This document shows positions 1 through 64,000 of a stretch of DNA of 64,000 bases, one piece after another. Each line of letters begins with the position of its first letter. Positions within the stretch are counted from its first letter, which is position 1. Both the position numbers and the translations under genes were made by a program. The stretch is from Rheinheimera lutimaris. GTDB taxonomy: Bacteria > Pseudomonadota > Gammaproteobacteria > Enterobacterales > Alteromonadaceae. The notes beneath the pieces were generated by a model that was given only the letters and a program-made list of their open reading frames with translations, did no database searches and was not told the DNA's origin. The stretch lies in the NCBI RefSeq assembly GCF_013283795.1, contig NZ_JABSOD010000003.1:62001-126000 (forward strand), in the 5' to 3' direction.

Positions 1-1341
1 CAGGTTCCAGTTGTCCGACAGTGTTACCTGGTCTTGCAGGTAAAGGCCCTTACGCACGGTTTCATTATCGGTAATGTTGGGTGTTAAGGCGTCAAGGTTA
101 TAATCGGCCCGGCTGGTCAGGCCATATACCGGGTCGCGCAGGCTCAGGCCTGGCACAGTACCACCGTTTTCACGCGGTATGGCGTTACGGCCGGAGAAAT
201 AGGAATCCTGTTGTAAATAGTCAGCACCCACTAACAGCGTATGCTCAATATCAGCGGTGCTTAGCTCAACAATATTGTTCCAGGTCAGGCTGAGCGAGTC
301 ATTCTCGCGGTTTTGATCACGAAACTGGCGGCGGCAGTAATCAATAACGCCATCACCGTCAGTGTCATAACTGCAAAACGGTTCATGGTAGTTTTGCAGC
401 TCCTGGTTCTGGTAGCCACGCACGGTAATATCAGTGCTCCACCGGCTGCTAACCTGATGTTCTAACCTCGCCTGATACACTTCGGCGGTTAACAGCTGAA
501 AGTCACTGCTTTCGTTATGGTTCCAGCTGCGGTCGGCCAGAAAGTTACCGGCTGCATCGGTAACTACGCCACGCAAGCGGGCGCCACCGTAATCTTGCTC
601 TACGTCGGTGTATTGCAGTGTCAGCGTGGTGTCTTGTGTCAGGTCTATGGCGTAACCTAAATCGAGGATCTGGTTTTCCACATCGGTATTTTGCCGGAAC
701 GGTTTTTCGCTGTCTTTGTAAATACCGGCACGGTAACGCTGGGCTGCATCATCGGTTAACGGGCCGCTTAGCTCCAGCGAACCGCTGTAAAAACTGTCAT
801 TACCCAGGCCCACTTTTAGCTGCCGCTCAGCCACCGCTGTTGGTTTTTTTGTGCTGTAGTTAATCAGGCCGCCGGGGGCCATACTGCCGTAAAGCGCACC
901 AGCCGCGCCTTTTAGCACCTGAATTTCAGCTACGTTAAACAGCTGTGGTACCGCAAAGCCGTTAAACGGGTCGCCGCGCACACCGTCATATAAAATTTCG
1001 TCCTGGCGAAAGCCACGAAAGGTTACGCCCGAGTAGCTAAACGCGCTGACGCCACTCATGCTGCGGTAAAGATCTGTAATTTGCCGCGCCGCCTGATCGC
1101 GGATCAAGGCTTCGGGTAATACCTGAATATTTTGCGGTACTTCATCCAGCGGTGTGTCGGTGCGGGTAGCCAAGCTGGACGAGTCAACGCGGTACAGCGT
1201 TTGCGCCCGGCCTTTCACTTCAATATGTTCCAGCGTAGCAGCAACGCTGCTGGTATCAGCTTGAGTAGCCGCAGAAAACACCAAACCACAGCCAATGGCG
1301 ACGGCAGAAAAACGCAGATTTACAACAGAAAAGCTCAACAT
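1..1341 (-). CDS. TonB-dependent siderophore receptor (3' end beyond window)
   Basis: Outer-membrane receptor for ferric-siderophore uptake, energised by TonB. The first 447 codons are visible; the barrel C-terminus lies beyond base 1. A signal peptide (about residues 1-28) is followed by a plug domain with the family hallmarks DEVPQNIQVLP, a VTFRGF segment, and LKGAAGALYGSMAPGGLIN, then the first strands of the beta-barrel (residues about 170 onward). The ATG at 1341 sits about 50 bases from a Fur-box-like sequence, so iron repression is likely. The siderophore cannot be named from sequence. Confidence is high for the family and low for the ligand. Confidence 0.93.
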   Translation of the reverse strand, partial: MLSFSVVNLRFSAVAIGCGLVFSAATQADTSSVAATLEHIEVKGRAQTLYRVDSSSLATRTDTPLDEVPQNIQVLPEALIRDQAARQITDLYRSMSGVSAFSYSGVTFRGFRQDEILYDGVRGDPFNGFAVPQLFNVAEIQVLKGAAGALYGSMAPGGLINYSTKKPTAVAERQLKVGLGNDSFYSGSLELSGPLTDDAAQRYRAGIYKDSEKPFRQNTDVENQILDLGYAIDLTQDTTLTLQYTDVEQDYGGARLRGVVTDAAGNFLADRSWNHNESSDFQLLTAEVYQARLEHQVSSRWSTDITVRGYQNQELQNYHEPFCSYDTDGDGVIDYCRRQFRDQNRENDSLSLTWNNIVELSTADIEHTLLVGADYLQQDSYFSGRNAIPRENGGTVPGLSLRDPVYGLTSRADYNLDALTPNITDNETVRKGLYLQDQVTLSDNWNL

Positions 1342-1389
1342 CAGAGTACAACCTGTAGCGCAAGAGGACTAAAACAGGCCGCGAAGTGT

Positions 1390-1410
1390 AAATGATAACG
1401 ATTTACATTT
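1390..1410 (-). promoter_or_regulatory. Fur-box-like operator upstream of the TonB receptor
   Basis: The AT-rich stretch AATGATAACGATTTACATT matches the 15-base Fur core TGATAATCATTATCA at 11 of 15 positions by my alignment. It lies about 50 bases upstream of the receptor start, where a ferric-uptake repressor site is expected. The assignment is inferred from pattern and context. Confidence 0.6.
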
Positions 1411-1441
1411 CAACGATATTATTCGAAGACCTGCCCCAGGA

Positions 1442-1469
1442 GCGCTGCTGCCTTGCTGGGCAGCAGCGC
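1442..1469. other. 11-bp GC-rich hairpin between MORN gene and TonB receptor
   Basis: GCGCTGCTGCC (1442-1452) pairs perfectly with GGCAGCAGCGC (1459-1469) across a six-base loop. It lies directly after the MORN gene stop. Neither strand has a T-run after it, so it may insulate transcripts or stabilise mRNA rather than act as a classic intrinsic terminator. Confidence 0.45.
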
Positions 1470-1474
1470 AGATA

Positions 1475-3778
1475 TTAACCTTTGTGCTCGGTTTTAATCA
1501 GTTTGCCGTGTTGATCAAAGTACTGCCAGTCACCCGACGGCCGGTTGCTGATATAGCTGCCCTGGCTGCGTACCTGGCCATTGGGCCAGTATTCCAGCCA
1601 TTCACCTTCTTTGCGATCACGCAGGTAATCGCCTTGTTGCTGCGGTTTACCGTTCGGATGAAAGTATTCGGCTTTGCCTTCTTTTAAACCTTTAACATAG
1701 TGTTCCTGTTGCTGCGGCCGGCCGTTTAAATGGTACAGTTTGTAGCCGCCATGCGGTTTGTCGTACTCGTATTCGATTTCGCTTTTCAGTTGGCCATTGT
1801 CATAGTATTCCTGCGCTAAGCCATGTTTACGGCTGTCATCGTAATGTACCGCCTGAGCCAGGGTGCCATCCTCATACCAGGCTTGCCATAAACCAAACCA
1901 CTGGCCCTTTTGCATGTTGCCAGCCAGCTTAGGTTCGCCATTGCTGACATAAAACTCCTGATAGTCGCCGCTTTTTACGCCTTTATCCCAGCTCTCAACT
2001 TTATAGAGAATATTTTTGGCGGTATAAAACTCCGCTTTACCGTGTTGTTTGTTGTCCTGCCACTGGGTTTTGTAGCGTATTGTGCCTTCCGGAATAAAAC
2101 CGTAGGTTGGATCGTCAGCCTGGTAATAGTATTCAATCCATTCGCCGGCTTTCTGATTATTGTAGTAATAGCCACTGCTGCGGCGCCGGCCCTGATAGTA
2201 AGTAACAAAGCGACCTTCGGTTTTACCGTCAACAAACTCCTGTTCTTTCGACTTTTCGCCCTGATAATAGTTTATCCAGTTGCCGTGGCGCTTGTTATTA
2301 ACGTAGTTGCCTTCTTCGGTCAGATCGCCGTTACCGGCCCAATACTGATATTTACCGTGCAAAGCAAACTTATACTCTGATGGCTGTTTTTCCGCGGCAT
2401 AATGCTCCAGTTTTTGCGGTTTGCCACTGTCATAGAAGCTCTGATAACGCCCGGTTAACTGACCCTCTTTACGCTCGCCTTCTTCGCGTAAAATGCCGTT
2501 CATATGCCAGCTTTTAAAGGGCCCGCTTAACTGGCCATCGACGTAGCTGTTATGTTCACGCGGCTCACCGGACGAGTAAAACGTTTTGCTCAGGCCGTGG
2601 CGTTTACCGGCTTTATACTGTGTTTCTTCAACCAGCTTGTCAGCCTGAAAACGTTTATGCACACCGTCACGCTCGCCCATAACAAAAGCGGATAACTCTA
2701 TCGGCTGGCCATTATCCTGATAGCTTTCATTGGCGCCATGCAACGGAAACTGGCCATTGGCGCTGCGTTCTGTGGTGTGATAGCTAATGCGCTTAGACAG
2801 TTCGCCGTTGCTGTGGTAAGACAGTTGTTCACCAGCGAACATGCCATCAATATACTGCTGTTTTTGCAGCAGTTGGCCGTCGTCAGCAAACCATTTTTGT
2901 TCACCATGCTGCTTGCCCTGGTTAAACAGTAATGAGTTCATCAGCTGGCCATTGCTGTGAAACTCACGGCATTCTCCGTGCTTCCCGCCCTGCTGATAAT
3001 TACACTGACTAACCAAACTGCCATCGATATTGTACTGCTCAGTTAAACCGTGGCGTTTACCGTTGAGGTACTGCACTTTAACCTCAATAGTATCCGCAGC
3101 AAAAAACTGCAGCCATTGGCCGTGTTGCTGACCCTGCGCATCATATTCGCCCTGCAGCAAAACGGCGCCCTGTTCGTTTTTGCTTTGATATAACCCGGTT
3201 AGCTGGTTGTTGGCGTAAGTCCACTGCTCTGCTACTTCGCCGTTAGGATGGAACGTTTGCCACACACCGTGGCGCAGATTGTCCTGATAGGTTTCAACAC
3301 TGCGTAATTTACCGTTGTCATAAAAGCGGCTGACATTAATTTTCTCACCGCGCTCAAATTGGCTGGTTTCGATCACCTGGCGCTGGTTGTTAAACCGCTG
3401 CCACAGGCCGGTGGCAATACCGGCCTCATAGTGTTCAATTTGTTCGATGCTGCCATCGACAGCAAAGTACTGCCACTGGCCATGCTGCCGCCCGGCCTGA
3501 TAGTGGCCGCTCAGCACCGGCTGATTACGCTGATCAAATACCTGCCAACCGCCCTGCACCAGGCCCTGTTCAAAGGTCGCCAGGGTGTAGCCCTGAGTGT
3601 CCCGTACCAGCCGGTACTCGCCCTGCAGCGCCAGGCCGTTGCTGAGGTTGTAATACACATCAACGCCCTCAACCTGGCGCACGTCGAGCATCCGGCTGGC
3701 CAAGGTTTGGCTGGCTATCGCCGAAGGCGCAATAAACACACTAAGCAGTATTGCAACAGCATAAAAACGGACAGGCAT
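1475..3778 (-). CDS. Secreted MORN-repeat (YwqK-type) protein
   Basis: A 767-residue protein with an N-terminal signal peptide (about residues 1-23, ending SAIAS). The rest is almost entirely tandem repeats of about 23 residues built on the pattern NGxxxxxxxYxxGxxxGxWxxY, as in YWPNGQVRSQGSY and FHPNGKPQQQGDY. This is the MORN_2 / YwqK-antitoxin repeat, which folds into stacked beta-hairpins. Such proteins are often surface or periplasmic, and their function is usually unknown. At roughly 27 repeats it is long for the family. It ends about 130 bases from the TonB receptor start, on the same strand, with a GC-rich hairpin between them at 1442-1469. No catalytic motif is seen. Confidence 0.85.
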   Translation of the reverse strand: MPVRFYAVAILLSVFIAPSAIASQTLASRMLDVRQVEGVDVYYNLSNGLALQGEYRLVRDTQGYTLATFEQGLVQGGWQVFDQRNQPVLSGHYQAGRQHGQWQYFAVDGSIEQIEHYEAGIATGLWQRFNNQRQVIETSQFERGEKINVSRFYDNGKLRSVETYQDNLRHGVWQTFHPNGEVAEQWTYANNQLTGLYQSKNEQGAVLLQGEYDAQGQQHGQWLQFFAADTIEVKVQYLNGKRHGLTEQYNIDGSLVSQCNYQQGGKHGECREFHSNGQLMNSLLFNQGKQHGEQKWFADDGQLLQKQQYIDGMFAGEQLSYHSNGELSKRISYHTTERSANGQFPLHGANESYQDNGQPIELSAFVMGERDGVHKRFQADKLVEETQYKAGKRHGLSKTFYSSGEPREHNSYVDGQLSGPFKSWHMNGILREEGERKEGQLTGRYQSFYDSGKPQKLEHYAAEKQPSEYKFALHGKYQYWAGNGDLTEEGNYVNNKRHGNWINYYQGEKSKEQEFVDGKTEGRFVTYYQGRRRSSGYYYNNQKAGEWIEYYYQADDPTYGFIPEGTIRYKTQWQDNKQHGKAEFYTAKNILYKVESWDKGVKSGDYQEFYVSNGEPKLAGNMQKGQWFGLWQAWYEDGTLAQAVHYDDSRKHGLAQEYYDNGQLKSEIEYEYDKPHGGYKLYHLNGRPQQQEHYVKGLKEGKAEYFHPNGKPQQQGDYLRDRKEGEWLEYWPNGQVRSQGSYISNRPSGDWQYFDQHGKLIKTEHKG

Positions 3779-3892
3779 GGTTTTGTTCCTGATTTACTGA
3801 ATATTCCGGCGCAGGATATTAACACAAAGCAGCAACAAGGTAAGCAGAGTTAGTATTTGGTAAATTGCGGACAGCCGGCAGCAACTACCGGC

Positions 3893-4924
3893 TTAGTTAC
3901 GATGAAAACCGCAAGACTGGCGGATAATTAACTTGGGCTCGATCTGGCTTACAACAATTGGTTGGTTATTAACCAGTTGCAGTAAGTTATTCACCAGCAA
4001 TTCACCGGCTTTGGTGGTATCTTGCTGAATAGTGCTCAGTGCCGGGGTGGCAAAAGAGGCCACCGGAATATCATCAAAGCCCATCACAGCAATATCTTCC
4101 GGTACGCGTAAATTGCGCCGTTTCAGACAACGCATAACACCGATAGCAATTAAATCGCTGGCACAGAAAATGGCATCAACCTGATGGCCGGCGGCCAGTA
4201 ATTGTTCAGTAGCGTTGTCGCCGGCACTTTCGGTCGATATGGCATCAAAATGCGGCACCTGCGCTTCACTGATACCGGCCATATTCAGCGCATCAATAAA
4301 CCCAAGGTAACGCGCACTGAATTCCGGGCTGCCCTCAGAGGCATTGCCGATAAAGGCAAAGCTTTTATGCCCGGTAGCCAGCAGGTGTTCACCGGCTAAA
4401 CGGCCGCCTTCGCGGTTGTTACTGCGCAGCGTAAATTCCGGATGGCCCAGCACCTCAGCACCCCAGCAAACAAAATGCGTTTCCTGCGCCAGCAGCTTGG
4501 CCAGTTTTTCCTCGTAATCTTTGTAGTCACCATAGCCAAGCAGAATAATGCCGTCGGCTTTATTGCTGTCTTCGTAATCGGCGTGCCAGTCGTCACTTAA
4601 CTGCTGAAACGACACCAATAAATCCTGGCCGCGTTTAGCACAGGCACGGGTAATGCTGCCCAGCATAGATAAAAAAAACGGATTAATTAAAGACTCGTCA
4701 GTAGTGGGATCTTCAAACAACAGCAGCGCCAGGGTGCTGCTGCGTTGCTGGCGCAGATTGCTGGCGTTTTTATCAACCTTGTAGTTCAGCTGCCGCGCTA
4801 TCGCCTGCACTTTCTCGCGCGTTTCCTTGTTTACCTGCGGGCTGTTACGCAGCGCGCGCGACACGGTAGACTGCGATACACCGGCCATGTAAGCAATGTC
4901 GAATGAAGTGGCTTTGTCTTTCAT
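3893..4924 (-). CDS. LacI-family transcriptional regulator
   Basis: A 343-residue LacI/GalR-type repressor. The N-terminal helix-turn-helix is clear: DIAYMAGVSQSTVSRALRN (about residues 9-27), followed by the hinge region NYKVDKNASNLR. The periplasmic-binding-protein-like effector domain fills residues about 60-340, with the usual DAIFCASDLIAIGVM and VMGFDDIPVASF segments. It would bind a palindromic operator and release it on sugar or nucleoside binding. Neither neighbour is an obvious sugar-use gene, so its target is unknown; the alpha-amylase gene 20 kb away is one possibility but nothing here proves it. Confidence 0.93.
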   Translation of the reverse strand: MKDKATSFDIAYMAGVSQSTVSRALRNSPQVNKETREKVQAIARQLNYKVDKNASNLRQQRSSTLALLLFEDPTTDESLINPFFLSMLGSITRACAKRGQDLLVSFQQLSDDWHADYEDSNKADGIILLGYGDYKDYEEKLAKLLAQETHFVCWGAEVLGHPEFTLRSNNREGGRLAGEHLLATGHKSFAFIGNASEGSPEFSARYLGFIDALNMAGISEAQVPHFDAISTESAGDNATEQLLAAGHQVDAIFCASDLIAIGVMRCLKRRNLRVPEDIAVMGFDDIPVASFATPALSTIQQDTTKAGELLVNNLLQLVNNQPIVVSQIEPKLIIRQSCGFHRN

Positions 4925-5108
4925 CTGCGTGCTCTGCTGTGACAGCGAAATTACTGCATAATACAGCGCAGCCCGATAGCATATCCGACAAGCGCCTTAT
5001 AATTGTTGTGGCGTTATCATAGAGGGAATTGACGGTGGATTCAATTTCGTTCTGTGTTTGCCACCTGCAGTTATACCACAGCGCTGGCCGGCCCGATCAC
5101 CTGTGTTG

Positions 5109-5567
5109 CTAGCAACTGACCATTTGCGGCTGTTCGGTGATCGCCAGCGGCTTATTTACTCTGGGAAACAACACCAACAGCCAGGGCTGCTGTACTGTAG
5201 CTGGCGGCGGACAACCGGCGGCAGCATAGCGCGGTTGCAGCGCAATATTAACCTGCTGGTCCACCGCACTGAATCCGGCAACTTGCAGCGTCAAAGCAGC
5301 CGGCTGTGCTCCGGACATTACCAATAATACCTGATAGGTTTCAAAGTCAAATGTCTCCGGCGTACCACTGCGATTCAGCACGCGGAAAAATATGTCATCG
5401 TAGGCTGCCTGGCTGGCAATAACCTGTAAGCGTTTATCATCACTTTGCGCTGAGTTGCCACCGGCAATAACCTGAAAGGCACTGGTGTCATCTGCGGTTA
5501 AATCCTGCACGCAGCCACTTAGCAAACAACATAACGGCAGCAATATTATCAGCACTATAGCTTTCAT
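5109..5567 (-). CDS. Putative lipoprotein, function unknown
   Basis: A 152-residue protein with a lipoprotein signal peptide; the lipobox LLSGC places the lipidated cysteine at about residue 19. The mature part has one segment (TFDFETYQVLLVMSGAQP) that resembles small beta-rich PrcB-like or protease-inhibitor-like lipoproteins, but this is weak. A pair of cysteines (CPPP near residue 119 and the C-terminal Cys) could form a disulphide. It is transcribed toward the LacI gene and diverges from the mipA operon. I do not recognise a function. Confidence 0.7.
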   Translation of the reverse strand: MKAIVLIILLPLCCLLSGCVQDLTADDTSAFQVIAGGNSAQSDDKRLQVIASQAAYDDIFFRVLNRSGTPETFDFETYQVLLVMSGAQPAALTLQVAGFSAVDQQVNIALQPRYAAAGCPPPATVQQPWLLVLFPRVNKPLAITEQPQMVSC

Positions 5568-5724
5568 CCGGGCACCTCAAGATTTTTCCCCAGTGTAGCC
5601 AGGCACAGTTGGTCTTACTGTGACTAATCACAGCAAATTGTGAAACATTGTTATGCCGGCTTATGTGCAGCAGCACAACTTGCTACACTTGCACGGCTGA
5701 AAATTCGTTTAAAAAAGGTGCAAC

Positions 5725-6576
5725 TTGCCATATTTGTTATTGCTGCTTTGTCTGCTGAGTGTAAACGCGCATGCCGTTGCGACTGCAGACTGCGATCAGG
5801 ACGCACTGTGTGCGACAGAGCAAGAGCTGCATTTAAGCTTCGCGCTGGGTTATGGTCAGCGCAGTAACCCGCTGTATGGCGGCGAGGCTCTGCCGTTGGT
5901 GCTGTTGCCCGATGTGTACTACTACGCCGAACACTGGTTTTTTGACAACGGCAAACTGGGCACCGGTTGGGCCTTGTCAGAGCAATTGCAGCTGAGCCTC
6001 ATCGGCCAGTTTAATCAGGAAAAAGGTCACTTCCAAAAATGGTTTGGCGGTAACGCCTTTCAATTTAACAGCACCGTACCGGGCATCAATATCATCGACG
6101 AACGTTATGGCCCGCTGCAGGTCTCTGTGCAGGAAATCCGCAAACGCCCTACGGCCTTTGATTTAGGCTTGCAACTGGACTGGTTCAGCACCGGCTGGCA
6201 GTTGCAGGGCGCGCTGTGGCAAGATATCAGTAACACCTACCAGGGCCAGCATGCCACGCTTAGCGCCGGCCGTAATTGGCAAAGCCGGTTTGGCGACTGG
6301 CAGCTGGGTGCCAAATTACACTGGAAAAGCGCCAAACTGATTGATACTTACTATGGCATTGATAATAATGAACCTTTCTATCTGCCGCGCTATAACGGCA
6401 AGGCCAGTTGGCAACCTGAGCTACGCCTGAGCTGGCAACGGCCGGTGTCAGAGCGCGTCAGCCTGTTAGCATTTTTGCGCTATTTATCTCTGGACGATGC
6501 CATGACTGACAGCCCGCTGGTGAAATCTGACAATGTAACCACCTGGTTCTTTGGCATAAGTTACCGGTTTTATTAA
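5725..6576 (+). CDS. MipA/OmpV-family outer membrane protein
   Basis: A 283-residue outer-membrane beta-barrel of the MipA/OmpV family, with a short signal peptide ending near NAHA. Family features include the early GYGQRSNPLYGG and PLVLLPDVYYY segments and a C-terminal strand ending in FGISYRFY with the terminal aromatic typical of BAM substrates. The start is TTG at 5725, preceded by AAGGTG; no better ATG fits the signal peptide. Its stop overlaps the next ATG (TAATG), so it is translationally coupled to the DUF3019 gene and belongs to a four-gene operon with a two-component system that probably regulates it. Confidence 0.87.
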   Translation: MPYLLLLLCLLSVNAHAVATADCDQDALCATEQELHLSFALGYGQRSNPLYGGEALPLVLLPDVYYYAEHWFFDNGKLGTGWALSEQLQLSLIGQFNQEKGHFQKWFGGNAFQFNSTVPGINIIDERYGPLQVSVQEIRKRPTAFDLGLQLDWFSTGWQLQGALWQDISNTYQGQHATLSAGRNWQSRFGDWQLGAKLHWKSAKLIDTYYGIDNNEPFYLPRYNGKASWQPELRLSWQRPVSERVSLLAFLRYLSLDDAMTDSPLVKSDNVTTWFFGISYRFY

Positions 6577-6953
6577 TGCCCGGACTTTGGTTGTTGTTGC
6601 TACTGAATGGCGTAACACCGCAAGTGCCGACACCACCTTGTGCTGCTGCGGTATGCTGGGATGTCAGCCCGCAAATTTGCGTTACTGAACAACGCGACCA
6701 ACGCTGCCAAACCCAACTACAATTGAGCTGGCACAGCAGCACACCGTTAACTGCCTGCTTATTTTTAGCGCAGCAGGAATTGCAATGCTGGCACAATGAA
6801 ACTAACGGCCACTGGCAGCAATTGCTGGCGTGGGAAAACGCCGCACTAACACTGCGCACTGCCGACAACCTGGTTTTGCTGCACACCGATTTAAAAGTGC
6901 TGAGCCGCAAACCGGCGCGGCGCCGGCTAAGCAGCCCATGGAGTATATTCTGA
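6576..6953 (+). CDS. DUF3019 family protein
   Basis: A 125-residue secreted protein that matches the DUF3019 pattern: a signal sequence, several cysteines (CWDVSPQICV, CQTQLQLSW, ACLFLAQQELQCW) and W/C spacing of a small beta-sandwich. The family is common in Shewanella and Alteromonas relatives next to MipA/OmpV and a two-component system, as here. Function is not known. It overlaps mipA by one base at the start and the response regulator by one base at the end (TGATG), so all are co-translated. Confidence 0.8.
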   Translation: MPGLWLLLLLNGVTPQVPTPPCAAAVCWDVSPQICVTEQRDQRCQTQLQLSWHSSTPLTACLFLAQQELQCWHNETNGHWQQLLAWENAALTLRTADNLVLLHTDLKVLSRKPARRRLSSPWSIF

Positions 6954-7645
6954 TGGCAAAAATACTGCTGGTAGAAGACGATATCCGCCTGGCGTCTTTA
7001 GTTCAAAGCTTCTTAACCCAGCATGGCTTTGTGGTGCAATTGCAAAGCCAGGGCGATGCTGTGGCCGAACATTGCCGGCAGTTCCAGCCCGATCTTATCG
7101 TATTAGATCTGATGCTGCCCGGACTGGATGGTTTTGGTGTGTGCCGGCAAATCCGCCCCTGGTATAAAGGCCCGGTGCTGATGCTAACAGCTAAGCAAAG
7201 CGATATTGACCAGGTATTGGGGCTGGAGCTGGGCGCAGACGACTACGTTGTAAAACCGGTAGAGCCACGCGTGCTGGTAGCACGCATTAACGCCCTGCTG
7301 CGCCGCAGCCAAACCAACACCAAAACCGAACAGCAGGAATTACAGTTTAACCGCTTGTGGTTAAAGCAACGCTCGCGCGAGGCCTGGTACGACAACGAGC
7401 GGGTCGAGCTGACCAGCTACGAGTTTGATTTACTTTGGATGCTGGCGAAACACGCCGGACAAACAGTAAAGCGCGAAGCGATCCACCAACAAATTATTGG
7501 CCGTGAATATGACGGCCTCGACCGCACAGTTGATGTGCGCATTTCGCATTTGCGCCGCAAACTGGGTGACAATGCCGAGACGCCGTTTCGCATAAAAACC
7601 GTGTGGGGCAAAGGCTATCTGTTTGTCGCTGATGCCTGGCAATAA
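6953..7645 (+). CDS. OmpR/RstA-like response regulator
   Basis: A 230-residue response regulator. The receiver domain (about residues 1-115) has acidic residues in VEDD, the phospho-acceptor Asp in VLDLMLPGLDG and Lys in VVKPVEPRV. A C-terminal winged helix (about 130-228) has the OmpR signature SYEFDLLWML and RTVDVRISHLRRKLGD. The open frame extends upstream to 6830, but the ATG at 6953 overlapping the DUF3019 stop begins the classic MAKILLVEDD and is preferred. It pairs with the downstream kinase and probably controls this operon. Confidence 0.93.
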   Translation: MAKILLVEDDIRLASLVQSFLTQHGFVVQLQSQGDAVAEHCRQFQPDLIVLDLMLPGLDGFGVCRQIRPWYKGPVLMLTAKQSDIDQVLGLELGADDYVVKPVEPRVLVARINALLRRSQTNTKTEQQELQFNRLWLKQRSREAWYDNERVELTSYEFDLLWMLAKHAGQTVKREAIHQQIIGREYDGLDRTVDVRISHLRRKLGDNAETPFRIKTVWGKGYLFVADAWQ

Positions 7646-7664
7646 AACGGCCCGTATCCTTAGC

Positions 7665-8894
7665 ATGCAACGCCTGTTCTGGCATTTTTACTTATTTTTG
7701 TTTCTGGTACTGCTGGGTATCGGCTGGGCCGTAGAGCAACTGTGGCAGCAGTGGCAACCGGCTACGGCACCGCCCTGGCTGGAGAGCTACACCAGTTTAC
7801 TGCAACAACAGGTACAGCAACCACAAAGCAGCTGGCCGCACAGCATTAAACTGCCCTTCAGCGCTCTGCCCGGCAACAGCATCGGCTGGCTGGCGCAAGA
7901 ACAGCAGCAACTGCAACGCGGTGAGGTATTGGCGCTGTTTGAAGATAATCAGGTGTACTTTTATTACCTGCAACAGCAACAGCTGTGGCGCTTTGGCCCG
8001 CTGCCGCTGACACAAAACGATGGCGCTACCTGGTTTACCTTATTGTTTTTTCTGTTACTGGCCATTGCCGTGGCACTTTGGTTATGGCCGGTAGCCCGTG
8101 ATATACGCCGCTTACAACATAGCCTGCAACGTTTTGCCGACAACAGAGATATTGCGCTAACCTTGCCGGCACGCTCGTTTATTGCCCCGATTGCGCAAAG
8201 TTTTGCCGATATGAGTGACCGTATCCGCGACTTACTGAACCTGCAACGCGAAATGACCCATGCCGTATCACACGAACTGCGCACCCCTATCGCAAGGCTG
8301 AGCTTTGCGCTGGAAATGGCACAACAACTGCCGGCGCAAGAGCGGCAATTAATGCTGCAGGACGTGCGGGAGCTGCAACAACTGGTAGATGAAATCCTGG
8401 ATTATGCACGGCTGGAAACCGGCCAGTTGCCGCTGCAATTACAGCAGATTAATTTAATCGAGTTAATTAATAATGTGCAGGAAAAACTGGCGCCGCTGCC
8501 CGGTGCCGATATCCGTTTGCAACTGCCTGCCAGCGCTTTGCTGTACGCCGACGGCCATTACCTCGAGCGCGCACTGCAAAACGTGCTGGTTAACGCCAAA
8601 AAGTATGCGCAGCAGCACATTCAGCTAACGCTGACAGAGTATAAACAGCATTGGCAAATCAGCGTAGACGACGACGGCCCCGGTGTACCGCCGGAGCTGC
8701 GACACCAAATTCTGCAACCGTTTTTCCGCATTGAAGCCAGCCGCAATAAACAAGCCGGCGGCTTTGGTTTAGGCCTGGCAATAGTACAACGGGTTATGCA
8801 GTGGCATCAGGGTAGCGTTACCGTAACCGACTCTGCGCAGGGCGGCGCACGCTTTGTGCTTGCCCTGCCACAGCGGCATGCAGCTAAGTTATAA
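7665..8894 (+). CDS. RstB-like sensor histidine kinase
   Basis: Membrane sensor kinase of about 409 residues. TM1 is at the N-terminus (MQRLFWHFYLFLFLVLLGIG), followed by a short periplasmic domain of about 100 residues and TM2 (LLFFLLLAIAVALWLW). A HAMP-like linker precedes the H-box MTHAVSHELRTPIARLSFAL; the ATPase has N (NVLVNAKKYA), G1 (DDDGPGVP) and G2 (GGFGLGLAIV) boxes. The frame also allows TTG 7623 or ATG 7632; I chose ATG 7665 because RstB homologues begin at this hydrophobic segment. Its stop overlaps the convergent DUF3334 gene by six bases. Confidence 0.9.
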   Translation: MQRLFWHFYLFLFLVLLGIGWAVEQLWQQWQPATAPPWLESYTSLLQQQVQQPQSSWPHSIKLPFSALPGNSIGWLAQEQQQLQRGEVLALFEDNQVYFYYLQQQQLWRFGPLPLTQNDGATWFTLLFFLLLAIAVALWLWPVARDIRRLQHSLQRFADNRDIALTLPARSFIAPIAQSFADMSDRIRDLLNLQREMTHAVSHELRTPIARLSFALEMAQQLPAQERQLMLQDVRELQQLVDEILDYARLETGQLPLQLQQINLIELINNVQEKLAPLPGADIRLQLPASALLYADGHYLERALQNVLVNAKKYAQQHIQLTLTEYKQHWQISVDDDGPGVPPELRHQILQPFFRIEASRNKQAGGFGLGLAIVQRVMQWHQGSVTVTDSAQGGARFVLALPQRHAAKL

Positions 8895-9563
8895 ACCGAG
8901 GTTTTTCAAAAAGTCGTCGTCCATATCCACCTCAACGTTAACTGTATTTTCCGGCGTGTATTGCTGCGCATTGGCCAGAATGTCATCCGGGTGCTCCTGC
9001 GCCACTTTGTCAAAGTCATGCAATTGAATAAACTCGGTTTTATCCATGGCCAGCTCCAGATAAAAAATATTGTGCTCCGGTGTACTGAAGGTAACACGGC
9101 GCGCTTGCGGCTGGTCCAGCTGGGTATTAATCAGAATTTGTACTTGCTTGTTAATCGCCATCATTTTAGGTTGGCTTTGATTAATCGATGTTTGCAAGTC
9201 GTAGCGCACGGTGTTGGTAAAAGCACCGACGATCTGGTTCATCAGTTCGCCCATCACATTACCTACTTCGTCTGAGGTATGAAATTGCGCCAGCTCTTCT
9301 TCCGGCATACCCATGCTCATCAGGTACTTTTTATAAATTTCCATTGCAGCCTGGGCGGTAAAATTAATTATCACCAGCCCGGAGAACCCACCGTCAAACA
9401 ACACAAAGCAGCCCAAGTCGGGCCGTAAACAGGTTTTTTGAATTTTTTGTACCATGGGCGAGTAAGCAACGTTGTGGTTACCGGCGCCGGACAGCACCTT
9501 AGTTACCGACTGACACAGCGTCAGTAAAATTTCATCTGTAGTAATAATCTTGGTTTTTTTCAT
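8889..9563 (-). CDS. DUF3334 family protein (CheX-like fold suspected)
   Basis: A 224-residue cytoplasmic protein matching the DUF3334 family of marine gammaproteobacteria. Residues about 85-125 (SDEVGNVMGELMNQIVGAF) resemble the E-x2-N motif helix of CheX/CheC phosphatases, so a chemotaxis-related fold is a fair inference, not proof. The C-terminus is acidic (VEVDMDDDFLKNLGL). No signal peptide or membrane span. It stands alone, tail-to-tail with the sensor kinase. Confidence 0.8.
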   Translation of the reverse strand: MKKTKIITTDEILLTLCQSVTKVLSGAGNHNVAYSPMVQKIQKTCLRPDLGCFVLFDGGFSGLVIINFTAQAAMEIYKKYLMSMGMPEEELAQFHTSDEVGNVMGELMNQIVGAFTNTVRYDLQTSINQSQPKMMAINKQVQILINTQLDQPQARRVTFSTPEHNIFYLELAMDKTEFIQLHDFDKVAQEHPDDILANAQQYTPENTVNVEVDMDDDFLKNLGL

Positions 9564-9619
9564 TGTTATATCCTGACCTGCTGAATTACTTCAGTATAAG
9601 CGCAATCCATGCTGTTAGG

Positions 9620-10354
9620 CTATTTTGTTCCGTCGCCGGCTTGCGTTTTATCACGCAACATTGCGGCCAGCTCACCGCTTTGCGCTAATTGTGCCAGGCC
9701 GCGGTTAAATGCCTCTGCGTGCTCCGGTTGCCAGCATGCCGCCGGATAAGATTGCGCAGCAAACAGCGGATGCACCGTGAGCTTGATATGCGGTGCCAGC
9801 TCTGTTGCCAGATGAAGCAATACGCGCCGCTCGCCAATTACCAATTGCACTCTCTCACTGAACAGCAACTCCAGTTGCAGTTTACGCTCAGCCAGTTCCA
9901 GATAACCGGCCGTGCTGACAGCTTGCGCAAAATCGCTGCCCAGTATCTGTTTTGCCTGTTGGTAAGCTGCAATACGCTTGTCTGCCAGATCCTGCAATGT
10001 CTCCACCTTCAAGCCTGCGTCTTGCAGGCTGATAGCAACATCCTGAAACGGCAGATAAGCTTGGGTATAGCTTGCGCCGTCTACCGCTATCGCAACCGGC
10101 GAGGCGCAATCGAGCTTTTTATCGCTGAATTGCTTTAATAAACGACTGTAGCTGTACAGTTCATATTGCACTTCATAGCCGGCATTGGCGAAGATACGCG
10201 ATACCAGCCGGTATTCTGTACCCTCCGGCTCGCCTTCTCCGTTGTAAAAGGACCAGGGGGCAGATAAATGCAAGCCAACACGCAGCGGCTGCGCCTGTAT
10301 TAGCATAGCCTGCAGCAGCATAAATAAGAGCATAAGGTAGCGCCAACGCGACAT
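9620..10354 (-). CDS. Periplasmic substrate-binding protein, family 3-like
   Basis: A 244-residue secreted protein with a signal peptide (MLLFMLLQAMLIQA) and the bilobed fold of extracellular solute-binding protein family 3, as in WSFYNGEGEPEGTEYRLV near the start and the AERKLQLELLFSERVQLVIG region. No permease or ATPase genes adjoin it, so it resembles the orphan amino-acid-binding-like proteins common in Alteromonadales. The ATG at 10354 is preferred over a TTG three codons upstream. The ligand cannot be stated. Confidence 0.8.
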   Translation of the reverse strand: MSRWRYLMLLFMLLQAMLIQAQPLRVGLHLSAPWSFYNGEGEPEGTEYRLVSRIFANAGYEVQYELYSYSRLLKQFSDKKLDCASPVAIAVDGASYTQAYLPFQDVAISLQDAGLKVETLQDLADKRIAAYQQAKQILGSDFAQAVSTAGYLELAERKLQLELLFSERVQLVIGERRVLLHLATELAPHIKLTVHPLFAAQSYPAACWQPEHAEAFNRGLAQLAQSGELAAMLRDKTQAGDGTK

Positions 10355-10527
10355 AACAACCAACAGCTTTATCTAATGTAACTGCATTACACTGCTTTGC
10401 GCCGCTAAATGCAAATTGCGCTTAGCGTGGCCGACATATTTAGTAACCCATTTTTACACGGCGTTGTTAGGTGCCGGCGGCAAAACCGCGTATTATATAG
10501 CCCCGCTGAATTAAGAGCTTAGAACCC

Positions 10528-11718
10528 ATGTCTCGCAAACCTGCCGGTTGGATCATTATATTGCTGGCCGCTGTTGTCGCTACCACACCACTGGCGATTG
10601 ATATGTACCTGCCTGCTATGCCCATTATGGCGCAGCAGCTGAATACTTCTATTGGTATGGTGCAGCAATCACTGAGTATTTTCCTGGCTTTCTTTGGTAT
10701 CAGCATGCTGATCTGCGGCCCGCTGGCCGACAGCTTTGGCCGCCGGCCGCTGGCTATTTTCGGTTTAACCGGTTTTGTGCTGGCCAGCATTGCCTTAAGT
10801 TTAGTCAGTACCATAGAGTGGTTTTTATTCTGGCGGGCATTGCAGGCGCTGTGCGGCGCGGCAGCAACGGTAGTAGTACCCGGCATAGTGCGGCATATTT
10901 ATCAGGAGCATACGGCTAAAGGCATGTCTTATGTGTCGATGATTATGATGCTGGCGCCGCTGCTGGCACCGGCCATCGGCAGTGGTGTGCTGTGGTTGGC
11001 GAACTGGCAGATGATCTTTGTCACCCTGGCCGGCTATGGCGTGATTATTTTACTGCTAAGCTGGCGTTATCTGCCGGAAATAAAACCGGCCGGCTCGCCG
11101 CAAAAGGTAGCCTTTTTTGCCGGCTATAAAGTGGTGTTTTCCTGCGCTTCAGCGCGGCCGGATATTGCTACCTCGATGTTTGCCTCGTTTTCATTCTTTT
11201 GTTTTTTAACCGCAGTGCCGTTTGTTTATATCAAGTTCTTTGGCGTAGACGAGCAGCTGTTCAGCTTGTTGTTTGGTTTTAACGTGGCGATGTTAATGCT
11301 GGCCAACTTTATCAACAGCCGGCTGGTTACCCGCCTTGGGCCACAGCGCATGTTACGCGCCGGCCTGGTGCTGGCAATCATCAGTGCCAGCGCGTTAACG
11401 CTGTTTAACTTTTGGCAGTTGGACCTGGTGTACACCGTACTGAGTATCGCACCGCTAATGGCCAGCTTAAGCCTGATTGCCACTAATGCGGATGCGATGA
11501 TCCTGATGAAGTTTCCGGATAACAGCGGTACGGCCACAGCGGTAATCGGCACACTACGCTTTGGTATCGGTGCTTTGGCGGGACCTTTACTGGCACTGTT
11601 TTATAACGGCACACCACTGCCATTCTCATTGCTGATGTTAGTGGGCGTGCTGTGTATTGCGGTAAGTCAGTTGTGGCACAAACCTGCCGAACAGCCGGTT
11701 AAGGCCGGCACGGATTAA
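10528..11718 (+). CDS. Bcr/CflA family MFS drug-resistance transporter
   Basis: A 396-residue inner-membrane exporter with 12 predicted membrane helices. The N-terminal TTPLAIDMYLPAMPIMAQQL is the D-x-YLPAMP signature of the Bcr/CflA drug:H+ antiporters, and GPLADSFGRRPL is the loop 2-3 MFS motif. It would export small toxic compounds using the proton gradient. Its last bases overlap the convergent 50-residue ORF by four bases. Confidence 0.92.
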   Translation: MSRKPAGWIIILLAAVVATTPLAIDMYLPAMPIMAQQLNTSIGMVQQSLSIFLAFFGISMLICGPLADSFGRRPLAIFGLTGFVLASIALSLVSTIEWFLFWRALQALCGAAATVVVPGIVRHIYQEHTAKGMSYVSMIMMLAPLLAPAIGSGVLWLANWQMIFVTLAGYGVIILLLSWRYLPEIKPAGSPQKVAFFAGYKVVFSCASARPDIATSMFASFSFFCFLTAVPFVYIKFFGVDEQLFSLLFGFNVAMLMLANFINSRLVTRLGPQRMLRAGLVLAIISASALTLFNFWQLDLVYTVLSIAPLMASLSLIATNADAMILMKFPDNSGTATAVIGTLRFGIGALAGPLLALFYNGTPLPFSLLMLVGVLCIAVSQLWHKPAEQPVKAGTD

Positions 11719-11867
11719 ATTTTACAGGCACCGCCGCTACATTCATCATCTTCGTCGCCATATTGTGGTTCGTCAGCACGGTTCAACTCTTCTTGCTGCT
11801 GACGTTCAACATTTTGCTCAGCAGCAGCAAAGTCCAGATGGTCTAAATCAAAATCCAGCTCAGACAT
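11715..11867 (-). CDS. Small acidic protein with CSGGAC C-terminus
   Basis: A 50-residue ORF (MSELDFDLDHLDFAAAEQN... ending DDECSGGACKI) on the minus strand, convergent with the MFS gene. AGGAG lies eight bases before the ATG at 11867, which favours it over the ATG at 11873. The protein is strongly acidic, Gln/Glu-rich in the middle, and ends in a CxxxxC pair that could bind a metal or be redox active. I know of no characterised homologue. The good ribosome site and clean codon use support a real gene. Confidence 0.6.
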   Translation of the reverse strand: MSELDFDLDHLDFAAAEQNVERQQQEELNRADEPQYGDEDDECSGGACKI

Positions 11868-12066
11868 AGTCATTTCTCCTGCGTGAAACACGCCCTTTAT
11901 TAAACGTCCTTAGTGTAGCAAAGGCCGGCGGCAGACTAAAGCCGCCCGCCGGCTTATTATCAGCGGTTTGCCAGCGCGGTTAGCGACACGAGACTGATTA
12001 CTTGGCAGCCGTTACTTGGTATCATAGCGCCACTTTTTTTCGCCGCAGCAGTTGCAGGAGCACCAC

Positions 12067-13098
12067 ATGACCACTCTTACTCTACAAACTCCGGATGATT
12101 GGCATTTACACTTTCGTGACGGCGATATGCTGCGCGAAACCGTACCGGCCACAGCACGTCAATTTGCCCGCGCTATTGTTATGCCCAATTTAGTGCCGCC
12201 GGTTACTACCGCAGCCATGGCAGTAGCCTACCGCGAGCGTATTTTAGCCGCACGCCCGGCCGGCAGTAACTTTCAGCCTTTGGTAACCTTATTTTTAACC
12301 GATAAAACCTCAACTGCCGACATCAGCGCCGCCAAGGCTGCCGGAGTAGTCGCGGCCAAATTGTATCCGGCCGGCGCCACCACTAATTCCAGCGATGCAG
12401 TAAGTGCTCTGGACAGCCTGTATCCGGTGTTTGAAGCCATGGCAGAGCAAGGCATGTTGCTGTTGGTGCATGGCGAAGTAACTGATCACGATATTGATAT
12501 TTTTGACCGGGAAAAAGTGTTTATCGACCGCTATCTGCAGCATATCGTCGCGCGGCTGCCGACATTAAAAGTGGTGTTTGAACATATTACCACTGCCGAT
12601 GCAGCCGCCTTTGTGGCCCAGGCATCAAACAATGTTGCCGCGACTATTACACCGCAGCATTTACTGTTAAACCGTAACGATTTATTAGTTGGTGGCGTAC
12701 GGCCGCACAACTACTGCCTGCCGGTGTTAAAACGCCGCACGCATCAGGACGCACTGCGCGCTGCGGTAGCCTCGGGTTCAACAAAGTTTTTCTTAGGTAC
12801 AGACTCTGCGCCGCATGAAAAGCACCGCAAAGAATCCGCCTGTGGTTGCGCCGGCTGTTACAGCGCCCATAGCGCAATAGAGCTATACGCCCAGGTGTTT
12901 GATGACTTAGGTGTGCTGGATAAACTGGAAGGCTTTGCCAGCCACTATGGCGCCGACTTCTATGGCCTGCCACGCAATACCGGTACGGTTACGCTGCAAA
13001 AACAGCAATGGCAGGTACCGGGTGAGATTATCCTGCCTAACGGCAACCCGATAGTGCCATTCTATGCCGGTGAAACATTAAACTGGAAATTACTATAA
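12067..13098 (+). CDS. pyrC: Dihydroorotase
   Basis: A 343-residue zinc amidohydrolase that closes carbamoyl-aspartate to dihydroorotate, the third step of pyrimidine synthesis. The metal and substrate residues are visible: HLHFRDGD at the N-terminus, the carboxylated lysine in [13 protein letters not shown], histidines in LLVHGEV and VFEHITT, and the catalytic Asp in LGTDSAPH. Length matches the class II E. coli enzyme (348). Start ATG 12067 has AGGAG upstream; a TTG at 12052 is less likely. A 14-bp terminator hairpin follows directly. Confidence 0.97.
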
Positions 13099-13103
13099 TC
13101 ATG

Positions 13104-13141
13104 AGGCGCTGCAGCATCAGTTTAATGCTGCAGCGCCTTTT
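13104..13141 (+). terminator. Strong intrinsic terminator after pyrC
   Basis: A perfect 14-bp stem (13104-13117 with 13125-13138, core GGCGCTGCAGCAT) closes a seven-base loop and is followed by a short T-run. It begins six bases after the pyrC stop. The same bases encode the last codons (EKALQH) of the small gene on the opposite strand, so the hairpin is also at the 3' end of that coding sequence. Confidence 0.85.
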
Positions 13142-13316
13142 CATACTCCAGACAAAACTGATCAAATTCGCTGACAGACATCTTTATTACTTCATCTGCC
13201 GTAGAAAAATACAATTCGCCTAAATTTTCAAAGTATATCGGTTGGCCAACATCTGCCGGGGAAACAACCCGCTTGGTTTCTGTGTGACACAATAATCCGT
13301 TCAGTCTGATCCACAT
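13122..13316 (-). CDS. Hypothetical 64-residue protein
   Basis: A small minus-strand gene (starts MWIRLNGLLCHTETKR, ends EFDQFCLEYEKALQH) convergent with pyrC. It has no signal peptide or membrane span; the middle (YFENLGELYFSTADEVIKM) looks like a compact alpha/beta domain. Its final codons overlap the pyrC terminator hairpin. I do not recognise the family. Support comes from its size, isolated position and lack of any competing gene. Confidence 0.6.
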   Translation of the reverse strand: MWIRLNGLLCHTETKRVVSPADVGQPIYFENLGELYFSTADEVIKMSVSEFDQFCLEYEKALQH

Positions 13317-13458
13317 TTATCTGTCCTTAGATAACACACTATTCTTTAATAACCGCCGTCAATATTGTTTTGCTGCCGGCGTGCCTAATGCTAAAGCCAG
13401 ATTATTTTACCCGGAAACGTCACAATGTAAACAATACAAATCACTTAAACACATTAAA

Positions 13459-14961
13459 TTAACTTTTAAGATAACTCAGCAATCGCTCCAGCGCGCGATA
13501 ACTTAATGCTTCCATTAAGTGGGCGCGGCTTATTTGTGCCTGCTGCTGTAAATCAGCAATGCTGCGCGCCACTTTAATAATCTTATGGTAAGTGCGGGCC
13601 GACAGTTTAAAGCGATGAATGGTGTCTTCCAAAAAGCGTGCATCGGCTTGCTGTAACGGGCAAAAATCGGCAATCTCACTGCCGCTTAAACGGGCGTTAG
13701 CTTTACCCTGGCGTGCCAGTTGTAACTGCCTGGCAGCCAATACCCGTTCGCGCACACTGGCACTGCTTTCTTCCTGCGTATGCTGGCTTAACATGCCTTT
13801 TGGCAGCAACGGCACCTCAATTTGCAGCTCTATGCGGTCAATAAAAGGCCCGGATAAACGGTTTAAATAACGCATAACTTGCTCAGGCGTGGCGCGGCCA
13901 TCCTGATGATGGCCGGTCGGACTGGGGTTTAATGCCGCCACCAGCTGGAACTGCGCCGGAAACTCGGCCTGGCGCGCGGCACGGCTGATGTGCACCACCC
14001 CGGTTTCCAGCGGTTCGCGTAACACATCCAGCACCTTACGCGGGAATTCCGGCAGCTCATCGAGGAACAAAATGCCGTGGTGCGACAAAGATATTTCTCC
14101 GGGCCTGGGCACAGAGCCCCCACCCACCAGAGCCACAGCCGAACTGGTGTGGTGCGGGCTGCGAAACGGCCGCTGCTGCCAGTCGGTTAAATTACGCTTT
14201 AAACCGGCAATAGAGTAAATAGCAGCGGTGGCCAACGCTTCCTGTTCGGTTAGCGGCGGCATTATGCCGGGCAGGCGCTGCGCCAGCATCGATTTACCGG
14301 TGCCGGCCGGCCCCAGCATTAACAGGTTATGCTCGCCGGCCGCGGCAATTTCTAACACCCGTTTGGCATGCGCCTGGCCTTTTACATCGGCAAGATCCGG
14401 CATATGTTGTTGTTCACGCAGCGGTAACGACGGTATTGCCGGCAGCGGCTGCTGCGCCAGTAAAAAACTGTGCACCTGCAGCAAATGTTCAGCACCGTGT
14501 ACGGCAACCTTGGGCACTTGCTGCGCTTGCTGCGCATTTAACATTGGCAGCACTACTTCGCGGCCGGCATCACGGCAGGCTATCGCTACCGGAATTTCCC
14601 CAACGATAGTGCGGATCTCACCGGACAGCGCCAGCTCACCGCAAAACTCATAGCCTTGCAGGCTTTTTTCCGCCAGCTGGCCTGAGGCTACAATAATGCC
14701 CAGCGCTATGGGTAAATCGAAGCGACCGCCTTCTTTGGGTAAATCGGCCGGGGCTAAATTGACAGTAATTTTGCGGTCGGGGAAGGCAAAACCACTGTTT
14801 ACCATGGCGCTGCGCACACGGTCGCGTGATTCTTTCACCGAGGTTTCCGGCAAACCGACTAACTGAAAAGCCGGCAAGCCATTACTGATATGCACCTCTA
14901 CTGTAACCAGGGGGGCATCCAGGCCATGGCGGGCGCGGCTGTATACAACGGCCAGTGACAT
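13459..14961 (-). CDS. comM: YifB/ComM Mg-chelatase-like AAA+ ATPase
   Basis: A 500-residue protein of the ComM (YifB) family. The N-terminal Lon-protease-like domain (residues about 1-170: SLAVVYSRARHGLDAPLVTVEVH, NLAPADLPKEGGRFDLPIALG) precedes an AAA+ module with Walker A GPAGTGKSML (about 219), Walker B GILFLDELPEF and a C-terminal chelatase-like domain. ComM is known as a hexameric helicase that promotes branch migration during natural transformation, so this gene hints at a role in DNA uptake and recombination. Single gene with a 200-base upstream spacer. Confidence 0.95.
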   Translation of the reverse strand: MSLAVVYSRARHGLDAPLVTVEVHISNGLPAFQLVGLPETSVKESRDRVRSAMVNSGFAFPDRKITVNLAPADLPKEGGRFDLPIALGIIVASGQLAEKSLQGYEFCGELALSGEIRTIVGEIPVAIACRDAGREVVLPMLNAQQAQQVPKVAVHGAEHLLQVHSFLLAQQPLPAIPSLPLREQQHMPDLADVKGQAHAKRVLEIAAAGEHNLLMLGPAGTGKSMLAQRLPGIMPPLTEQEALATAAIYSIAGLKRNLTDWQQRPFRSPHHTSSAVALVGGGSVPRPGEISLSHHGILFLDELPEFPRKVLDVLREPLETGVVHISRAARQAEFPAQFQLVAALNPSPTGHHQDGRATPEQVMRYLNRLSGPFIDRIELQIEVPLLPKGMLSQHTQEESSASVRERVLAARQLQLARQGKANARLSGSEIADFCPLQQADARFLEDTIHRFKLSARTYHKIIKVARSIADLQQQAQISRAHLMEALSYRALERLLSYLKS

Positions 14962-15170
14962 CCTGTCTCCGCTAACAACGAAAAGATAATTAATATTTAT
15001 TCAAATGTTAAATATATGCAAGTAAAGCGGCTATTAATTAGCTTATTAACGCGGAAAATAACCGCAGCAAGCATAACAGAGCGGATATAAACGGTTATGC
15101 TAAGCTTGTTGCAGCATATCTGCGGCAGCCATTTTAGCCGTACCCCCAACAGCCATAATACGGAGGCCGG
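14962..15170. promoter_or_regulatory. Divergent spacer between comM and the MMPL operon
   Basis: A 209-base AT-rich spacer (runs such as TAATTAATATTTATTC) that must hold the divergent promoters of comM and the MMPL operon. No clear operator or RNA structure was recognised. Confidence 0.4.
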
Positions 15171-17465
15171 ATGACATCTCCAGGCTTACACCGCTGCTTG
15201 CGCCACCCTTGGTGGGCGCTGTTTTTCTCATTACTGCTGATTGCGCTGTGCAGTATCGGCATGGGCAAGCTGTATTTTCGCGGCGACTACCGCATTTTTT
15301 TCTCACCACAAAATCCGCAACTGCTGGCGTTTGAGCAGATGCAATATGACTTTAATAAAAGCGATAACTTGCTGATTGCCGTGGTGCCGCAAGATGGCAA
15401 CGTTTTCACTGCTGACACCCTGACCCTGCTGCAGCAACTGACAGAAGCCGCCTGGCTTACACCTTATGCAATCCGCGTCGATTCTGTTACTAACTATCAG
15501 CACACCGAAGCGGACAACGATGATTTACTGGTGGCCGATTTACTTTACGACCCGGCCAGCTTAACGCCTGACAGCATAGCGCGGATTAAACAGATAGCAC
15601 TGCAGGAGCCGGCACTGGTAAACCGGCTGGTGTCAGCCAGCGGTGCCGTGGCCGCCATTAATATTACCGTGCAGTTGCCGGAGAAAGACCAAAATAAAGA
15701 AGTGCAGGATGTGTGGCAGTATATGCGCCAGCAAACAGACGACTTTGCCACGCGCTACCCGGGGGTGGAGTTTCACCTGACCGGGGTTATCGCCATGAAC
15801 CATGCTTTTGCTTCAGAGGCAGAAAACGACGCAAAAAACCTGGTACCGCTGATGTTGCTCGGCATCTTAGTCATGCTGGCCTGGTTGCTACGCTCGGTTA
15901 CCGCCTCCTTTGCTACTCTGGTCATCATTATCGTTAGCGTAACCTCCGCGCTGGGTCTGGCGGGCTGGGCCGGCATTTTCCTAAGTACTGCCACCATTAA
16001 TGTGCCGACCATTTTAATGACACTGGCGGTAGCCGACTCGGTGCATATTATCGCCTCGGCGCAGTTTGCCCTGCGCCGCGGTGACACTAAGCTGAACGCG
16101 CTGCACTACAGCATTTCGCGCAACCTTAAACCGGTGTTGATCACCAGCATTACTACAGCAATCGGCTTTTTAACACTGAACTTCTCTGAAGTGCCGATTC
16201 TGCGCGACCTGGGCAATATGACGGCGGCAGGCGTTATGCTGGCCTGCCTGTACAGTCTGGTACTGCTACCGGTGTTGTTGCTGTTGTTACCGCTGAAAGC
16301 CGGCAAAGCCACTGCCGATACCCACGGCGCCATGGACTGGCTGGCCGACACGGTTATTCGTTATCAGCGGCTGTTACTGCCTGGCTTAAGTATCTTTATT
16401 TTACTTTGCACTGCCCTGATCAGCCTGAACAAAGTGAATGATGAAGCCATTAAATACTTTGCCGAATCGACGGAGTTTCGCCAATCAAATGACTTTTTGG
16501 AGCAAAATCTCAGCGGCTTTACGCTAATGGACTTCTCCGTCAACGCCGGGCAAAGCAATGCGGTAAACCAACCGGAATTTTTGGCAGCGGTCGACGATTT
16601 CAGCCAGTGGTTACTGGCGCAGCCGGAAGTTACTCATGTCAACACTGTTACTGATGTGATAAAACGGCTGAACAAAAATATGCACGGCGACAATCAGGCC
16701 TTTTACCGCCTGCCGGACAGCAGCGAGCAAGCCGCGCAGTTTTTATTAATGTATGAAATGTCACTGCCGTTTGGTCTGGATCTCAACAACCAGCTTAATA
16801 TTGATAAAAGTGCTACCCGCATCAGCGCCACACTGCGTAACTTGGGCAGTAAAGAGCTTACCGGGCTCGAAGCACGGGCACTGCAGTACATGGCAGAGCA
16901 ATATCCACACTACAAGGTAACTGCCGCCAGTGCAGCATTGATGTTTGCCCATATCGGCGAGCGCAATATGGCGTCGATGTTAAAAACCCTGCCACTGGCA
17001 CTGGTGTTAATTTCACTGCTGCTGATCTTCAGCTTGCAATCGTGGCGGCTGGGCTTACTCAGTATGGTGCCCAACATAGCGCCGGCATTGGTGGGCTTTG
17101 GCCTGTGGGGGCTGATCAGCGGTGAAATTAATCTGGCGCTGTCGGTAGTCGCCGGTATGAGTTTGGGCATTATCGTTGATGACACAGTGCATTTTCTCAG
17201 CAAATATCAACACGCGCGGCAAGAAGGCCGCGATGCCGAGGCCGCCGTACGCTATGCTTTTCACAGTGTCGGCCGCGCGCTATGGATCACCACCCTGGTG
17301 CTGGTAGCCGGTTTTGGCGTGCTGATGTTTTCCGGTTTCCGGCTAAACTCAGATATGGGTATGCTAACCGCACTTATTATCTTTATTGCGCTATTGATTG
17401 ATTTTCTGTTGCTGCCGGCCTGCCTGCTGCGCTTTGACAACCCCCGGGAGAAACACCATGTATAA
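15171..17465 (+). CDS. MMPL/RND-superfamily exporter
   Basis: A 764-residue inner-membrane protein with the two-fold MMPL layout: TM1, a large periplasmic loop, five TMs with the VADSVHIIASAQF motif (about residue 285), then a second half with TM7, a loop and TMs with the matching IIVDDTVHFLSKY (about residue 665). This is the Patched/sterol-sensing-like COG1033 group. The next two genes encode an outer-membrane-lipoprotein-sorting-like protein and an outer-membrane protein, a familiar trio likely to move a lipid or lipoprotein-like substrate to the cell surface. The substrate is unknown. Confidence 0.9.
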   Translation: MTSPGLHRCLRHPWWALFFSLLLIALCSIGMGKLYFRGDYRIFFSPQNPQLLAFEQMQYDFNKSDNLLIAVVPQDGNVFTADTLTLLQQLTEAAWLTPYAIRVDSVTNYQHTEADNDDLLVADLLYDPASLTPDSIARIKQIALQEPALVNRLVSASGAVAAINITVQLPEKDQNKEVQDVWQYMRQQTDDFATRYPGVEFHLTGVIAMNHAFASEAENDAKNLVPLMLLGILVMLAWLLRSVTASFATLVIIIVSVTSALGLAGWAGIFLSTATINVPTILMTLAVADSVHIIASAQFALRRGDTKLNALHYSISRNLKPVLITSITTAIGFLTLNFSEVPILRDLGNMTAAGVMLACLYSLVLLPVLLLLLPLKAGKATADTHGAMDWLADTVIRYQRLLLPGLSIFILLCTALISLNKVNDEAIKYFAESTEFRQSNDFLEQNLSGFTLMDFSVNAGQSNAVNQPEFLAAVDDFSQWLLAQPEVTHVNTVTDVIKRLNKNMHGDNQAFYRLPDSSEQAAQFLLMYEMSLPFGLDLNNQLNIDKSATRISATLRNLGSKELTGLEARALQYMAEQYPHYKVTAASAALMFAHIGERNMASMLKTLPLALVLISLLLIFSLQSWRLGLLSMVPNIAPALVGFGLWGLISGEINLALSVVAGMSLGIIVDDTVHFLSKYQHARQEGRDAEAAVRYAFHSVGRALWITTLVLVAGFGVLMFSGFRLNSDMGMLTALIIFIALLIDFLLLPACLLRFDNPREKHHV

Positions 17466-18246
17466 GCCACTTTGCCGCACCACTGTTTTATTATGTGGCC
17501 TGCTGCTGGCTGCAGCCGCGCCGGCCGACGATGTCGCCAAAGGCCTGCAGATAGCACAAGAGCAAAAAGCCCGCGACACAGGTTGGGGCGACAGCGAAAG
17601 CGAGCTGATTATGGTACTGCGTAATGCCGCCGGCCAGCAAACCGAGCGCCGCATGCGTACCCTGGCATTTGAAATGCCGGACGACGGCGATAAAGCCCTG
17701 ACCATTTTTGATGAACCGCGCGACGTGCGTGGCTCGGCTTTTCTTACCCACTCGCACCCTACCGCAGAAGATGACCAATGGCTGTATTTGCCCAGTCTGC
17801 GCCGAACGCGGCGTATTGCCACACGTAATAAATCCGGTCCTTTTATGGCCAGCGAATTTGCCTATGAAGATATGACCTCATTCGAACTGGAAAAATTTGC
17901 CTTTCGCTACCTGCGCGATGAAAACTGCAATGACCAGCTGTGTTTTGTATTGGAGCAAACGCCCACCGACAGTTTCTCCGGTTACAGCACCACCCATGTT
18001 TGGCTTGACCAGCAGCACTACCGGGTGCAAAAGGTAGATTATTACGACCGGAAAAACAGCCTGCTGAAAACCCTGACCATGCACGACTACCAGCAGTACC
18101 TGGATAAGTACTGGCGGCCGCACAAAATGACCATGCATAATCACCAAACCGGCAAGAGCACCGATTTATTGCTGCAAAGTATCCGCTTTGGTACCGGCCG
18201 CACCGAAGCCGACTTTGACGTTAACGCCCTGGAGCGGGCACGGTGA
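17458..18246 (+). CDS. Outer membrane lipoprotein-sorting protein (LolA-like fold)
   Basis: A 262-residue periplasmic protein with a signal peptide (LLCGLLLAAAAPA). The body matches the outer-membrane lipoprotein-sorting / TP0789-like family: DDQWLYLPSLRRTRRIATRNKSG, GPFMASEFAYEDM and VWLDQQHYRVQKVDYYDRK. The fold is a LolA-like half-barrel that shields lipid. The ATG at 17458 overlaps the MMPL stop by eight bases and the frame runs upstream inside the MMPL gene without meaning. It probably carries the MMPL substrate across the periplasm. Confidence 0.88.
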   Translation: MYKPLCRTTVLLCGLLLAAAAPADDVAKGLQIAQEQKARDTGWGDSESELIMVLRNAAGQQTERRMRTLAFEMPDDGDKALTIFDEPRDVRGSAFLTHSHPTAEDDQWLYLPSLRRTRRIATRNKSGPFMASEFAYEDMTSFELEKFAFRYLRDENCNDQLCFVLEQTPTDSFSGYSTTHVWLDQQHYRVQKVDYYDRKNSLLKTLTMHDYQQYLDKYWRPHKMTMHNHQTGKSTDLLLQSIRFGTGRTEADFDVNALERAR

Positions 18247-19463
18247 TTAACCGGCCGCTTACCGTGCTTACGGCGCTGGTATCAGCGTTTAACCTTGCGG
18301 CGCAAGATAACCCGACCTCCTGGTATCAGAACATTAATGCCGACTACAGCCTGCAATGGCAGCAGCGTTATTATCCGCAACAAGGCGAGCCGGGGCAGGC
18401 ACAGCACTACAGCAGTGCCGCCTTCAGCGCCGACTGGTATTGGCAAAGCGCTGACCGGCGGCATCAGTTGGCATTGCAACCTTACCTGCGTTGGGACCAG
18501 CGCGACAACGAGCGGAACTTGCTGGATTTACGCCAGGCTTACTGGCAATACGTTGGCGACGGTTTCGATATAAAAGCCGGCGTCGATATCGTGTTTTGGG
18601 GGGTAACCGAATCACAGCACCTGGTCGATGTCATCAATCAAACCGACGCTGTAGCCAGTGTTGATGGCGAAACTAAACTGGGGCAGCCCATGCTGAACTG
18701 GAACCTGCATGGCAGTGCCGGTAGCCTGGAATTATACTTACTGCCGTATTTTCGCGAACGCAGCTTCGCCGGGCCGGATGGCCGCTTGCGACCTCCGTTT
18801 GTTGTCGACCAGAGCCAGCCACAGTATGAGTCGGCGCAGGCTGAACGCAACCTTGACTTTGCCCTGCGCTGGAGCCGGCGTTTTGCGGCGTTGGAGCTGG
18901 GGCTGAGTTATTTTGAAGGCAATAACCGCGAAGCGCTATTGCAACCTACAGCGCAAAACACGCTGCAACCCCAGCGCCTGCAACCACAGTACCTGCAAAT
19001 GCAGCAGTTGGGGTTAGACAGCTTATGGCTTAGCGGCAGCTGGATTTGGAAACTGGAAAGCATTTACCGCAAAACCCGGCAGCAAGACTTTGTCGCCGCC
19101 ACGGCCGGTTTTGAGTATACCCATGTTGGCTTGTTTGGCAGCAATTGGGATCTGGGCTGGATAGCCGAGTATCAATACGACAGCCGTGACCAACAGGCGC
19201 CGGTACCCGGCCAGAACGATATTTTTGTCGGTGGCCGCTTTGTAGTAAACGATATCGGCGGTACAGAAATACTGCTGGGCATAGCACAAGACCTGGACAA
19301 CAGCGGCAGCCAAAGCGGTAAGCTGGAAGCGTCTACCCGACTGGGCAACAGCAGCCGTTTAAGACTGGATGCGTGGTTTTTCCGCAGCGACTTCAACACA
19401 GATCCGCTGTATTTAATCCGCCGCGACGACTTTCTGCAGCTGAGTTTAGATTACTACTTTTAG
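18243..19463 (+). CDS. Outer-membrane beta-barrel protein of the MMPL operon
   Basis: A 406-residue protein, start GTG at 18243 overlapping the previous stop (GTGA). After a short signal peptide (ending near NLAAQ) the sequence alternates polar and aromatic residues, with strand-like pieces such as RLDAWFFRSDF and the C-terminal DDFLQLSLDYYF carrying the terminal Phe of outer-membrane barrels. It likely forms the surface step of the MMPL/LolA-like system. No named family can be assigned with confidence. Confidence 0.8.
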   Translation: MINRPLTVLTALVSAFNLAAQDNPTSWYQNINADYSLQWQQRYYPQQGEPGQAQHYSSAAFSADWYWQSADRRHQLALQPYLRWDQRDNERNLLDLRQAYWQYVGDGFDIKAGVDIVFWGVTESQHLVDVINQTDAVASVDGETKLGQPMLNWNLHGSAGSLELYLLPYFRERSFAGPDGRLRPPFVVDQSQPQYESAQAERNLDFALRWSRRFAALELGLSYFEGNNREALLQPTAQNTLQPQRLQPQYLQMQQLGLDSLWLSGSWIWKLESIYRKTRQQDFVAATAGFEYTHVGLFGSNWDLGWIAEYQYDSRDQQAPVPGQNDIFVGGRFVVNDIGGTEILLGIAQDLDNSGSQSGKLEASTRLGNSSRLRLDAWFFRSDFNTDPLYLIRRDDFLQLSLDYYF

Positions 19464-19470
19464 CGCCCGT

Positions 19471-19494
19471 CTTAGCCTGTCAGGCCAGGCTAAG
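19471..19494. other. Hairpin between convergent genes
   Basis: CTTAGCCTG (19471-19479) pairs with CAGGCTAAG (19486-19494). It sits where the MMPL operon and the SRPBCC gene converge and may end transcription from either side, though neither strand shows a T-run. Confidence 0.45.
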
Positions 19495-20032
19495 GTGCGG
19501 GGCTTTCCAAAATCAGTTTCAGGTTATCCAGCCCTTGCTGTAAATCGTTCGCTATCATGCTTTCTACATCAATAAACAGCAGCATTAAATTCATCGGGTA
19601 TGGCATATGGCCGCTAAAGCCCCAGCGGATCAATGTACGGTTATCACTCAGCGCTTCGGTTTGCATATAGGCCGGTGATACCGCGTTATACGGCTCGTAA
19701 AAACGTAACTGCAAATCTATGCGCTCACCTTCGGTAATGCCGACAATCTCCTGTTCGCCGGTACCCACATCCGGATTTTCACTGTGCCAGGACGCTACAA
19801 ACCCTACAGTGCCATCAACCCCGCGCGACGCGGTTTGCATTTGCGGATCTATCGTAGCCCAGACACTGAAGTTTTGCTGGTTGCCAACAAAACGCACATA
19901 GTCAAATACCAGCATCGACGGCTGATTAATCTCTGCTTTGGCTTCAACCTGATAATCCTGCTTTACAAATAATGCTGCCACCAGCGGTATCGCCAGCAAC
20001 GTCGCCACACCCACCAACACTTTCTTTAACAT
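19490..20032 (-). CDS. SRPBCC-family protein (polyketide cyclase/START-like)
   Basis: A 180-residue protein with an N-terminal membrane anchor or signal (VLVGVATLLAIPLVAALFV) and an SRPBCC/START-like helix-grip domain. The family pattern is QVEAKAEINQPSMLVFDYVRF for the first strand and helix, WSVWATIDPQ-type aromatic loop, and a C-terminal helix. Such domains bind hydrophobic ligands; many are annotated polyketide cyclase/dehydrase or lipid transport. Ligand unknown. Confidence 0.83.
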   Translation of the reverse strand: MLKKVLVGVATLLAIPLVAALFVKQDYQVEAKAEINQPSMLVFDYVRFVGNQQNFSVWATIDPQMQTASRGVDGTVGFVASWHSENPDVGTGEQEIVGITEGERIDLQLRFYEPYNAVSPAYMQTEALSDNRTLIRWGFSGHMPYPMNLMLLFIDVESMIANDLQQGLDNLKLILESPAP

Positions 20033-20379
20033 CAGCGTTTGTCCTTATTATTAACCACATTATTCTGCTGTAATGCTTTGTACAAAGGTTACTGTGTTGA
20101 CACACAATTCGTTTAAACACGGCCTGCTTAACCATAGTCCGCTTTTTGTTAACACTCCAGCAGTAGCGAATATTGTCTGCGAAACCGCTAAGCTTATCGC
20201 CGATCCGGCTATATTGTGGTCATAACCGCCACCGCCACTATGGCACTAACAATACAAATCTTTAAATAACAAGAAGTTAAATTAAGGCATTTATTTTGCA
20301 GTCATTTATTTTGCAATATTGTGGCAGCCCGCATAGGCCACTTTAACTTTGAATACATAAACACCAACAAGGACATTTT
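20033..20379. promoter_or_regulatory. Intergenic region with tandem 13-bp direct repeat
   Basis: 347 bases without a gene between divergent genes. CATTTATTTTGCA occurs twice (20288-20300 and 20303-20315), 15 bases apart, about 65-90 bases before the repeat-lipoprotein ATG. It could be a regulator site for that gene. No other structure was recognised. Confidence 0.45.
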
Positions 20380-21132
20380 ATGAAAAGCACCGTTATTACA
20401 TTATTCGCCGCCAGCCTGCTTAGCGGCTGTGTTATTTATGTTGGCAATGGTCACGCCGGTGACTTGCAACATGAAGAACGCAAACTGACATTAAATGGCA
20501 GCGACTTAAAGCAACTGCAGGCAGATACCGGTGCCGGCAAATTAGAGATTATCGGCGAATCCGGCCGCAGCGAAGTGGAAATGGTGGCCAATATTTACTA
20601 TTACAACGCCGACGATATTCGCCTTAGCCTTGTCCGCAGTGGCAGCAGCGCCGTGTTAGAAGCCGGCTTTGATAAAAACTTTTATAACGGCAACAGCCCT
20701 TATATCGACGTATTAGTAAAAGTACCACAGCACTTTGGCTTAACACTGGATGATGGCTCCGGCGATACTGATATCCGTGGTTTAACCGGCGACTTGCAGG
20801 TGGAAGACGGCTCCGGCGATCTGCGTATCAATGGCGGCGCCAATGTAACGGTAGAAGACGGCTCGGGTAATCTCTTTATTACGCAGGTGAACGGCAAGCT
20901 GAGCGTTGATGATGGCTCCGGCCAGCTGGAGATCCGCACAGTAAGCGGCGATGTCAGCATTGAAGATGGCTCCGGCGATATTATAGTCAGCGCTGTGGGC
21001 GGTATTGTTACTATTGATGATGGCTCGGGCGATATTAACGTAGACGGCGCCGGCGGCCTGACCATTCTTGACAGCGGCTCGGGTGGCTTAAAACTGAATG
21101 CCATTAACGGCCCGGTAAAGATTAACGATTAA
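20380..21132 (+). CDS. Repeat lipoprotein with DDGSGD beta-solenoid (DUF4097-like)
   Basis: A 250-residue lipoprotein; the lipobox LLSGC puts the lipid on about Cys17. From residue 120 to 245 the protein is built of repeats of about 18-20 residues centred on (D/E)DGSG(D/N), seen about seven times, alternating with short hydrophobic strands such as LTGDLQVEDGSGDLRI. This is the DUF4097/head-GIN-like right-handed beta-solenoid. The Asp/Gly-rich turns could bind calcium. Function unknown. RBS AAGGAC precedes the ATG. Confidence 0.82.
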   Translation: MKSTVITLFAASLLSGCVIYVGNGHAGDLQHEERKLTLNGSDLKQLQADTGAGKLEIIGESGRSEVEMVANIYYYNADDIRLSLVRSGSSAVLEAGFDKNFYNGNSPYIDVLVKVPQHFGLTLDDGSGDTDIRGLTGDLQVEDGSGDLRINGGANVTVEDGSGNLFITQVNGKLSVDDGSGQLEIRTVSGDVSIEDGSGDIIVSAVGGIVTIDDGSGDINVDGAGGLTILDSGSGGLKLNAINGPVKIND

Positions 21133-21232
21133 ACCGGCTAACTACACAAATTTTGTTTATTTCACGCTACCGCATTTGGCTTCGGGCAAAACTGCGGTAG
21201 CATTACGCCTTTGTGCTTAACATTCAGGCGTT

Positions 21233-24200
21233 ATGACAACAGATACAGTGTTTCCCCTTAGCCAGCAACAGTTGGAACTTTGGTTTGATGCGGTGACCTT
21301 TCACCGTGCTCAGGCGTACCTGCAGGCCGGTAAAGTGGTGAAGCTGGAATATAACGGCGACTTATCCGATATCAGCGCTCAGGTATGGGGCGCAGCGTTT
21401 ACGCCGTACCGGCAATATATCAGCCTGAAACAACACAGCGATGGCTGGCAATTACAAAATCGCTGTACCTGCCCGGTTGGTGCCAACTGCAAACATGTAC
21501 TGGCGGTATTATTGCGCTTAAAGCGCGACTACCAGCAACACAAGCTGCAATTAGAACAACAACCGCTGCGGGCTCTCAACCAGTGGTTTGAACAGGTAGA
21601 GCAGTCGCTGGCACCGGCGCCGCAAGATAAAGATGTGGTGCTGTACTTATTGTCTTACGGTCAGGCTGGGTTACAGCTAAGCCCGCGCCGCGTGCGGGAA
21701 AGTAAAAAAGGCGGCTATACCAAGGGCGTGGCCATTGGTAAGTACGACCTGGTCAGCCCCACTATTCCCTATTGGATAGAAGAGCAGGATTACCGCCTGC
21801 TGAGTTATTTCCGTGCCCAAAGCCTGCGCGATTTGCCCCTGCTGGAAGGCGACTGGGGTTATCAGTTGCTGCAACAGTTGCTGCAAAGCGGCCGCTGCTT
21901 TTTCTCTGAAGCCCGCTATGCGGTAGAACGCGGGCCGAAGCGGCAGCTGAGTTTTAACTGGCAAGACACGGCCGGCGGCCAGCAACTGGGTTGGCAACTA
22001 GATGACGATGAGCGCGATTTTGAGCTGGTGTATACCGATCCGCCTTGTTACCTCGACACCAGCTACTACCAACTGGGCGAGCTGGACACCACACTTAGCA
22101 GCCAACAGCTAAAGTTGCTGAATAAAATTCCGGCGATTCCACAGCAAGCCCTGGCCAGCGGCATCAGCCGGTTACAGCAGCTTTTCAGCCAAACCAGCCT
22201 GCCATTGCCCAAAGCCGCCGGCTTAAAGCAAGTAAACACGCCGCCCAAGCCGGTATTACAGTTGAAAATGCTGCCGCATAAAGCCAAAGGCCGCAGCGAA
22301 CCCACGGCCGTATTGCAGTTTCAGTACGCCGATTATCTGCTGCCGCTGGATTTAAGCCGTGCGCAAACCGAACTGCAGCTGGATAACAGTACCATTTTTA
22401 TTAAGCGCCACCGCGCCACAGAAACAACAGCGCTGGAGCAACTGCTGCAACTGGAACTGCTGCAGCTACCGCCATTGCCGCCACCTTATGCCGAACAAAG
22501 TGCCTTTGCTGTCGGCGACGGCCCGGATAACCCGTTGTTATGGCAACCGCTGCTGGACGCCTTGCCAACGCTGGAGCAACACGGCTGGCATATTGCCCGT
22601 GACGAAAACTTTAATCTGGATATTTTAAGCGGCAACCCGTACTTACAGGTGCAGGACAATGCTGTCGGTGGTTTCGCTTTGGCCATCCAGGTCGATATCG
22701 ACGGCACCCAGGTACCGCTGCTGCCGCTGATCAGCCAATGGCTGCGCCAGCACGGCTTGCCGGACGCCGATAAGCCGATTTGGTTATCCTTACCTCAGGG
22801 TAAGCTGGCACTGCCGCTGGCGCTGATCCAGCCGTTTATCGATACCATTATTGAACTGTTAAACCCCCACAAGCCACAGTTCAGCCTGGATTTACCGGCC
22901 TTTAAAGCCGCGCTGTTACCGCCGGAAACCACCAAAGACATTCAGTTTTTAAATGCACAACGGGTGCAGCGCTTAAGCAATTTGCTGCACAATTTTGCCG
23001 GCATTACGCCATGTCAGGTGCCCGAAGGCTTGCAGGCATCGCTGCGTGATTATCAGTTGCAGGGCTTAAGCTGGCTGAATTTTCTGCGCGAATATGGCTT
23101 GGGTGGTATTTTGGCCGACGATATGGGGCTGGGTAAAACACTGCAAACCCTAAGCTTGCTACTGCTGCAAAAACAGCGTGGTGAGCTGCAACACCCGGCG
23201 CTGATTATCTGCCCTACCAGTGTATTAGGCAACTGGCTGGCCGAAGCTGGCCGCTTTACGCCGCAACTGCGGGTGCTGCAAATTCACGGCAATAAACGCC
23301 AGCCGCTGTTTAACGAACTGGCCGATTACGACTTGCTGGTTACCAGCTACCCGCTGGTAGTGCGCGACCATAAATACTATCAAAGCCAGCCGCTCAGCGC
23401 GGTAATCCTGGACGAAGCCCAGCATATTAAAAATGCCGGCAGCCTGGCGGCCAAAGCCGTACGGCTGTTAAAAGCCGACTTTAAACTGGCGTTATCGGGC
23501 ACGCCGCTGGAAAACCATTTGGGCGAGTTAAAATCGATTTTCGATTTTGTATTGCCGGGGTTATTAGGCAATGATGCGCACTTTAACCAGGTGTACCGCA
23601 AGCCGATTGAAAAACACGGCGATACCGAGCGCGCCCATGCGTTAAAGAGCCGCATCGCGCCTTTTATGCTGCGCCGCACCAAAGCCCAGGTAGCCGCAGA
23701 GCTGCCGGATAAAACCGAGATTATTCAGCTGCTGGAGCTGGAAAGCGACCAGCGTAACCTGTACGAGAGTATCCGGCTGGTAATGGAAACCAAGGTGCGC
23801 GAGCTGTTTGTGCAAAAAGGCGTGGCAGCCAGCCAAATTCAGTTTTTAGATGCATTGTTAAAACTGCGCCAGGCCTGCTGCGACGCCAGGCTGGTGCCGG
23901 TAGAACATGCCCGCTCAGTGCAAAGCAATGCCAAGTTACAATGGCTGCGCGATACGCTGCCGGAAATGCTGGAAGAGGGCCGTAATATTTTACTTTTCAG
24001 CCAGTTTGCCAGCATGCTGACACTGATAGAAGACGAGCTACACGCGCTGGGGATCAGCTACAGCAAGCTTACCGGCCAGACTAAACACCGCCAGCAGCAA
24101 ATTGATGCCTTTCAAAACGGTGAAACCCGGGTGTTTTTAATCAGCTTAAAGGCCGGCGGCACCGGGCTCAACCTCACCGCTGCCGACACCGTAATTCACT

Positions 24201-24436
24201 ACGACCCATGGTGGAACCCGGCCGCTGAAGCTCAAGCTACCGACCGCGCCCACCGTATCGGCCAGAAAAAAGCCGTTTTTGTTTATAAGCTGATTGCCGG
24301 CAATACGGTAGAGCAAAAAGTCCAACAGCTACAACAACATAAGCGCCAGTTGGCCGATCAGTTGTTCGCCGGCGGCAAAGGCCAACCCTGGCAAGGCAGC
24401 GCCGACGATTTAATGTCGCTGTTCAGTGCCGACTAA
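21233..24436 (+). CDS. SNF2-family helicase with SWIM zinc finger
   Basis: A 1067-residue DNA-dependent ATPase. A SWIM finger CTCPVGANCKH lies at about residues 80-90. A long middle region follows, then the SNF2/RapA-type motor: DDMGLGKTLQTL (Walker A, about 629), LDEAQHIKN (DEAH-box variant, about 726), LSGTPLENH, and the C-terminal helicase domain with SLKAGGTGLNL and TDRAHRIGQ (about 1003). All key motifs are intact. These bacterial proteins remodel protein-DNA complexes, but the precise partner is not known. Single gene. Confidence 0.93.
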   Translation: MTTDTVFPLSQQQLELWFDAVTFHRAQAYLQAGKVVKLEYNGDLSDISAQVWGAAFTPYRQYISLKQHSDGWQLQNRCTCPVGANCKHVLAVLLRLKRDYQQHKLQLEQQPLRALNQWFEQVEQSLAPAPQDKDVVLYLLSYGQAGLQLSPRRVRESKKGGYTKGVAIGKYDLVSPTIPYWIEEQDYRLLSYFRAQSLRDLPLLEGDWGYQLLQQLLQSGRCFFSEARYAVERGPKRQLSFNWQDTAGGQQLGWQLDDDERDFELVYTDPPCYLDTSYYQLGELDTTLSSQQLKLLNKIPAIPQQALASGISRLQQLFSQTSLPLPKAAGLKQVNTPPKPVLQLKMLPHKAKGRSEPTAVLQFQYADYLLPLDLSRAQTELQLDNSTIFIKRHRATETTALEQLLQLELLQLPPLPPPYAEQSAFAVGDGPDNPLLWQPLLDALPTLEQHGWHIARDENFNLDILSGNPYLQVQDNAVGGFALAIQVDIDGTQVPLLPLISQWLRQHGLPDADKPIWLSLPQGKLALPLALIQPFIDTIIELLNPHKPQFSLDLPAFKAALLPPETTKDIQFLNAQRVQRLSNLLHNFAGITPCQVPEGLQASLRDYQLQGLSWLNFLREYGLGGILADDMGLGKTLQTLSLLLLQKQRGELQHPALIICPTSVLGNWLAEAGRFTPQLRVLQIHGNKRQPLFNELADYDLLVTSYPLVVRDHKYYQSQPLSAVILDEAQHIKNAGSLAAKAVRLLKADFKLALSGTPLENHLGELKSIFDFVLPGLLGNDAHFNQVYRKPIEKHGDTERAHALKSRIAPFMLRRTKAQVAAELPDKTEIIQLLELESDQRNLYESIRLVMETKVRELFVQKGVAASQIQFLDALLKLRQACCDARLVPVEHARSVQSNAKLQWLRDTLPEMLEEGRNILLFSQFASMLTLIEDELHALGISYSKLTGQTKHRQQQIDAFQNGETRVFLISLKAGGTGLNLTAADTVIHYDPWWNPAAEAQATDRAHRIGQKKAVFVYKLIAGNTVEQKVQQLQQHKRQLADQLFAGGKGQPWQGSADDLMSLFSAD

Positions 24437-24459
24437 ACAGCCGGCACTGTTGGCCGCGG

Positions 24460-25884
24460 TTAGTCGGCGTACCACATTCTGGCCTGGCGCGCCGGCAGGC
24501 TGAAGTTGTAACTGCCGCCGTTGATATACACCAGGTTAGCGCCGCTTAATACGTCGCGGTAATTGCGGTACCAGTAAAAGCGGCCATTGGTGTTAACGTT
24601 AAAGCTTTGTGTGCTGCCACATTTATTGATCCCGACTACACCCTCCTGACCACGGCGGAATAATATCGCGCAGTCATTCCACGCCAGCATTTCCATAGCC
24701 TGGCCCTGCATGCGGTTATGAAAGTTCAGCATCTTAGCGATATGGCCGGCGTTATAGGCATTAACCCAGCGGCCGTTATCGGTACCGGTGCTGTCGCTGA
24801 AAATAAGCGGCTTACCGCCGTCGCGTCCCATGACATAGGCATAGGCCAGATATTCGTCGGTCGGGTCCATGATCAGATAACGAAAACCGTCATTGGTCGG
24901 AATATCATGCGTTACGGTAAAGGTCACAGCACGGCTGTTTTGCAGCGCCTGACCCACACTTAACGGGTTGACCAACTGGCTTAAACTGCCGTTAAAAGCA
25001 AAAGCGCTGCGAATGGTATTAAATAACGGAAAATCATAAGCTTTATGGTCGGTGTAAGCCAAATACGGTGCTAAAAAGCTGTCGTATTCGTTATTGCCGG
25101 CACCGCCGCTGGTAATAATTTCACCAAACAAATACATGCCGCTTTTTATGCTGCCGGTGAAAATTTCATTGATATGCCAAATGGTCATATGCTTGGCCGC
25201 ATCCACCCGAAAGCCTTTTACACCGAGGTTTTTCAGTGCGGTTAAGTAGCTGCGCTGCTGTTGCACCACCCAGCTGTTGGGGTTGAGATCCGGTAAACCG
25301 GTATCGCCACCGCCGCCGCATAGGCGCCAGTTTTGTACCTGCCACACGTCGTTATAATTGCTGATGCAATTGGCCGGATTAAAATCGCCGCTACCAAACA
25401 AGCCCTGGCTTAAGTTGCCAAACAGACGTTGGTTGTTCCAGTAGCTGCTGTTATTGCCATAGTCATTCACCGTGCTTTGGCCAGGGAAGTCCGTAGCGCC
25501 ATTGCGCTCATTTGCCATATGGTTCAGCACGATATCAGCGTATACATCCACTTTACGCGCCGGATTGGCGTCGTTCAGCGCATTAATCATATTTACAAAC
25601 GACTGCTTGTTGCCTTTGCAGTGGTCAATTACGCGAATATCCTGCGGCTGATAACGCTGCCACCAGGCACAGTTAGCGGCGTTCGACTTCAGCGGCGGCG
25701 CCACTAACACCGCTTTATAGCCTAAGTCTTTTATTTCATTGGCTTTGGCGGCAACTTCATCATAATGCCAGTCGAAAGCATGCAAAATTGCATCGGCCCT
25801 GACGGCAGAGGTAAATAGCGTTGAGCTAACCAGCAGCGCCAACCAGACCAGTCGGCGCTGTAACAAGGTACTGATTACTTGCAT
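24460..25884 (-). CDS. Secreted GH13 alpha-amylase
   Basis: A 474-residue exported glycoside hydrolase that cuts internal alpha-1,4 bonds in starch or glycogen. The four GH13 regions are present: DIVLNHM (I), GFRVDAAKHM with the nucleophile Asp (II), LFGEIITSG with the acid/base Glu (III) and VTHDIPTND with the transition-state Asp (IV). A C-terminal beta-domain ends at RQARMWYAD; no starch-binding module follows. The ATG at 25884 has AAAGGA seven bases upstream and starts the signal peptide MQVISTLLQRRLVWLALLVS; upstream in-frame starts at 25905 and 25959 are less likely. Confidence 0.94.
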   Translation of the reverse strand: MQVISTLLQRRLVWLALLVSSTLFTSAVRADAILHAFDWHYDEVAAKANEIKDLGYKAVLVAPPLKSNAANCAWWQRYQPQDIRVIDHCKGNKQSFVNMINALNDANPARKVDVYADIVLNHMANERNGATDFPGQSTVNDYGNNSSYWNNQRLFGNLSQGLFGSGDFNPANCISNYNDVWQVQNWRLCGGGGDTGLPDLNPNSWVVQQQRSYLTALKNLGVKGFRVDAAKHMTIWHINEIFTGSIKSGMYLFGEIITSGGAGNNEYDSFLAPYLAYTDHKAYDFPLFNTIRSAFAFNGSLSQLVNPLSVGQALQNSRAVTFTVTHDIPTNDGFRYLIMDPTDEYLAYAYVMGRDGGKPLIFSDSTGTDNGRWVNAYNAGHIAKMLNFHNRMQGQAMEMLAWNDCAILFRRGQEGVVGINKCGSTQSFNVNTNGRFYWYRNYRDVLSGANLVYINGGSYNFSLPARQARMWYAD

Positions 25885-26149
25885 GAGTCTATCCTTTATT
25901 TTCATTGGTTTATGCAAGTCATCCGTGAGTGAGCAGCAGCGCAGAAACGTGTGCGCCACTAAGTGTTATTGACTACCGGCTCCGTTAACACACCCCGAGC
26001 CTACGCCTTTAAAAGCACGATTTATTGCTCATATACGCCAAATTTACAACTTAGCTACAACAGGAACAAAGTGTCTCATTGACCCTGTAGCACAGGCCAT
26101 TTAGGCTTAAGCTCTGATAACCGCCGGTAGCATCACAGGTAAAACCACA

Positions 26150-26650
26150 ATGAAAAACCTGACCGAACATTTAAGCCAATATGCGCTGTATCACCGCGAC
26201 GAGCGTAATATCCTGACCCACTACGCCGGCATACCGCTGATCGTTGTGGCGGTATTTGCCCTGCTGTACTGGCCGTTATTTAGCCTGGCAGGCATGGTTA
26301 TTACCCCGGCATTATTGCTGTTTATCGGCAGTATGGTGTTTTACCTGCGGCTTGATCTGCGCTTTGGTCTGGTGATGTTTATCTTCAGCGGCATAAGTTT
26401 GCTACTGGCAGCGCAACTGGCGGCGTTGCCCTTCGGGCTTTGGCTTGGCAGCGCAATCGCCTTATTTGTCGTCGGTTGGGTACTGCAGTTTATCGGCCAT
26501 TACTATGAAGGTAAAAAGCCGGCCTTTGTTGATGATTTAATTGGCTTACTGGTTGGCCCGCTGTTTATTATGGCCGAACTGGGTTTTAAACTCGGCCTGC
26601 GCAAACCGTTGCAGCAGGATATCGAGCAGATTGCCGGTAAAACGCATTAA
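26150..26650 (+). CDS. Mpo1-like (DUF962) membrane protein
   Basis: A 166-residue membrane protein matching the DUF962/Mpo1 family: HLSQYALYHRDERNILTHY at the start, four hydrophobic helices, and FIGHYYEGKKPAFVDD carrying the conserved histidine. Yeast Mpo1 is an iron-dependent dioxygenase that alpha-oxidises phytosphingosine-derived 2-hydroxy fatty acids; bacterial members likely act on lipid hydroxy acids, though that is inference. Single gene. Confidence 0.9.
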   Translation: MKNLTEHLSQYALYHRDERNILTHYAGIPLIVVAVFALLYWPLFSLAGMVITPALLLFIGSMVFYLRLDLRFGLVMFIFSGISLLLAAQLAALPFGLWLGSAIALFVVGWVLQFIGHYYEGKKPAFVDDLIGLLVGPLFIMAELGFKLGLRKPLQQDIEQIAGKTH

Positions 26651-26745
26651 GTCAGTTGCTGTTCAGCGCCGCTGAGTAAGCTTGTTCGTATTTAAACCGC
26701 CGTTTGAATAAAGAAGTCGGTTCTCACTGAAGTAAGTGGTAGTGA

Positions 26746-27486
26746 ATGAGATTATTGTCCCTGGTTAGCTGCAGCTTTTTGCTGCTGTGTTCTGTATTTG
26801 CCGTAGCCGCCCCAACCAATTTTGACCAAGCCAAACGCTTAGCTCAGCGTATTCACGCCCCCGAAGCGAAAAGCTTTTATTGCGACTGCAATATTCGCTG
26901 GCAAGGCAAAAAAGGCATCCCCGATTTAGCCGGCTGCGGTTATCAGGTACGTAAAAACGGCCAGCGCGCCAACCGGATAGAGTGGGAACATGTTATGCCG
27001 GCGCATCACTTTGGCCACCAGCGCCAGTGCTGGCAAGATGGCGGCCGCAAGAACTGCGTAAAAACCGACAGCGTATTTCGCGCCATGGAAGCCGATTTAT
27101 ACAATCTGGTACCAGCCATAGGCGAGGTAAACGGCGATCGCAGTAATTACCGTTTTGGTGTATTACCCTCCACCCCGGCCAAACACGGCGCCTGCCCGGT
27201 TAAGGTCGATTTTAAACAACAGGTATTCGAGCCCGCACCACCGGTGCGCGGCGATATAGCACGTATCTACTTTTATATGGCCGACAAATACAAACTAAAC
27301 CTGTCCCGTGCCCAACAACAGCTGTTTATCGCCTGGCACAGGCAAGACCCGGTAACCGCACAAGAGCGCCAGTTGAACCAACGCATCCAACAACATATGG
27401 GCCACGACAACCCCTTTGTCAGCGGCAAGCGCGAGTGGAATTTAGGCGATAAGCCAACAGGCTATGGTTTACAAGCCAACCAGTAA
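26746..27486 (+). CDS. endA: Endonuclease I, periplasmic/secreted (EndA/Vvn family)
   Basis: A 246-residue nuclease with a signal peptide (SCSFLLLCSVFAVAAP). The beta-beta-alpha-metal active site is clear: IEWEHVMPAHHFG with the general-base His, and NLVPAIGEVNGDRSNY with the metal-binding Asn. Cysteines in CDCNIRW, AGCGYQV, QCWQ and NC would make the disulphides typical of Vvn-like secreted enzymes. It degrades double-stranded DNA and RNA in the periplasm or outside the cell. Confidence 0.95.
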   Translation: MRLLSLVSCSFLLLCSVFAVAAPTNFDQAKRLAQRIHAPEAKSFYCDCNIRWQGKKGIPDLAGCGYQVRKNGQRANRIEWEHVMPAHHFGHQRQCWQDGGRKNCVKTDSVFRAMEADLYNLVPAIGEVNGDRSNYRFGVLPSTPAKHGACPVKVDFKQQVFEPAPPVRGDIARIYFYMADKYKLNLSRAQQQLFIAWHRQDPVTAQERQLNQRIQQHMGHDNPFVSGKREWNLGDKPTGYGLQANQ

Positions 27487-27731
27487 AGCGGCTGGTAAAA
27501 CCGCGGTATAAAGCTATCTAGACAACGCTTCACTCTCTCCCCACACCTTGCAGGCACCCGATCTCCAAGGTCTCAGAACCATTCGTCACAATATTAAACT
27601 GCTTGATTTAACATCAGTTACAGGCTTAACTGGATTTAATTTTGGAACTTACGGGCTTAGATGCACAACTTACAGATTTAGAGCCTGTGAATAAGCTGTT
27701 AGGGTAAATGATACCGAGTACGGAATAACAA
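27487..27731. other. Spacer before the AT-rich island
   Basis: 245 bases of falling GC content between endA and the first island gene. It contains short imperfect repeats (GGAACTTACGGGCTTAGA, CAACTTACAGATTTAGA) and, at 27690-27698, CTGTTAGGG, which could be a cassette-boundary core site. No convincing gene was seen; an open stretch there encodes a low-complexity tail only. Confidence 0.35.
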
Positions 27732-28433
27732 ATGATAGAGATAGGATCGACAGACTTTTTACTGAAAGTACCGAGTCTCCCCGAGGACGAATTTGAATTG
27801 TATTCTTCAAAGCTATTTGATCAATGGGAAGCGAGCCTTGAAAAATACCTTTCTCTAACAGACTATGCCATTTCTCTCGAAATCGAAGAAGGTTCGATTA
27901 GCGGAAGGGCCAAAATTGCGGCGGTAGCCGGCGCGATATATATGGGGGTGGCTAACTACGGTGGATTCATATCAGGCTTGCAAATAATACGTAGTCAGAT
28001 CTCCTATGTGAATAACATCTTAGTTGAAACTGCTAAACAACCATTCAACTGTAGTAGAAAGAACGTAACTCTCAGAAATAGAGGTGGGGCGCTGTCACGA
28101 CTACAGTCCCTGTTTCATAAGGTACAAAATGGCACTTTAACAGCAGCTGAAGCAACGCAGCTTGCTATGGAAATATTCGGAGAGAAAGCTGGGAATATCC
28201 CTGGCTTGGTTGAAGATTTGAGGAGGGAATTCGAAAAAGCGCCAAAACATCCAGAACAACTTAGTTTAATCGAAGGCGATAATGATGGGTGTGAAGCAGA
28301 TATCGAGCCATCTACTGAAAAACTGCCAAGAAAAAGAGATCCACAACCGGTTCCAGTTTCGCAGCAATTTAGAATCGAAATATGGCGAGAGTCAAAACAG
28401 GGCATAAAACGTGTCAAAGTTACCAAGAAATAA
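27732..28433 (+). CDS. Hypothetical protein in AT-rich island
   Basis: A 233-residue protein that I do not recognise. Residues about 58-85 form one hydrophobic helix (AAVAGAIYMGVANYGGFISG); the rest is charged, with a basic C-terminus (IKRVKVTKK) and a Pro/Lys-rich linker (EKLPRKRDPQPVPVSQQ). Codon use is much more A/T-rich than in the flanking chromosome, which suggests recent transfer. An attC-like sequence follows its stop within ten bases, so it may be an integron-type cassette gene. Confidence 0.7.
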   Translation: MIEIGSTDFLLKVPSLPEDEFELYSSKLFDQWEASLEKYLSLTDYAISLEIEEGSISGRAKIAAVAGAIYMGVANYGGFISGLQIIRSQISYVNNILVETAKQPFNCSRKNVTLRNRGGALSRLQSLFHKVQNGTLTAAEATQLAMEIFGEKAGNIPGLVEDLRREFEKAPKHPEQLSLIEGDNDGCEADIEPSTEKLPRKRDPQPVPVSQQFRIEIWRESKQGIKRVKVTKK

Positions 28434-28442
28434 ATCTGGGAG

Positions 28443-28499
28443 CCCTAACAAAATAAATCAATTCGCAGCTAACGCTCGCCGCGGTTTACAGCGTTATAA
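28443..28499 (+). other. attC-like recombination site (short, island)
   Basis: Starts CCCTAAC (28443-28449) and ends GCGTTATAA (28491-28499), the outward AAC...GTT core arrangement of integron attC sites, in a 57-base span typical of short attC. The arms pair only in part (TAAA and CG segments). It begins 10 bases after one gene and ends 18 bases before the next. Confidence 0.45.
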
Positions 28500-28517
28500 A
28501 TCTAAACCGGAGAGTCT

Positions 28518-30107
28518 ATGGAAGTAGAAAGAATAGCAAAAGAACTTCAAAGGCTGTCCAAACTGGTAAACCTTGGAAGTTTTGATCGAGCTTTAGCAGA
28601 CGTTGAGGCAGTCTATAAAAAGGTTAACGAAAGTGATGAAAGAAAGGCCGTGTATTTCAGGATACTTTCCAATATTGCGAGCATATTTATAGATATTGGC
28701 CACATGAAGCCGTGCATTAAATCAACACAGACTGGTTTGAGTATTCTTAATGATCACAAAGATGAAATAATCGAACAAATTGGAAGTGACTCTTATTTTT
28801 ACAATTTGGGGAACGCTAAATCAAACTTGGTATGTGAAAAAAACCCATTTAAGCACAACTTTTCAACAATAGAGCAACTCGTTGAAGTAAAAACTGATTT
28901 TTGGAAATCGATTAAATTTAGCGGTGATTCATTAAGCAGCGAAGTCCATCCAGCTTATATTGTTAATCTAGGCAACTCACTAAAGCAGCAATTTCGTATA
29001 GCTGAAGCTTTGGATTGCTACGATAGAGTTAACTCACTTAATATTGACATCCCTCAGTCTTGGATAAATCGATCAGAAACCCTGATGATACTTAATCAGG
29101 TTTCTAATACATATTCGATTCAGATGTTGGAACAGATTAAAGATGGGTACGAGAATGTATTATCTTCTAAGGAGATTCCTGCTTCTTGGCTTGAATATTA
29201 TAGGCAAAAAGCTGCGCTTCATCAGAATAAAATACGAGAAGTGCGCGAAGAGGCTAATATCGAGATTGACCTACATGACTCTGAGAAAACCAAATCTGAA
29301 TATAATGAGTTAAGTGAATACAGAAAATTTTGTTTGGACAACAACCTCAGCTTGTCAGAACATGGTTTGTACTGCGCTTGCGCAGGCAGCTCAAGAGACA
29401 ACTTAACCATACCAACATTAGGTGGTGTAGTCGGCGATTTTGTTATTCCAATGGAAATGGTACTTAACCGTTTAAAGTCCGAGTTTTCATTTGCACGGCA
29501 TTTATATTTCGACTATCTGACCACTGAACAAGACCATGAACTACTCCACGATTCATGTTTTTCTGAGTTGTTTAATGACGAGTTACTTGGGATAGATGTT
29601 GAAAAGCTCAGAACGGCCTTTCGATCATGCTTTGGCATATTAGATAAAATAGGTATTGCTATATGCGAACTGCTAGATCTGTATCCCCCTAACGGAAAAA
29701 TCTACTTTCAAAGCTTTTGGCAACTCGACAAAGAAAATCGTAGAGAAAAATTTAATAACCTTAAAAGCCCTGGACTCCTAGCTTTGTATAGCATAGCAAC
29801 AGACTTGAATGATAAAAAAGGTGGCGAATGGTCATTTCTCAAGCAACTGAGAAATGACTTGGAGCATGAGTTTGTTGTGGTTCACAAAACAGAAAACCCT
29901 AGCGATATATACAGATCATATGATTTCATCAAAAACATTGTTTTCATCAAAGAGGATGACTTCCTTGAGCATCTTGAACGTATTTTGCAGTTAACTAGGT
30001 CTGCAATATTTTCATTCGTCTTTGCTGTACGCGATAAAGCGTTAAATGAAAAGAAAGATAACAGCATCTACCTTCCAAACAACATTTTCCGAAAGGACTA
30101 TAAATGA
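28518..30107 (+). CDS. HEPN-domain protein (LA2681-like)
   Basis: A 529-residue protein. The N-terminal 250 residues look like TPR-type helical repeats (ILSNIASIFIDIGHMKPCI, NPFKHNF, IAEALDCYDRVNSLN). The C-terminal part matches the LA2681-like HEPN group; RNDLEHEF (about residue 444) supplies the Rx4H motif of HEPN ribonucleases. HEPN proteins often cleave RNA in abortive infection or toxin systems. A cytoplasmic RNase role is therefore inferred. A/T-rich codon use sets it apart from the chromosome. A degenerate attC-like sequence follows. Confidence 0.72.
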   Translation: MEVERIAKELQRLSKLVNLGSFDRALADVEAVYKKVNESDERKAVYFRILSNIASIFIDIGHMKPCIKSTQTGLSILNDHKDEIIEQIGSDSYFYNLGNAKSNLVCEKNPFKHNFSTIEQLVEVKTDFWKSIKFSGDSLSSEVHPAYIVNLGNSLKQQFRIAEALDCYDRVNSLNIDIPQSWINRSETLMILNQVSNTYSIQMLEQIKDGYENVLSSKEIPASWLEYYRQKAALHQNKIREVREEANIEIDLHDSEKTKSEYNELSEYRKFCLDNNLSLSEHGLYCACAGSSRDNLTIPTLGGVVGDFVIPMEMVLNRLKSEFSFARHLYFDYLTTEQDHELLHDSCFSELFNDELLGIDVEKLRTAFRSCFGILDKIGIAICELLDLYPPNGKIYFQSFWQLDKENRREKFNNLKSPGLLALYSIATDLNDKKGGEWSFLKQLRNDLEHEFVVVHKTENPSDIYRSYDFIKNIVFIKEDDFLEHLERILQLTRSAIFSFVFAVRDKALNEKKDNSIYLPNNIFRKDYK

Positions 30108-30109
30108 TG

Positions 30110-30190
30110 TTAGAAATTTATAGCAGCTCGCTGCAGTCAAAAAGAGGCGCCTCAGAACTACAAACTCTCTGCACAGCGCGGCGTTAGAAT
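30110..30190 (+). other. Degenerate attC-like site (island)
   Basis: Ends in GCGCGGCGTTAGAA, a good right-hand attC core. The left arm (GCAGCTCGCTGCAG) pairs in part with the right arm (CTGCACAGCGCGGC) around the central AGGCGCCT. The left core, which should read YAAC, is not intact. It lies between the HEPN gene and the DUF3885-like gene. Confidence 0.35.
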
Positions 30191-30195
30191 AAATC

Positions 30196-30765
30196 ATGAT
30201 TGAAGAAATTGATAAATTTTGGAAAGAATACTTACATGACTTCGAGCCCCTCGCCCATGAATTAAAACTCGCATTTAAGGATAGATGGGTGCGATTTCAC
30301 TCACTTCCAGAGTCAAAGCGATATCCAGAAAGCGAACTCGAGTATAAAGAAATATTTAGTCGCTATGACACTGTGCTGCTGGAGCTCGGCGGGACGAGTA
30401 GCAGGATGTTTGTAGTGTTACCTGAATATTCAGAAAACAATACTGCTCTGCATCCCGCTGACGGGCTTCGTAGTTTATTTCCTCATTCAGAATATTGGCG
30501 CACTATAGATAAATTGGAAGAGTGTGGTGTCTATTGGCATTTACATGTAACTGAAATTCAGATTCCTAATGAAAAACTAAATGCATTATTTCGCTTGGTA
30601 GCAAATGATGAAGTTAGAAATATATTAGTTGTTCTACCAGAGGTTCGGAGTGTATTTCATCCATACGATGGTGGTGCAGATATAATTGCTTCTTCAGAAG
30701 AAGCTAAAGAGGAATTGAAAAACAAGTATAAAGCTTGGCTTTCAAAGCATCCTAGGGGCTATTAA
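30196..30765 (+). CDS. DUF3885-like protein
   Basis: A 189-residue cytoplasmic protein. KDRWVRFHSLPESKRYPES near the start and the C-terminal YDGGADII and WLSKHPRGY match the pattern I recall for DUF3885, a family of unknown function sometimes seen in toxin or immunity loci. Its A/T-rich codons fit the rest of the island. The site just upstream ends in GTTAGAA, as expected for a cassette boundary. Confidence 0.68.
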   Translation: MIEEIDKFWKEYLHDFEPLAHELKLAFKDRWVRFHSLPESKRYPESELEYKEIFSRYDTVLLELGGTSSRMFVVLPEYSENNTALHPADGLRSLFPHSEYWRTIDKLEECGVYWHLHVTEIQIPNEKLNALFRLVANDEVRNILVVLPEVRSVFHPYDGGADIIASSEEAKEELKNKYKAWLSKHPRGY

Positions 30766-30823
30766 TTTAAGAAATTATTAGGGCCAAAAAATCAAATAGC
30801 GGCAATTAGTTATATGGCATCAG

Positions 30824-31342
30824 TTACTGCAACCCTGCTTTTACTAAACCGATAAACTCCGCTTTGCTCATACCATTGGCGTAAACTGTCAAAATGTATT
30901 CGGTTGTATGGTGTTTTACTACATACGCCAGACAACGCTGTGCTTTGCATAAGCTATACAGTGTTGCGCCCTGCAGCTGTTCGGTGCTGACATCTGACAA
31001 ATCGAAGCTGTAGTTAATCTCGTCTGCTGTATTGCTAAACAGCTGCGCGTTTTGTGCGCTTAATCCGCTCACCGTTTTGATTTTCAGCACATATTGCGGA
31101 TACAGCTGCATATCAAAGTCGGCCGGTAGCTGCTCAGACTCAGCCGACAGCACTTTGCCGGAAAACAACTGACCGGACGCTGTCTTAACAGACAGTTCAT
31201 CAGCTGCAAACACCGTAGCACCGGCAAATACCTGCGGTGGCAGAGCAATTTTAAAATCAGCACTAAAAGACAATGTTGTATCAGCCTGCGTGGTACAAGC
31301 TATTAAGGTGCCTGACAGCATAAACGCGGATAGTTTTTTCAT
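30824..31342 (-). CDS. Putative lipoprotein, function unknown
   Basis: A 172-residue protein starting MKKLSAFMLSGTLIACTTQ; LIAC is a plausible lipobox, so it is probably membrane-anchored. The mature part is a mixed beta/alpha domain with two cysteines close together (SLCKAQRCLAYVV). Upstream in-frame starts add a non-signal extension and are rejected. No family was recognised. Confidence 0.65.
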   Translation of the reverse strand: MKKLSAFMLSGTLIACTTQADTTLSFSADFKIALPPQVFAGATVFAADELSVKTASGQLFSGKVLSAESEQLPADFDMQLYPQYVLKIKTVSGLSAQNAQLFSNTADEINYSFDLSDVSTEQLQGATLYSLCKAQRCLAYVVKHHTTEYILTVYANGMSKAEFIGLVKAGLQ

Positions 31343-31507
31343 ACACAATTCTCTGCTGCAAAGGATAGCGATGATAACCATTTATTAACTATTAGTCCGC
31401 AATAAATAACCATTTGGGCCTGCAGCAAATGCGGATCCGGTATTGAAATACCTACCAAAAGCATGCAGAGTTGTGAACAGATAACAATGCGTACAGGGAA
31501 AATGACA

Positions 31508-31744
31508 ATGGACAGTATTTATATTGATAATGTAGCGGTAACACCGGCGTCGCTGCGGATATACGAAGAGCTGATAGACATTGCATTACCGCATGCTGAG
31601 GAAAGCACGGTATTTCCGAAAAAGGCCAACACACTAAGCTATGCCTTTGCCAAAGACGGCATTGCCATGGGTTACTACAAGATATTGTCAGCCAAGCCGT
31701 CTGGCGTATCGGGGCTGACATTGTTTACCTTGCATAAGCAGTAA
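31508..31744 (+). CDS. Small hypothetical protein upstream of GNAT
   Basis: A 78-residue ORF from the ATG at 31508 (GGGAAAA upstream) ending three bases before the GNAT start. Contents: MDSIYIDNVAVTPASLRIYEE and a C-terminal strand-rich end (SGLTLFTLHKQ). The tight spacing suggests a two-gene operon. The frame is open back to 31463. Function unknown. Confidence 0.5.
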   Translation: MDSIYIDNVAVTPASLRIYEELIDIALPHAEESTVFPKKANTLSYAFAKDGIAMGYYKILSAKPSGVSGLTLFTLHKQ

Positions 31745-31747
31745 CCT

Positions 31748-32200
31748 TTGGTACATTCTGCCCCCTCGCCTGAACAGCCGATAGCTGATTACCTTATTAG
31801 CGAGCAGCCGCCAACTGCAGATGAGTATATTGCCCTGCGCAGTAAAATTGGCTGGGACAACGTTGCGCATAAAGTTGCACAAGACAGCCTGAACCATTCG
31901 TTGTTTAACACAACAGTGCGGCTTGATGGCAAACTAATAGGCATGGCGCGCGTTGTTGGTGATGGCTTTATGTATTTTTATATTCAGGACGTCATTGTAG
32001 ACCCTGCCTATCAGGGCCTTGGTATCGGCCATATGCTGATGGCCAGAGTAGAGACGTACTTAGCCGGCGCTTGCACAGCCGGTGCTACCGTTGGCCTGCT
32101 GGCAGCCAAAGGCAAAGAGACGTTTTACCGCCGCTACGGCTTTGCAGAGCGGGACGGCACAGAACTTGGTAAAGGCATGTGCCGCTTTGTACGCGCATAA
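31748..32200 (+). CDS. GNAT-family N-acetyltransferase
   Basis: A 150-residue acetyltransferase. Motif A is clear: DVIVDPAYQGLGIGHMLM (about residues 79-96) with the Q/R-x-x-G-x-G/A acetyl-CoA loop; a C-terminal FYRRYGFAERDG gives motif B. It transfers acetyl from acetyl-CoA to an amine. The start is TTG at 31748, three bases after the preceding small gene stop, implying translational coupling. Substrate unknown. Confidence 0.85.
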   Translation: MVHSAPSPEQPIADYLISEQPPTADEYIALRSKIGWDNVAHKVAQDSLNHSLFNTTVRLDGKLIGMARVVGDGFMYFYIQDVIVDPAYQGLGIGHMLMARVETYLAGACTAGATVGLLAAKGKETFYRRYGFAERDGTELGKGMCRFVRA

Positions 32201-32302
32201 CACCAGAGACATAAAGCATCCCGCCCTTTTTACTCCTTGAGAAGAATAACGAAGGGTTCATTTATCTATCCTGACACCATATTCTTAAAGAACTGGCAGG
32301 CC

Positions 32303-34195
32303 TTACAGTTTAAAACGTCCTACTTCCTGCTGGAGTGACGCGGCAAGGCTTGCCAGTGCCTGAGCCTGTGCTTTGGATGTTTGAGCTTCTGTAGAGAGAT
32401 TTTCTGATACCATGCGAATAGACTCAGTGTTACGGTTAATTTCACTGGTAACCGATGTCTGTTCTTCAGCAGCGGTAGCTATTTGAATGGCCATACCCGA
32501 AATTTCCTGGATTGCCTGACTGATTTTGACCAAACTCTCACTGGCAGAATGGGCATCGCTAACACTGGTTTCTGCCATCTGATGGCTTTGTGTCATAGAC
32601 TTGACAGCTTTAGCTGCGGTTTGTTGCAAGGCTTCAATCATGCCTTGAATTTCCTGCGTTGATGAATGAGTGCGCTGCGACAACACACGCACTTCATCAG
32701 CAACCACGGCAAAACCCCGTCCTTGTTCACCAGCACGCGCAGCTTCAATTGCTGCGTTTAACGCTAATAAATTAGTTTGCTCAGCAATACCACTTATAGT
32801 GGATAAAATACTGTTAATTTGCTGCGAGTGAGCATTTAGTTCGCCAATAATGTTACTGGCTGTTTCTACCTCTTGAGCCAGCTCGCGGATTGATGTCTGG
32901 CTTTTTGACACTTGATGTTTACCATGCTCAGATAAAGCGACAGCATCTTGTGCTGTTTGGGCTGTATGATCGGCATTACCGGCAATTTCCCCGGTAGCTG
33001 CAGCCATTTCAGTAACAGCAGTAGCCACCATAGTAACTTCATCTTGTTGCACTTCAATACTTTGGCTGGTTTGCATGGCTGAATCGCTACTGCTTTTTGC
33101 CTGACGTTCCAACTGACCGGCTATATCACGCATGCGTGAGATCATGCCGTGTAAACGCGAAACGAAGCGATTAAAACCGGAAGCCAACATGCCAATTTCA
33201 TCATACTGACTGGCTGTTTTAATGCTGACTGTCAGGTCACCTTCCCCTTCTGCAATGTTATTCAGTGCCTGAGCAACGCGCTCCAAATCCCTGAATTGCA
33301 GTTTAAAAATGGCAATAAGAATAATGCCGAATAAGATGATCAGGCCAGCACCGGCTGCAGACATGATCCACGCTAAGCCTGTGGATTGCGCCATAATTTC
33401 CTGCTTGCCCATAACGAAAATTAATGCCCAATCGGTGTTTGGAATGGCAGTGGTGTAAACCAATTTGGTGGTGCCGTTCAACGTGTGCTCTGTCAGAGCA
33501 GCAGTGCCTATAGTTTGTGCTAACCAAGACAACGTAAAGCTACTGTCTATATCGGTAATCTGCTTTTCATTCAGTGCTTTGTCAGGGTGGCTGATAATCA
33601 AGCCACTTTTTTGCACCATGATGCCATAACCATTGCCCGGTACTCTCAGTTTTAAAACGGCATCAGTTAATTGTTCAATAGTTAAGTTAGCAGCGACCAC
33701 GCCATAAAGTTGGCCTGCAATCGTAACCGGTTCCGCTATGGTAACAACTTGTTTTTTTAACGATGAACTAATATAAGGTGCCGTGATAGCAATAGTGCCA
33801 GCTGCTTTTGCGTCCAAATACCAGGGGCGGGTGCGGGGATCAAGCTTAGCGTTATCCAGTGCAGCATCTTGGTACATCATCACCCCGGCTTCGCTGCCAA
33901 AAAACGTAGAGCCAAACCCGGCTGCGTTCTGAGTTTGCAGCAAGTGAAGCCTGACATCCACTTGCGGATCTGCCTCAATGACCGACTTCAGGCTGGTAAT
34001 ATTGCGTTTTTTGTCTTCCATCCATTGACCCACGCCGCCAGCAAAAGTGATTGCCAACTGGTCTATTTTCTCTTGCGTATCGATCAATGCGTGATGACGA
34101 ATAAAATAGCTGGTAAGGCTTACCAAAGTTATGACGGTGATCAGAACAGCACCCAGGCTGCTAAACAACAGACGCATTTTTAACGTTGAGTGCAT
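32303..34195 (-). CDS. Methyl-accepting chemotaxis protein (Cache-type)
   Basis: A 630-residue transmembrane chemoreceptor. TM1 (residues about 8-28) leads into a periplasmic dCache-type sensory domain ([32 protein letters not shown]). TM2 is near residue 275, then a HAMP domain and a long helical signalling rod with the conserved tip [20 protein letters not shown] and [15 protein letters not shown]. It signals through CheW/CheA to the flagella. The ligand is probably an amino or organic acid, as for most dCache receptors. Confidence 0.95.
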
Positions 34196-34334
34196 CGCGA
34201 TTTCCTTGTGCTACAGGCTTGGCCCATATCGGATAGTATTGATACTAAAAGTATATAACTATTAAGCAAAAGCCAAGCGAAGCGCTAAAAATACTTAAAC
34301 CATAGCACCTTCAAAAACTTCCGGAAGAACTGCA

Positions 34335-35135
34335 TTAATCACCGGCCGGCTGTGTTTTCACATGGCGCATAATATTTAAAAAGGTATCTGTCCAGTAAAT
34401 GTCGCGGTTAGCGGCCAGATAGGCCAGCAGCTCTGCGTGCGCCTGTGCCGACACCGTTAAGTGATCACCGCCGATACCATGAAAGGTAAAATTCACCATA
34501 GTACCGTGCTGCGCGGCTTTTTTTACCAGCGCAATAAGCTCAGCGCCGCTGCTGCCAACCGGTGCTATTACCTCAACTGCATGCACATTCAGCTTTGCCA
34601 TATCAGTAATGATCGGCCCCGTTTTGGCCTTTATCGCCACAAAATCGCCGTATATCAGCGGTAAATAAGGCTGACCACCCGCTAACTCGTCGCCGCAGGG
34701 CGCGGTAAAAGTACGTTCGGTTTGGCCATCGATGGCAAATAACATACTGTTGGCCAGCCGGATTTGTTGTACCAGTTGTACTGCGCTGATGTTATCCAAA
34801 TTATTTTCTGCGCTAACCCAGTCGCGGCCGGGTTTAGAGGCTGAGCACTGATGAAACAAGGTGTGGTTACCCAGCTCGTGGCCTTGCGCCGCAGCCGCGC
34901 GCCAGTCGCTTAAGCGCGCGGTCAACAACGGCGTGGATAACTGCAGGTAAAAACTGGCTTTAAAGCCGTGCGCATTGAGCGCCGGGATTGCCACATCCAG
35001 CTGCGATGCCAGCGTATCGTCATAGGCCAAGCTGACCGCCGCTTTAGCGCCATTTGGCCAGTGAAAAGGCTTAGCCGCCACAGCGTTCGCCGCTGCCAGC
35101 CATAAACACAACACCAGACAATACATTTTTTGCAT
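34335..35135 (-). CDS. Secreted polysaccharide deacetylase (CE4-like)
   Basis: A 266-residue exported protein. The NodB-type motifs are present: AVSLAYDDTLASQ gives the metal/base Asp pair, GNHTLFHQC gives the HxxxH zinc ligands, and VNFTFHGIGGDH near residue 225 supplies the later His. It removes acetyl from a polysaccharide or peptidoglycan. The ATG at 35135 with GAGG upstream starts the signal peptide MQKMYCLVLCLWLAAANAVA; a start four codons earlier is less likely. Confidence 0.87.
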   Translation of the reverse strand: MQKMYCLVLCLWLAAANAVAAKPFHWPNGAKAAVSLAYDDTLASQLDVAIPALNAHGFKASFYLQLSTPLLTARLSDWRAAAAQGHELGNHTLFHQCSASKPGRDWVSAENNLDNISAVQLVQQIRLANSMLFAIDGQTERTFTAPCGDELAGGQPYLPLIYGDFVAIKAKTGPIITDMAKLNVHAVEVIAPVGSSGAELIALVKKAAQHGTMVNFTFHGIGGDHLTVSAQAHAELLAYLAANRDIYWTDTFLNIMRHVKTQPAGD

Positions 35136-35315
35136 ATTCAACCTCATTCGCCGCCAAAGGCAACCTTAACGTATTGGCCGCTGCAGTGCCAGGTGCGCAG
35201 CATTCTCACCAGCCGCTAACCACTATCTGCCCGCAGTAAGTTACTGTAAATTCCTTTAAACAACGCTATGCTAAAGCCCGTTAATAATAACGGGCTTGTT
35301 CTGTAAGGATTTAAT

Positions 35316-35714
35316 ATGACAACTGCTTTATACGCCGCCCTGCTCGGGCTGTTTTATATTGCGCTGAGCTTTAAAGTTATAGCGAAACGCCGGCAGTTTC
35401 AGGTTGGCATTGGCTGTAATGGCGAAATGGCACTGGAACGGGCTGTGCGGGTGCATGGTAATTTTGCTGAATACGTGCCGTTTGCCCTGCTGTTAATGTT
35501 TATGGCGGAATACAGCGGCCTGGCGCCGGTGTACCTGCATAGTTTGGGTATTGTGCTGGTGCTGGGCCGGTTAAGCCATGCCTGGGGCGTGCGCCAGCTC
35601 AAAGAACCGCTGAAGTTTCGCGTCTGCGGTATGTTACTGACATTCGGCGTTATATTGCTGTCGGCACTGGCCATTATAGTGCTGTATTTTATGCGCCACT
35701 TTTTTGCCGGCTAA
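35316..35714 (+). CDS. MAPEG-family membrane protein
   Basis: A 132-residue protein with four membrane helices and the MAPEG signature RAVRVHGNFAEYVPFALLLM around residues 43-62. Family members include eicosanoid and glutathione enzymes; bacterial ones are mostly uncharacterised. The substrate is not known. Confidence 0.9.
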   Translation: MTTALYAALLGLFYIALSFKVIAKRRQFQVGIGCNGEMALERAVRVHGNFAEYVPFALLLMFMAEYSGLAPVYLHSLGIVLVLGRLSHAWGVRQLKEPLKFRVCGMLLTFGVILLSALAIIVLYFMRHFFAG

Positions 35715-35788
35715 GCGCCACAATTATTTTCCGGCCCGGCCCCCCTGCAGCTATTTCTATGCGCCGTTAACTAAGGTATAACGGCGCA

Positions 35789-36640
35789 ATGAAAATACCG
35801 AAACGTATTCAGCCGCTGGTCGACGAAGGCCTGGTGGATGAAGTGATCCGCCCGCTGATGAGCGGCAAAGAAGCCTCTGTGTATATCGTCCGTTGCGGCG
35901 AGGATATCCGCTGCGCCAAAGTGTATAAAGACGCCGACAAGCGCAGCTTTAAACAAGCCGTGCTGTATCAGGAAGGCCGTAAAGTACGCAGCTCGCGCCG
36001 CACCCGGGCGATGGAAAAAGGCTCGAAGTTCGGCCGCAAGCAACAGGAAGAAAGCTGGCAAAATGCCGAAGTAGATGCCCTGTTTAAGCTGGCCAAGGCC
36101 GGCGTGCGTGTGCCTGAGCCTTATGGCTGCTATGACGGCGTATTACTGATGGAATTGGTGTGTGACGACGAAGGCCTGGTAGCACCGCGCTTAGCCGATG
36201 TCGCCATGGATGCCGACTTAGCCATCAGTGACCACGCTACCATGCTGCACTACATTGTCATCATGTTGTGCGAAGGCCTGGTGCACGGCGATTTGTCAGA
36301 ATTTAACGTATTGGTAGATGACCATGGCCCGGTAGTGATAGACCTGCCGCAAGCGGTTGATGCCGCAGCCAATAACAACGCCAAATGGATGTTTGTGCGC
36401 GATGTAAACAATATGCGCGACTATTATGGCCAGTATGCCCCGGAATTGCTCAGCACTAACTACGCCGAAGAAATTTGGGCGCTGTATGAAGCCGGCGACC
36501 TGCACCCGGAAGTGGAACTAAGCGGTGAATTTATCGCCGACACCAGCGAAACTGATGTTGATGCGGTATTAGAACAAATAAAAGCGGCTTTTGCCGAGGC
36601 GGAAGAGCGTAAAGCGCGGGCACAGGAACAAGACGATTAG
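35789..36640 (+). CDS. RIO1-family serine kinase
   Basis: A 283-residue bacterial RIO kinase. SGKEASVYIVRCG gives the phosphate-binding loop, CAKVYKDAD the ATP lysine, EGLVHGDLSEFNVLV the catalytic loop with HGDLSxFN, and VVIDLPQAV the metal-binding Asp. The acidic C-terminal tail (FAEAEERKARAQEQDD) is usual. These kinases autophosphorylate and in Pseudomonas are linked to stress. The neighbouring 268-residue gene could be a partner but nothing shows this. Confidence 0.92.
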   Translation: MKIPKRIQPLVDEGLVDEVIRPLMSGKEASVYIVRCGEDIRCAKVYKDADKRSFKQAVLYQEGRKVRSSRRTRAMEKGSKFGRKQQEESWQNAEVDALFKLAKAGVRVPEPYGCYDGVLLMELVCDDEGLVAPRLADVAMDADLAISDHATMLHYIVIMLCEGLVHGDLSEFNVLVDDHGPVVIDLPQAVDAAANNNAKWMFVRDVNNMRDYYGQYAPELLSTNYAEEIWALYEAGDLHPEVELSGEFIADTSETDVDAVLEQIKAAFAEAEERKARAQEQDD

Positions 36641-36731
36641 TAGCCGCCACAGTTAACTCGGCAATAAAGCAGTTGCCTGCCGGGGTATTTATGTTTAGCT
36701 TAACTAACCTTTTTCGCCGCAGGACTATCTT

Positions 36732-37538
36732 GTGCAGCAGGCCCGCTTGCTTACCGACCAACGGTTAATATCCACCGCAGATTACCTGAACGCCGCAGAA
36801 CATTACCGCGGTTTATTACTCTGCCCGCTGTGTGGTGAGAAAGCCTGGTTTATCAAAGCAGTTAACAACGACAGTCTGAACCGTGCCGCTTGCTTTGGCG
36901 CGCATCATCAGCAAGGTTGCGAAGCGGCTACCATACGGCTTAGCACAGCTGACGAGACAACCCCGGCTACAGATAACAACAACAGCCTGCGCGAACCGGC
37001 GGCGCGCTATGCGCCGGCAGGCTTATGGCAAAGTATCAAGGCACCGCAACTGGGTGGCGCAGACGGTTTTGAGGTAAACAGCGCCCTGCGCCAGTTACTC
37101 AGCCACTTGTGCCGCAACGCCGCTTTTGCTGCTCAGGGCCAAAAACTGCAGTTGCTGGCCGCTTCCGGCCGCGAGCTGATAGCCGGCAAGCTGGCCGACT
37201 ATGTGGTGCATATTGATGATATCGGCGATAAGCATTTAGAGGCGTTGTATATTTTTTGGGGCCGGATCAATAACGTAAACGAGCGCGAATTTGACAACCC
37301 GGATGAAGACGAACTCTGGCTGAATATCGGCGACTACCGCAAAGAACCGGGCATTTTCATCGACGCCGACTTACGCCGCAGCCTGGTTAAACGTTTTAAC
37401 CTTACCGATCTTGATGCCCTTTGCGGCGCAGACGTTATTCTGCTGGGCCATGCCGGCAAATCGGCGCACGGCAAATTTACCCTGCATATTGCCATGAGCA
37501 AATATATTGCCTTTCGCCGTTATGGCATAAGCAATTAG
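36732..37538 (+). CDS. Hypothetical zinc-ribbon-like protein
   Basis: A 268-residue protein. GTG at 36732 is preceded by AGGA at seven bases. It has an N-terminal CPLCGEKAWFI zinc-ribbon half, CFGAHHQQGC as a likely second Cys/His cluster, then an alpha/beta C-terminal domain. The layout resembles zinc-finger-plus-nuclease proteins related to the competence-protein CoiA-like group, but no catalytic motif is clear. Function unknown. Confidence 0.65.
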   Translation: MQQARLLTDQRLISTADYLNAAEHYRGLLLCPLCGEKAWFIKAVNNDSLNRAACFGAHHQQGCEAATIRLSTADETTPATDNNNSLREPAARYAPAGLWQSIKAPQLGGADGFEVNSALRQLLSHLCRNAAFAAQGQKLQLLAASGRELIAGKLADYVVHIDDIGDKHLEALYIFWGRINNVNEREFDNPDEDELWLNIGDYRKEPGIFIDADLRRSLVKRFNLTDLDALCGADVILLGHAGKSAHGKFTLHIAMSKYIAFRRYGISN

Positions 37539-37676
37539 TCATTTTCGCTACTAAGTGGCGAAAACTCTTGCTGCCCGACAAGCCAACACAATATAAACTG
37601 ATATATTTCAATAGGTTAATTTTGGCAAAGCTTTTGCAAAACCTTTACCAAGCTAACTATAAAAAAGGACATCACC

Positions 37677-38345
37677 ATGAAACTATCTCAATTTGCTGCC
37701 ACTGTTGGTTTGGTTATCGCCGCCGGCTGTTTTACCGCCAGCGTCTTTGCACAAGACAGCCATGGCAATATCGACAAAGTAATGGGCTCTGCAGTAGTAG
37801 GCAGTAACCAGCACTACGGCGATATATCACTGGTAAACGGCAGTATTCAAATGGCCGGCAACAGCAGTGCCAAAACAGTGTCGGTGGTTAACGGCAGTAT
37901 TGACCTGCGTGACAATGTAAAGCTACACAGCGCCAGTACAGTAAACGGCAGTATTGAAAGCGGCAGCGGTTTACAGGTCACTACTGAACTGAGCACAGTG
38001 AACGGCAAAATTCTGCCAGGCGCTAACGCGGTAATCGGCGGCAATGTTGCAAGCGTAAACGGTGACATTGTGCTGCATAACAGTGAAGTGGGCCGCGATG
38101 TCAGTACGGTAAACGGCGATATTAAACTGACCGGCAACACTGTAGTAAAAGGCGACCTGGTGTATAAACCGCGCGGCAAGAAAAAATCTTTCTTTGGCTG
38201 GAGCAACAACAGCAAACCAACGCTGTATATCGCTGCCGATGCGGTAGTTGAAGGCAACATTATTCTTCAGCAGGAAGTGGAACTGCAGATTGAAAACCCT
38301 GCCATGCAGGCCAAAGTGATTACACGGATTAACGACGGCCGTTAA
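37677..38345 (+). CDS. Secreted VNG(S/D)I repeat protein (bactofilin-like solenoid)
   Basis: A 222-residue exported protein with a signal peptide (VIAAGCFTASVFA). The body repeats (V)NG(S/D/K)I about six times at about 17-20-residue steps (VVNGSIDLRD, TVNGSIESG, TVNGKILPG, SVNGDIVLH, TVNGDIKLTG), which is a polymer-forming beta-solenoid of the bactofilin/DUF4097 kind. It likely coats the cell surface or periplasm. It resembles the DDGSGD lipoprotein at 20.4 kb in logic, not in sequence. RBS AAAAAAGGA is good. Confidence 0.75.
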   Translation: MKLSQFAATVGLVIAAGCFTASVFAQDSHGNIDKVMGSAVVGSNQHYGDISLVNGSIQMAGNSSAKTVSVVNGSIDLRDNVKLHSASTVNGSIESGSGLQVTTELSTVNGKILPGANAVIGGNVASVNGDIVLHNSEVGRDVSTVNGDIKLTGNTVVKGDLVYKPRGKKKSFFGWSNNSKPTLYIAADAVVEGNIILQQEVELQIENPAMQAKVITRINDGR

Positions 38346-38366
38346 TCATTGCACAGCAGCGCGGTT

Positions 38367-38753
38367 TTACTCAGCGCTGCTGTATTCCTGCAGCAAACGG
38401 CGCATTATTTGGTTATTCCAATGCTGAATAATAATTTGTGAGCGAAATAAAGCCCACAACTCTGCCACACTGATCAACACAATAAACAGCAGCCCCCACC
38501 AGGGCCATGGACTGAATAGCAGCGCCAGCCCGGCCATAAACACCAACAGGTTGAACAAGCCACGCTGCCACTGGCCAAGGTAAAAATGATGCAAGCCGGC
38601 AAGAAAACACCAGTTTAATGCGGCATAAGTATCGGGGTCGCGCAGTTCGCGCTTTAGCTGTTGAAAATACTGCTGTCGCTGCAGATCCGGTAAGGCTGTA
38701 GCCAACTCACGTAACCGTTCTTCTTCGGCATCAACGGCTTGCTGATCCAACAT
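38367..38753 (-). CDS. TM2-domain-like membrane protein
   Basis: A 128-residue protein. After a charged N-terminal stretch, a membrane domain reads WCFLAGLHHFYLGQWQRGLFNLLVF, which has the TM2 pattern (F-x-G-x-H-x-F-Y-L-G). ATG 38753 lies inside the end of the yidD frame (overlap 23 bases), so the two genes are coupled. Role unknown. Confidence 0.78.
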   Translation of the reverse strand: MLDQQAVDAEEERLRELATALPDLQRQQYFQQLKRELRDPDTYAALNWCFLAGLHHFYLGQWQRGLFNLLVFMAGLALLFSPWPWWGLLFIVLISVAELWALFRSQIIIQHWNNQIMRRLLQEYSSAE

Positions 38754-38985
38754 CTTCGGCCTCCGGTACGGGTTCAATACATTTACAAAAACTGTCGCGA
38801 TGCGCACAGCGCTTGATGCGCTGCCAGCCCATCGCTACTCCTCGCCGTGCCCCAAAACGCGCAATGGCGGTATAAGTATAAGCAGAGCAACTGGGTTCGA
38901 AATTGCAGTCAATGCCAAACCAGTGCATACCACCGCCGGTTGCGCGATAGCGGCCAATCAGCCACAACAACAGGCGTTTGATCAC
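38731..38985 (-). CDS. yidD: YidD membrane protein insertion efficiency factor
   Basis: An 84-residue inner-membrane-associated protein. CNFEPSCSAYTYTAIARFG and the following RIKRC match the YidD signature with its four cysteines (CNF, SCS, RC, CK). YidD aids YidC in insertion of proteins and is normally sited between rnpA and yidC. Here it is in a different setting, between a DUF4177 gene and a TM2 gene, so it may be a second copy. Start is GTG at 38985, two bases after the previous stop. Confidence 0.88.
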   Translation of the reverse strand: MIKRLLLWLIGRYRATGGGMHWFGIDCNFEPSCSAYTYTAIARFGARRGVAMGWQRIKRCAHRDSFCKCIEPVPEAEDVGSASR

Positions 38986-38986
38986 G

Positions 38987-39205
38987 TTAACGGCCTAAGG
39001 TAACAATCATCGCTTCACGGCTCCAGAACAACCAGAAACGCTTTTGCTCTATTACCTGAAACACCACTTGCCAACCTTGTGCGGCCTGCGCATTCAGCTC
39101 GGCCTCGACTTTCTTTAGCGGTAAACCCGACGCACCAAGAAAAATGGTGCCACAGCCGCCTTCGGCAATGTGCATTACTTTGTATTCTTTATAAGCGGTA
39201 GCCAT
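38987..39205 (-). CDS. DUF4177-like small protein
   Basis: A 72-residue protein from the ATG at 39205 (AGGGA upstream): MATAYKEYKVMHIAEGG. The later KKVEAELNAQAAQGWQVVFQV is typical of DUF4177, a small alpha/beta family of unknown function. The frame is open to 39307, but the Shine-Dalgarno supports 39205. Spaced one base from yidD, so they form one operon with the TM2 gene. Confidence 0.78.
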   Translation of the reverse strand: MATAYKEYKVMHIAEGGCGTIFLGASGLPLKKVEAELNAQAAQGWQVVFQVIEQKRFWLFWSREAMIVTLGR

Positions 39206-39358
39206 GTTAAAAATCCCTAATAAGACATCAGCAAAACGTTTGCAAATGTTACTGATAAAGCTACTTTTTTTCAGCCGGGGAGGCAAGAGTAATATCAATA
39301 TTTCCAATGTTGATTTGTATCAATGACTACTGGCCAAACAATAGCCGCTGAGGCAAAA

Positions 39359-40054
39359 CTACAACCAGCCGGGCAATTTCAACAAGCCGGCGAGGCCACG
39401 CCTATATAATTTGCCTACTTTAACCAACTGATTGCCCGTCAGGCGGATTTGGGCATTATCTACGGCTAAAATATTATTTTTATTCACAACAAAAGATTTA
39501 TGTACTTGCACAAACTGTGGCTGAGGTAGCTGTTGCAGTAGCTGTTTTAAGGTACTGCTGACCAGTGTCATCTCTGCACCCTGCCATACTTTGACGTAGT
39601 TACCGTAGGCTTCCAATACGCTGATGTCATGCAGCCGGAACTTACGCCGTTCGCGGTCAACTTTCAGCACGATATAACTTATTGCCGGCGGTTCAGCTGA
39701 TGCGATACGACGACGCACTTTGTTAAGTGCTGCCAATAACCGCTCAGCACTAACCGGTTTTACCAGATAATCCGCCACATCAAGTTCAAACCCGTCAAGC
39801 GCGTACTCTTTATGTGCGCTGATAATAATCACTTGTGGCGGGTTATGCAGCACTCTGAGCAACTCAATGCCACTTAGCGCCGGCATATTAATATCCAGCA
39901 ATAGCAGATCAACCGGCTGCTGCGCCAGATAACGTAACGCTTCAGTAGCGTTGTAGCAACTGGCAAGCACGGCAATATCGTCACAAGCGTGTAAGTGATG
40001 TTTAATAACCTGATGCGCCAGCGGCTCGTCATCAATGATCAGTGTCTTTAACAC
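39359..40054 (-). CDS. LytTR-type response regulator
   Basis: A 231-residue regulator. The receiver domain carries LIIDDEP, the phospho-Asp in LLLLDINMPALSG and VKPVSAERL. A LytTR DNA-binding domain follows (about 135-230; VQVHKSFVVNKNNILAV). The GTG at 40054 overlaps the kinase stop by seven bases and starts VLKTLIIDDEP; upstream starts at 40087 are less likely. It pairs with the LytS-like kinase and likely binds the 21-bp repeats upstream of the ABC operon. Confidence 0.9.
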   Translation of the reverse strand: MLKTLIIDDEPLAHQVIKHHLHACDDIAVLASCYNATEALRYLAQQPVDLLLLDINMPALSGIELLRVLHNPPQVIIISAHKEYALDGFELDVADYLVKPVSAERLLAALNKVRRRIASAEPPAISYIVLKVDRERRKFRLHDISVLEAYGNYVKVWQGAEMTLVSSTLKQLLQQLPQPQFVQVHKSFVVNKNNILAVDNAQIRLTGNQLVKVGKLYRRGLAGLLKLPGWL

Positions 40055-41559
40055 GGCTGCAGCTCCAGAGTTAGCTCGGTGCACCACACACCTGCTTGCT
40101 GCGTTGCGCTAAAGCTATGCTTGCCGGCGTACAACAAATTCAGGCGGCGACGTAAATTATCCAACCCGACCCCCACAGCGGCTTTACGTACGGTGTCTGG
40201 TACGGAGTTAGCGCAGCGCATTTGCAGCCAGCCATTTTCTATCGTTAAGCTCAATTCGACATGGCAGCCTGACTGGCTTGGCTCAACACCATGTTTAAAG
40301 GCATTTTCCAGCACGATAATCAGCAACAAGGGCGCAATGTACCAACGGTCTGCATGCTCAGGCCAACTGACATACAACTGGCATTTATCTGCGCTGCGAA
40401 TGCGTTGCAGTGCCAGAAAGTCCTGCAAATACTGTACTTCCTGCGCGAGTGTGACGCGCTGCGATTGGCCATCATAAACGGTATAACGCAGCAAATTCGC
40501 CAGCTGCATAACCATATTGGGCGCCTGCGCAGAGTTAGCCAACGTTAGCGCATATAAGTTATTCAGGGTATTAAATAAAAAGTGCGGATTCACCTGCTGC
40601 TGTAATAGCTGCAACTCAGTTTGGCTTTGCCGCTGCGCCACTTCTGCCAGCGCGGTTTCCTGCTGTTGACGCTCAAACGCCAGGATCACCGGCGCACTTA
40701 ACAGCAACACAAAAAAGCAAAAGCGATAATTGTCCGGCGCAAAAATATTGTGATCCTGCGACGGCAAAAAGGTGAACTCGGTAATATTCATTGGCAGGGT
40801 CAGCACAAGCGCCCCCAGCAGAGGGGTCAGCAGCAAAATAGTCACCAGACAGCCCGCGACATAAGCAAACACACCTCTTTGGGCTAATAATTTGCGGATA
40901 AGCCAGTAGCGGTTAACCCAACACAGTAATAACACTGAGCTACCAATAAGCAGGAACTGCCACAGGTACATTAAAAACATGCCGAAGTTGACGATTATGG
41001 TTTCGCTGTCGATAACCGCTTGCAGCGGTTGATTGCGTACCGGGTCATCGGTAGAGGCGAAGATACCCGCCCAAACAACTGCCCATGCTGTCATCAGCAA
41101 AATCAACACGGAATTTAGCGAAAACAAACGGGAGATCAGTTGAAAACGTGCACTGGCACTGCGCTGCGCCAACCAGCGACTCAGGCCATAACCACTGCTG
41201 GCCAGCAGTAACAATAGCCAACACTGCACGGAAAACAGGCTCCAGCTTGCGTAAGCAGGCAACACTTCAGCCAACGTGAACAACAGTATTGGATAAAGCA
41301 TAAAGCCGCTACACCAAATCGCTGCGGCGAAAAGGTTCCGCCGGCCAGCAAAACGGCAACTAACATAATGCGCCAGCAGCAAAGGCGTGCTTTCAGCAAG
41401 CAATTGTAGCCAAATTAGCACATAGCCCACACCGCTCTGGCTTGGCAGAGAAAAGTGTCTAATCGACGCTTCCAGCAATAGTGCCGCCATCAAGGCCAGT
41501 TGATTTTCCGCTACGGCGTTCAAGCCTGAGTTCAGTTTGGCGCAAGCCCGCTTTAACAT
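40048..41559 (-). CDS. LytS-like sensor histidine kinase
   Basis: A 503-residue membrane kinase. Eight or so hydrophobic helices fill residues 1-270. The His_kinase domain has LQLLQQQVNPHFLFNTLNN (phospho-accepting His) and a GHKL ATPase with VLENAFKHGVEPS and VGVGLDNLRRRLNLLY. It senses a signal in the membrane and phosphorylates the LytTR regulator. ATG 41559 has AGGA seven bases upstream; a TTG at 41574 is less likely. It diverges from the ABC gene across a 219-base spacer. Confidence 0.9.
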   Translation of the reverse strand: MLKRACAKLNSGLNAVAENQLALMAALLLEASIRHFSLPSQSGVGYVLIWLQLLAESTPLLLAHYVSCRFAGRRNLFAAAIWCSGFMLYPILLFTLAEVLPAYASWSLFSVQCWLLLLLASSGYGLSRWLAQRSASARFQLISRLFSLNSVLILLMTAWAVVWAGIFASTDDPVRNQPLQAVIDSETIIVNFGMFLMYLWQFLLIGSSVLLLCWVNRYWLIRKLLAQRGVFAYVAGCLVTILLLTPLLGALVLTLPMNITEFTFLPSQDHNIFAPDNYRFCFFVLLLSAPVILAFERQQQETALAEVAQRQSQTELQLLQQQVNPHFLFNTLNNLYALTLANSAQAPNMVMQLANLLRYTVYDGQSQRVTLAQEVQYLQDFLALQRIRSADKCQLYVSWPEHADRWYIAPLLLIIVLENAFKHGVEPSQSGCHVELSLTIENGWLQMRCANSVPDTVRKAAVGVGLDNLRRRLNLLYAGKHSFSATQQAGVWCTELTLELQPC

Positions 41560-41620
41560 GCTGATGTCCTGCAACTGTTTTGCTTAGCGTGGCGCAACCC
41601 GCCCCAGCCGTCAGCTAATG

Positions 41621-41716
41621 GATGACGAAGTTAGCGTTTTTACTGACGAAAGTAAATTTGCCTGCCACATTCCGCCCTTAGTCAGTTTTGTCATGTTAAT
41701 CCGCTACTTCGTCATC
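41621..41716. promoter_or_regulatory. Candidate LytTR operator array between divergent operons
   Basis: Four copies of TGAC(G/A)AA: plus strand at 41623 (TGACGAAGTTA) and 41644 (TGACGAAAGTA), and minus strand starting at 41714 (TGACGAAGTAG) and 41693 (TGACAAAACTG). Each same-strand pair is exactly 21 bases apart, two DNA turns, as for LytTR dimers. The outer copies also form a near-perfect inverted repeat (GATGACGAAGTTAGCG versus GATGACGAAGTAGCG). Location between the LytTR operon and the ABC operon supports control of both. Confidence 0.65.
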
Positions 41717-41778
41717 GCTGACTTGTTGCCTACTGCTGCAGTGCCTAGGCTGAGCTTAATTTATTACAGGACACACTT

Positions 41779-42648
41779 ATGCTGACAATTAACCAACTCT
41801 CTGTTACCTACGCGGATGGCACCCGGGCCTTACAGGAGATTAACCTGCAGTTACCCGCCGGTATGGTAGGCCTATTGGGCCCCAATGGCGCCGGCAAATC
41901 AACACTAATGCGCACCCTGGCTACGCTACAAAAACCCGATAGCGGCCAGATACAATTTGCCGATCTGGATGTATTACAACAACCAGATAGTTTGCGTCAA
42001 CAACTGGGTTACCTGCCACAGTATTTCGGCGTCTATCCGCATATGAGCTGCATTGCTTTATTGCAACATATGGCGGTATTAAAGGGCATTCATAATAAAG
42101 CCGAGCAACAACAACAGATTGACACTCTACTGCAACTAACCAACCTTAGCGCCGTGGCGAAGAAACAGGTCGCCAGCTTTTCCGGCGGTATGCGCCAGCG
42201 CTTTGGTATTGCCCAGGCCCTGCTGGGTAATCCACGGTTATTGATTATGGATGAACCCACCGCCGGGCTGGATCCGGCCGAGCGCGAGCGGTTACACGCC
42301 TTACTGGTCACTATCAGCCAACACAAACTGATCCTGCTATCGACCCACATTGTGGAGGACATTGAAAATCTGTGCCCTTTTGTCGCGTTAATCAATCAAG
42401 GGCAGATTGTCCAAAGCGGCCCGGTGCCCAGCCTGCTGACGCCGTTACAAGGCCGGATCTGGCAAAGCCCGCTGCGCCCGGACGACAGCAGTATCCTGCT
42501 TAGTGAAAGCTACCGCTTTGGCATACCTACATACCGGCTGTTAAGCCAGCAACAACCCTGCGCTGCGGCGGTGCCGGTAGCGGCCACTTTGCAAGACCGC
42601 TATTTTTTTGAACTGCAAAATAAGGCGGTTACCGATGTTGCTGCTTAA
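41779..42648 (+). CDS. ABC transporter ATP-binding protein
   Basis: A 289-residue ABC ATPase. Motifs: Walker A GLLGPNGAGKSTLMRTL, Q-loop YLPQYFGVYP, signature FSGGMRQRFGIAQALL and Walker B LLIMDEPTAGLDPAE, with switch His in STHIVED. Its 3' end overlaps the permease start by 14 bases. It powers the permease/peptidase fusion protein that follows and is likely under LytTR control. Confidence 0.95.
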   Translation: MLTINQLSVTYADGTRALQEINLQLPAGMVGLLGPNGAGKSTLMRTLATLQKPDSGQIQFADLDVLQQPDSLRQQLGYLPQYFGVYPHMSCIALLQHMAVLKGIHNKAEQQQQIDTLLQLTNLSAVAKKQVASFSGGMRQRFGIAQALLGNPRLLIMDEPTAGLDPAERERLHALLVTISQHKLILLSTHIVEDIENLCPFVALINQGQIVQSGPVPSLLTPLQGRIWQSPLRPDDSSILLSESYRFGIPTYRLLSQQQPCAAAVPVAATLQDRYFFELQNKAVTDVAA

Positions 42649-45600
42649 ACTGCTGCACAATGAATGGCGCTATCTGCAGCGCCAACCGCTGCTATGGCTG
42701 GCGTTAATACTGTTGCCATTAGCGGCGTATATTTTTGCCAGCGGCATTGCCGGCATCGACACCATTGCAGATAAACGGCTGCAAGCGCTACATATGACAT
42801 TGCTGATGTTCTACTTGCCTTTACTGTGCGGCGCGCTGGCACCTGTGGTGTTGCTGCGCGATCACAACCACAACATGACCGAGCTTATCCACAGCACACC
42901 TGTTCCGCTGGCTCAGCGCTTGCTGGCCAGAGCGGGTAGCTTGTTTTTGCTCTGTGCCGGTTTAATGCTGACAGGCTTTATTGTCATCTATTGCCAGTTG
43001 AGCCTGCAGTTTGGTTTTCAGTCCTCGTTGTTGCTGCTGGGGCTGTGGGACTTTGCCTTAATGGCCCTGCCGGCTTGCGCCTTTTATGCCACGCTGGCGA
43101 CCTGCCTGGCGCAGCGTTTTTCCGGCAATGTGGTGCTATACGCCGTATTTGCCAGTCTGTGGCTGGTGTATCTGGTTTTAGCCAGTCTAAACGGCGCACC
43201 TATGTTGGCCAGCAGTACTATCCGCTACGACTGGCTGTTTAATGCTATGCGTCTGCTCGACCCCTTCGGCAATACCAGCCTGATTGCGCTGTATCAGCTG
43301 ACTCCAGCACAGCTGTATGGCGACAGCATTTTTTATCTGAACCGGCTGTGTTACTGCTTGCTGGCAGGCGGACTGTTTTATCTCAGCTTACGGCTAAAAC
43401 CCTATCAGCATAGTGTCAAACCGCTATTAGACGACAATGGCCACAAGCTGGCGGCAACACTGTCTTATCAGGCCGTAACGCCGCTGCACTCCAACGTACG
43501 CCAATTGTGGCAGCTAACGCGTACCGCTGTTATCACCTTGCTAAAACAGCGACTGAACCAATTGATCCTGCTGGGTTGGACCTTACTGCTGGGCAGTGAA
43601 GTACTGTCTGGTATTAACTATGCCGAACCGCTGGCGGTGCTAAATGCCACCAGTCTGGATGCACTTAACCGCATCGCCTGGGACGTAGTGCCGTTTGTTG
43701 GCAGCCTGCTAACTTTGCTCTGGAGCTACCAGCTTAGCTGGCGTAACCGCTATAGCGGCATGGCCGAATTAATTGCCGCTGCACCGGTGCGCTCTGGCGT
43801 CCTGCTGGCGGGCAATATGCTGGCCTTAACCGCGCTGATCCTGTTGCTCATGCTGCTAAGCGCCCTGGCTTGCCTGGCAGCTGAATGGCAGGCCAACAGC
43901 GAAATTAACCTCAGCCTGTACCCTGAGCTGCTCGGCCAGGTCGCGCTGTCATTAGCCTTGCTGGGCGCACTGTTTAGCGTGTTGCATGCCATCTGCCGTG
44001 CGCCACTAACGGCTACGGCCGGTTGTATTTCCATCTTGCTGCTGAAATTTACCCCGCTTAGCAGCAAATTAGGCTTAAGCCATCCGCTGTGGAATATTGC
44101 CGGCTCACCGCTGCAAGCGGCCGATGCGTTCTGGGGCTTTGAACAAAGCCAGTCGGTATTCTGGCCCTTTATGACCTCTTGGCTACTACTGACCATTAGC
44201 TTGCTATGGCTGGCGGCGCGTTGGTCGCACCGCAGTGGCAGCTTTAGTAACGCCAAACGCTGGACATTGGATCTGAGCAGCAGTGCGCTGTTGGCACTGG
44301 CAATATTTAGCGGCGTGCATTTACACCTGAATATCAGCGCCGAGCGGCCACTGAGCAGCGCCTACTTGCGGGCAAAGTGGCGGGCAGATTATGAACAACG
44401 CTATGCCAGCTGGGCAACACTGGTCCAACCCACAATCAGCCATATTGATGCGCAGGTGGATATCTATCCGCAGCAGGGCGAGGCAGTTTTTGCACTGGAC
44501 TACACGTTGCAAAATCGTACTGCTGAGCCCGTTAGCAAATTGCTGGTCGGCAATTACTCAGCTACCGCTATTACCGGGCTTCAGCTGTCTGTGCCGCATA
44601 GTATTGAAGCAGATAAACAACTTGGCCAATACGTCCTGACGTTAACACAGCCACTGGCACCCGGCGGCACAGTGCAAATGCAGAGTAAACTAAGGTTTAA
44701 ACAACCCGGCTACTGGCCAGCACAGTTACCACAGCTGGTTAAACCGTCATTTAGCTATCTGCGGAGCATACCGCTGCTGCCAACCCTCGGCTTTCAAACT
44801 GAGTACCAGTTACGTAACACCGAGCTACGCCAGCAACATGGCCTGGCAGCACTGGCGCTGGCTAAGCCTTCTCAACTATTTACTACAGCACAGAGCACTG
44901 CGCCTGTGCACCCGGCAGCAATAGCAGAGTATGACTGGGTTAGCCTGCACTCAGTGGTATCAACCGACAGCGGCCAAACCCCGCTGGCACAAGGCGAGCT
45001 GTTAAGGCAGTGGCAACAGCATGGCCGGCAATATGCTGAGTACCAAAGCCGTGGCCCCATTCGTAACGCTCTGGCCTGGTATTCCTTATCCGGTCAGACG
45101 TTATCGCGGCAACACGGCGCTACCCGCCTTACGCTGTATATCCCGCTAATTAACGCCGCCGCTGAGCTGAATATGCAGGCAATGCAGGACACACTGGACT
45201 GGATGACGCAACATATAGCACCTTATCGCGGCAAACAGCTCAGCTTGCTGGCGATGCCGGATATCGGCGCAACCGGCTATGCCCTGCCACAGCTGATTAT
45301 GATCAATCACCGGGTCGGCTTTCGCGCCAACCCCGCAGCAGATGCCGGTTTTGATCAGCGCTACCGCCGCGCCGTGCATGAAACCGCGCATCAATGGTTT
45401 GGCCATGATATTGGCAACGGCGTATTGGCCGACAGCGCCTTTTTAATTGAGGCGCTGGCAAAATATATTGAGCTGGTGCTGATAGAGCAGCGCTATGGCA
45501 GCACAGCAATGCAAGCACTGGTAAACTATGAACGCGAGCGATTTGCGCTGGCCGTGCGGCGCAGCACCGAGCAAACGCCGGCGCTGGTCGATGCCACCGC

Positions 45601-45850
45601 AAACCATGATCTCTACTCTCGCGCGACACTGGTGTTTGCCATCTTGCGCCAGCAGTTAGGTGATGCCGTAATCAGCCAGGCACTGCGCCAACTGTGGCAA
45701 CAACACGGCTATCCGAAAACTCCGGCAACCTCAATGGATTTTGTCCGCGCACTGCAAGCACAGATTAGCCCGCATCAGCAGCAACTGGTGACAGACTTAT
45801 TCTTGAGCACAGAGCTAAGCCCGCTACTGGATGGCAGTAGCGAACCGTAA
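42635..45850 (+). CDS. ABC-2-type permease fused to M1-family metallopeptidase
   Basis: A 1071-residue fusion. Residues about 1-560 contain ABC-2-like membrane helices in two sets (YLQRQPLLWLALILLPLAAY and later WTLLLGSEVLSG, LLAGNMLALTALILLLMLL). The C-terminal 480 residues form an M1-type aminopeptidase: HETAHQWFGHD (zinc His 915/919) and the Glu in FLIEALAKY, spaced 19 residues. ABC/M1 fusions of this sort are known in some Bacteroidetes and gammaproteobacteria. The peptidase likely sits outside the membrane and trims or chaperones the transported cargo. ATG 42635 is preferred over 42608. Confidence 0.87.
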   Translation: MLLLKLLHNEWRYLQRQPLLWLALILLPLAAYIFASGIAGIDTIADKRLQALHMTLLMFYLPLLCGALAPVVLLRDHNHNMTELIHSTPVPLAQRLLARAGSLFLLCAGLMLTGFIVIYCQLSLQFGFQSSLLLLGLWDFALMALPACAFYATLATCLAQRFSGNVVLYAVFASLWLVYLVLASLNGAPMLASSTIRYDWLFNAMRLLDPFGNTSLIALYQLTPAQLYGDSIFYLNRLCYCLLAGGLFYLSLRLKPYQHSVKPLLDDNGHKLAATLSYQAVTPLHSNVRQLWQLTRTAVITLLKQRLNQLILLGWTLLLGSEVLSGINYAEPLAVLNATSLDALNRIAWDVVPFVGSLLTLLWSYQLSWRNRYSGMAELIAAAPVRSGVLLAGNMLALTALILLLMLLSALACLAAEWQANSEINLSLYPELLGQVALSLALLGALFSVLHAICRAPLTATAGCISILLLKFTPLSSKLGLSHPLWNIAGSPLQAADAFWGFEQSQSVFWPFMTSWLLLTISLLWLAARWSHRSGSFSNAKRWTLDLSSSALLALAIFSGVHLHLNISAERPLSSAYLRAKWRADYEQRYASWATLVQPTISHIDAQVDIYPQQGEAVFALDYTLQNRTAEPVSKLLVGNYSATAITGLQLSVPHSIEADKQLGQYVLTLTQPLAPGGTVQMQSKLRFKQPGYWPAQLPQLVKPSFSYLRSIPLLPTLGFQTEYQLRNTELRQQHGLAALALAKPSQLFTTAQSTAPVHPAAIAEYDWVSLHSVVSTDSGQTPLAQGELLRQWQQHGRQYAEYQSRGPIRNALAWYSLSGQTLSRQHGATRLTLYIPLINAAAELNMQAMQDTLDWMTQHIAPYRGKQLSLLAMPDIGATGYALPQLIMINHRVGFRANPAADAGFDQRYRRAVHETAHQWFGHDIGNGVLADSAFLIEALAKYIELVLIEQRYGSTAMQALVNYERERFALAVRRSTEQTPALVDATANHDLYSRATLVFAILRQQLGDAVISQALRQLWQQHGYPKTPATSMDFVRALQAQISPHQQQLVTDLFLSTELSPLLDGSSEP

Positions 45851-45873
45851 AACCAGCCGCCAGACGACAACTG

Positions 45874-46761
45874 TTAGTCTGGCTGCAATGCAGATCTGAA
45901 CGCGTCTTTATAGCGGCGTGACAGCGCCAGCTGGCGGCCGTTTTTTAGTAAAATATCGCCATCACCGCTGCTGTCATAGCTGATGCTGTCGATGGCATTA
46001 TGGTTTACCGCCAGGCTGCGGTGAATGCGGCTAAAGCCTTTACTGCTTAATTGCAGTAGGGTATTACTTAAGGTAGCGCGCAGCGGGTAAATGCGGCCTT
46101 TGCTGTGCAGGTTAACGTAATTACCGCTGGCTTCCAGCCATTCAATATCGTCAGTGCGGATCAAAAACTCTTTATCCAGCTTTTTTACCAAAAAGTGCTC
46201 CGGCGCCTTGGCCAGCGGCATAGTACCACTATCTTCGGCGCTGTCGAGTTGATGCGCTTCTCCCTTAATCCGGCTGTAAACAAACAACACCAGCTGATAA
46301 CCGATAAGAAATGACACATAACCCCAGGCATCTTTGCGATATTCGTAAAAGAATTCACGCACCAGCGGGCCAAAGTTATAGTTGCCGCCCTGCCAGTGAT
46401 AAATCAGTTCGCGTAGCGCTACCATCAGGCCGACATGCAATACAGAAAACAACAGACTGCCCAATAAATGCGCCAACAGCTGACGGCGGATAGTGCACAA
46501 CTGCAACGGATAGCGGTTAAACCACCAAAACAGCAGCGGGAAAAGTAATAGCGTGCTGATGGCGCTGCTGTATTCCCAAACTATCGGCTCCCACAACTGC
46601 AGGTTGCTGCTGCCGTCACGGCTATGCTCCATCCACACCGAGCTGGCGTTAATCGCAGCATTAATAAAAAAATACAGCGCCAACAGCAAATAGCTGTACA
46701 GCACGGGCTGCCGGTCAAACCGTAGCAATAGCCTGGTTATATTATCGCTCGTCACACCCAT
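45874..46761 (-). CDS. Membrane-anchored LytTR-domain regulator
   Basis: A 295-residue protein with four N-terminal membrane helices (LYSYLLLALYFFINAAINA; AISTLLLFPLLFWWF; LLAHLLGSLLFSVLHVGLM; VSFLIGYQLVLFVY) followed by a LytTR DNA-binding domain (about 190-292: IEWLEASGNYVNLHSKG, FSRIHRSLAVNHNAID). No receiver domain, so it may sense directly in the membrane. ATG 46761 is the likely start; 46788 and 46755 are alternatives. It diverges from the acyltransferase and may control it. Confidence 0.85.
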   Translation of the reverse strand: MGVTSDNITRLLLRFDRQPVLYSYLLLALYFFINAAINASSVWMEHSRDGSSNLQLWEPIVWEYSSAISTLLLFPLLFWWFNRYPLQLCTIRRQLLAHLLGSLLFSVLHVGLMVALRELIYHWQGGNYNFGPLVREFFYEYRKDAWGYVSFLIGYQLVLFVYSRIKGEAHQLDSAEDSGTMPLAKAPEHFLVKKLDKEFLIRTDDIEWLEASGNYVNLHSKGRIYPLRATLSNTLLQLSSKGFSRIHRSLAVNHNAIDSISYDSSGDGDILLKNGRQLALSRRYKDAFRSALQPD

Positions 46762-46872
46762 CCACCTGTTATCCCTGTTTGCTGCCATCCGGCCATTCTG
46801 CGCTATCTCATGCCAGGTCAGCAGCGCACTATTACACAAATGAAAACGCAACTGCAACGACGGAGTTTTACT

Positions 46873-48090
46873 ATGACACTGACTGCGGATAATCGTCGCT
46901 ACGACCTCGACTGGCTACGTACCCTGGCCTTTGGCTTGCTGATTTTGTATCACATTGGTATGTATTATGTCGCCGACTGGGGCTGGCATATTAAAAGTGA
47001 TACTACCAGTGATGTACTGCAAAACCTGATGATCCTGACCAACCCCTGGCGTATGTCACTGCTGTTTTTTATCAGCGCCATGGCTTTAGCGCTGGCACAG
47101 CAACGCAGCAGCCGGTTAAGCCTGTTTGGCCTGCGTTCAAACCGCCTGCTAATACCACTGTTGTGCGGTATGTTTATTGTGGTGGTGCCACAGGTGTACT
47201 TTGAAGCCTTGTCACAGCAGTTAATTGAGCCGGGTTTTATCAAATTTTGGTGGCAATATATCAACCCAAACACCGCCCTATTGCCGGAGCACCACAGCCC
47301 TATTGGCCTGTTAACCTGGAACCACCTGTGGTTTTTGCCGTATTTATGGTGCTACAGCGTGCTGGTGCTGCTGGGCGCGCCGCTGTTAAATACACTGGCC
47401 AGGCTGCTTAAACCCTTGCCAGGCAGTATCGCCCTGCTGCTGGTGATGGCGGCGCTGATAGCTGCCTGGTGGTTACTAAAACAGGCTTACCCCTCCAGCC
47501 ACGCTTTAGTTGATGATTGGTATAACCACGGCAAATATTTTGTGGTGTTTATTGCCGGTTATCTGTTTGCACTGCAAGGCAATTGGTGGCTAAAAGTAAT
47601 AGCGCATCGGCGTTGGTTTATGCTGGCAGCCATGCTTTGCTACAGCCTGATTATTGCCGATCGCAACGGTCTGTTTGACAGTATCCCCGCCAGCTTTGGC
47701 GAGTCAGTTAGCGGCAGGTTGATTGTTGGCGTGGTACTGGCCCTAAACCACTGGGGCTGGATCTTAGCCTTAATCGGCTACGCCGGTCGTTACCTGAACA
47801 AACCGGCAACCAAGCTGGATAAAGACGGCAGCCTGTTACGATATGCCAATAACGCTATCTTACCCTGGTATATGCTGCATCAAACCTTGATTATCGTGTT
47901 TGCCGTATGGTTAAAACCGCTGGCACTGCCGATGGGCATCGAAGCCGTGTTGTTAATTATTCTGACCTGTCTTGGTTGTTGGGCCGGTTTCGAGCTGGTA
48001 AAACGCTTCCGGCTCAGCCGCTGGCTGTTTGGTTTAAAGGTAAAGCTTGCGGCCGGTCGCGGCTATCAGACCACTGCAGCGCAACAATGA
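46873..48090 (+). CDS. Acyltransferase-3 family membrane enzyme
   Basis: A 405-residue multi-helix protein of the OafA/NodX acyltransferase group. It opens RRYDLDWLRTLAFGLLILYHIGMYY, with the family R-D-x-DWLR and catalytic-His region, and ends with basic residues. Such enzymes add acyl groups to sugars of O-antigen, exopolysaccharide or peptidoglycan. ATG 46873 has GGAG seven bases upstream. It diverges from the LytTR gene across 111 bases. Confidence 0.88.
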   Translation: MTLTADNRRYDLDWLRTLAFGLLILYHIGMYYVADWGWHIKSDTTSDVLQNLMILTNPWRMSLLFFISAMALALAQQRSSRLSLFGLRSNRLLIPLLCGMFIVVVPQVYFEALSQQLIEPGFIKFWWQYINPNTALLPEHHSPIGLLTWNHLWFLPYLWCYSVLVLLGAPLLNTLARLLKPLPGSIALLLVMAALIAAWWLLKQAYPSSHALVDDWYNHGKYFVVFIAGYLFALQGNWWLKVIAHRRWFMLAAMLCYSLIIADRNGLFDSIPASFGESVSGRLIVGVVLALNHWGWILALIGYAGRYLNKPATKLDKDGSLLRYANNAILPWYMLHQTLIIVFAVWLKPLALPMGIEAVLLIILTCLGCWAGFELVKRFRLSRWLFGLKVKLAAGRGYQTTAAQQ

Positions 48091-48158
48091 TAACGGCACA
48101 GTAATCCTGCTAAGGGAAATCCGCGTATAAGCAGTAAATGACGCGGATAAACCGGATA

Positions 48159-48710
48159 ATGAAAGCCTTTTTCTTGCTGTTATTACTACTGCTACCCACT
48201 ACCGGTTTAGCTGACGACCCGGCCTGGCAAGCCTGGCGTGAAGGCAAGGCCTTGCTGCTGATGCGCCATGCCTTAGCGCCCGGCACCGGCGATCCGGCCG
48301 GTTTTGTGTTGGAGAACTGCAGCACACAGCGCAACCTTAACAACGAAGGCCGGCAGCAGGCCGGGCGCTGGGGTGATTTGTTGCGGGCGCAGCACAGCGG
48401 CGCCATAACCGTGTATAGCAGCCAGTGGTGCCGCTGCCTCGACACCGCCAGGCTAATGGCACTGGCTGCGCCACAACCGCTGCCGCTGCTTAATTCCTTC
48501 TTTGCCGGGCGCGGTGATGGCGATAAACAAACAGCAGCACTGGTACAACAATACTCTTCCGCTCAAATTGACCAGCCGACGGTGTTGGTTACGCATCAGG
48601 TGAACTTCACCGCCCTGACCGGTATTTTCCCCCGCTCCGGCGAAGCGGCGATTATCGCCCTGCCACTAACACAACCGGCCACGGTACTGGCGAGGATAAC
48701 AGCACCGTAA
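48159..48710 (+). CDS. Secreted histidine-phosphatase-family protein
   Basis: A 183-residue exported protein with a signal peptide (FFLLLLLLLPTTGLA). LLMRHALAPGTGDP holds the RH catalytic histidine, SSQWCRCLDTARLMA the second arginine, and VTHQVNFTALTG the later His. The motif order matches SixA/PhoE-like phosphohistidine or phosphomonoester hydrolases. Function in the periplasm is not known. A start at 48138 would lengthen the signal region and is less likely. Confidence 0.83.
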   Translation: MKAFFLLLLLLLPTTGLADDPAWQAWREGKALLLMRHALAPGTGDPAGFVLENCSTQRNLNNEGRQQAGRWGDLLRAQHSGAITVYSSQWCRCLDTARLMALAAPQPLPLLNSFFAGRGDGDKQTAALVQQYSSAQIDQPTVLVTHQVNFTALTGIFPRSGEAAIIALPLTQPATVLARITAP

Positions 48711-48802
48711 AGCACTGTTCTTGTTGGGCGCAGTGAAGCTGGCAAGGGTTGCAGTGCCGGGTTAAGCTAGACAGCAATACTACAGAACCAAACTGGATTA
48801 AC

Positions 48803-49213
48803 ATGTCTTTAGATATCAGCCCATTAATGAATGCAATTGCCAGGCTAAGTGAAGGCTTACAGCGTTATCGGCAGGACATCAGCGATATTCAAATTCGGGA
48901 TGGTTTGGTGCAACGGTTTGAATTTACTTATGAAATCAGTCACAAAATGCTAAAGCGCTATCTTGAACAAAGTTCAGCCTCGCCAGATCAGTTTGATGTC
49001 ATGCCGTTTGCAGATCTGATCCGCACTGCCAATGAACAAGGTTTACTGCAAGGCGACTGGCCGGCCTGGCGTGGTTACCGCGATATGCGCAGTAAAACCA
49101 GCCACACCTATGATGAAGATATTGCGTTGCAGGTTGTAGCCGGCATACCGGCTTTTCTTGCTGAGGCACAGTTTCTGGCAACACAGTTAACAGAGCGCCT
49201 GGCTCGTGGCTAA
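48803..49213 (+). CDS. hepT: HepT-like HEPN toxin (HI0074 family)
   Basis: A 136-residue helical protein. GYRDMRSKTSHTYDED carries Rx4HxY (R-SKTS-H-T-Y), the ribonuclease and AMP-acceptor motif of HepT toxins. In the known MntA/HepT system the nucleotidyltransferase adenylylates this Tyr to silence the RNase. The two genes overlap by eight bases. ATG 48803 has GGAT upstream. The motif is intact, so the toxin is likely active. Confidence 0.9.
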   Translation: MSLDISPLMNAIARLSEGLQRYRQDISDIQIRDGLVQRFEFTYEISHKMLKRYLEQSSASPDQFDVMPFADLIRTANEQGLLQGDWPAWRGYRDMRSKTSHTYDEDIALQVVAGIPAFLAEAQFLATQLTERLARG

Positions 49214-49544
49214 ACCTGCAGGGTTACAGCTCAGCGATAGTGAATGGCAACAAGTCAGCGCCATTTTGCAGCGCTACCTGTCGCAATATGAAGTATGGGC
49301 TTTTGGCTCTAGGGTAAAAGGCAATGCCAAACCCTACTCGGATTTAGATCTGGCCATTATCACTGATACACCTTTACCGCTGGCATTGTTGGCCGAGGTA
49401 GCAGAAGCCTTTAGCGAGTCAGACCTGCCGTGGAAAGTCGATTTAGTAGATTGGGCTACCACTTCAGAGCGGTTTCGACAGGTGATTGCAGAGCAGAAAC
49501 TCGTGCTTAACGCTACAGATCAAGGGCCAGAGTCAGGCCTATAG
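49206..49544 (+). CDS. mntA: MntA-like nucleotidyltransferase antitoxin
   Basis: A 112-residue minimal nucleotidyltransferase starting at GTG 49206, inside the hepT end. The catalytic motif GSRVKGNAKPYSDLDLAII gives GSxxxG and the D-x-D metal residues. It silences HepT by adding AMP. The gene runs tail-to-tail into the Toprim nuclease gene of the SMC operon, with a six-base overlap. Confidence 0.9.
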   Translation: MAKPAGLQLSDSEWQQVSAILQRYLSQYEVWAFGSRVKGNAKPYSDLDLAIITDTPLPLALLAEVAEAFSESDLPWKVDLVDWATTSERFRQVIAEQKLVLNATDQGPESGL

Positions 49545-50402
49545 ATTTATCTCTGCTATTCTCATACCCTGCATATTCTGCTGTCTGAGTCCTTCAAGCT
49601 GTTCGCACAGTAACTGCATATACGGCTGCAATTCAGCGGCGAACGTTTTAGCTTTGATTCCAGCGATAAAGCTAAGCTGTTTATCCGGCAGCATAGTGGT
49701 GCTGGCGTGTTGTTGCAGTGTGGCAAACTCCGGCAACAGCATGGCGCTGTAGCCTTCGTTGAGGGCGATGCTAACGCCTTTGGCGTCGAAATCACCAAAG
49801 TACAACGCCGGTTTGTTTTGCTTCAGCCAGGCGGTTTTCAGCGCTTTGCAGCCTTTGCTGTATAGCGTATCTCCACGATAGATTATCAGTGGCTGTGTGT
49901 AAGTTAGTACCAGCGTAAAGGCGTGCAGCTGGTAAAAACAGTCGAGGTTTTCTACCACCAACAGCGCATCAAACTGCGCCAGCGGTAATTGTTGCCAGTC
50001 TATATCCAACACTTGCGCTGCTATTCCGGCAACAAGCTGTGGCTGAGCCAGACTCACTAACACCCGCTGTTGGCGCGGCTTGATACCAATACTTTTTTGC
50101 TCAATGGTGCTGATATTGGCCGCGTCGGTGCGGCTTAGGGTACTGATGTCGATACGAAAATCTGGCTGGCCCAGTGCTTGTTGCACACCGGCGATTTGCT
50201 TCAGTAAACCTGATTCAAAGTAGAATTCCGGTCGCTGCAGGCAACTGGCAGAGACGCTGCTTAGCTGCTGGGTCAGGCACCAGCTTAACACTTCTTGCAC
50301 CGCTTTTTGACTGGTGGCCTTTTTAACCCGGCCCTGCGCGGCTACCTTTGGCGCTAATTGGCGCAGAAAAAGGCAGGCGGCGGGGCTGAGAACAGGCTGC
50401 AC
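49539..50402 (-). CDS. JetD/MksG-like Toprim nuclease
   Basis: A 287-residue protein. LLVVENLDCFYQL gives the Toprim glutamate and YFGDFDAKGVSIAL gives the D-x-D metal pair, so the fold is that of JetD nucleases that cut plasmid DNA held by SMC loops in Wadjet systems. It is shorter than most JetD proteins (about 380 residues or more as I recall), so the N-terminal arm is reduced. Start GTG 50402 overlaps the previous stop TAG by one base. Fourth gene of the SMC operon. Confidence 0.8.
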   Translation of the reverse strand: MQPVLSPAACLFLRQLAPKVAAQGRVKKATSQKAVQEVLSWCLTQQLSSVSASCLQRPEFYFESGLLKQIAGVQQALGQPDFRIDISTLSRTDAANISTIEQKSIGIKPRQQRVLVSLAQPQLVAGIAAQVLDIDWQQLPLAQFDALLVVENLDCFYQLHAFTLVLTYTQPLIIYRGDTLYSKGCKALKTAWLKQNKPALYFGDFDAKGVSIALNEGYSAMLLPEFATLQQHASTTMLPDKQLSFIAGIKAKTFAAELQPYMQLLCEQLEGLRQQNMQGMRIAEINL

Positions 50403-51643
50403 TAGGCCGCCTGTAACTGCAGGCTGATATCACGGATCAGCAGCAACTGATTCATGCTGCTGGCGGGCGCTTCGTCACGCACTATGGCAAACATGCGTTT
50501 TTCATCCACCGGCAGTGCCTGATATTCGGCGATAATTTGATACAACCAGATTTCGCTGTCCCACTGCAGTTGCTGCTGCGCCAGATACTCCAGCGCACTT
50601 AACTTGCCGCCGTGGTCGATAACGCGCAGGTAGAAGTTTTCCACGTCGGTTTTCAGCGCCTGCTGGCGCGCAGCTATAGTTTCATCCTGCCACTGCACAG
50701 CAAAGCTGGCGCCGGGCGTATCGGGTAAGGTCAGGCTCTGTTGCCGTGGCAAGGCCCGCACTAAGCCGGCTAACACTTGCCGCTCGCTGGCGTTATCCAG
50801 TGCTATCGCTGCCTTGGGCACTATGGCAGCAGCCTGGTTAAACAACGCAGGTAGCTCGCTGCGGTTGGCGTAATCGGCCGGCTGATATTTCGGGTGCTGG
50901 CGTAAAAACGCCGCCATATTGGCAATAAGTAACGAACGCGCCTGCTGCTGACGGAATTTTGCCAGTAATTCGACCAACCGCTTTTGTACTTCCAGCAAGC
51001 TGCTGTGATGCGAGCTAAGCTGGCTTTGCAGCTGACTGACCAACAGCTTACGTAAGTGGTTGTTGCCTTCGGCCAGTTCTATTAACTCGTTGAAGTCCAG
51101 CAGCGCCAGGCCATCCAGCAAGCGGCGTAGTTGCTTTTGCGCCCGTTCGTTTTCACGGATTTTATCGTCCAGGCTGGCGACAAAACCAAAGTCGCTGTTA
51201 AGCCGGTGCCACAGGCTGTCTATCGCTTCTTCAAACTGGCCGCTTAAGTCGTGCACGTGTTCGGTTAAACGCTGCAGTTGCAGCTCGGCCACGCTGTAGT
51301 CACCTTTGAACTGCGCATCGCGATAGGCCTGCACGCGGTTGCGGATTTGTTCCAGCTTTTCTGCTACGTCGGCATTGATCTGGCGGCGGTTTTCATCGGC
51401 CACCATACTGGCAATCAGCTCGCTAACCAAAGGCCGCAATGCCAAGGGTTGCTGCTCGTCCGGCCGCCATAAAATGCGCGCCGCAATAAGTTTTTTCAGC
51501 GCGGCTTCGCTAAATACCGTTTCATCCACAAAGCCGTCCAGATAACCCTGCATCAACGCTTTGTGATGCTTGCCCAATAAGGCTAAACGCTCGGCGCCGA
51601 TAGTAAACAGGTTAGAGGCAACAGCCGGTTCTGCAGCAACCAT
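50402..51643 (-). CDS. Kleisin-like subunit (MksF/JetA type)
   Basis: A 413-residue helical protein in third place of the SMC operon. It has long amphipathic helices (NRRQINADVAEKLEQIRNRV, LVELLAKFRQQQARSLLIAN) between a folded N-terminus and C-terminus, as for MukF/MksF kleisins that bridge the SMC heads and bind MksE dimers. Position between the MksE-like and nuclease genes and its size both fit. Start ATG 51643 overlaps the previous stop (TGATG). Enzyme labels such as phosphoenolpyruvate carboxylase would not fit. Confidence 0.75.
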   Translation of the reverse strand: MVAAEPAVASNLFTIGAERLALLGKHHKALMQGYLDGFVDETVFSEAALKKLIAARILWRPDEQQPLALRPLVSELIASMVADENRRQINADVAEKLEQIRNRVQAYRDAQFKGDYSVAELQLQRLTEHVHDLSGQFEEAIDSLWHRLNSDFGFVASLDDKIRENERAQKQLRRLLDGLALLDFNELIELAEGNNHLRKLLVSQLQSQLSSHHSSLLEVQKRLVELLAKFRQQQARSLLIANMAAFLRQHPKYQPADYANRSELPALFNQAAAIVPKAAIALDNASERQVLAGLVRALPRQQSLTLPDTPGASFAVQWQDETIAARQQALKTDVENFYLRVIDHGGKLSALEYLAQQQLQWDSEIWLYQIIAEYQALPVDEKRMFAIVRDEAPASSMNQLLLIRDISLQLQAA

Positions 51644-52263
51644 CAGAGCAAGGCCTCCTGATTGGGCGTGTCATCTACCGGCAGGTGTTCTTCATCACGG
51701 ATAAAGCGAATAACCTCAATTAAATAGTCAATTTTGCCGGTGACGATATAGTACTGGCGGTCGTGGTGCGGCTGCAGCAGGTAGCCGTGTTCTTTTAAGC
51801 GGCGGAAAATCAGTTTTACCTGGTTATCCAGCTGCTCGCTCTGGCTGTTAAAAAACCGATCGCCGGCCAGTTGATTTAAACGCTGACGCAGGCTTTGGTT
51901 ATCTTCGGTGCGCAGTACAAATTCCTGCAGTTTAATGGTGTCGCCGGCGGTTAGCGCACTGTCACGCCCCAGCGTTTCCTGCACCAGTTGCAGCCATTCC
52001 AACAACGGCAGCAAGGATTGCACCGTTAAAGCAAACTGGCTGCTTAGCTGTTCGCGCGCCTGTTTTGTCAGTTCCTGATAACCGAGAAAAAACACGCTGC
52101 TATCGTCGCTGGCCACCAAACGGCGGTTCAGCGGCCGCAGGTAGTGATTAATATCCTGTTGGGTTTGTTCATCGCTTAAATGCCGGAAGGCATCTTCGTC
52201 GGTTACGCGGCAAATAAAATCACCGGCCAGCAGGCGCTCGAGTAAAGGTCCGTGTTGTAACAT
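51643..52263 (-). CDS. MksE/JetB-like condensin subunit
   Basis: A 206-residue protein with winged-helix segments (LIFRRLKEHGYLLQPHHDRQ) and an acidic tail, typical of MukE/MksE. It would bind the kleisin and DNA and control head opening. ATG 52263 overlaps the ATPase stop by one base. Second gene in the operon. Confidence 0.8.
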   Translation of the reverse strand: MLQHGPLLERLLAGDFICRVTDEDAFRHLSDEQTQQDINHYLRPLNRRLVASDDSSVFFLGYQELTKQAREQLSSQFALTVQSLLPLLEWLQLVQETLGRDSALTAGDTIKLQEFVLRTEDNQSLRQRLNQLAGDRFFNSQSEQLDNQVKLIFRRLKEHGYLLQPHHDRQYYIVTGKIDYLIEVIRFIRDEEHLPVDDTPNQEALL

Positions 52264-55200
52264 CAGCTGGCCTCCTGCTGTTTACCGGCCAGCCGTTCGG
52301 CTAAGCGGCTGACTTTAGGTTGAATGCGTTTTAACTGGCGTTTGCCCGGGTCTTGCTGGCTGGGCTCAATTAAATAACGGTGTTGAAACAACATTAATAC
52401 GTCGGACTCCGGGTTAGGAAAGGCGCCGACGATAATAATGTTGTTAGCGCTACAGGCGGCAAACAATTTTTCCACGTTGTGATACGCCAGGGTGCCGATT
52501 TCATCTATCGGCCAGTGAATAGCAACCTTAGCGTCACCGCGCAGTAAGCGGGTAAAGGCGAGTAAATACTTACATAAAATTAAGTACGCCATACCGTGGC
52601 TGGACGACTCCAGCAACTGACGATCATTTTTAATCACCAGCTCAGAGCCGCCTTCGCTTAAATGCAGCTCGAGGCGCAGCAAAGACTCAATGCTGTATTG
52701 CTCGTCGGCGCGCAGCAGCTCTACCACATCGGCCAGCGCATTCAGGTATTGCTCGGACGGCAACACTTTACCCGACTCGCCCCAGTCGTCGTACAGCTTG
52801 GCGAAGTGCTTTAACGGCTGCCAGAAGCCCAACTCGTCAATAGTGGATAAAATGCGCACCTCAGAGCGGCTGATGCCATCGAGTACCAAATCATCCGCGA
52901 CCGCAGCACTTAACCGCCGGCTTTGCTGCGCAATACGCTTATTAATGTCGCTGAACACCGTGAAGAACTTTTTCAGATCGCCGCCAATGTTTTCGCCCAT
53001 TTCCAGCAGTTGCTGCTGCGCATCTTTTAAAATTTGCAGCAGGCTGTGTAATATCGGCAGTTGCCGGCGTTTACCGGCATAGTCCGGCAGTTGACGTTTT
53101 TCGTGTTGCAGCCGGTCTAAAAACTCCGGCCCGGCATCTTTACTCAGCACGGTTTCAAACTGCTCCAGCGCAGCTTTTAAGGCATTATCCTGTTTACTGC
53201 GCTGCTCCAGTGCTTCATTGGCCCGCGCCAACCGCTCAATCATATCGGCAGACACCGTAAGTACGGCAGGACTAACACCGGCCAGATGCAGTTCGCCAAA
53301 TTTGCTGAATACCGGCTTTAACTGCTCCAGTAACAGGCCGGCCCGCTGCATGATGTCCTGCTGTTGGCGTTTTTGCTCTTCAAGCTTTTTCTGGCTGCTG
53401 CTGTAATCGGCTTTTTGCTGTTCCAGTGCCTGCTTTATGCTGCGCTGCTGCTGTTTTAATTCAGTTTCTTTGCCCAGCAGCTGTGGCCGCAGCTGCTGCC
53501 AGTCCAGGCTGATAAAGTTCTGCCAGGCGGTCAGTTCATCCTGGCGTGCTTCTACTGCTTTTATATCGGTTTTCAGCTGTTCTTGTTTTTGTTTTAACTC
53601 GGTTAAGCGGCGCGGATCAATACCCTTAGCCGATAACTCTTCATTAAACGCCTGCTGCAACTCTTTGATTTGGTTTTTGTTATCGTCGCGTTTATGTTCC
53701 AGCTGGCGCTCCAGCTCGTCAATTTGCTCGTCAAATACCTGCAGTTCAGCCTGCCAGTCGGCTTTATGCTCCAGCTTCTGGCTGTTATGGTCAGCTTTCA
53801 GTGCCTGTAAATCCGCCTGTTGCTGCTGTTTCAGTTTATCCAGTTGCTGTTGCTGTGCCGCCAGTTCGGCTTTGACATCGGCCTGACGCCTGGCCGCCAG
53901 CTCGCGCTGCTGCACCTGCAGCCGGTTGCGGGCATCACGGGCGTAATCGATATTTTGCTCATATTGCGTCAGTTGCCACTGTGCCTGCTCTGCCTGGCTG
54001 CGGCTGAGCTCGGCTTGTTCATGCAGCTGTTGCAGCGTTTTTTCGGCCTGCGCTTTGTCTGTCGTGGCGTGTTGCAACTGTTGCTCAGCCGCGTTAATCC
54101 GCTGGCGAATGGCGGCTTCATCCTGCGCATAATCCGGCGTATCTATCGCCGTTAATTCCAGCTGCAGGCCATACAGGCTGTCGCTAAGCTCAGTAAAGTG
54201 CGGTTGTAAATCCTGCCGCTCTAATAAGCGCTCATCCAACACCTTGCCCAGCTTTTGCTCCCAGCCGTTGTAATGCAGGCGCAGAAAATGGCGCAAGCTA
54301 CCCTGCTCGGGTGTTAACTGGCGATGCAGTTGCTGCAGTTGTTGCTCAGCGCTGTGCAGCGCTTTGCGGCTGTGTTGCAACTGTTGATCGGCCTCATCAC
54401 GTGCAGAGCGGGCCTGCTGGTGCTGCAGTTGTAATTGCTGCAGTTGGCGCGCTTGCTGCTGCGCCTGTTGCTGTGCCTGCTCTAAACGCAGTTCGGCGCT
54501 GCGCTGTTGCTCTAATTCTTCTTCTGTCAGCTGCGACGCTGTCAGCTGGCTTTGCAATACCGCAATACTGCTGCTGATACCGGTCAGCTGATCAGCAAAC
54601 TGCTGCTGCGCCTGTTGCAGCCGGCTTTGAAACGCCTGCTCTAATGCCGCCAGCTTAGTGTCTTGTTGCTCGCGGGTGGCGTCTTTTTGCTGTTGTAACT
54701 GGCGGGCTTTGGTGCGGTGCTGCTCGCTTAAACGGTTAAAGGCTTCAGCCAGCTTAATTTTACGCTGCTCTAACTGGCGCTCTAAATCGCCGTGTTGCTC
54801 TACCATCAGCTGGTATTGCTCAAGGGTTTCTGCCAACTGCTCACGCCACAGCGGTAAGGCATCACTGTCGCGCTGCAGTTTCGGCATATCTTTGCCATCA
54901 AACTCATCATAGCGTTGTTGCAACTGATCCAGCCGGGCGCCGGTTTCATGCAGGTTAGCCTCAGCCTGGGCCAAATTGCTGTTCAGCTCCAGTTGCTGCT
55001 GGCTGAATTGCTCTTTTAAACTTTGCAGCTGGCCACGCAGCGCATTCAACTGCTGCTCGGCATCAGCCTTGCGCAGTTTTTCGCTGTTTTCATCTTGCTG
55101 TAATAACGGCAACAGTGCCGCCAATTGTGCTTCGCTGCCATCTAACTGTTGTGCCAGCTGGTTTAAACGCTCAAAGTCCTGTTGCAGTTTGTCCAGCCGC

Positions 55201-55928
55201 ATCGACTGGCGCATCTGCTGGATCCACTCGCGTGCCTTGGTATTCTTTACTTTAGTGGTAGGCAGGGTTACGCCGTCTTCTTCAAAAATGGCCGCCAACA
55301 TCGCTTTTAGCGTGTCCATTTTGCCTTCTTTGGCATGCACGGCACTCACCAGCTTTTCAATATGGCGCAACTTATGACCACTGCCAACCAGGCTGAAACC
55401 CGCCGCCAGGCGCCGCAGTTTCACGCTGTCGGCGCTGTTACCGCGTAATGCCGCAGCGTCGTTTTGAATAATACTGCGGTATTCACTGGTAGCACTGATT
55501 TTGGCCGATACCTGCACGTCGGGCCGGGCGCGCATCGCCGCCGCCCAGTCGCTGTAGCTCATGGCTTTTACGCCATCTTCGCTTTGCGTCAGGTAAAAAT
55601 CGCTCTGGTATGGCGCACCAACAAAGCGGTATTCCACACCGCCGTCGCTTTTGCGCGTCAGCACCACCTGACATACGGCCCCGCCTTCGCGCTGGTATTC
55701 ATAAATCAGATAGCTGTTGGAAAACGGCAGGTAAAATTCGTCAAATTTCTTACGGGTTTTTGGTACCACGCGGTTGGGCTGCTCGCCAAAAAACACCGGC
55801 ACCAGCCGTTGCAGTGTGGTTTTACCCGAGGCATTGGTGCCGCAAATATTAGTGTGCTGATCTAACTGCAGTTCTACCACACCCGGCAAATGGGTATGAA
55901 TAAGCACAATACGGAGTAATTGAGACAT
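52263..55928 (-). CDS. SMC-family ATPase (MksB/JetC type)
   Basis: A 1221-residue SMC protein. Walker A GTNASGKTT starts at about residue 30; two very long Gln/Leu/Ala-rich coiled coils (about 245-560 and 650-960) flank a hinge-like centre; the C-terminus has the signature-like ESSSHGMAYLIL and Walker B VAIHWPIDEIGTLA. It would load on and extrude DNA loops using ATP, leading the Toprim nuclease to circular plasmids. ATG 55928 with AGGA upstream is the likely start; 55949 adds seven residues only. It is the first gene of the operon. Confidence 0.9.
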   Translation of the reverse strand: MSQLLRIVLIHTHLPGVVELQLDQHTNICGTNASGKTTLQRLVPVFFGEQPNRVVPKTRKKFDEFYLPFSNSYLIYEYQREGGAVCQVVLTRKSDGGVEYRFVGAPYQSDFYLTQSEDGVKAMSYSDWAAAMRARPDVQVSAKISATSEYRSIIQNDAAALRGNSADSVKLRRLAAGFSLVGSGHKLRHIEKLVSAVHAKEGKMDTLKAMLAAIFEEDGVTLPTTKVKNTKAREWIQQMRQSMRLDKLQQDFERLNQLAQQLDGSEAQLAALLPLLQQDENSEKLRKADAEQQLNALRGQLQSLKEQFSQQQLELNSNLAQAEANLHETGARLDQLQQRYDEFDGKDMPKLQRDSDALPLWREQLAETLEQYQLMVEQHGDLERQLEQRKIKLAEAFNRLSEQHRTKARQLQQQKDATREQQDTKLAALEQAFQSRLQQAQQQFADQLTGISSSIAVLQSQLTASQLTEEELEQQRSAELRLEQAQQQAQQQARQLQQLQLQHQQARSARDEADQQLQHSRKALHSAEQQLQQLHRQLTPEQGSLRHFLRLHYNGWEQKLGKVLDERLLERQDLQPHFTELSDSLYGLQLELTAIDTPDYAQDEAAIRQRINAAEQQLQHATTDKAQAEKTLQQLHEQAELSRSQAEQAQWQLTQYEQNIDYARDARNRLQVQQRELAARRQADVKAELAAQQQQLDKLKQQQQADLQALKADHNSQKLEHKADWQAELQVFDEQIDELERQLEHKRDDNKNQIKELQQAFNEELSAKGIDPRRLTELKQKQEQLKTDIKAVEARQDELTAWQNFISLDWQQLRPQLLGKETELKQQQRSIKQALEQQKADYSSSQKKLEEQKRQQQDIMQRAGLLLEQLKPVFSKFGELHLAGVSPAVLTVSADMIERLARANEALEQRSKQDNALKAALEQFETVLSKDAGPEFLDRLQHEKRQLPDYAGKRRQLPILHSLLQILKDAQQQLLEMGENIGGDLKKFFTVFSDINKRIAQQSRRLSAAVADDLVLDGISRSEVRILSTIDELGFWQPLKHFAKLYDDWGESGKVLPSEQYLNALADVVELLRADEQYSIESLLRLELHLSEGGSELVIKNDRQLLESSSHGMAYLILCKYLLAFTRLLRGDAKVAIHWPIDEIGTLAYHNVEKLFAACSANNIIIVGAFPNPESDVLMLFQHRYLIEPSQQDPGKRQLKRIQPKVSRLAERLAGKQQEAS

Positions 55929-56077
55929 AGCGCATCCTGTCAGCGGCACTGCAAACTTACGCCGCTATCGTGATTTTATAGCGGCTTATTATCCATGGAA
56001 TGCGCTTAAATGCCAGTTTGAAAAACGCTGGCTGTGGTTCAGATGGCGCAGTAACAACAATCTTGGACAATAACCGC

Positions 56078-56710
56078 CTAAGGCTCGTTCAGTTCGTTAT
56101 GGTGTTTACTGAATACCGGTATAGTGAGTTGCCACTTCATCGCCGCCAGCCGCAGCAGCAACAGCGCCGTCATGCCACTTAACATAGCCGGTAATTGCGC
56201 GATACCCAGCGCCAACAGACCGGTATATACCACGCCACCGAAAATGCAGGTTACCGCGTATAGCTCGCCGCGAAACACCATCGGCACCTCGCGGCACAAC
56301 ACGTCGCGGATCATGCCGCCGCAAACGCCACTCATGGTGCCCAGCAATATCGCCACCATGGTAGAGGTACCGTGATCCAACGCTTTTTGCGTGCCCATAA
56401 TAACGAAGAATGCCAAACCCAATGCATCGAACAACTGCAGGGTATTATGCGGTATGGTTAAGCGGTTGCGCACCAGTAGAATGGTAGCCACCACCGCGAT
56501 AAAAATAGCGTAAAAGTAGCTGTTGTCGTTTATCCAAATTACCGGCACATCGAGGATAAGGTCGCGCAAAGTCCCACCACCAATCGCAGTAACACTGGCC
56601 AATACGATAACGCCGAAGCCATCCATCTGATTACGCCAGGCCGCCAGAGTACCCGACACTGCAAATACGGCGATACCGAGTAAATCAAACCAATGAAAAT
56701 AGTGTTCCAT
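56078..56710 (-). CDS. TRIC-like cation channel (UPF0126/YadS)
   Basis: A 210-residue membrane protein with two repeats of three helices. GTLAAWRNQMDGFGVIVLA and TAIGGGTLRDLILD, and later GVCGGMIRDVLCREVP, are the double GGG(x)xRD signatures of prokaryotic TRIC channels. It probably passes K+ across the inner membrane. Single gene. Confidence 0.9.
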   Translation of the reverse strand: MEHYFHWFDLLGIAVFAVSGTLAAWRNQMDGFGVIVLASVTAIGGGTLRDLILDVPVIWINDNSYFYAIFIAVVATILLVRNRLTIPHNTLQLFDALGLAFFVIMGTQKALDHGTSTMVAILLGTMSGVCGGMIRDVLCREVPMVFRGELYAVTCIFGGVVYTGLLALGIAQLPAMLSGMTALLLLRLAAMKWQLTIPVFSKHHNELNEP

Positions 56711-56872
56711 ATCTGCCGCCGTTGCTACGCATAAGCCGCCAAATTAGCAGGCTTTAGAAACAGCGTAAATAGGTCGCGTTACTATAAAAAACCGGCGGCG
56801 TTTACTATTCGGCCAGCGCTGCATGTGTTAACATTTTCTCGTTTTATTAACAAACACACCTAAAGGAAGAGT

Positions 56873-57823
56873 ATGAACAAGTCAGTGATAGCGTTGGTTG
56901 TAGTAGCGGCAGCTGCCGGCGGCGCTCTGTATTATGCCAATAGCCAGGCAGAAAACGCCATTAAGCAGCAAATTGAGCAAGCCAACCAAAGCTACCGCGA
57001 CGTGGCCGACAGCGGGCTGATGCCACAGATCGCATTAAGCTATAAAGATGTGTCGGCTAATGTACTAACCTCCAGCTACAGCATCAGCGGCTTGGATGTC
57101 TCCTTCGGTGAAATGGGCAGCGTCGCTACTATTGAACTGATCACTGCCAAAGGCCTTAAACCACGGGGTTTAGCCGACAAAGGCAGTATGCAAATGCTTG
57201 GCGCCAAGGCCGCCCCTGCTGTACTGCAGATGTTACCCCCCCACGCCAGCGCCTTTTTACAAAGCGTAGCGCTGCATGGCGACTACAGCTACGAATACCA
57301 GGCCGATGGCCAACTGTTATTCAGCCAGCAAACCCGTATTAACGACGAATTCAGCCTTGGCTACAACTTTACTCTGGCACAAATGCAGCAGTTTTGGCAA
57401 TTTGCCCGCGAGATGAGCGAATTACCGCCGGAGCAACAACAAGAGCTGGTAGGCGACGAAGCCTATATGGAGCAAATGTTGGCCAAACTGGTTACCGGTG
57501 CGCTAAGCAACGGCACTGTTACCATTGAAAACAATGGCTTTATTGAACGCACCGTGGCCATGGCAGCAGAGCAAGGCCAGGCGCCGGATCTGGACACCAT
57601 TAAAGGGTTGGCACTGATGAATATCGCCATGCTGGAGCCGTTGCCACAAACGATGAAAGACAGCCTGACAGCCTTTGTAAATAACCCGGGCAAGCTGGAG
57701 CTGAGCTTTAACTTTGCCGAGCCGTTACAGTTTGAAAAGCTGTATACCGGTGAGCCGATTGAAGGCCTGGAAACGCCGGAAGCCATTATCGAGTACGCCA
57801 ACGTCAAGCTACAAGCCAATTAA
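56873..57823 (+). CDS. DUF945/YdgA-like exported protein
   Basis: A 316-residue protein with one N-terminal membrane segment (VIALVVVAAAAGGALYYA), probably an uncleaved anchor or signal, and a large periplasmic domain. The pattern resembles YdgA/DUF945-like proteins, whose function is unknown. It ends at an intrinsic terminator. AGGAAGAGT upstream supports ATG 56873. Confidence 0.68.
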   Translation: MNKSVIALVVVAAAAGGALYYANSQAENAIKQQIEQANQSYRDVADSGLMPQIALSYKDVSANVLTSSYSISGLDVSFGEMGSVATIELITAKGLKPRGLADKGSMQMLGAKAAPAVLQMLPPHASAFLQSVALHGDYSYEYQADGQLLFSQQTRINDEFSLGYNFTLAQMQQFWQFAREMSELPPEQQQELVGDEAYMEQMLAKLVTGALSNGTVTIENNGFIERTVAMAAEQGQAPDLDTIKGLALMNIAMLEPLPQTMKDSLTAFVNNPGKLELSFNFAEPLQFEKLYTGEPIEGLETPEAIIEYANVKLQAN

Positions 57824-57843
57824 ACCAAAACGTTAGCCCAATA

Positions 57844-57868
57844 AAACCCGCTACTTAGCGGGTTTTTT
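57844..57868 (+). terminator. Intrinsic terminator after the DUF945-like gene
   Basis: AAACCCGCTA (57844-57853) pairs with TAGCGGGTTT (57856-57865), followed by a T-run. It lies 20 bases after the DUF945-like stop and 15 bases before the end of the convergent GGCT gene, so it could also serve that gene, as A-runs flank it on the other strand. Confidence 0.9.
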
Positions 57869-57882
57869 ATCAGCTGTTTTCT

Positions 57883-58218
57883 TCAATCTGCCGCTGCATA
57901 AATCCAGCATTCAGTGCCGGATTTCAATACTGCCTTTAGCCGCATATAGGCATCCACTTCGTAGTCATCGGCCTGTGCCAGTTCGGCATCGGTCAGCTCA
58001 AATACGGTGCCGGGCACCTCATCGGCATTATTGCCGCTAAGGCGTAAAATCGGGTGAAAGGCTTTACCGCTTTCGCGCAGTACGCGCTCGTCAGTAATTT
58101 CCACTTCGCCGATAATATAACCTTGCAGTATGTCCTTATGGCCGTTTAGCTCGCGGCCAAAGTTAGCCAGCTGCACATTCTTTTGCTGCAAAGTACCGTA
58201 AGAAAATAATTTCGGCAT
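57883..58218 (-). CDS. Gamma-glutamylcyclotransferase-like protein
   Basis: A 111-residue protein of the GGCT/AIG2 fold: KLFSYGTLQQKNVQ gives the YGTL substrate loop, and VPGTVFELTDAELAQADDYE matches the strand-helix with the conserved acidic residue after the cyclotransferase core. It may release 5-oxoproline from gamma-glutamyl amines. Activity is not proven by sequence. Confidence 0.88.
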   Translation of the reverse strand: MPKLFSYGTLQQKNVQLANFGRELNGHKDILQGYIIGEVEITDERVLRESGKAFHPILRLSGNNADEVPGTVFELTDAELAQADDYEVDAYMRLKAVLKSGTECWIYAAAD

Positions 58219-58254
58219 AATCTCTCCCCCAATTGTGCAGCGGTTTAGCGCTTT

Positions 58255-59394
58255 TTATCCGCCTTGAGTAAATAAACCTTCAAGCTGTGCTTTTTGCTCT
58301 GCGCTTAATCCATCAATGGATTCAAATGCCTGTTGCAATGCAGCTTTGGCAGCATCAGCCATGTTGAAATGTAAGCAGGCTTTAATTAAGGCTGCATGCG
58401 CATTTAAAGATTGAGCATAGGTTTTTCGATTCCACTGCAATAATGCCAGCGCATCATCTTGCCGGTTCAGGTATTGTAACCACTGGCCATATCCAGCGGC
58501 TCTGTCTTCAGGAATAGCCATCGGAGTATTTAGTAGCTTCGAACGATTCTCGAAGATAGTTTGCAAATCGGCTAAGGTTTGCGGCGATTCAGGGATGGCC
58601 CAACCTGAGAATAAGTGTTTTAAGCCATAGTACTGGCCTTGCAACACCGTTGTGTTATGCGTTTCCTGGCTAAAAATCTGGCTCGCCACTTTCAGCTTTT
58701 CGCTTTGGTAGCGCTGCGTCAATTCAACAAATTTCTGAAATGGCTCTGTCATTGCCGCTTCTTCATTGGCAATAGACACATATAAACGCCCCTGTAGCTG
58801 ATTGCTCTTCATTGCCAGCTCTGTTAGCTCAAGCAATTGATGTTTATTCCAATATAAAGACGGGCTGATAGCGATAACACCATCAAACAAGCCAGGTCGC
58901 TTTACCAGCGCATTAATCGCAAACTGACCACCATGTGAGGTGCCGGACAGCGCTTGATAATCCAGAGTCCGGTAACGCTGTTTAACTAAAGGGATAACTT
59001 CCTGCTCAACAAAGGCTAAAAACCGATCTGCATTAGCTAACTGCTGTGTGTTTTGCTTATCGGCACCGGTAACAGTCAGATCTCTGACACGAGTCTGCGG
59101 CGGGTTTACTATGCCCACCACTATCATTGCTGGTGTTTGATCGAACTTTGCCAGGTAATCTAAACTACCGGCCGTATGCGGCCCCTGTATATCGCCATCA
59201 GTGATATATAAAACCGGAAAATGGTCTTTATTGTTTTGATAACCCGCCGGCAGATACACCACCAGGTTACGCTTTTCTCCCAGCACTGTGCTGTCAATCA
59301 CCAGTTGTTGAATTTCGGGGTAGTTCTGCGCAGCCAAAGCGCTCCATGCGCTTCCGAATATAAGCAGCAGTAATCCATAAACTATTTTTTTCAT
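58255..59394 (-). CDS. Secreted alpha/beta hydrolase (esterase-D/Fes-like)
   Basis: A 379-residue exported protein with a signal peptide (LLLLIFGSAWSALAA). LVVYLPAGYQ, FPVLYITDGD and SGTSHGGQFAINAL (nucleophile Ser in G-x-S-x-G-G) match the COG2819 Fes/IroE-like hydrolase group. A C-terminal helical piece (NAHAALIKACLHFNMADAA) looks like a TPR-like addition. It cuts an ester, possibly of a siderophore or other surface compound; substrate not known. Confidence 0.85.
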   Translation of the reverse strand: MKKIVYGLLLLIFGSAWSALAAQNYPEIQQLVIDSTVLGEKRNLVVYLPAGYQNNKDHFPVLYITDGDIQGPHTAGSLDYLAKFDQTPAMIVVGIVNPPQTRVRDLTVTGADKQNTQQLANADRFLAFVEQEVIPLVKQRYRTLDYQALSGTSHGGQFAINALVKRPGLFDGVIAISPSLYWNKHQLLELTELAMKSNQLQGRLYVSIANEEAAMTEPFQKFVELTQRYQSEKLKVASQIFSQETHNTTVLQGQYYGLKHLFSGWAIPESPQTLADLQTIFENRSKLLNTPMAIPEDRAAGYGQWLQYLNRQDDALALLQWNRKTYAQSLNAHAALIKACLHFNMADAAKAALQQAFESIDGLSAEQKAQLEGLFTQGG

Positions 59395-59537
59395 TATTAT
59401 TCCGTTTATTAAAAAAGACTAAAAATATCAGTCGCCATCAGAAAGTGAAACGATGTTGGCGCGAACGTATAGGTTGCTGCCGCACCGGAGCGCGACTTAA
59501 GTGCGACCGCCAACAGCCACGGGTATTTGATAGTAAC

Positions 59538-59939
59538 TCAATCTGGCAGTCCGTCGAACTTGGGCAACATCTCTGACTGCCGATCCCAAGCCGCTTTGCT
59601 GGATAAAAAGATCTGCGCAGTTGGCAACCGGGTAATTTCAGTGTCCAAACACCCTGCAGGAACAACAAGCAAACCTGCAATCTGATCGCTTGGTAATGCT
59701 GAACCACATAACTTACAAAAGCTCTTGTTATGCTGAGTACCCGGCAGTGTAAATGACGTCACCACATCCGCACCCGACTGCCAGACCAATTTAGCAGAAT
59801 GTGAAAACAAATTTGCCGCATGCGCCGAACCGGTATCTTTTTGGCAGTGCCGGCAGTGGCACAGGTAAAAGCTGTCAAACTCCCCTTTTACCTCAAAGTT
59901 TACGGTGCCACACAAACAAGAACCAAAGTGATTAGTCAT
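59538..59939 (-). CDS. GFA-family (glutathione-dependent formaldehyde-activating-like) protein
   Basis: A 133-residue zinc protein. GSCLCGTVNFEVKG, YLCHCRHCQKDTGSAHA and KSFCKLCGSAL give the conserved CxC, CxxC and CxxC zinc ligands of the CENP-V/GFA fold. ATG 59939 with GGAGGG upstream is a strong start. It is the last gene before the cassette array ends, and the attC-like site lies just upstream of it, so it may itself be a cassette gene without a following attC. Confidence 0.9.
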   Translation of the reverse strand: MTNHFGSCLCGTVNFEVKGEFDSFYLCHCRHCQKDTGSAHAANLFSHSAKLVWQSGADVVTSFTLPGTQHNKSFCKLCGSALPSDQIAGLLVVPAGCLDTEITRLPTAQIFLSSKAAWDRQSEMLPKFDGLPD

Positions 59940-59949
59940 AAAAATCCCT

Positions 59950-60041
59950 CCTATGGCTTGTGGATGAAAGCTTTGGGACGGCCGGTGCGCAGCGTAAGCC
60001 GTCCCGGCCACGATAGCTGCAGCAAAACCGCCTTGTTAGCT
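59950..60041 (-). other. attC-like site 5 (integron array)
   Basis: Reading on the minus strand: GCTAACAAGG just after the preceding gene stop, then GGGACGGC paired with GCCGTCCC. Its centre shares about 45 bases with site 3 at 61243-61324 (CGTGGCCGGGACGGCTTACG versus CGTGGCTGGGACGGCTTACG). The right core (GTTRRRY) is degenerate. Confidence 0.6.
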
Positions 60042-60046
60042 TTTGA

Positions 60047-60634
60047 TTATTTCGAATATTCAATCAGTTCTTCTATATACAGATAATCATCTTGTATCTG
60101 AGTCAGCTTGATAAATGTTTTTAATTCAGGCGCATAGACGTGAATATCTTCAGTGTTTGCACTGTATCCTCTGGTATTTATAATTTTTCCTTTGTATTGA
60201 ATGGTGTAGGCCATAAAGGTTCCGGCATCCACAGTCTCAGCTTTAAAAGAGAGAACCTCAGCATCCTGAATTGTTGAGCCCTTTGTGCCGTCTTCACTTT
60301 CCCAGTGATCTTCGAAAGTCCATTTCTTGCCAACCTGTAAAGGCCAATTATACCGGGAGGTCTTGCTATCAACAGGTTTGACTATATCGCTCAGCGGAAA
60401 TGTGCGAGGTGCAGTAACCATGAATAACTCGCCGTTTTTACTTATTATCTTTTTGGTATCTTTTCCATCAGCGCGTACTTCCCCGGCCTTGGTTACCCCT
60501 TTATATTTCCACACCCATTTTTCACCATCTTTATAGTCGGCCAGCGTTGGCTGCAGAGTTAGAGCAGCTCCCATCGCAGTGCAGCAGAGACTAAACAGCA
60601 TACAAGATAAAAAGACTAAATATTGACTTCGCAT
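60047..60634 (-). CDS. Secreted hypothetical protein (cassette gene)
   Basis: A 195-residue exported protein (signal FLSCMLFSLCCTAMGAAL). The mature part is a beta-rich domain (DYKDGEKWVWKYKGVTKAGE, LQVGKKWTFEDHWESEDG). No family was recognised. It lies between two attC-like sites, on the same strand as the rest of the array, and its start follows the core GTTATAA by 17 bases, so it is a typical integron cassette. Confidence 0.75.
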   Translation of the reverse strand: MRSQYLVFLSCMLFSLCCTAMGAALTLQPTLADYKDGEKWVWKYKGVTKAGEVRADGKDTKKIISKNGELFMVTAPRTFPLSDIVKPVDSKTSRYNWPLQVGKKWTFEDHWESEDGTKGSTIQDAEVLSFKAETVDAGTFMAYTIQYKGKIINTRGYSANTEDIHVYAPELKTFIKLTQIQDDYLYIEELIEYSK

Positions 60635-60648
60635 TTGATAATTTCCTT

Positions 60649-60762
60649 TTATAACGCCCGCATTTGCGCGCAGGAACGGATGGCGGAATTTTGTGCGGAA
60701 ATGGCGCAGCCACGCACAAAAGGCCGCCAGTAATGACTGTCCGCAAGATGCACTGGTTATAC
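60649..60762 (-). other. attC-like site 4 (integron array)
   Basis: A 114-base imperfect palindrome. On the minus strand it begins GTATAACC, where TAA is the upstream gene's stop, and ends GGCGTTATA. Arms pair: TATAACCAGTGCAT with the complement of GGGCGTTATA, and GGCGGCCTTTTGTGCG with CGCACAAAATTCCGCC. The outward AAC...GTT core arrangement and length are those of VCR-like attC. Confidence 0.75.
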
Positions 60763-61227
60763 GCTTGCTTCGAAATTACCAAGTAGTTCATTTAGAACTG
60801 CCAACTCCGCTTCGTTGTTTAGTTGACACTCGATTTCATCTACCCGGTGACGAACTAAGTACCACTCGTTTTCGTTTTTGATTTGCCCTTTTGCCACGAT
60901 ACGCTGCAATTGAGCTTTGCTTTTTTGAAAGAAGCCAGGCAAATGCAAGCCGACAATTTTATAAAACACTCCAATTGCCGGCGACCTATATTGGACATTT
61001 AAATCGCTTAGCATCAGATGCATGTCACGCAGCCCTTGCTCAAAACCAGATGCGAGCTGAGAAGGCTTAATTGCGTTATCAGGGTTACTGATTATTTCGT
61101 TGACTTGGCCCAAAGATACAGACCAGCTATTTAACAGCGGCTCTAATTCTGGGCTATTTAGTTTACCAAGCTCTTCGGCTAATTCCTTGTATACATTAAC
61201 AAGAGTTTCTAGCTTCTTAGATTTCAT
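60757..61227 (-). CDS. Hypothetical helical protein (cassette gene)
   Basis: A 156-residue all-helical cytoplasmic protein (LETLVNVYKELAEELGKL, ELAVLNELLGNFEASV). No family recognised. Its stop TAA is part of the attC left core, as is usual for integron cassettes. Confidence 0.72.
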   Translation of the reverse strand: MKSKKLETLVNVYKELAEELGKLNSPELEPLLNSWSVSLGQVNEIISNPDNAIKPSQLASGFEQGLRDMHLMLSDLNVQYRSPAIGVFYKIVGLHLPGFFQKSKAQLQRIVAKGQIKNENEWYLVRHRVDEIECQLNNEAELAVLNELLGNFEASV

Positions 61228-61242
61228 GAAAAACTCTCAAAT

Positions 61243-61324
61243 CCTTACCGCAGCTTTGGGGCGGCTGGAGCATAGCGTAAGCCGTCCCAGCCACGACAGT
61301 GGCGACAACAGCACCTTGTTATGT
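61243..61324 (-). other. attC-like site 3 (integron array)
   Basis: On the minus strand: ACATAACAAGG, where the gene stop is inside the core, then CGTGGCTGGGACGGCTTACG and its partner CCAGCCGCCCC, ending GCGGTAAGG. 82 bases. The right core is one base off GTTAAGG. The centre is closely like site 5. Confidence 0.68.
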
Positions 61325-61642
61325 GGCATTGTCGAATATTGCCTCCAGAATGCCGTAAACCAGCTCGTGCATGTAAGTATTGCCACCTAAATGCATCAGC
61401 TGATCTTGTTGTTCCTTGTTAATAAAGCAGATGTAAGGTAATGCTTCACAACCATCGAAACTTACTTCTGAAGCTCCATCTAGCATGGCTGCAATTTTGA
61501 AAGCAATTGCTCCCGTTGCGCCTTTTAATGATTCACCAGATAACCCAACACGTTCCAGTTCATCAGCAATATTGCCTATGATTTCACCAATAAGAATTTC
61601 CTGCTGCTCCAGGCATTGTTCGGAATTTAAAACGAGCTTCAT
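61319..61642 (-). CDS. Hypothetical 107-residue protein (cassette gene)
   Basis: A small cytoplasmic protein (LIGEIIGNIADELERVGLSG, AIAFKIAAMLDGASEV) that I do not recognise. Its stop lies in the attC 3 core and its start follows the right half of attC 2, which the IS element has split. Confidence 0.72.
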   Translation of the reverse strand: MKLVLNSEQCLEQQEILIGEIIGNIADELERVGLSGESLKGATGAIAFKIAAMLDGASEVSFDGCEALPYICFINKEQQDQLMHLGGNTYMHELVYGILEAIFDNAT

Positions 61643-61664
61643 AAATCAATTGCCCACTGATGAC

Positions 61665-61704
61665 ACATAACGCAAAGCACACTGGCGGAAAAACGCGTTA
61701 GCGT
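61665..61704 (-). other. attC-like site 2, right half (split by IS)
   Basis: On the minus strand: ...TTTTTCCGCCAGTGTGCTTTGCGTTATGT, i.e. a good GCGTTATG right core. Its arm TGTGCTTTG pairs with the CAAGGCACA of the other half at 63013-63061. The inner edge is the IS target CGT at 61702-61704. Confidence 0.72.
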
Positions 61705-61745
61705 GAAACTTCCCCCTAAAAAGTAGACGCTTTTAAATTGCAATT

Positions 61746-62633
61746 TCATGCTGCCTTACTTTCATATTCTTTTGGGGTATTAAAGCCCAATGATGAATGG
61801 AGCCGACTAGTATTGTAATAACTATCAATATACCAGGCCAGCGTCATTCTCAACTGAGTTGCCGACTCAAACACCAAACCATGGAATGTCTCTGTTTTCA
61901 TGGTCTTAAAGAACGATTCCACGTGTGCATTATCCGTCATATGTTTCGGTCTGTTCATACTGGGCCTAATTCCAGCTCTGGCCAGCTCATCTTGAAACAG
62001 ATAAGCACCATATTCTGAACCCCTGTCACTGTGAAATAACAAGCCTGGCTTTACCTCACGATGCATCAGCGCCTTTTTCAAGGCTGACACCGTTAAATCG
62101 GCTGTTCGGGTTTGGCTAAGCTCCCAACCCACAATACTTCGAGAGTACAAATCAATAATCACCGCTAGATAAGACCATTGGCCATTCACCTTTAAATAAG
62201 TGACATCTCCGGCCCATTGCTCATTTGCCGCTACCGGAGCAGCTTCCTGGCGCTTCTGGTTACCCACAGTAATGCAAGGGTTTGCTGGCAAGGGCGTGCG
62301 TCTATATAGCCTGCTGACTTTTCCTACCAGGCTCATATCACGCATTAATCTCTCAACCCGTTTGCGATTGATCACTTCACCTTCTCGTCGCAACGCAGCA
62401 TGGATCCTCGGGCTACCGTAATTACCGTTGTGCTCACAAAACAACTCTAGGATCCGCTCTGCCAACCTACGATTTTGCAAGGTTCGTTCTGCATATTCAC
62501 GATTTTGCCAGCGGTAAAATCCTGCTACCGAAACATCTAATCGCGCACACAGGTATCTGATCCCAAATACATCACCATGCTCGGCTATGAATCCGAATCT
62601 GGCTGTTTTTGTTCCTTCAGATACCTGTCCCAC
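61746..62633 (-). CDS. IS3-family transposase OrfB (DDE integrase core)
   Basis: A 295-residue-long frame. HTH_21 part and RVERLMRDMSLVGK precede the rve catalytic domain: WAGDVTYLK (D), LLFHSDRGSEYG (D) and DNAHVESFFKTMKTE (E) form DDE. It is made as an OrfAB fusion by -1 frameshifting at AAAAAAG (plus 62633-62639); a lone start at GTG 62633 is formal only. Confidence 0.95.
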   Translation of the reverse strand: MGQVSEGTKTARFGFIAEHGDVFGIRYLCARLDVSVAGFYRWQNREYAERTLQNRRLAERILELFCEHNGNYGSPRIHAALRREGEVINRKRVERLMRDMSLVGKVSRLYRRTPLPANPCITVGNQKRQEAAPVAANEQWAGDVTYLKVNGQWSYLAVIIDLYSRSIVGWELSQTRTADLTVSALKKALMHREVKPGLLFHSDRGSEYGAYLFQDELARAGIRPSMNRPKHMTDNAHVESFFKTMKTETFHGLVFESATQLRMTLAWYIDSYYNTSRLHSSLGFNTPKEYESKAA

Positions 62634-62959
62634 TTTTTTAGAAAGTCGTTTTCCTTCTTCAGCTCAGCCAACTCTTTGCGTAAGCGTTTAAGTTCCGACT
62701 TTTCTTTCTCGCTAGCTTCTTTACTGATTACAGGCTTTTCACCAGGCTCTTTCGTCATACTGATTCTTCTCGTTGGCTGAGCAACAAATTTACCCTCCCT
62801 GTACTCTTGCCGCCAGCGATAAACCATTATCGGATGTAGCCCTAAAGCTTCCGCTATCTGAACCGAAGTAACACTGAGTTTCTCGGTTAAATCGATAACC
62901 TTTAGCTTAAACTCAACGCTATATTCCACAACCCGCTGGTCACAAAGTATTCTTGCCAT
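62585..62959 (-). CDS. IS3-family transposase OrfA (HTH_Tnp_1)
   Basis: A 124-residue DNA-binding protein: helix-turn-helix SVTSVQIAEALGLHPIMVYRW and a leucine-zipper-like tail (KSELKRLRKELAELKKENDF). The last 15 codons overlap orfB in the other frame. The slippery heptamer A-AAA-AAG (plus 62633-62639) fits the frame for a -1 shift that joins OrfA to OrfB. Confidence 0.95.
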   Translation of the reverse strand: MARILCDQRVVEYSVEFKLKVIDLTEKLSVTSVQIAEALGLHPIMVYRWRQEYREGKFVAQPTRRISMTKEPGEKPVISKEASEKEKSELKRLRKELAELKKENDFLKKWDRYLKEQKQPDSDS

Positions 62960-63012
62960 TTTTTGCCTACCTCATCGTAATGATAGGCGTCTACTTTATT
63001 GGGGGAGGTTTC

Positions 63013-63061
63013 CGTTGACGTCCCAGCAGCCGAAGGCGGCGCGTGATGTGCCTTGTTATGT
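63013..63061 (-). other. attC-like site 2, left half (split by IS)
   Basis: On the minus strand: ACATAACAAGGCACATCACG..., left core ACATAAC with the upstream gene stop inside it. The CAAGGCACA arm pairs with TGTGCTTTG in the other half (61665-61704). Removing the IS and one CGT copy rejoins a complete attC of about 86 bases. Confidence 0.72.
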
Positions 63062-63346
63062 GTTTTTAACCAAGCCATCTATTACATCTGATGCTTCTTT
63101 TAAACCTGCACCCGTAATTTTGCGATAAAGCCGGATAGCCTTTAACCTTTGACCGGCTTTTACCGCCTTATGAACCTCAACGGGAACAAGGGTGCTGTCG
63201 TCAAATTCAATGCCAGTATGCTTGATAAGCGCATCAACTTTGACTTCCAGAAAGCGAATTCTTTTCCGGTAAGAATCAAGTTGTGTATTCACAATCAGAT
63301 AAAGCGCGACCAAAGAAGGAAATAAGACCCCTAATATTTCAGCCAA
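63056..63346 (-). CDS. Membrane-anchored L7/L12-C-terminal-like protein (cassette gene)
   Basis: A 96-residue protein with one N-terminal membrane helix (LGVLFPSLVALYLIVN) and a C-terminal domain KAIRLYRKITGAGLKEASDV that matches the ribosomal protein L7/L12 C-terminal fold (K-x-x-R-x-x-T-G-x-G-L-K-E-A). Not a ribosomal gene. Start TTG 63346 has AAGGAG eight bases upstream. It lies between attC 1 and attC 2. Confidence 0.75.
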   Translation of the reverse strand: MAEILGVLFPSLVALYLIVNTQLDSYRKRIRFLEVKVDALIKHTGIEFDDSTLVPVEVHKAVKAGQRLKAIRLYRKITGAGLKEASDVIDGLVKNT

Positions 63347-63365
63347 TCTGTCTACTCCTTAAAAC

Positions 63366-63522
63366 ACATAACATTTTATTATTGAGCATGCTCGTTTTCT
63401 CAGTTCCGATAGAGGAAATATTGATTGATAACTCATTGGAAAATAATCATAAATCTTCATATTTTATTTTCACTGCCTGGAAAAACGAGCATGCGTTCTC
63501 TTTCGGAGGCTATGCGTTATAT
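63366..63522 (-). other. attC-like site 1 (integron array, VCR-length)
   Basis: A 157-base imperfect palindrome. On the minus strand, from ATATAAC (63522 end) to GTTATGT (63366 end). The inner arms GCATGCTCGTTTT (63386-63398) and AAAACGAGCATGC (63482-63494) are a perfect 13-base inverted repeat. AAC...GTT cores face as in attC. It directly precedes the ribosome site of the L7/L12-like cassette gene. Confidence 0.75.
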
Positions 63523-63675
63523 TTCTGCGCGCCCCAACATTAAGTACCTAACTTATAGCATCCGGCTAACACCGGCAACAATATAAAAAACACCGCTGTG
63601 GACGAAGCTACCGCGCCTTGCCAGCAACCCCACCCAGTGCTAACATTTGTGCACACATAAAGTCAGGAGCTGAGC
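63523..63675. promoter_or_regulatory. Spacer and likely promoter of the RelB/RelE-type pair
   Basis: 153 bases between attC 1 and the antitoxin gene, with AGGAG before its ATG. A promoter is expected here but no clear -10/-35 pair could be picked with confidence. Confidence 0.4.
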
Positions 63676-63960
63676 ATGGATACCCGTATACAGTTTCGTG
63701 TTGATGAAGAAACAAAACGTTTGGCGCAGCAGATGGCTGAAAGCCAGGGCCGCACACTAAGTGATGCCTGCCGCGAACTGACAGAGCAATTGGCCGAGCA
63801 GCAACGTAAAGCCGTATCACATGATGCCTGGTTAACTCAGCAGGTGAACATGGCATTTGAAAAGCTTGACGCCGGACAGGCGGTTTTTATTGACCATGCA
63901 ACTGCCAAAGCCAAAATGGCTGAACATAAAGCCAATATTCGCAAACGCCAGCAGCAATGA
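63676..63960 (+). CDS. RelB/DinJ-family antitoxin
   Basis: A 94-residue antitoxin. The N-terminal ribbon-helix-helix part (TRIQFRVDEETKRLAQQMAE and RTLSDACRELTEQLAEQ) would bind DNA and the C-terminal tail would cover the toxin. AGGAG lies six bases before the ATG. Its stop overlaps the toxin start by four bases (ATGA). Orientation is opposite to the cassette array. Confidence 0.85.
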   Translation: MDTRIQFRVDEETKRLAQQMAESQGRTLSDACRELTEQLAEQQRKAVSHDAWLTQQVNMAFEKLDAGQAVFIDHATAKAKMAEHKANIRKRQQQ

Positions 63961-64000
63961 TCTTCTGGGAACAAGCGTCGCTGATTGATCGGCAACAGAT
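63957..64000 (+). CDS. RelE/ParE-type toxin (5' end only)
   Basis: Only the first 14 codons are in the window (MIFWEQASLIDRQQ). The MI(F/Y)WEx2SLxDR start is that of the RelE/ParE toxin group, and the ATG overlaps the antitoxin stop, as is usual. The rest lies beyond base 64000. Confidence 0.75.
   Translation, partial: MIFWEQASLIDRQQ

Follow-up and report, generated by a model that had tools for sequence, protein, structure and literature searches.

How SMC complexes distinguish a plasmid from the chromosome, and the line of descent between Wadjet and MukBEF, are given as unresolved in section 7 of PMC10586767. Both matters are raised by a minus-strand operon at 49539-55928 of the 64,000-nucleotide window of Rheinheimera lutimaris DNA that we analysed, for which the list of open reading frames holds four genes, C, B, A and D (Table 1). 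Is this operon a plasmid-defence system, a chromosomal condensin, or something of both?

Gene content and order of the operon

A preliminary description had read the genes as an SMC ATPase, an MksE-like protein, a kleisin-like protein and a Toprim nuclease, and these families were read correctly, that of the kleisin by fold only. An SMC, a KITE, a kleisin (again by fold only) and a TOPRIM nuclease thus stand together in one operon. Re-reading the letters confirmed the one-base stop/start overlap reported for every junction, i.e., TGATG (52263), TGATG (51643) and TAGTG (50402), with one base common to each neighbouring pair. The ATPase-first order, C-B-A-D, agrees with the ORF positions and recurs in related loci, so the arrangement is not due to chance. 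C-B-A-(D) was found in 36 of 38 relatives' loci (one of the remaining two is cut off, the other is without a detected B) and in 80/80 named loci, with no exception to the order seen, and C-B-A-D in five of the six plasmid or phage loci examined, the sixth being a fragment. A scan of viral contigs returned 31 pattern matches, none of them a relative. A defence-island setting was not adopted, as the recurrent neighbours look metabolic, transport or housekeeping-like, judged from lengths and sequence starts.

Table 1. Features of the operon, in window coordinates, with the basis of each assignment
Feature	Position	Strand	Basis or remark
C, SMC-type ATPase, DUF3584 family, 1221 aa from ATG	52263..55928	-	PF12128 835 bits
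Walker A of C, GTNASGKTT	55815..55841	-	position derived from residue numbers
Putative ABC signature region of C, SSHG	52593..52604	-	S1116, S1117, G1119 invariant 15/15
Walker B of C, PIDE	52500..52511	-	P1147, D1149, E1150 invariant 15/15
B, MksE-like KITE subunit, 206 aa	51643..52263	-	PF21980 MksE 32.4 bits
QEALL, C-terminus of B, sliding-clamp-motif-like	51646..51660	-	overlaps Shine-Dalgarno-like CAGGAGG before A
A, putative JetA/MukF-like kleisin, 413 aa	50402..51643	-	predicted fold, no sequence match
D, short JetD/MksG-type TOPRIM nuclease, 287 aa	49539..50402	-	DUF7281 and JetD_C over cut-off
TOPRIM glutamate E151 of D	49950..49952	-	invariant 38/38
TOPRIM DFD motif of D (D204, D206)	49785..49793	-	both Asp invariant 38/38

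The Pfam family PF12128 matches C along profile positions 1-1190 of 1191, and a search with the C protein found only C itself in its own genome. C has an alternative GTG start at 55949 (ORF 52263-55949); the length from the ATG at 55928 is frequent among relatives. In the Walker A motif G37, N39, G42, K43 and T44 are invariant in 15 homologues, while naming SSHG the ABC signature is our own reading; the region was set beside reference ATPases. In comparisons of C with solved structures, phmmer returned two unrelated matches (E 0.08 and 0.11), and the 18 matches of the C profile at E ≤ 0.1 (best 8e-4) were coiled-coil or transporter proteins, including Rad50 coiled coils at E 0.05-0.07, all read as chance. 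The Lamassu LmuB-type ATPase profile gave 8.8 bits on C (E 0.098), short of an assignment.

The MksE match of B exceeds its Pfam cut-off of 27 bits. D matches DUF7281 (PF23947; 71.3 bits, cut-off 27) and JetD_C (PF09983; 27.7 bits, cut-off 22), and its predicted model (pLDDT 94) aligns with MksG of C. glutamicum (8b7f; Z 11.3, rmsd 3.6, 153 residues) and resembles TopoVI-A as well as JetD. It has the TopoVI-A-type TOPRIM with the E and DxD residues by which JetD/MksG nucleases are recognised. As had been proposed, it is short, at 287 residues, where the nucleases of four type I reference loci have 381-415; those of L176 and L182 are confirmed by PADLOC and those of L172 and L173 assigned by place.

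No Pfam or NCBIfam profile matches A over its cut-off, and PADLOC gives no match of any strength. Its predicted model is of modest confidence (pLDDT 68, pTM 0.41). In a Foldseek search of 350,542 chains ranks 1-6 were all JetA or MukF at E 0.02-0.06, with no E under 0.001, while VIA-align placed STAT coiled coils first (Z 13.1), a likeness we read as helical-bundle resemblance, and MukF rows at Z 9.6-10.6 and rmsd 6-11. We call A a kleisin from this predicted fold, on weaker evidence than that for C, B and D. Small-profile comparisons of A or B with JetA/MukF or JetB/MukE gave no link (probabilities 0.3-16%), and that of D with JetD gave 48% on 16 columns. Set against solved structures, the A, B and D profiles had 7, 1 and 1 matches at E ≤ 1, which we read as chance.

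Placement among known SMC systems

The preliminary description had called for JetA-D profiles and an ATPase phylogeny, and both set the operon apart. The PADLOC 2.0.0 (2023) Jet profiles barely recognise it: the best are JetC1 on C (13.6 bits over 43 residues), JetB1 on B (20.3 bits) and JetD3 on D (25.7 bits), with JetC2 giving no match to C at E ≤ 1 and JetC3 only 6.5 bits. Best-model PADLOC scores of ten reference type I proteins run from 275 to 1825 bits, and those of the four type I ATPases from 1404 to 1825. A profile-profile comparison of C with JetC reached 97% probability, on an alignment confined to 45 columns at Walker A. In a tree of ATPase head domains, 31 DUF3584 rows lie on one side of a branch with support 100, outside both MukB and type I, 11 rows of which group together (support 83); types II and III were compared by profile only. 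JetD2 had weak matches in 4/150 genomes, hence the tree holds no type II or III JetC rows. JetC3 matches in 79/150 genomes were short and weak (≤ 32 bits), were read as coiled-coil chance and were left unused.

Gene order points the same way. The order taken to be usual, kleisin-KITE-ATPase-nuclease, was indeed that of the four type I loci L172, L173, L176 and L182, with all four subunits PADLOC-typed only in L182 and the others partly assigned by place. Three MukB loci (L178-L180) have the order F-E-B, by place, and the loci described in PMC10123090 are mksFEB(G).

Like Wadjet type I (JetABCD/MksBEFG), the operon joins an SMC, a KITE and a kleisin to a TOPRIM nuclease of JetD/TopoVI-A fold that keeps the E and DxD residues. 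However, type I is ordered A-B-C-D, its ATPases fall in another clade, and JetD has approximately 205 residues before the TOPRIM part where D has approximately 110; here, moreover, the nuclease is often lost and B has a clamp-motif-like tail. Profile scores and head-domain tree both being against it, membership of type I was rejected. With MukBEF of Enterobacterales, which is without a nuclease, the operon shares an SMC-KITE-kleisin of the same group, JetA and MukF being the best PDB matches of the A model. Unlike MukBEF, it coexists with ScpA and has an intact nuclease gene in most loci; PF04310, the MukB N-terminal family, was not found in its own genome and has no match in C at E ≤ 1. To MksBEF, whether MksG is present or not, the operon is alike in the MksE match and in having nuclease-free loci with an intact core, but it differs in order from the loci of PMC10123090. 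That the operon is the sole condensin of the cell was rejected, as the genome also encodes ScpA, on a different contig.

Taken together, the C-B-A-(D) order, the weak Jet scores, the separate clade and the presence of ScpA support a branch of its own within the MukBEF/Mks/Wadjet group. Of the earlier proposal of a distinct subtype of plasmid-defence condensin, the distinct ATPase-first Mks/Wadjet branch therefore stands, while plasmid defence is at best half of the account.

The C-terminal tail of the KITE subunit

The sliding-clamp-binding motif is given in a review as Q-aliphatic-x-[L/M]-[F/L], with position 2 aliphatic but called tolerant. The pattern Qxx[LMI][LFI] ends B in 78/78 distinct tails (loci up to L150, B > 150 bits) vs 0/573 control ORFs, which were mechanical picks of at least 100 codons from L033-L070 rather than verified genes. 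Every tail has the Q and the two hydrophobic residues at its end (Ile also occurs), position 2 is mostly Glu, and the tail sits behind a poorly conserved linker. The pattern is kept whether D is present or absent, the D-less group including possibly as many as three loci, L102, L103 and L118, in which the contig runs out before the place of D. Four of five plasmid or phage homologues carry the pentapeptide, e.g., QMRML and QGELF; B of one plasmid homologue and of the deep homologues L153-L155 does not end in it.

It is quite possible, if somewhat short of probable, that this is no clamp motif: Q-E would come from the Shine-Dalgarno sequence of A, and the hydrophobic end would dock within the complex or set turnover. 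CAGGAG encodes QE, Shine-Dalgarno-like strings occur in 59/71 B tails, and Q and E are likewise frequent at positions -5 and -4 of C tails, where the signal for B lies, so that the Q and E of B may be partly imposed. However, Q is encoded by CAA in 19/71, all 12 tails without such a string retain the pattern, and the [LM][LFI] end is absent from 26 C and 26 A tails. This alternative concerns the tail alone and is compatible with any account of the operon as a whole.

Nuclease loss, selection and function

Within the genus, C is present in 28/31 genomes, and 24 of the 27 other congeners with C have a flanking gene in common. The operon is absent from 3/31, one of these with both flanks in place, and is therefore dispensable there. 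ScpA was found in 31/31 and MukB over cut-off in 0/31; no genome of 60 had both C and MukB over cut-off, an exclusion which may reflect ancestry.

D is intact in 67/89 loci and missing or broken in 22/89, with at least 17 changes of state on an 89-row tree made by a quick method, 21 of its 86 inner branches being open. Absent from the tree are L071-L088 (except L076 and L078), L093, L095 and L099, most of which duplicate genomes of the genus; L098, L102, L103, L105, L118, L130, L147 and L148, which are cut or have an odd start; and L068-L070. In L059, L060, L063, L066 and L067 C-B-A is open with no remnant of D behind A, and no D was found elsewhere in these genomes. Mean identity over 171 pairs is 60.6% for D vs 85.1, 91.2 and 88.4% for C, B and A (L061, with C 42% identical and the shared flank gene not found, was left out), and the halves of D are mosaic. 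Omega of D is 0.07-0.28 in seven pairs, that of C-B-A mostly 0.01-0.07, and 0.028-0.054 for C, B and A in two pairs among three Chromohalobacter, all without D. At the sequence level, the C-B-A core is thus under purifying selection, also in relatives without D, while D evolves faster and is often lost. D losses in Rheinheimera pairs may be recent, so the omega of those pairs says little about life without D.

These data bear on whether the operon is a further Wadjet type that only cuts plasmids, with D-less operons as decaying remnants. The share of loci with intact D, the constancy of its TOPRIM residues across the 38 aligned sequences, D in all five complete plasmid or phage loci seen and the three congeners without the operon would fit. 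Yet plasmid cutting is unlikely to be the sole role, since C-B-A is under purifying selection in nuclease-less relatives, as the low omega in D-less Chromohalobacter and the five open cores without D attest. Still more doubtful is that the operon is a true chromosomal condensin, the counterpart of MukBEF in gammaproteobacteria that have ScpAB, with D as a topoisomerase-like helper. The prevalence and shared flank in the genus, the TopoVI-A likeness of D and the MukB exclusion would suit this. Against it, that exclusion may be ancestry, C-B-A-D is found on plasmids, and D is fast-changing, mosaic and often lost, as expected of an arms-race effector.

On balance, we lean towards a condensin that is guided by the clamp, can be joined by a plasmid-cutting module, and has a second role independent of D. 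From families and folds, C, B and A would form a MukBEF-like loop-extruding complex, which the tail of B probably tethers to the sliding clamp, DnaN, and thereby directs to replicating DNA. Where present, D, a detachable and fast-changing effector by this reading, would be activated by the complex to cut small circular DNA, e.g., plasmids, as homology with JetD/MksG suggests. The evolution of the core suggests that its nuclease-independent role is most likely organising the newly replicated chromosome beside SMC-ScpAB. More tentatively, the KITE C-terminus may tether the condensin to the clamp while evolution switches it between a plasmid killer, with the nuclease, and a replication-coupled chromosome organiser, without it.

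For surveys of these systems, the ATPase is hardly seen and the kleisin missed by the 2023 profiles. Some close relatives share the conserved core but differ in whether they have the nuclease, and in such natural pairs the two roles would be genetically separable. If the complex is clamp-directed, its recruitment cue would be open to testing with a short peptide; and if the switch is real, the operon would stand as a living intermediate form, Wadjet immunity on one side and MukBEF housekeeping on the other, and both states would take their guidance from one cue, the clamp on replicating DNA.

Operon layout, gene order and genomic setting

Four genes with a one-base overlap at every junction were proposed in the preliminary description, and the sequence reads accordingly (TGATG, TGATG and TAGTG). 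They encode an SMC-type ATPase (C), an MksE-like KITE protein (B), a putative kleisin (A) and a short TOPRIM nuclease (D), none of which has an NCBIfam match over cut-off. A search of the window's own genome gave no second match to C.

Features of the operon and of the neighbouring genes, with coordinates in the window
Feature	Coordinates	Strand	Start	Family or profile match
C	52263-55928	-	ATG; alternative GTG at 55949	PF12128 full length, 835 bits
B	51643-52263	-		PF21980 MksE, 32.4 bits (cut-off 27)
A	50402-51643	-		none over cut-off in family search
D	49539-50402	-		PF23947 DUF7281, 71.3 bits (cut-off 27); PF09983 JetD_C, 27.7 bits (cut-off 22)
HEPN/MNT-like pair	48749-49544	+		PF08780; PF18765 and PF01909
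Small nucleotidyltransferase	49206-49544	+		PADLOC type I specificity subunit, 77 bits, positions 8-96 of 485

The ATPase-first order recurs among relatives, with C-B-A in 36 of 38 stretches from related genomes; of the two exceptions, one ends after C (L068) and one has C and A with B undetected (L069). The same order was found in 80/80 named loci (the best 80 of 516 relatives), some from the same genomes as the 38 stretches, and drawn from Rheinheimera, Arsukibacterium, Alishewanella, Alkalimonas, Oceanospirillum, Marinospirillum, Paraglaciecola, Halomonas, Vreelandella, Chromohalobacter, Ectothiorhodospira and others; a contig end cuts A in three, and L098 has a split A. Behind A, 62 of these loci have D, 15 lack it or have it broken, and in 3 it is not visible. 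In contrast, the order is kleisin-first, A-B-C-D, in four type I Wadjet reference loci, as the preliminary description held to be usual, and F-E-B in three MukB reference loci, with subunits in both sets partly assigned by place. An 11-kb contig filed as Escherichia albertii NBRC 107761 (L096) also reads C-B-A-D, with C 56% identical, and may represent contamination or a plasmid.

C was found in 39 of the 60 genomes searched, including 28 of 31 in the genus (here Rheinheimera, Arsukibacterium and Alishewanella, the window's own genome among them). The operon is not the only condensin of these cells, as ScpA was found in all 31, the window's own genome included. MukB exceeded its cut-off in none of the 31, with a single weak match in one genome (G026), and among 29 genomes outside the genus C occurred in 11, MukB in 9 and both together in none, a mutual absence which may reflect only ancestry. 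Of the 27 other C-bearing congeners, 24 have one or more of the window's flanking genes within the 20 kb examined. The upstream flank gene is still present in all three C-less congeners, and in one of them both flanks remain, separated by ~7 kb of different sequence.

The HEPN/MNT-like pair is convergent with D and overlaps its end by 6 bases; its MntA score (50.3 bits) is under the NCBIfam cut-off of 60, and an MNT homologue lies no more than 20 kb away in five other congeners. The type I specificity score of the small nucleotidyltransferase looks like a quirk of that PADLOC profile. Three congeners (L040, L051 and L055) carry a 441-residue ORF on the opposite strand downstream of D, which we presume, by its look, to be HipA-like.

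Family placement of the ATPase and folds of A and D

Against the PADLOC profiles C reached a maximum of 13.6 bits (E 0.003), whereas four type I reference JetC proteins reach 1404-1825 bits with the best PADLOC model. A distinct subtype had been suggested, and in a phylogeny of 47 ATPase heads 31 DUF3584 rows were set apart by a branch of length 2.7 (support 100), with 11 type I rows clustering separately (support 83) and MukB as the neighbour (support 82); this tree has long branches and a lone outgroup, L187, which we take to be an SMC, and Wadjet types II and III are not among its rows. Across the class, 7 of 274 genomes had a protein above the PF12128 cut-off when no more than two candidates were scored in each.

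The model of A (pLDDT 68, pTM 0.41; built with 37 homologues) has long helices linking short helix-and-strand ends, which we read as winged helices. Foldseek against 350,542 PDB chains ranked JetA first (8q72) and MukF second to sixth (1t98, 9gm7, 3euh, 3rpu and 7nz2), at E values of 0.02-0.06 and none below 0.001, while VIA-align placed STAT coiled coils at the top and MukF at about Z 10. Sequence-profile comparisons did not show a kleisin identity for A, and it is from fold matches, size and place in the operon that we take it as a likely JetA/MukF-type kleisin. D was modelled with confidence (pLDDT 94), and its seven structural matches at E ≤ 0.001 are every one TopoVI-A or Pseudomonas aeruginosa JetD; residues 112-284 align with Corynebacterium glutamicum MksG (8b7f) over 153 residues (Z 11.3, rmsd 3.6). 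E151, D204 and D206 are invariant in 38/38 D proteins. JetD has ~205 residues ahead of the TOPRIM part, but D only ~110.

Loss and divergence of the nuclease

D is intact in 20 of 28 genus operons. Six of the eight others retain its first codons behind the A stop, two of which (L033 and L054) also retain its end, with differing break points; L056 and L058 have no recognisable remnant. When 17 genomes were scanned with a D profile, the window's own yielded D and three yielded remnants. A tree built by a quick method from A and B of 89 loci, with 21 open forks, requires at least 17 changes in the state of D, which is intact in 67 of the loci and not in 22; the loci were collected via C, so D occurring without C would escape. 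Several D-less strains are metagenome assemblies, while assembly error is unlikely for Rheinheimera sp. D18 (L099), since its genome is complete. Two Chromohalobacter loci (L143 and L144) have, from about 15597, a 140-codon ORF at the position of D that overlaps the A stop by a few bases and was not recognised by tblastn with D proteins.

Nei-Gojobori ratios across 16 pairs, some saturated, were 0.026-0.059 for C, 0.012-0.108 for B (three pairs above 0.06) and 0.008-0.152 for A (one above 0.08), and 0.074-0.280 for D in the seven pairs giving a value. In three Chromohalobacter, all D-less, two pairs gave 0.053-0.054 for C, 0.028-0.030 for B and 0.033-0.049 for A; provided that they share the loss, which their grouping in the A and B tree suggests, the core has therefore been under constraint in the absence of D. 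Mean identity over 171 congener pairs was 85.1% for C, 91.2% for B, 88.4% for A and 60.6% for D, and the Spearman correlation with C identity was 0.79 for A and 0.20 for D. D is a mosaic: compared in 41-residue blocks, the window's D is 38-46% identical to those of L051 and L055 in the initial three and 73-93% in the final four, and 88-95% identical to that of L034 in the first six.

The tail of B, mobile relatives and proposed function

The pentapeptide Qxx[LMI][LFI], first spotted in the alignment and counted afterwards, terminates 78/78 distinct B tails (56/56 with D; 22/22 with no D recorded, of which up to three lie at contig ends) and none of 573 control ORFs. Reduced to 28 representatives at 80% identity, the set has an invariant Q at position -5, nothing but L or M at -2 and nothing but L, F or I at -1, following a poorly conserved linker. 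With a narrower pattern, allowed anywhere in the last 8 residues, 94 of 100 distinct B proteins matched, as did 1 of 573 controls; of the six B proteins missed, four match the wider pattern and two are the deep L154 and L155. These two and L153 have no terminal pentapeptide and contain QxxLxL strings (QQELFL, QQDLNL and QGSLEL). The narrower pattern is absent from six JetB and three MukE references assigned by place. One MukE by place (L180:3196-3921) ends EEQLGLEV, containing the clamp-motif-like QLGL.

In the DNA, the tail shares bases with the Shine-Dalgarno of A, CAG GAG encoding QE. An SD-like string is present in 59 of 71 tails, the remaining 12 all keep the tail pattern, CAA encodes Q in 19 of the 71, and no [LM][LFI] end is seen in 26 C tails, which bear the signal for B. 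On these controls, an RNA-level compromise may account for Glu at position 2, and the remainder looks protein-level. In excerpts of PMC11139829 and PMC13254535 the beta-clamp motif is Q-aliphatic-x-[L/M]-[F/L], or has one residue inserted before the last, with position 2 tolerant; by this likeness, the tail of B is a candidate DnaN-binding motif.

C matched 45 of 72,556 plasmid records, all below 60% identity and three with at least 80% of C in one place, and 1 of 50,697 phage records. Five of six mobile loci are C-B-A-D (Aromatoleum, Vibrio, Acinetobacter and Marinobacter plasmids and Dolichospermum phage Dfl-JY45), with all subunits confirmed by profiles, and the sixth is a fragment. Four of the five B homologues fit the tail pattern (QMRML, QGELF, QGLLL and QGELI) and the fifth ends QMRLA. 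Plasmids themselves thus carry the system, and Wadjet is likewise said to be plasmid-borne in an excerpt of PMC10586767. An IncHI2A plasmid of Enterobacter cloacae (L205:6971-7660) has a DUF3584-like ATPase gene cut down to 229 codons, with insertion sequences after it, and the same 214 residues were matched in three more listed enterobacterial plasmids.

Among our literature matches, DUF3584 occurs once in each of five papers, DUF7281 in none, and wording for a fourth or new Wadjet type in one, as 'Wadjet-like'; titles and abstract openings among the 25 of 124 matches listed for MukBEF, MukE, Wadjet and sliding clamp contain no KITE-clamp link. As excerpted, PMC7617805 surveyed operons of the group via consecutive MksB, MksF and MksE hits, with MksG missing from several members, and the C-B-A-(D) branch may sit nameless in its Data S1.

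Composition, order, intact active-site residues, constraint, D loss and the tail of B are established here. By homology, the complex would extrude loops and cut circles, the tail motif would allow it to dock on the clamp, and constraint without D points to a possible chromosomal role.
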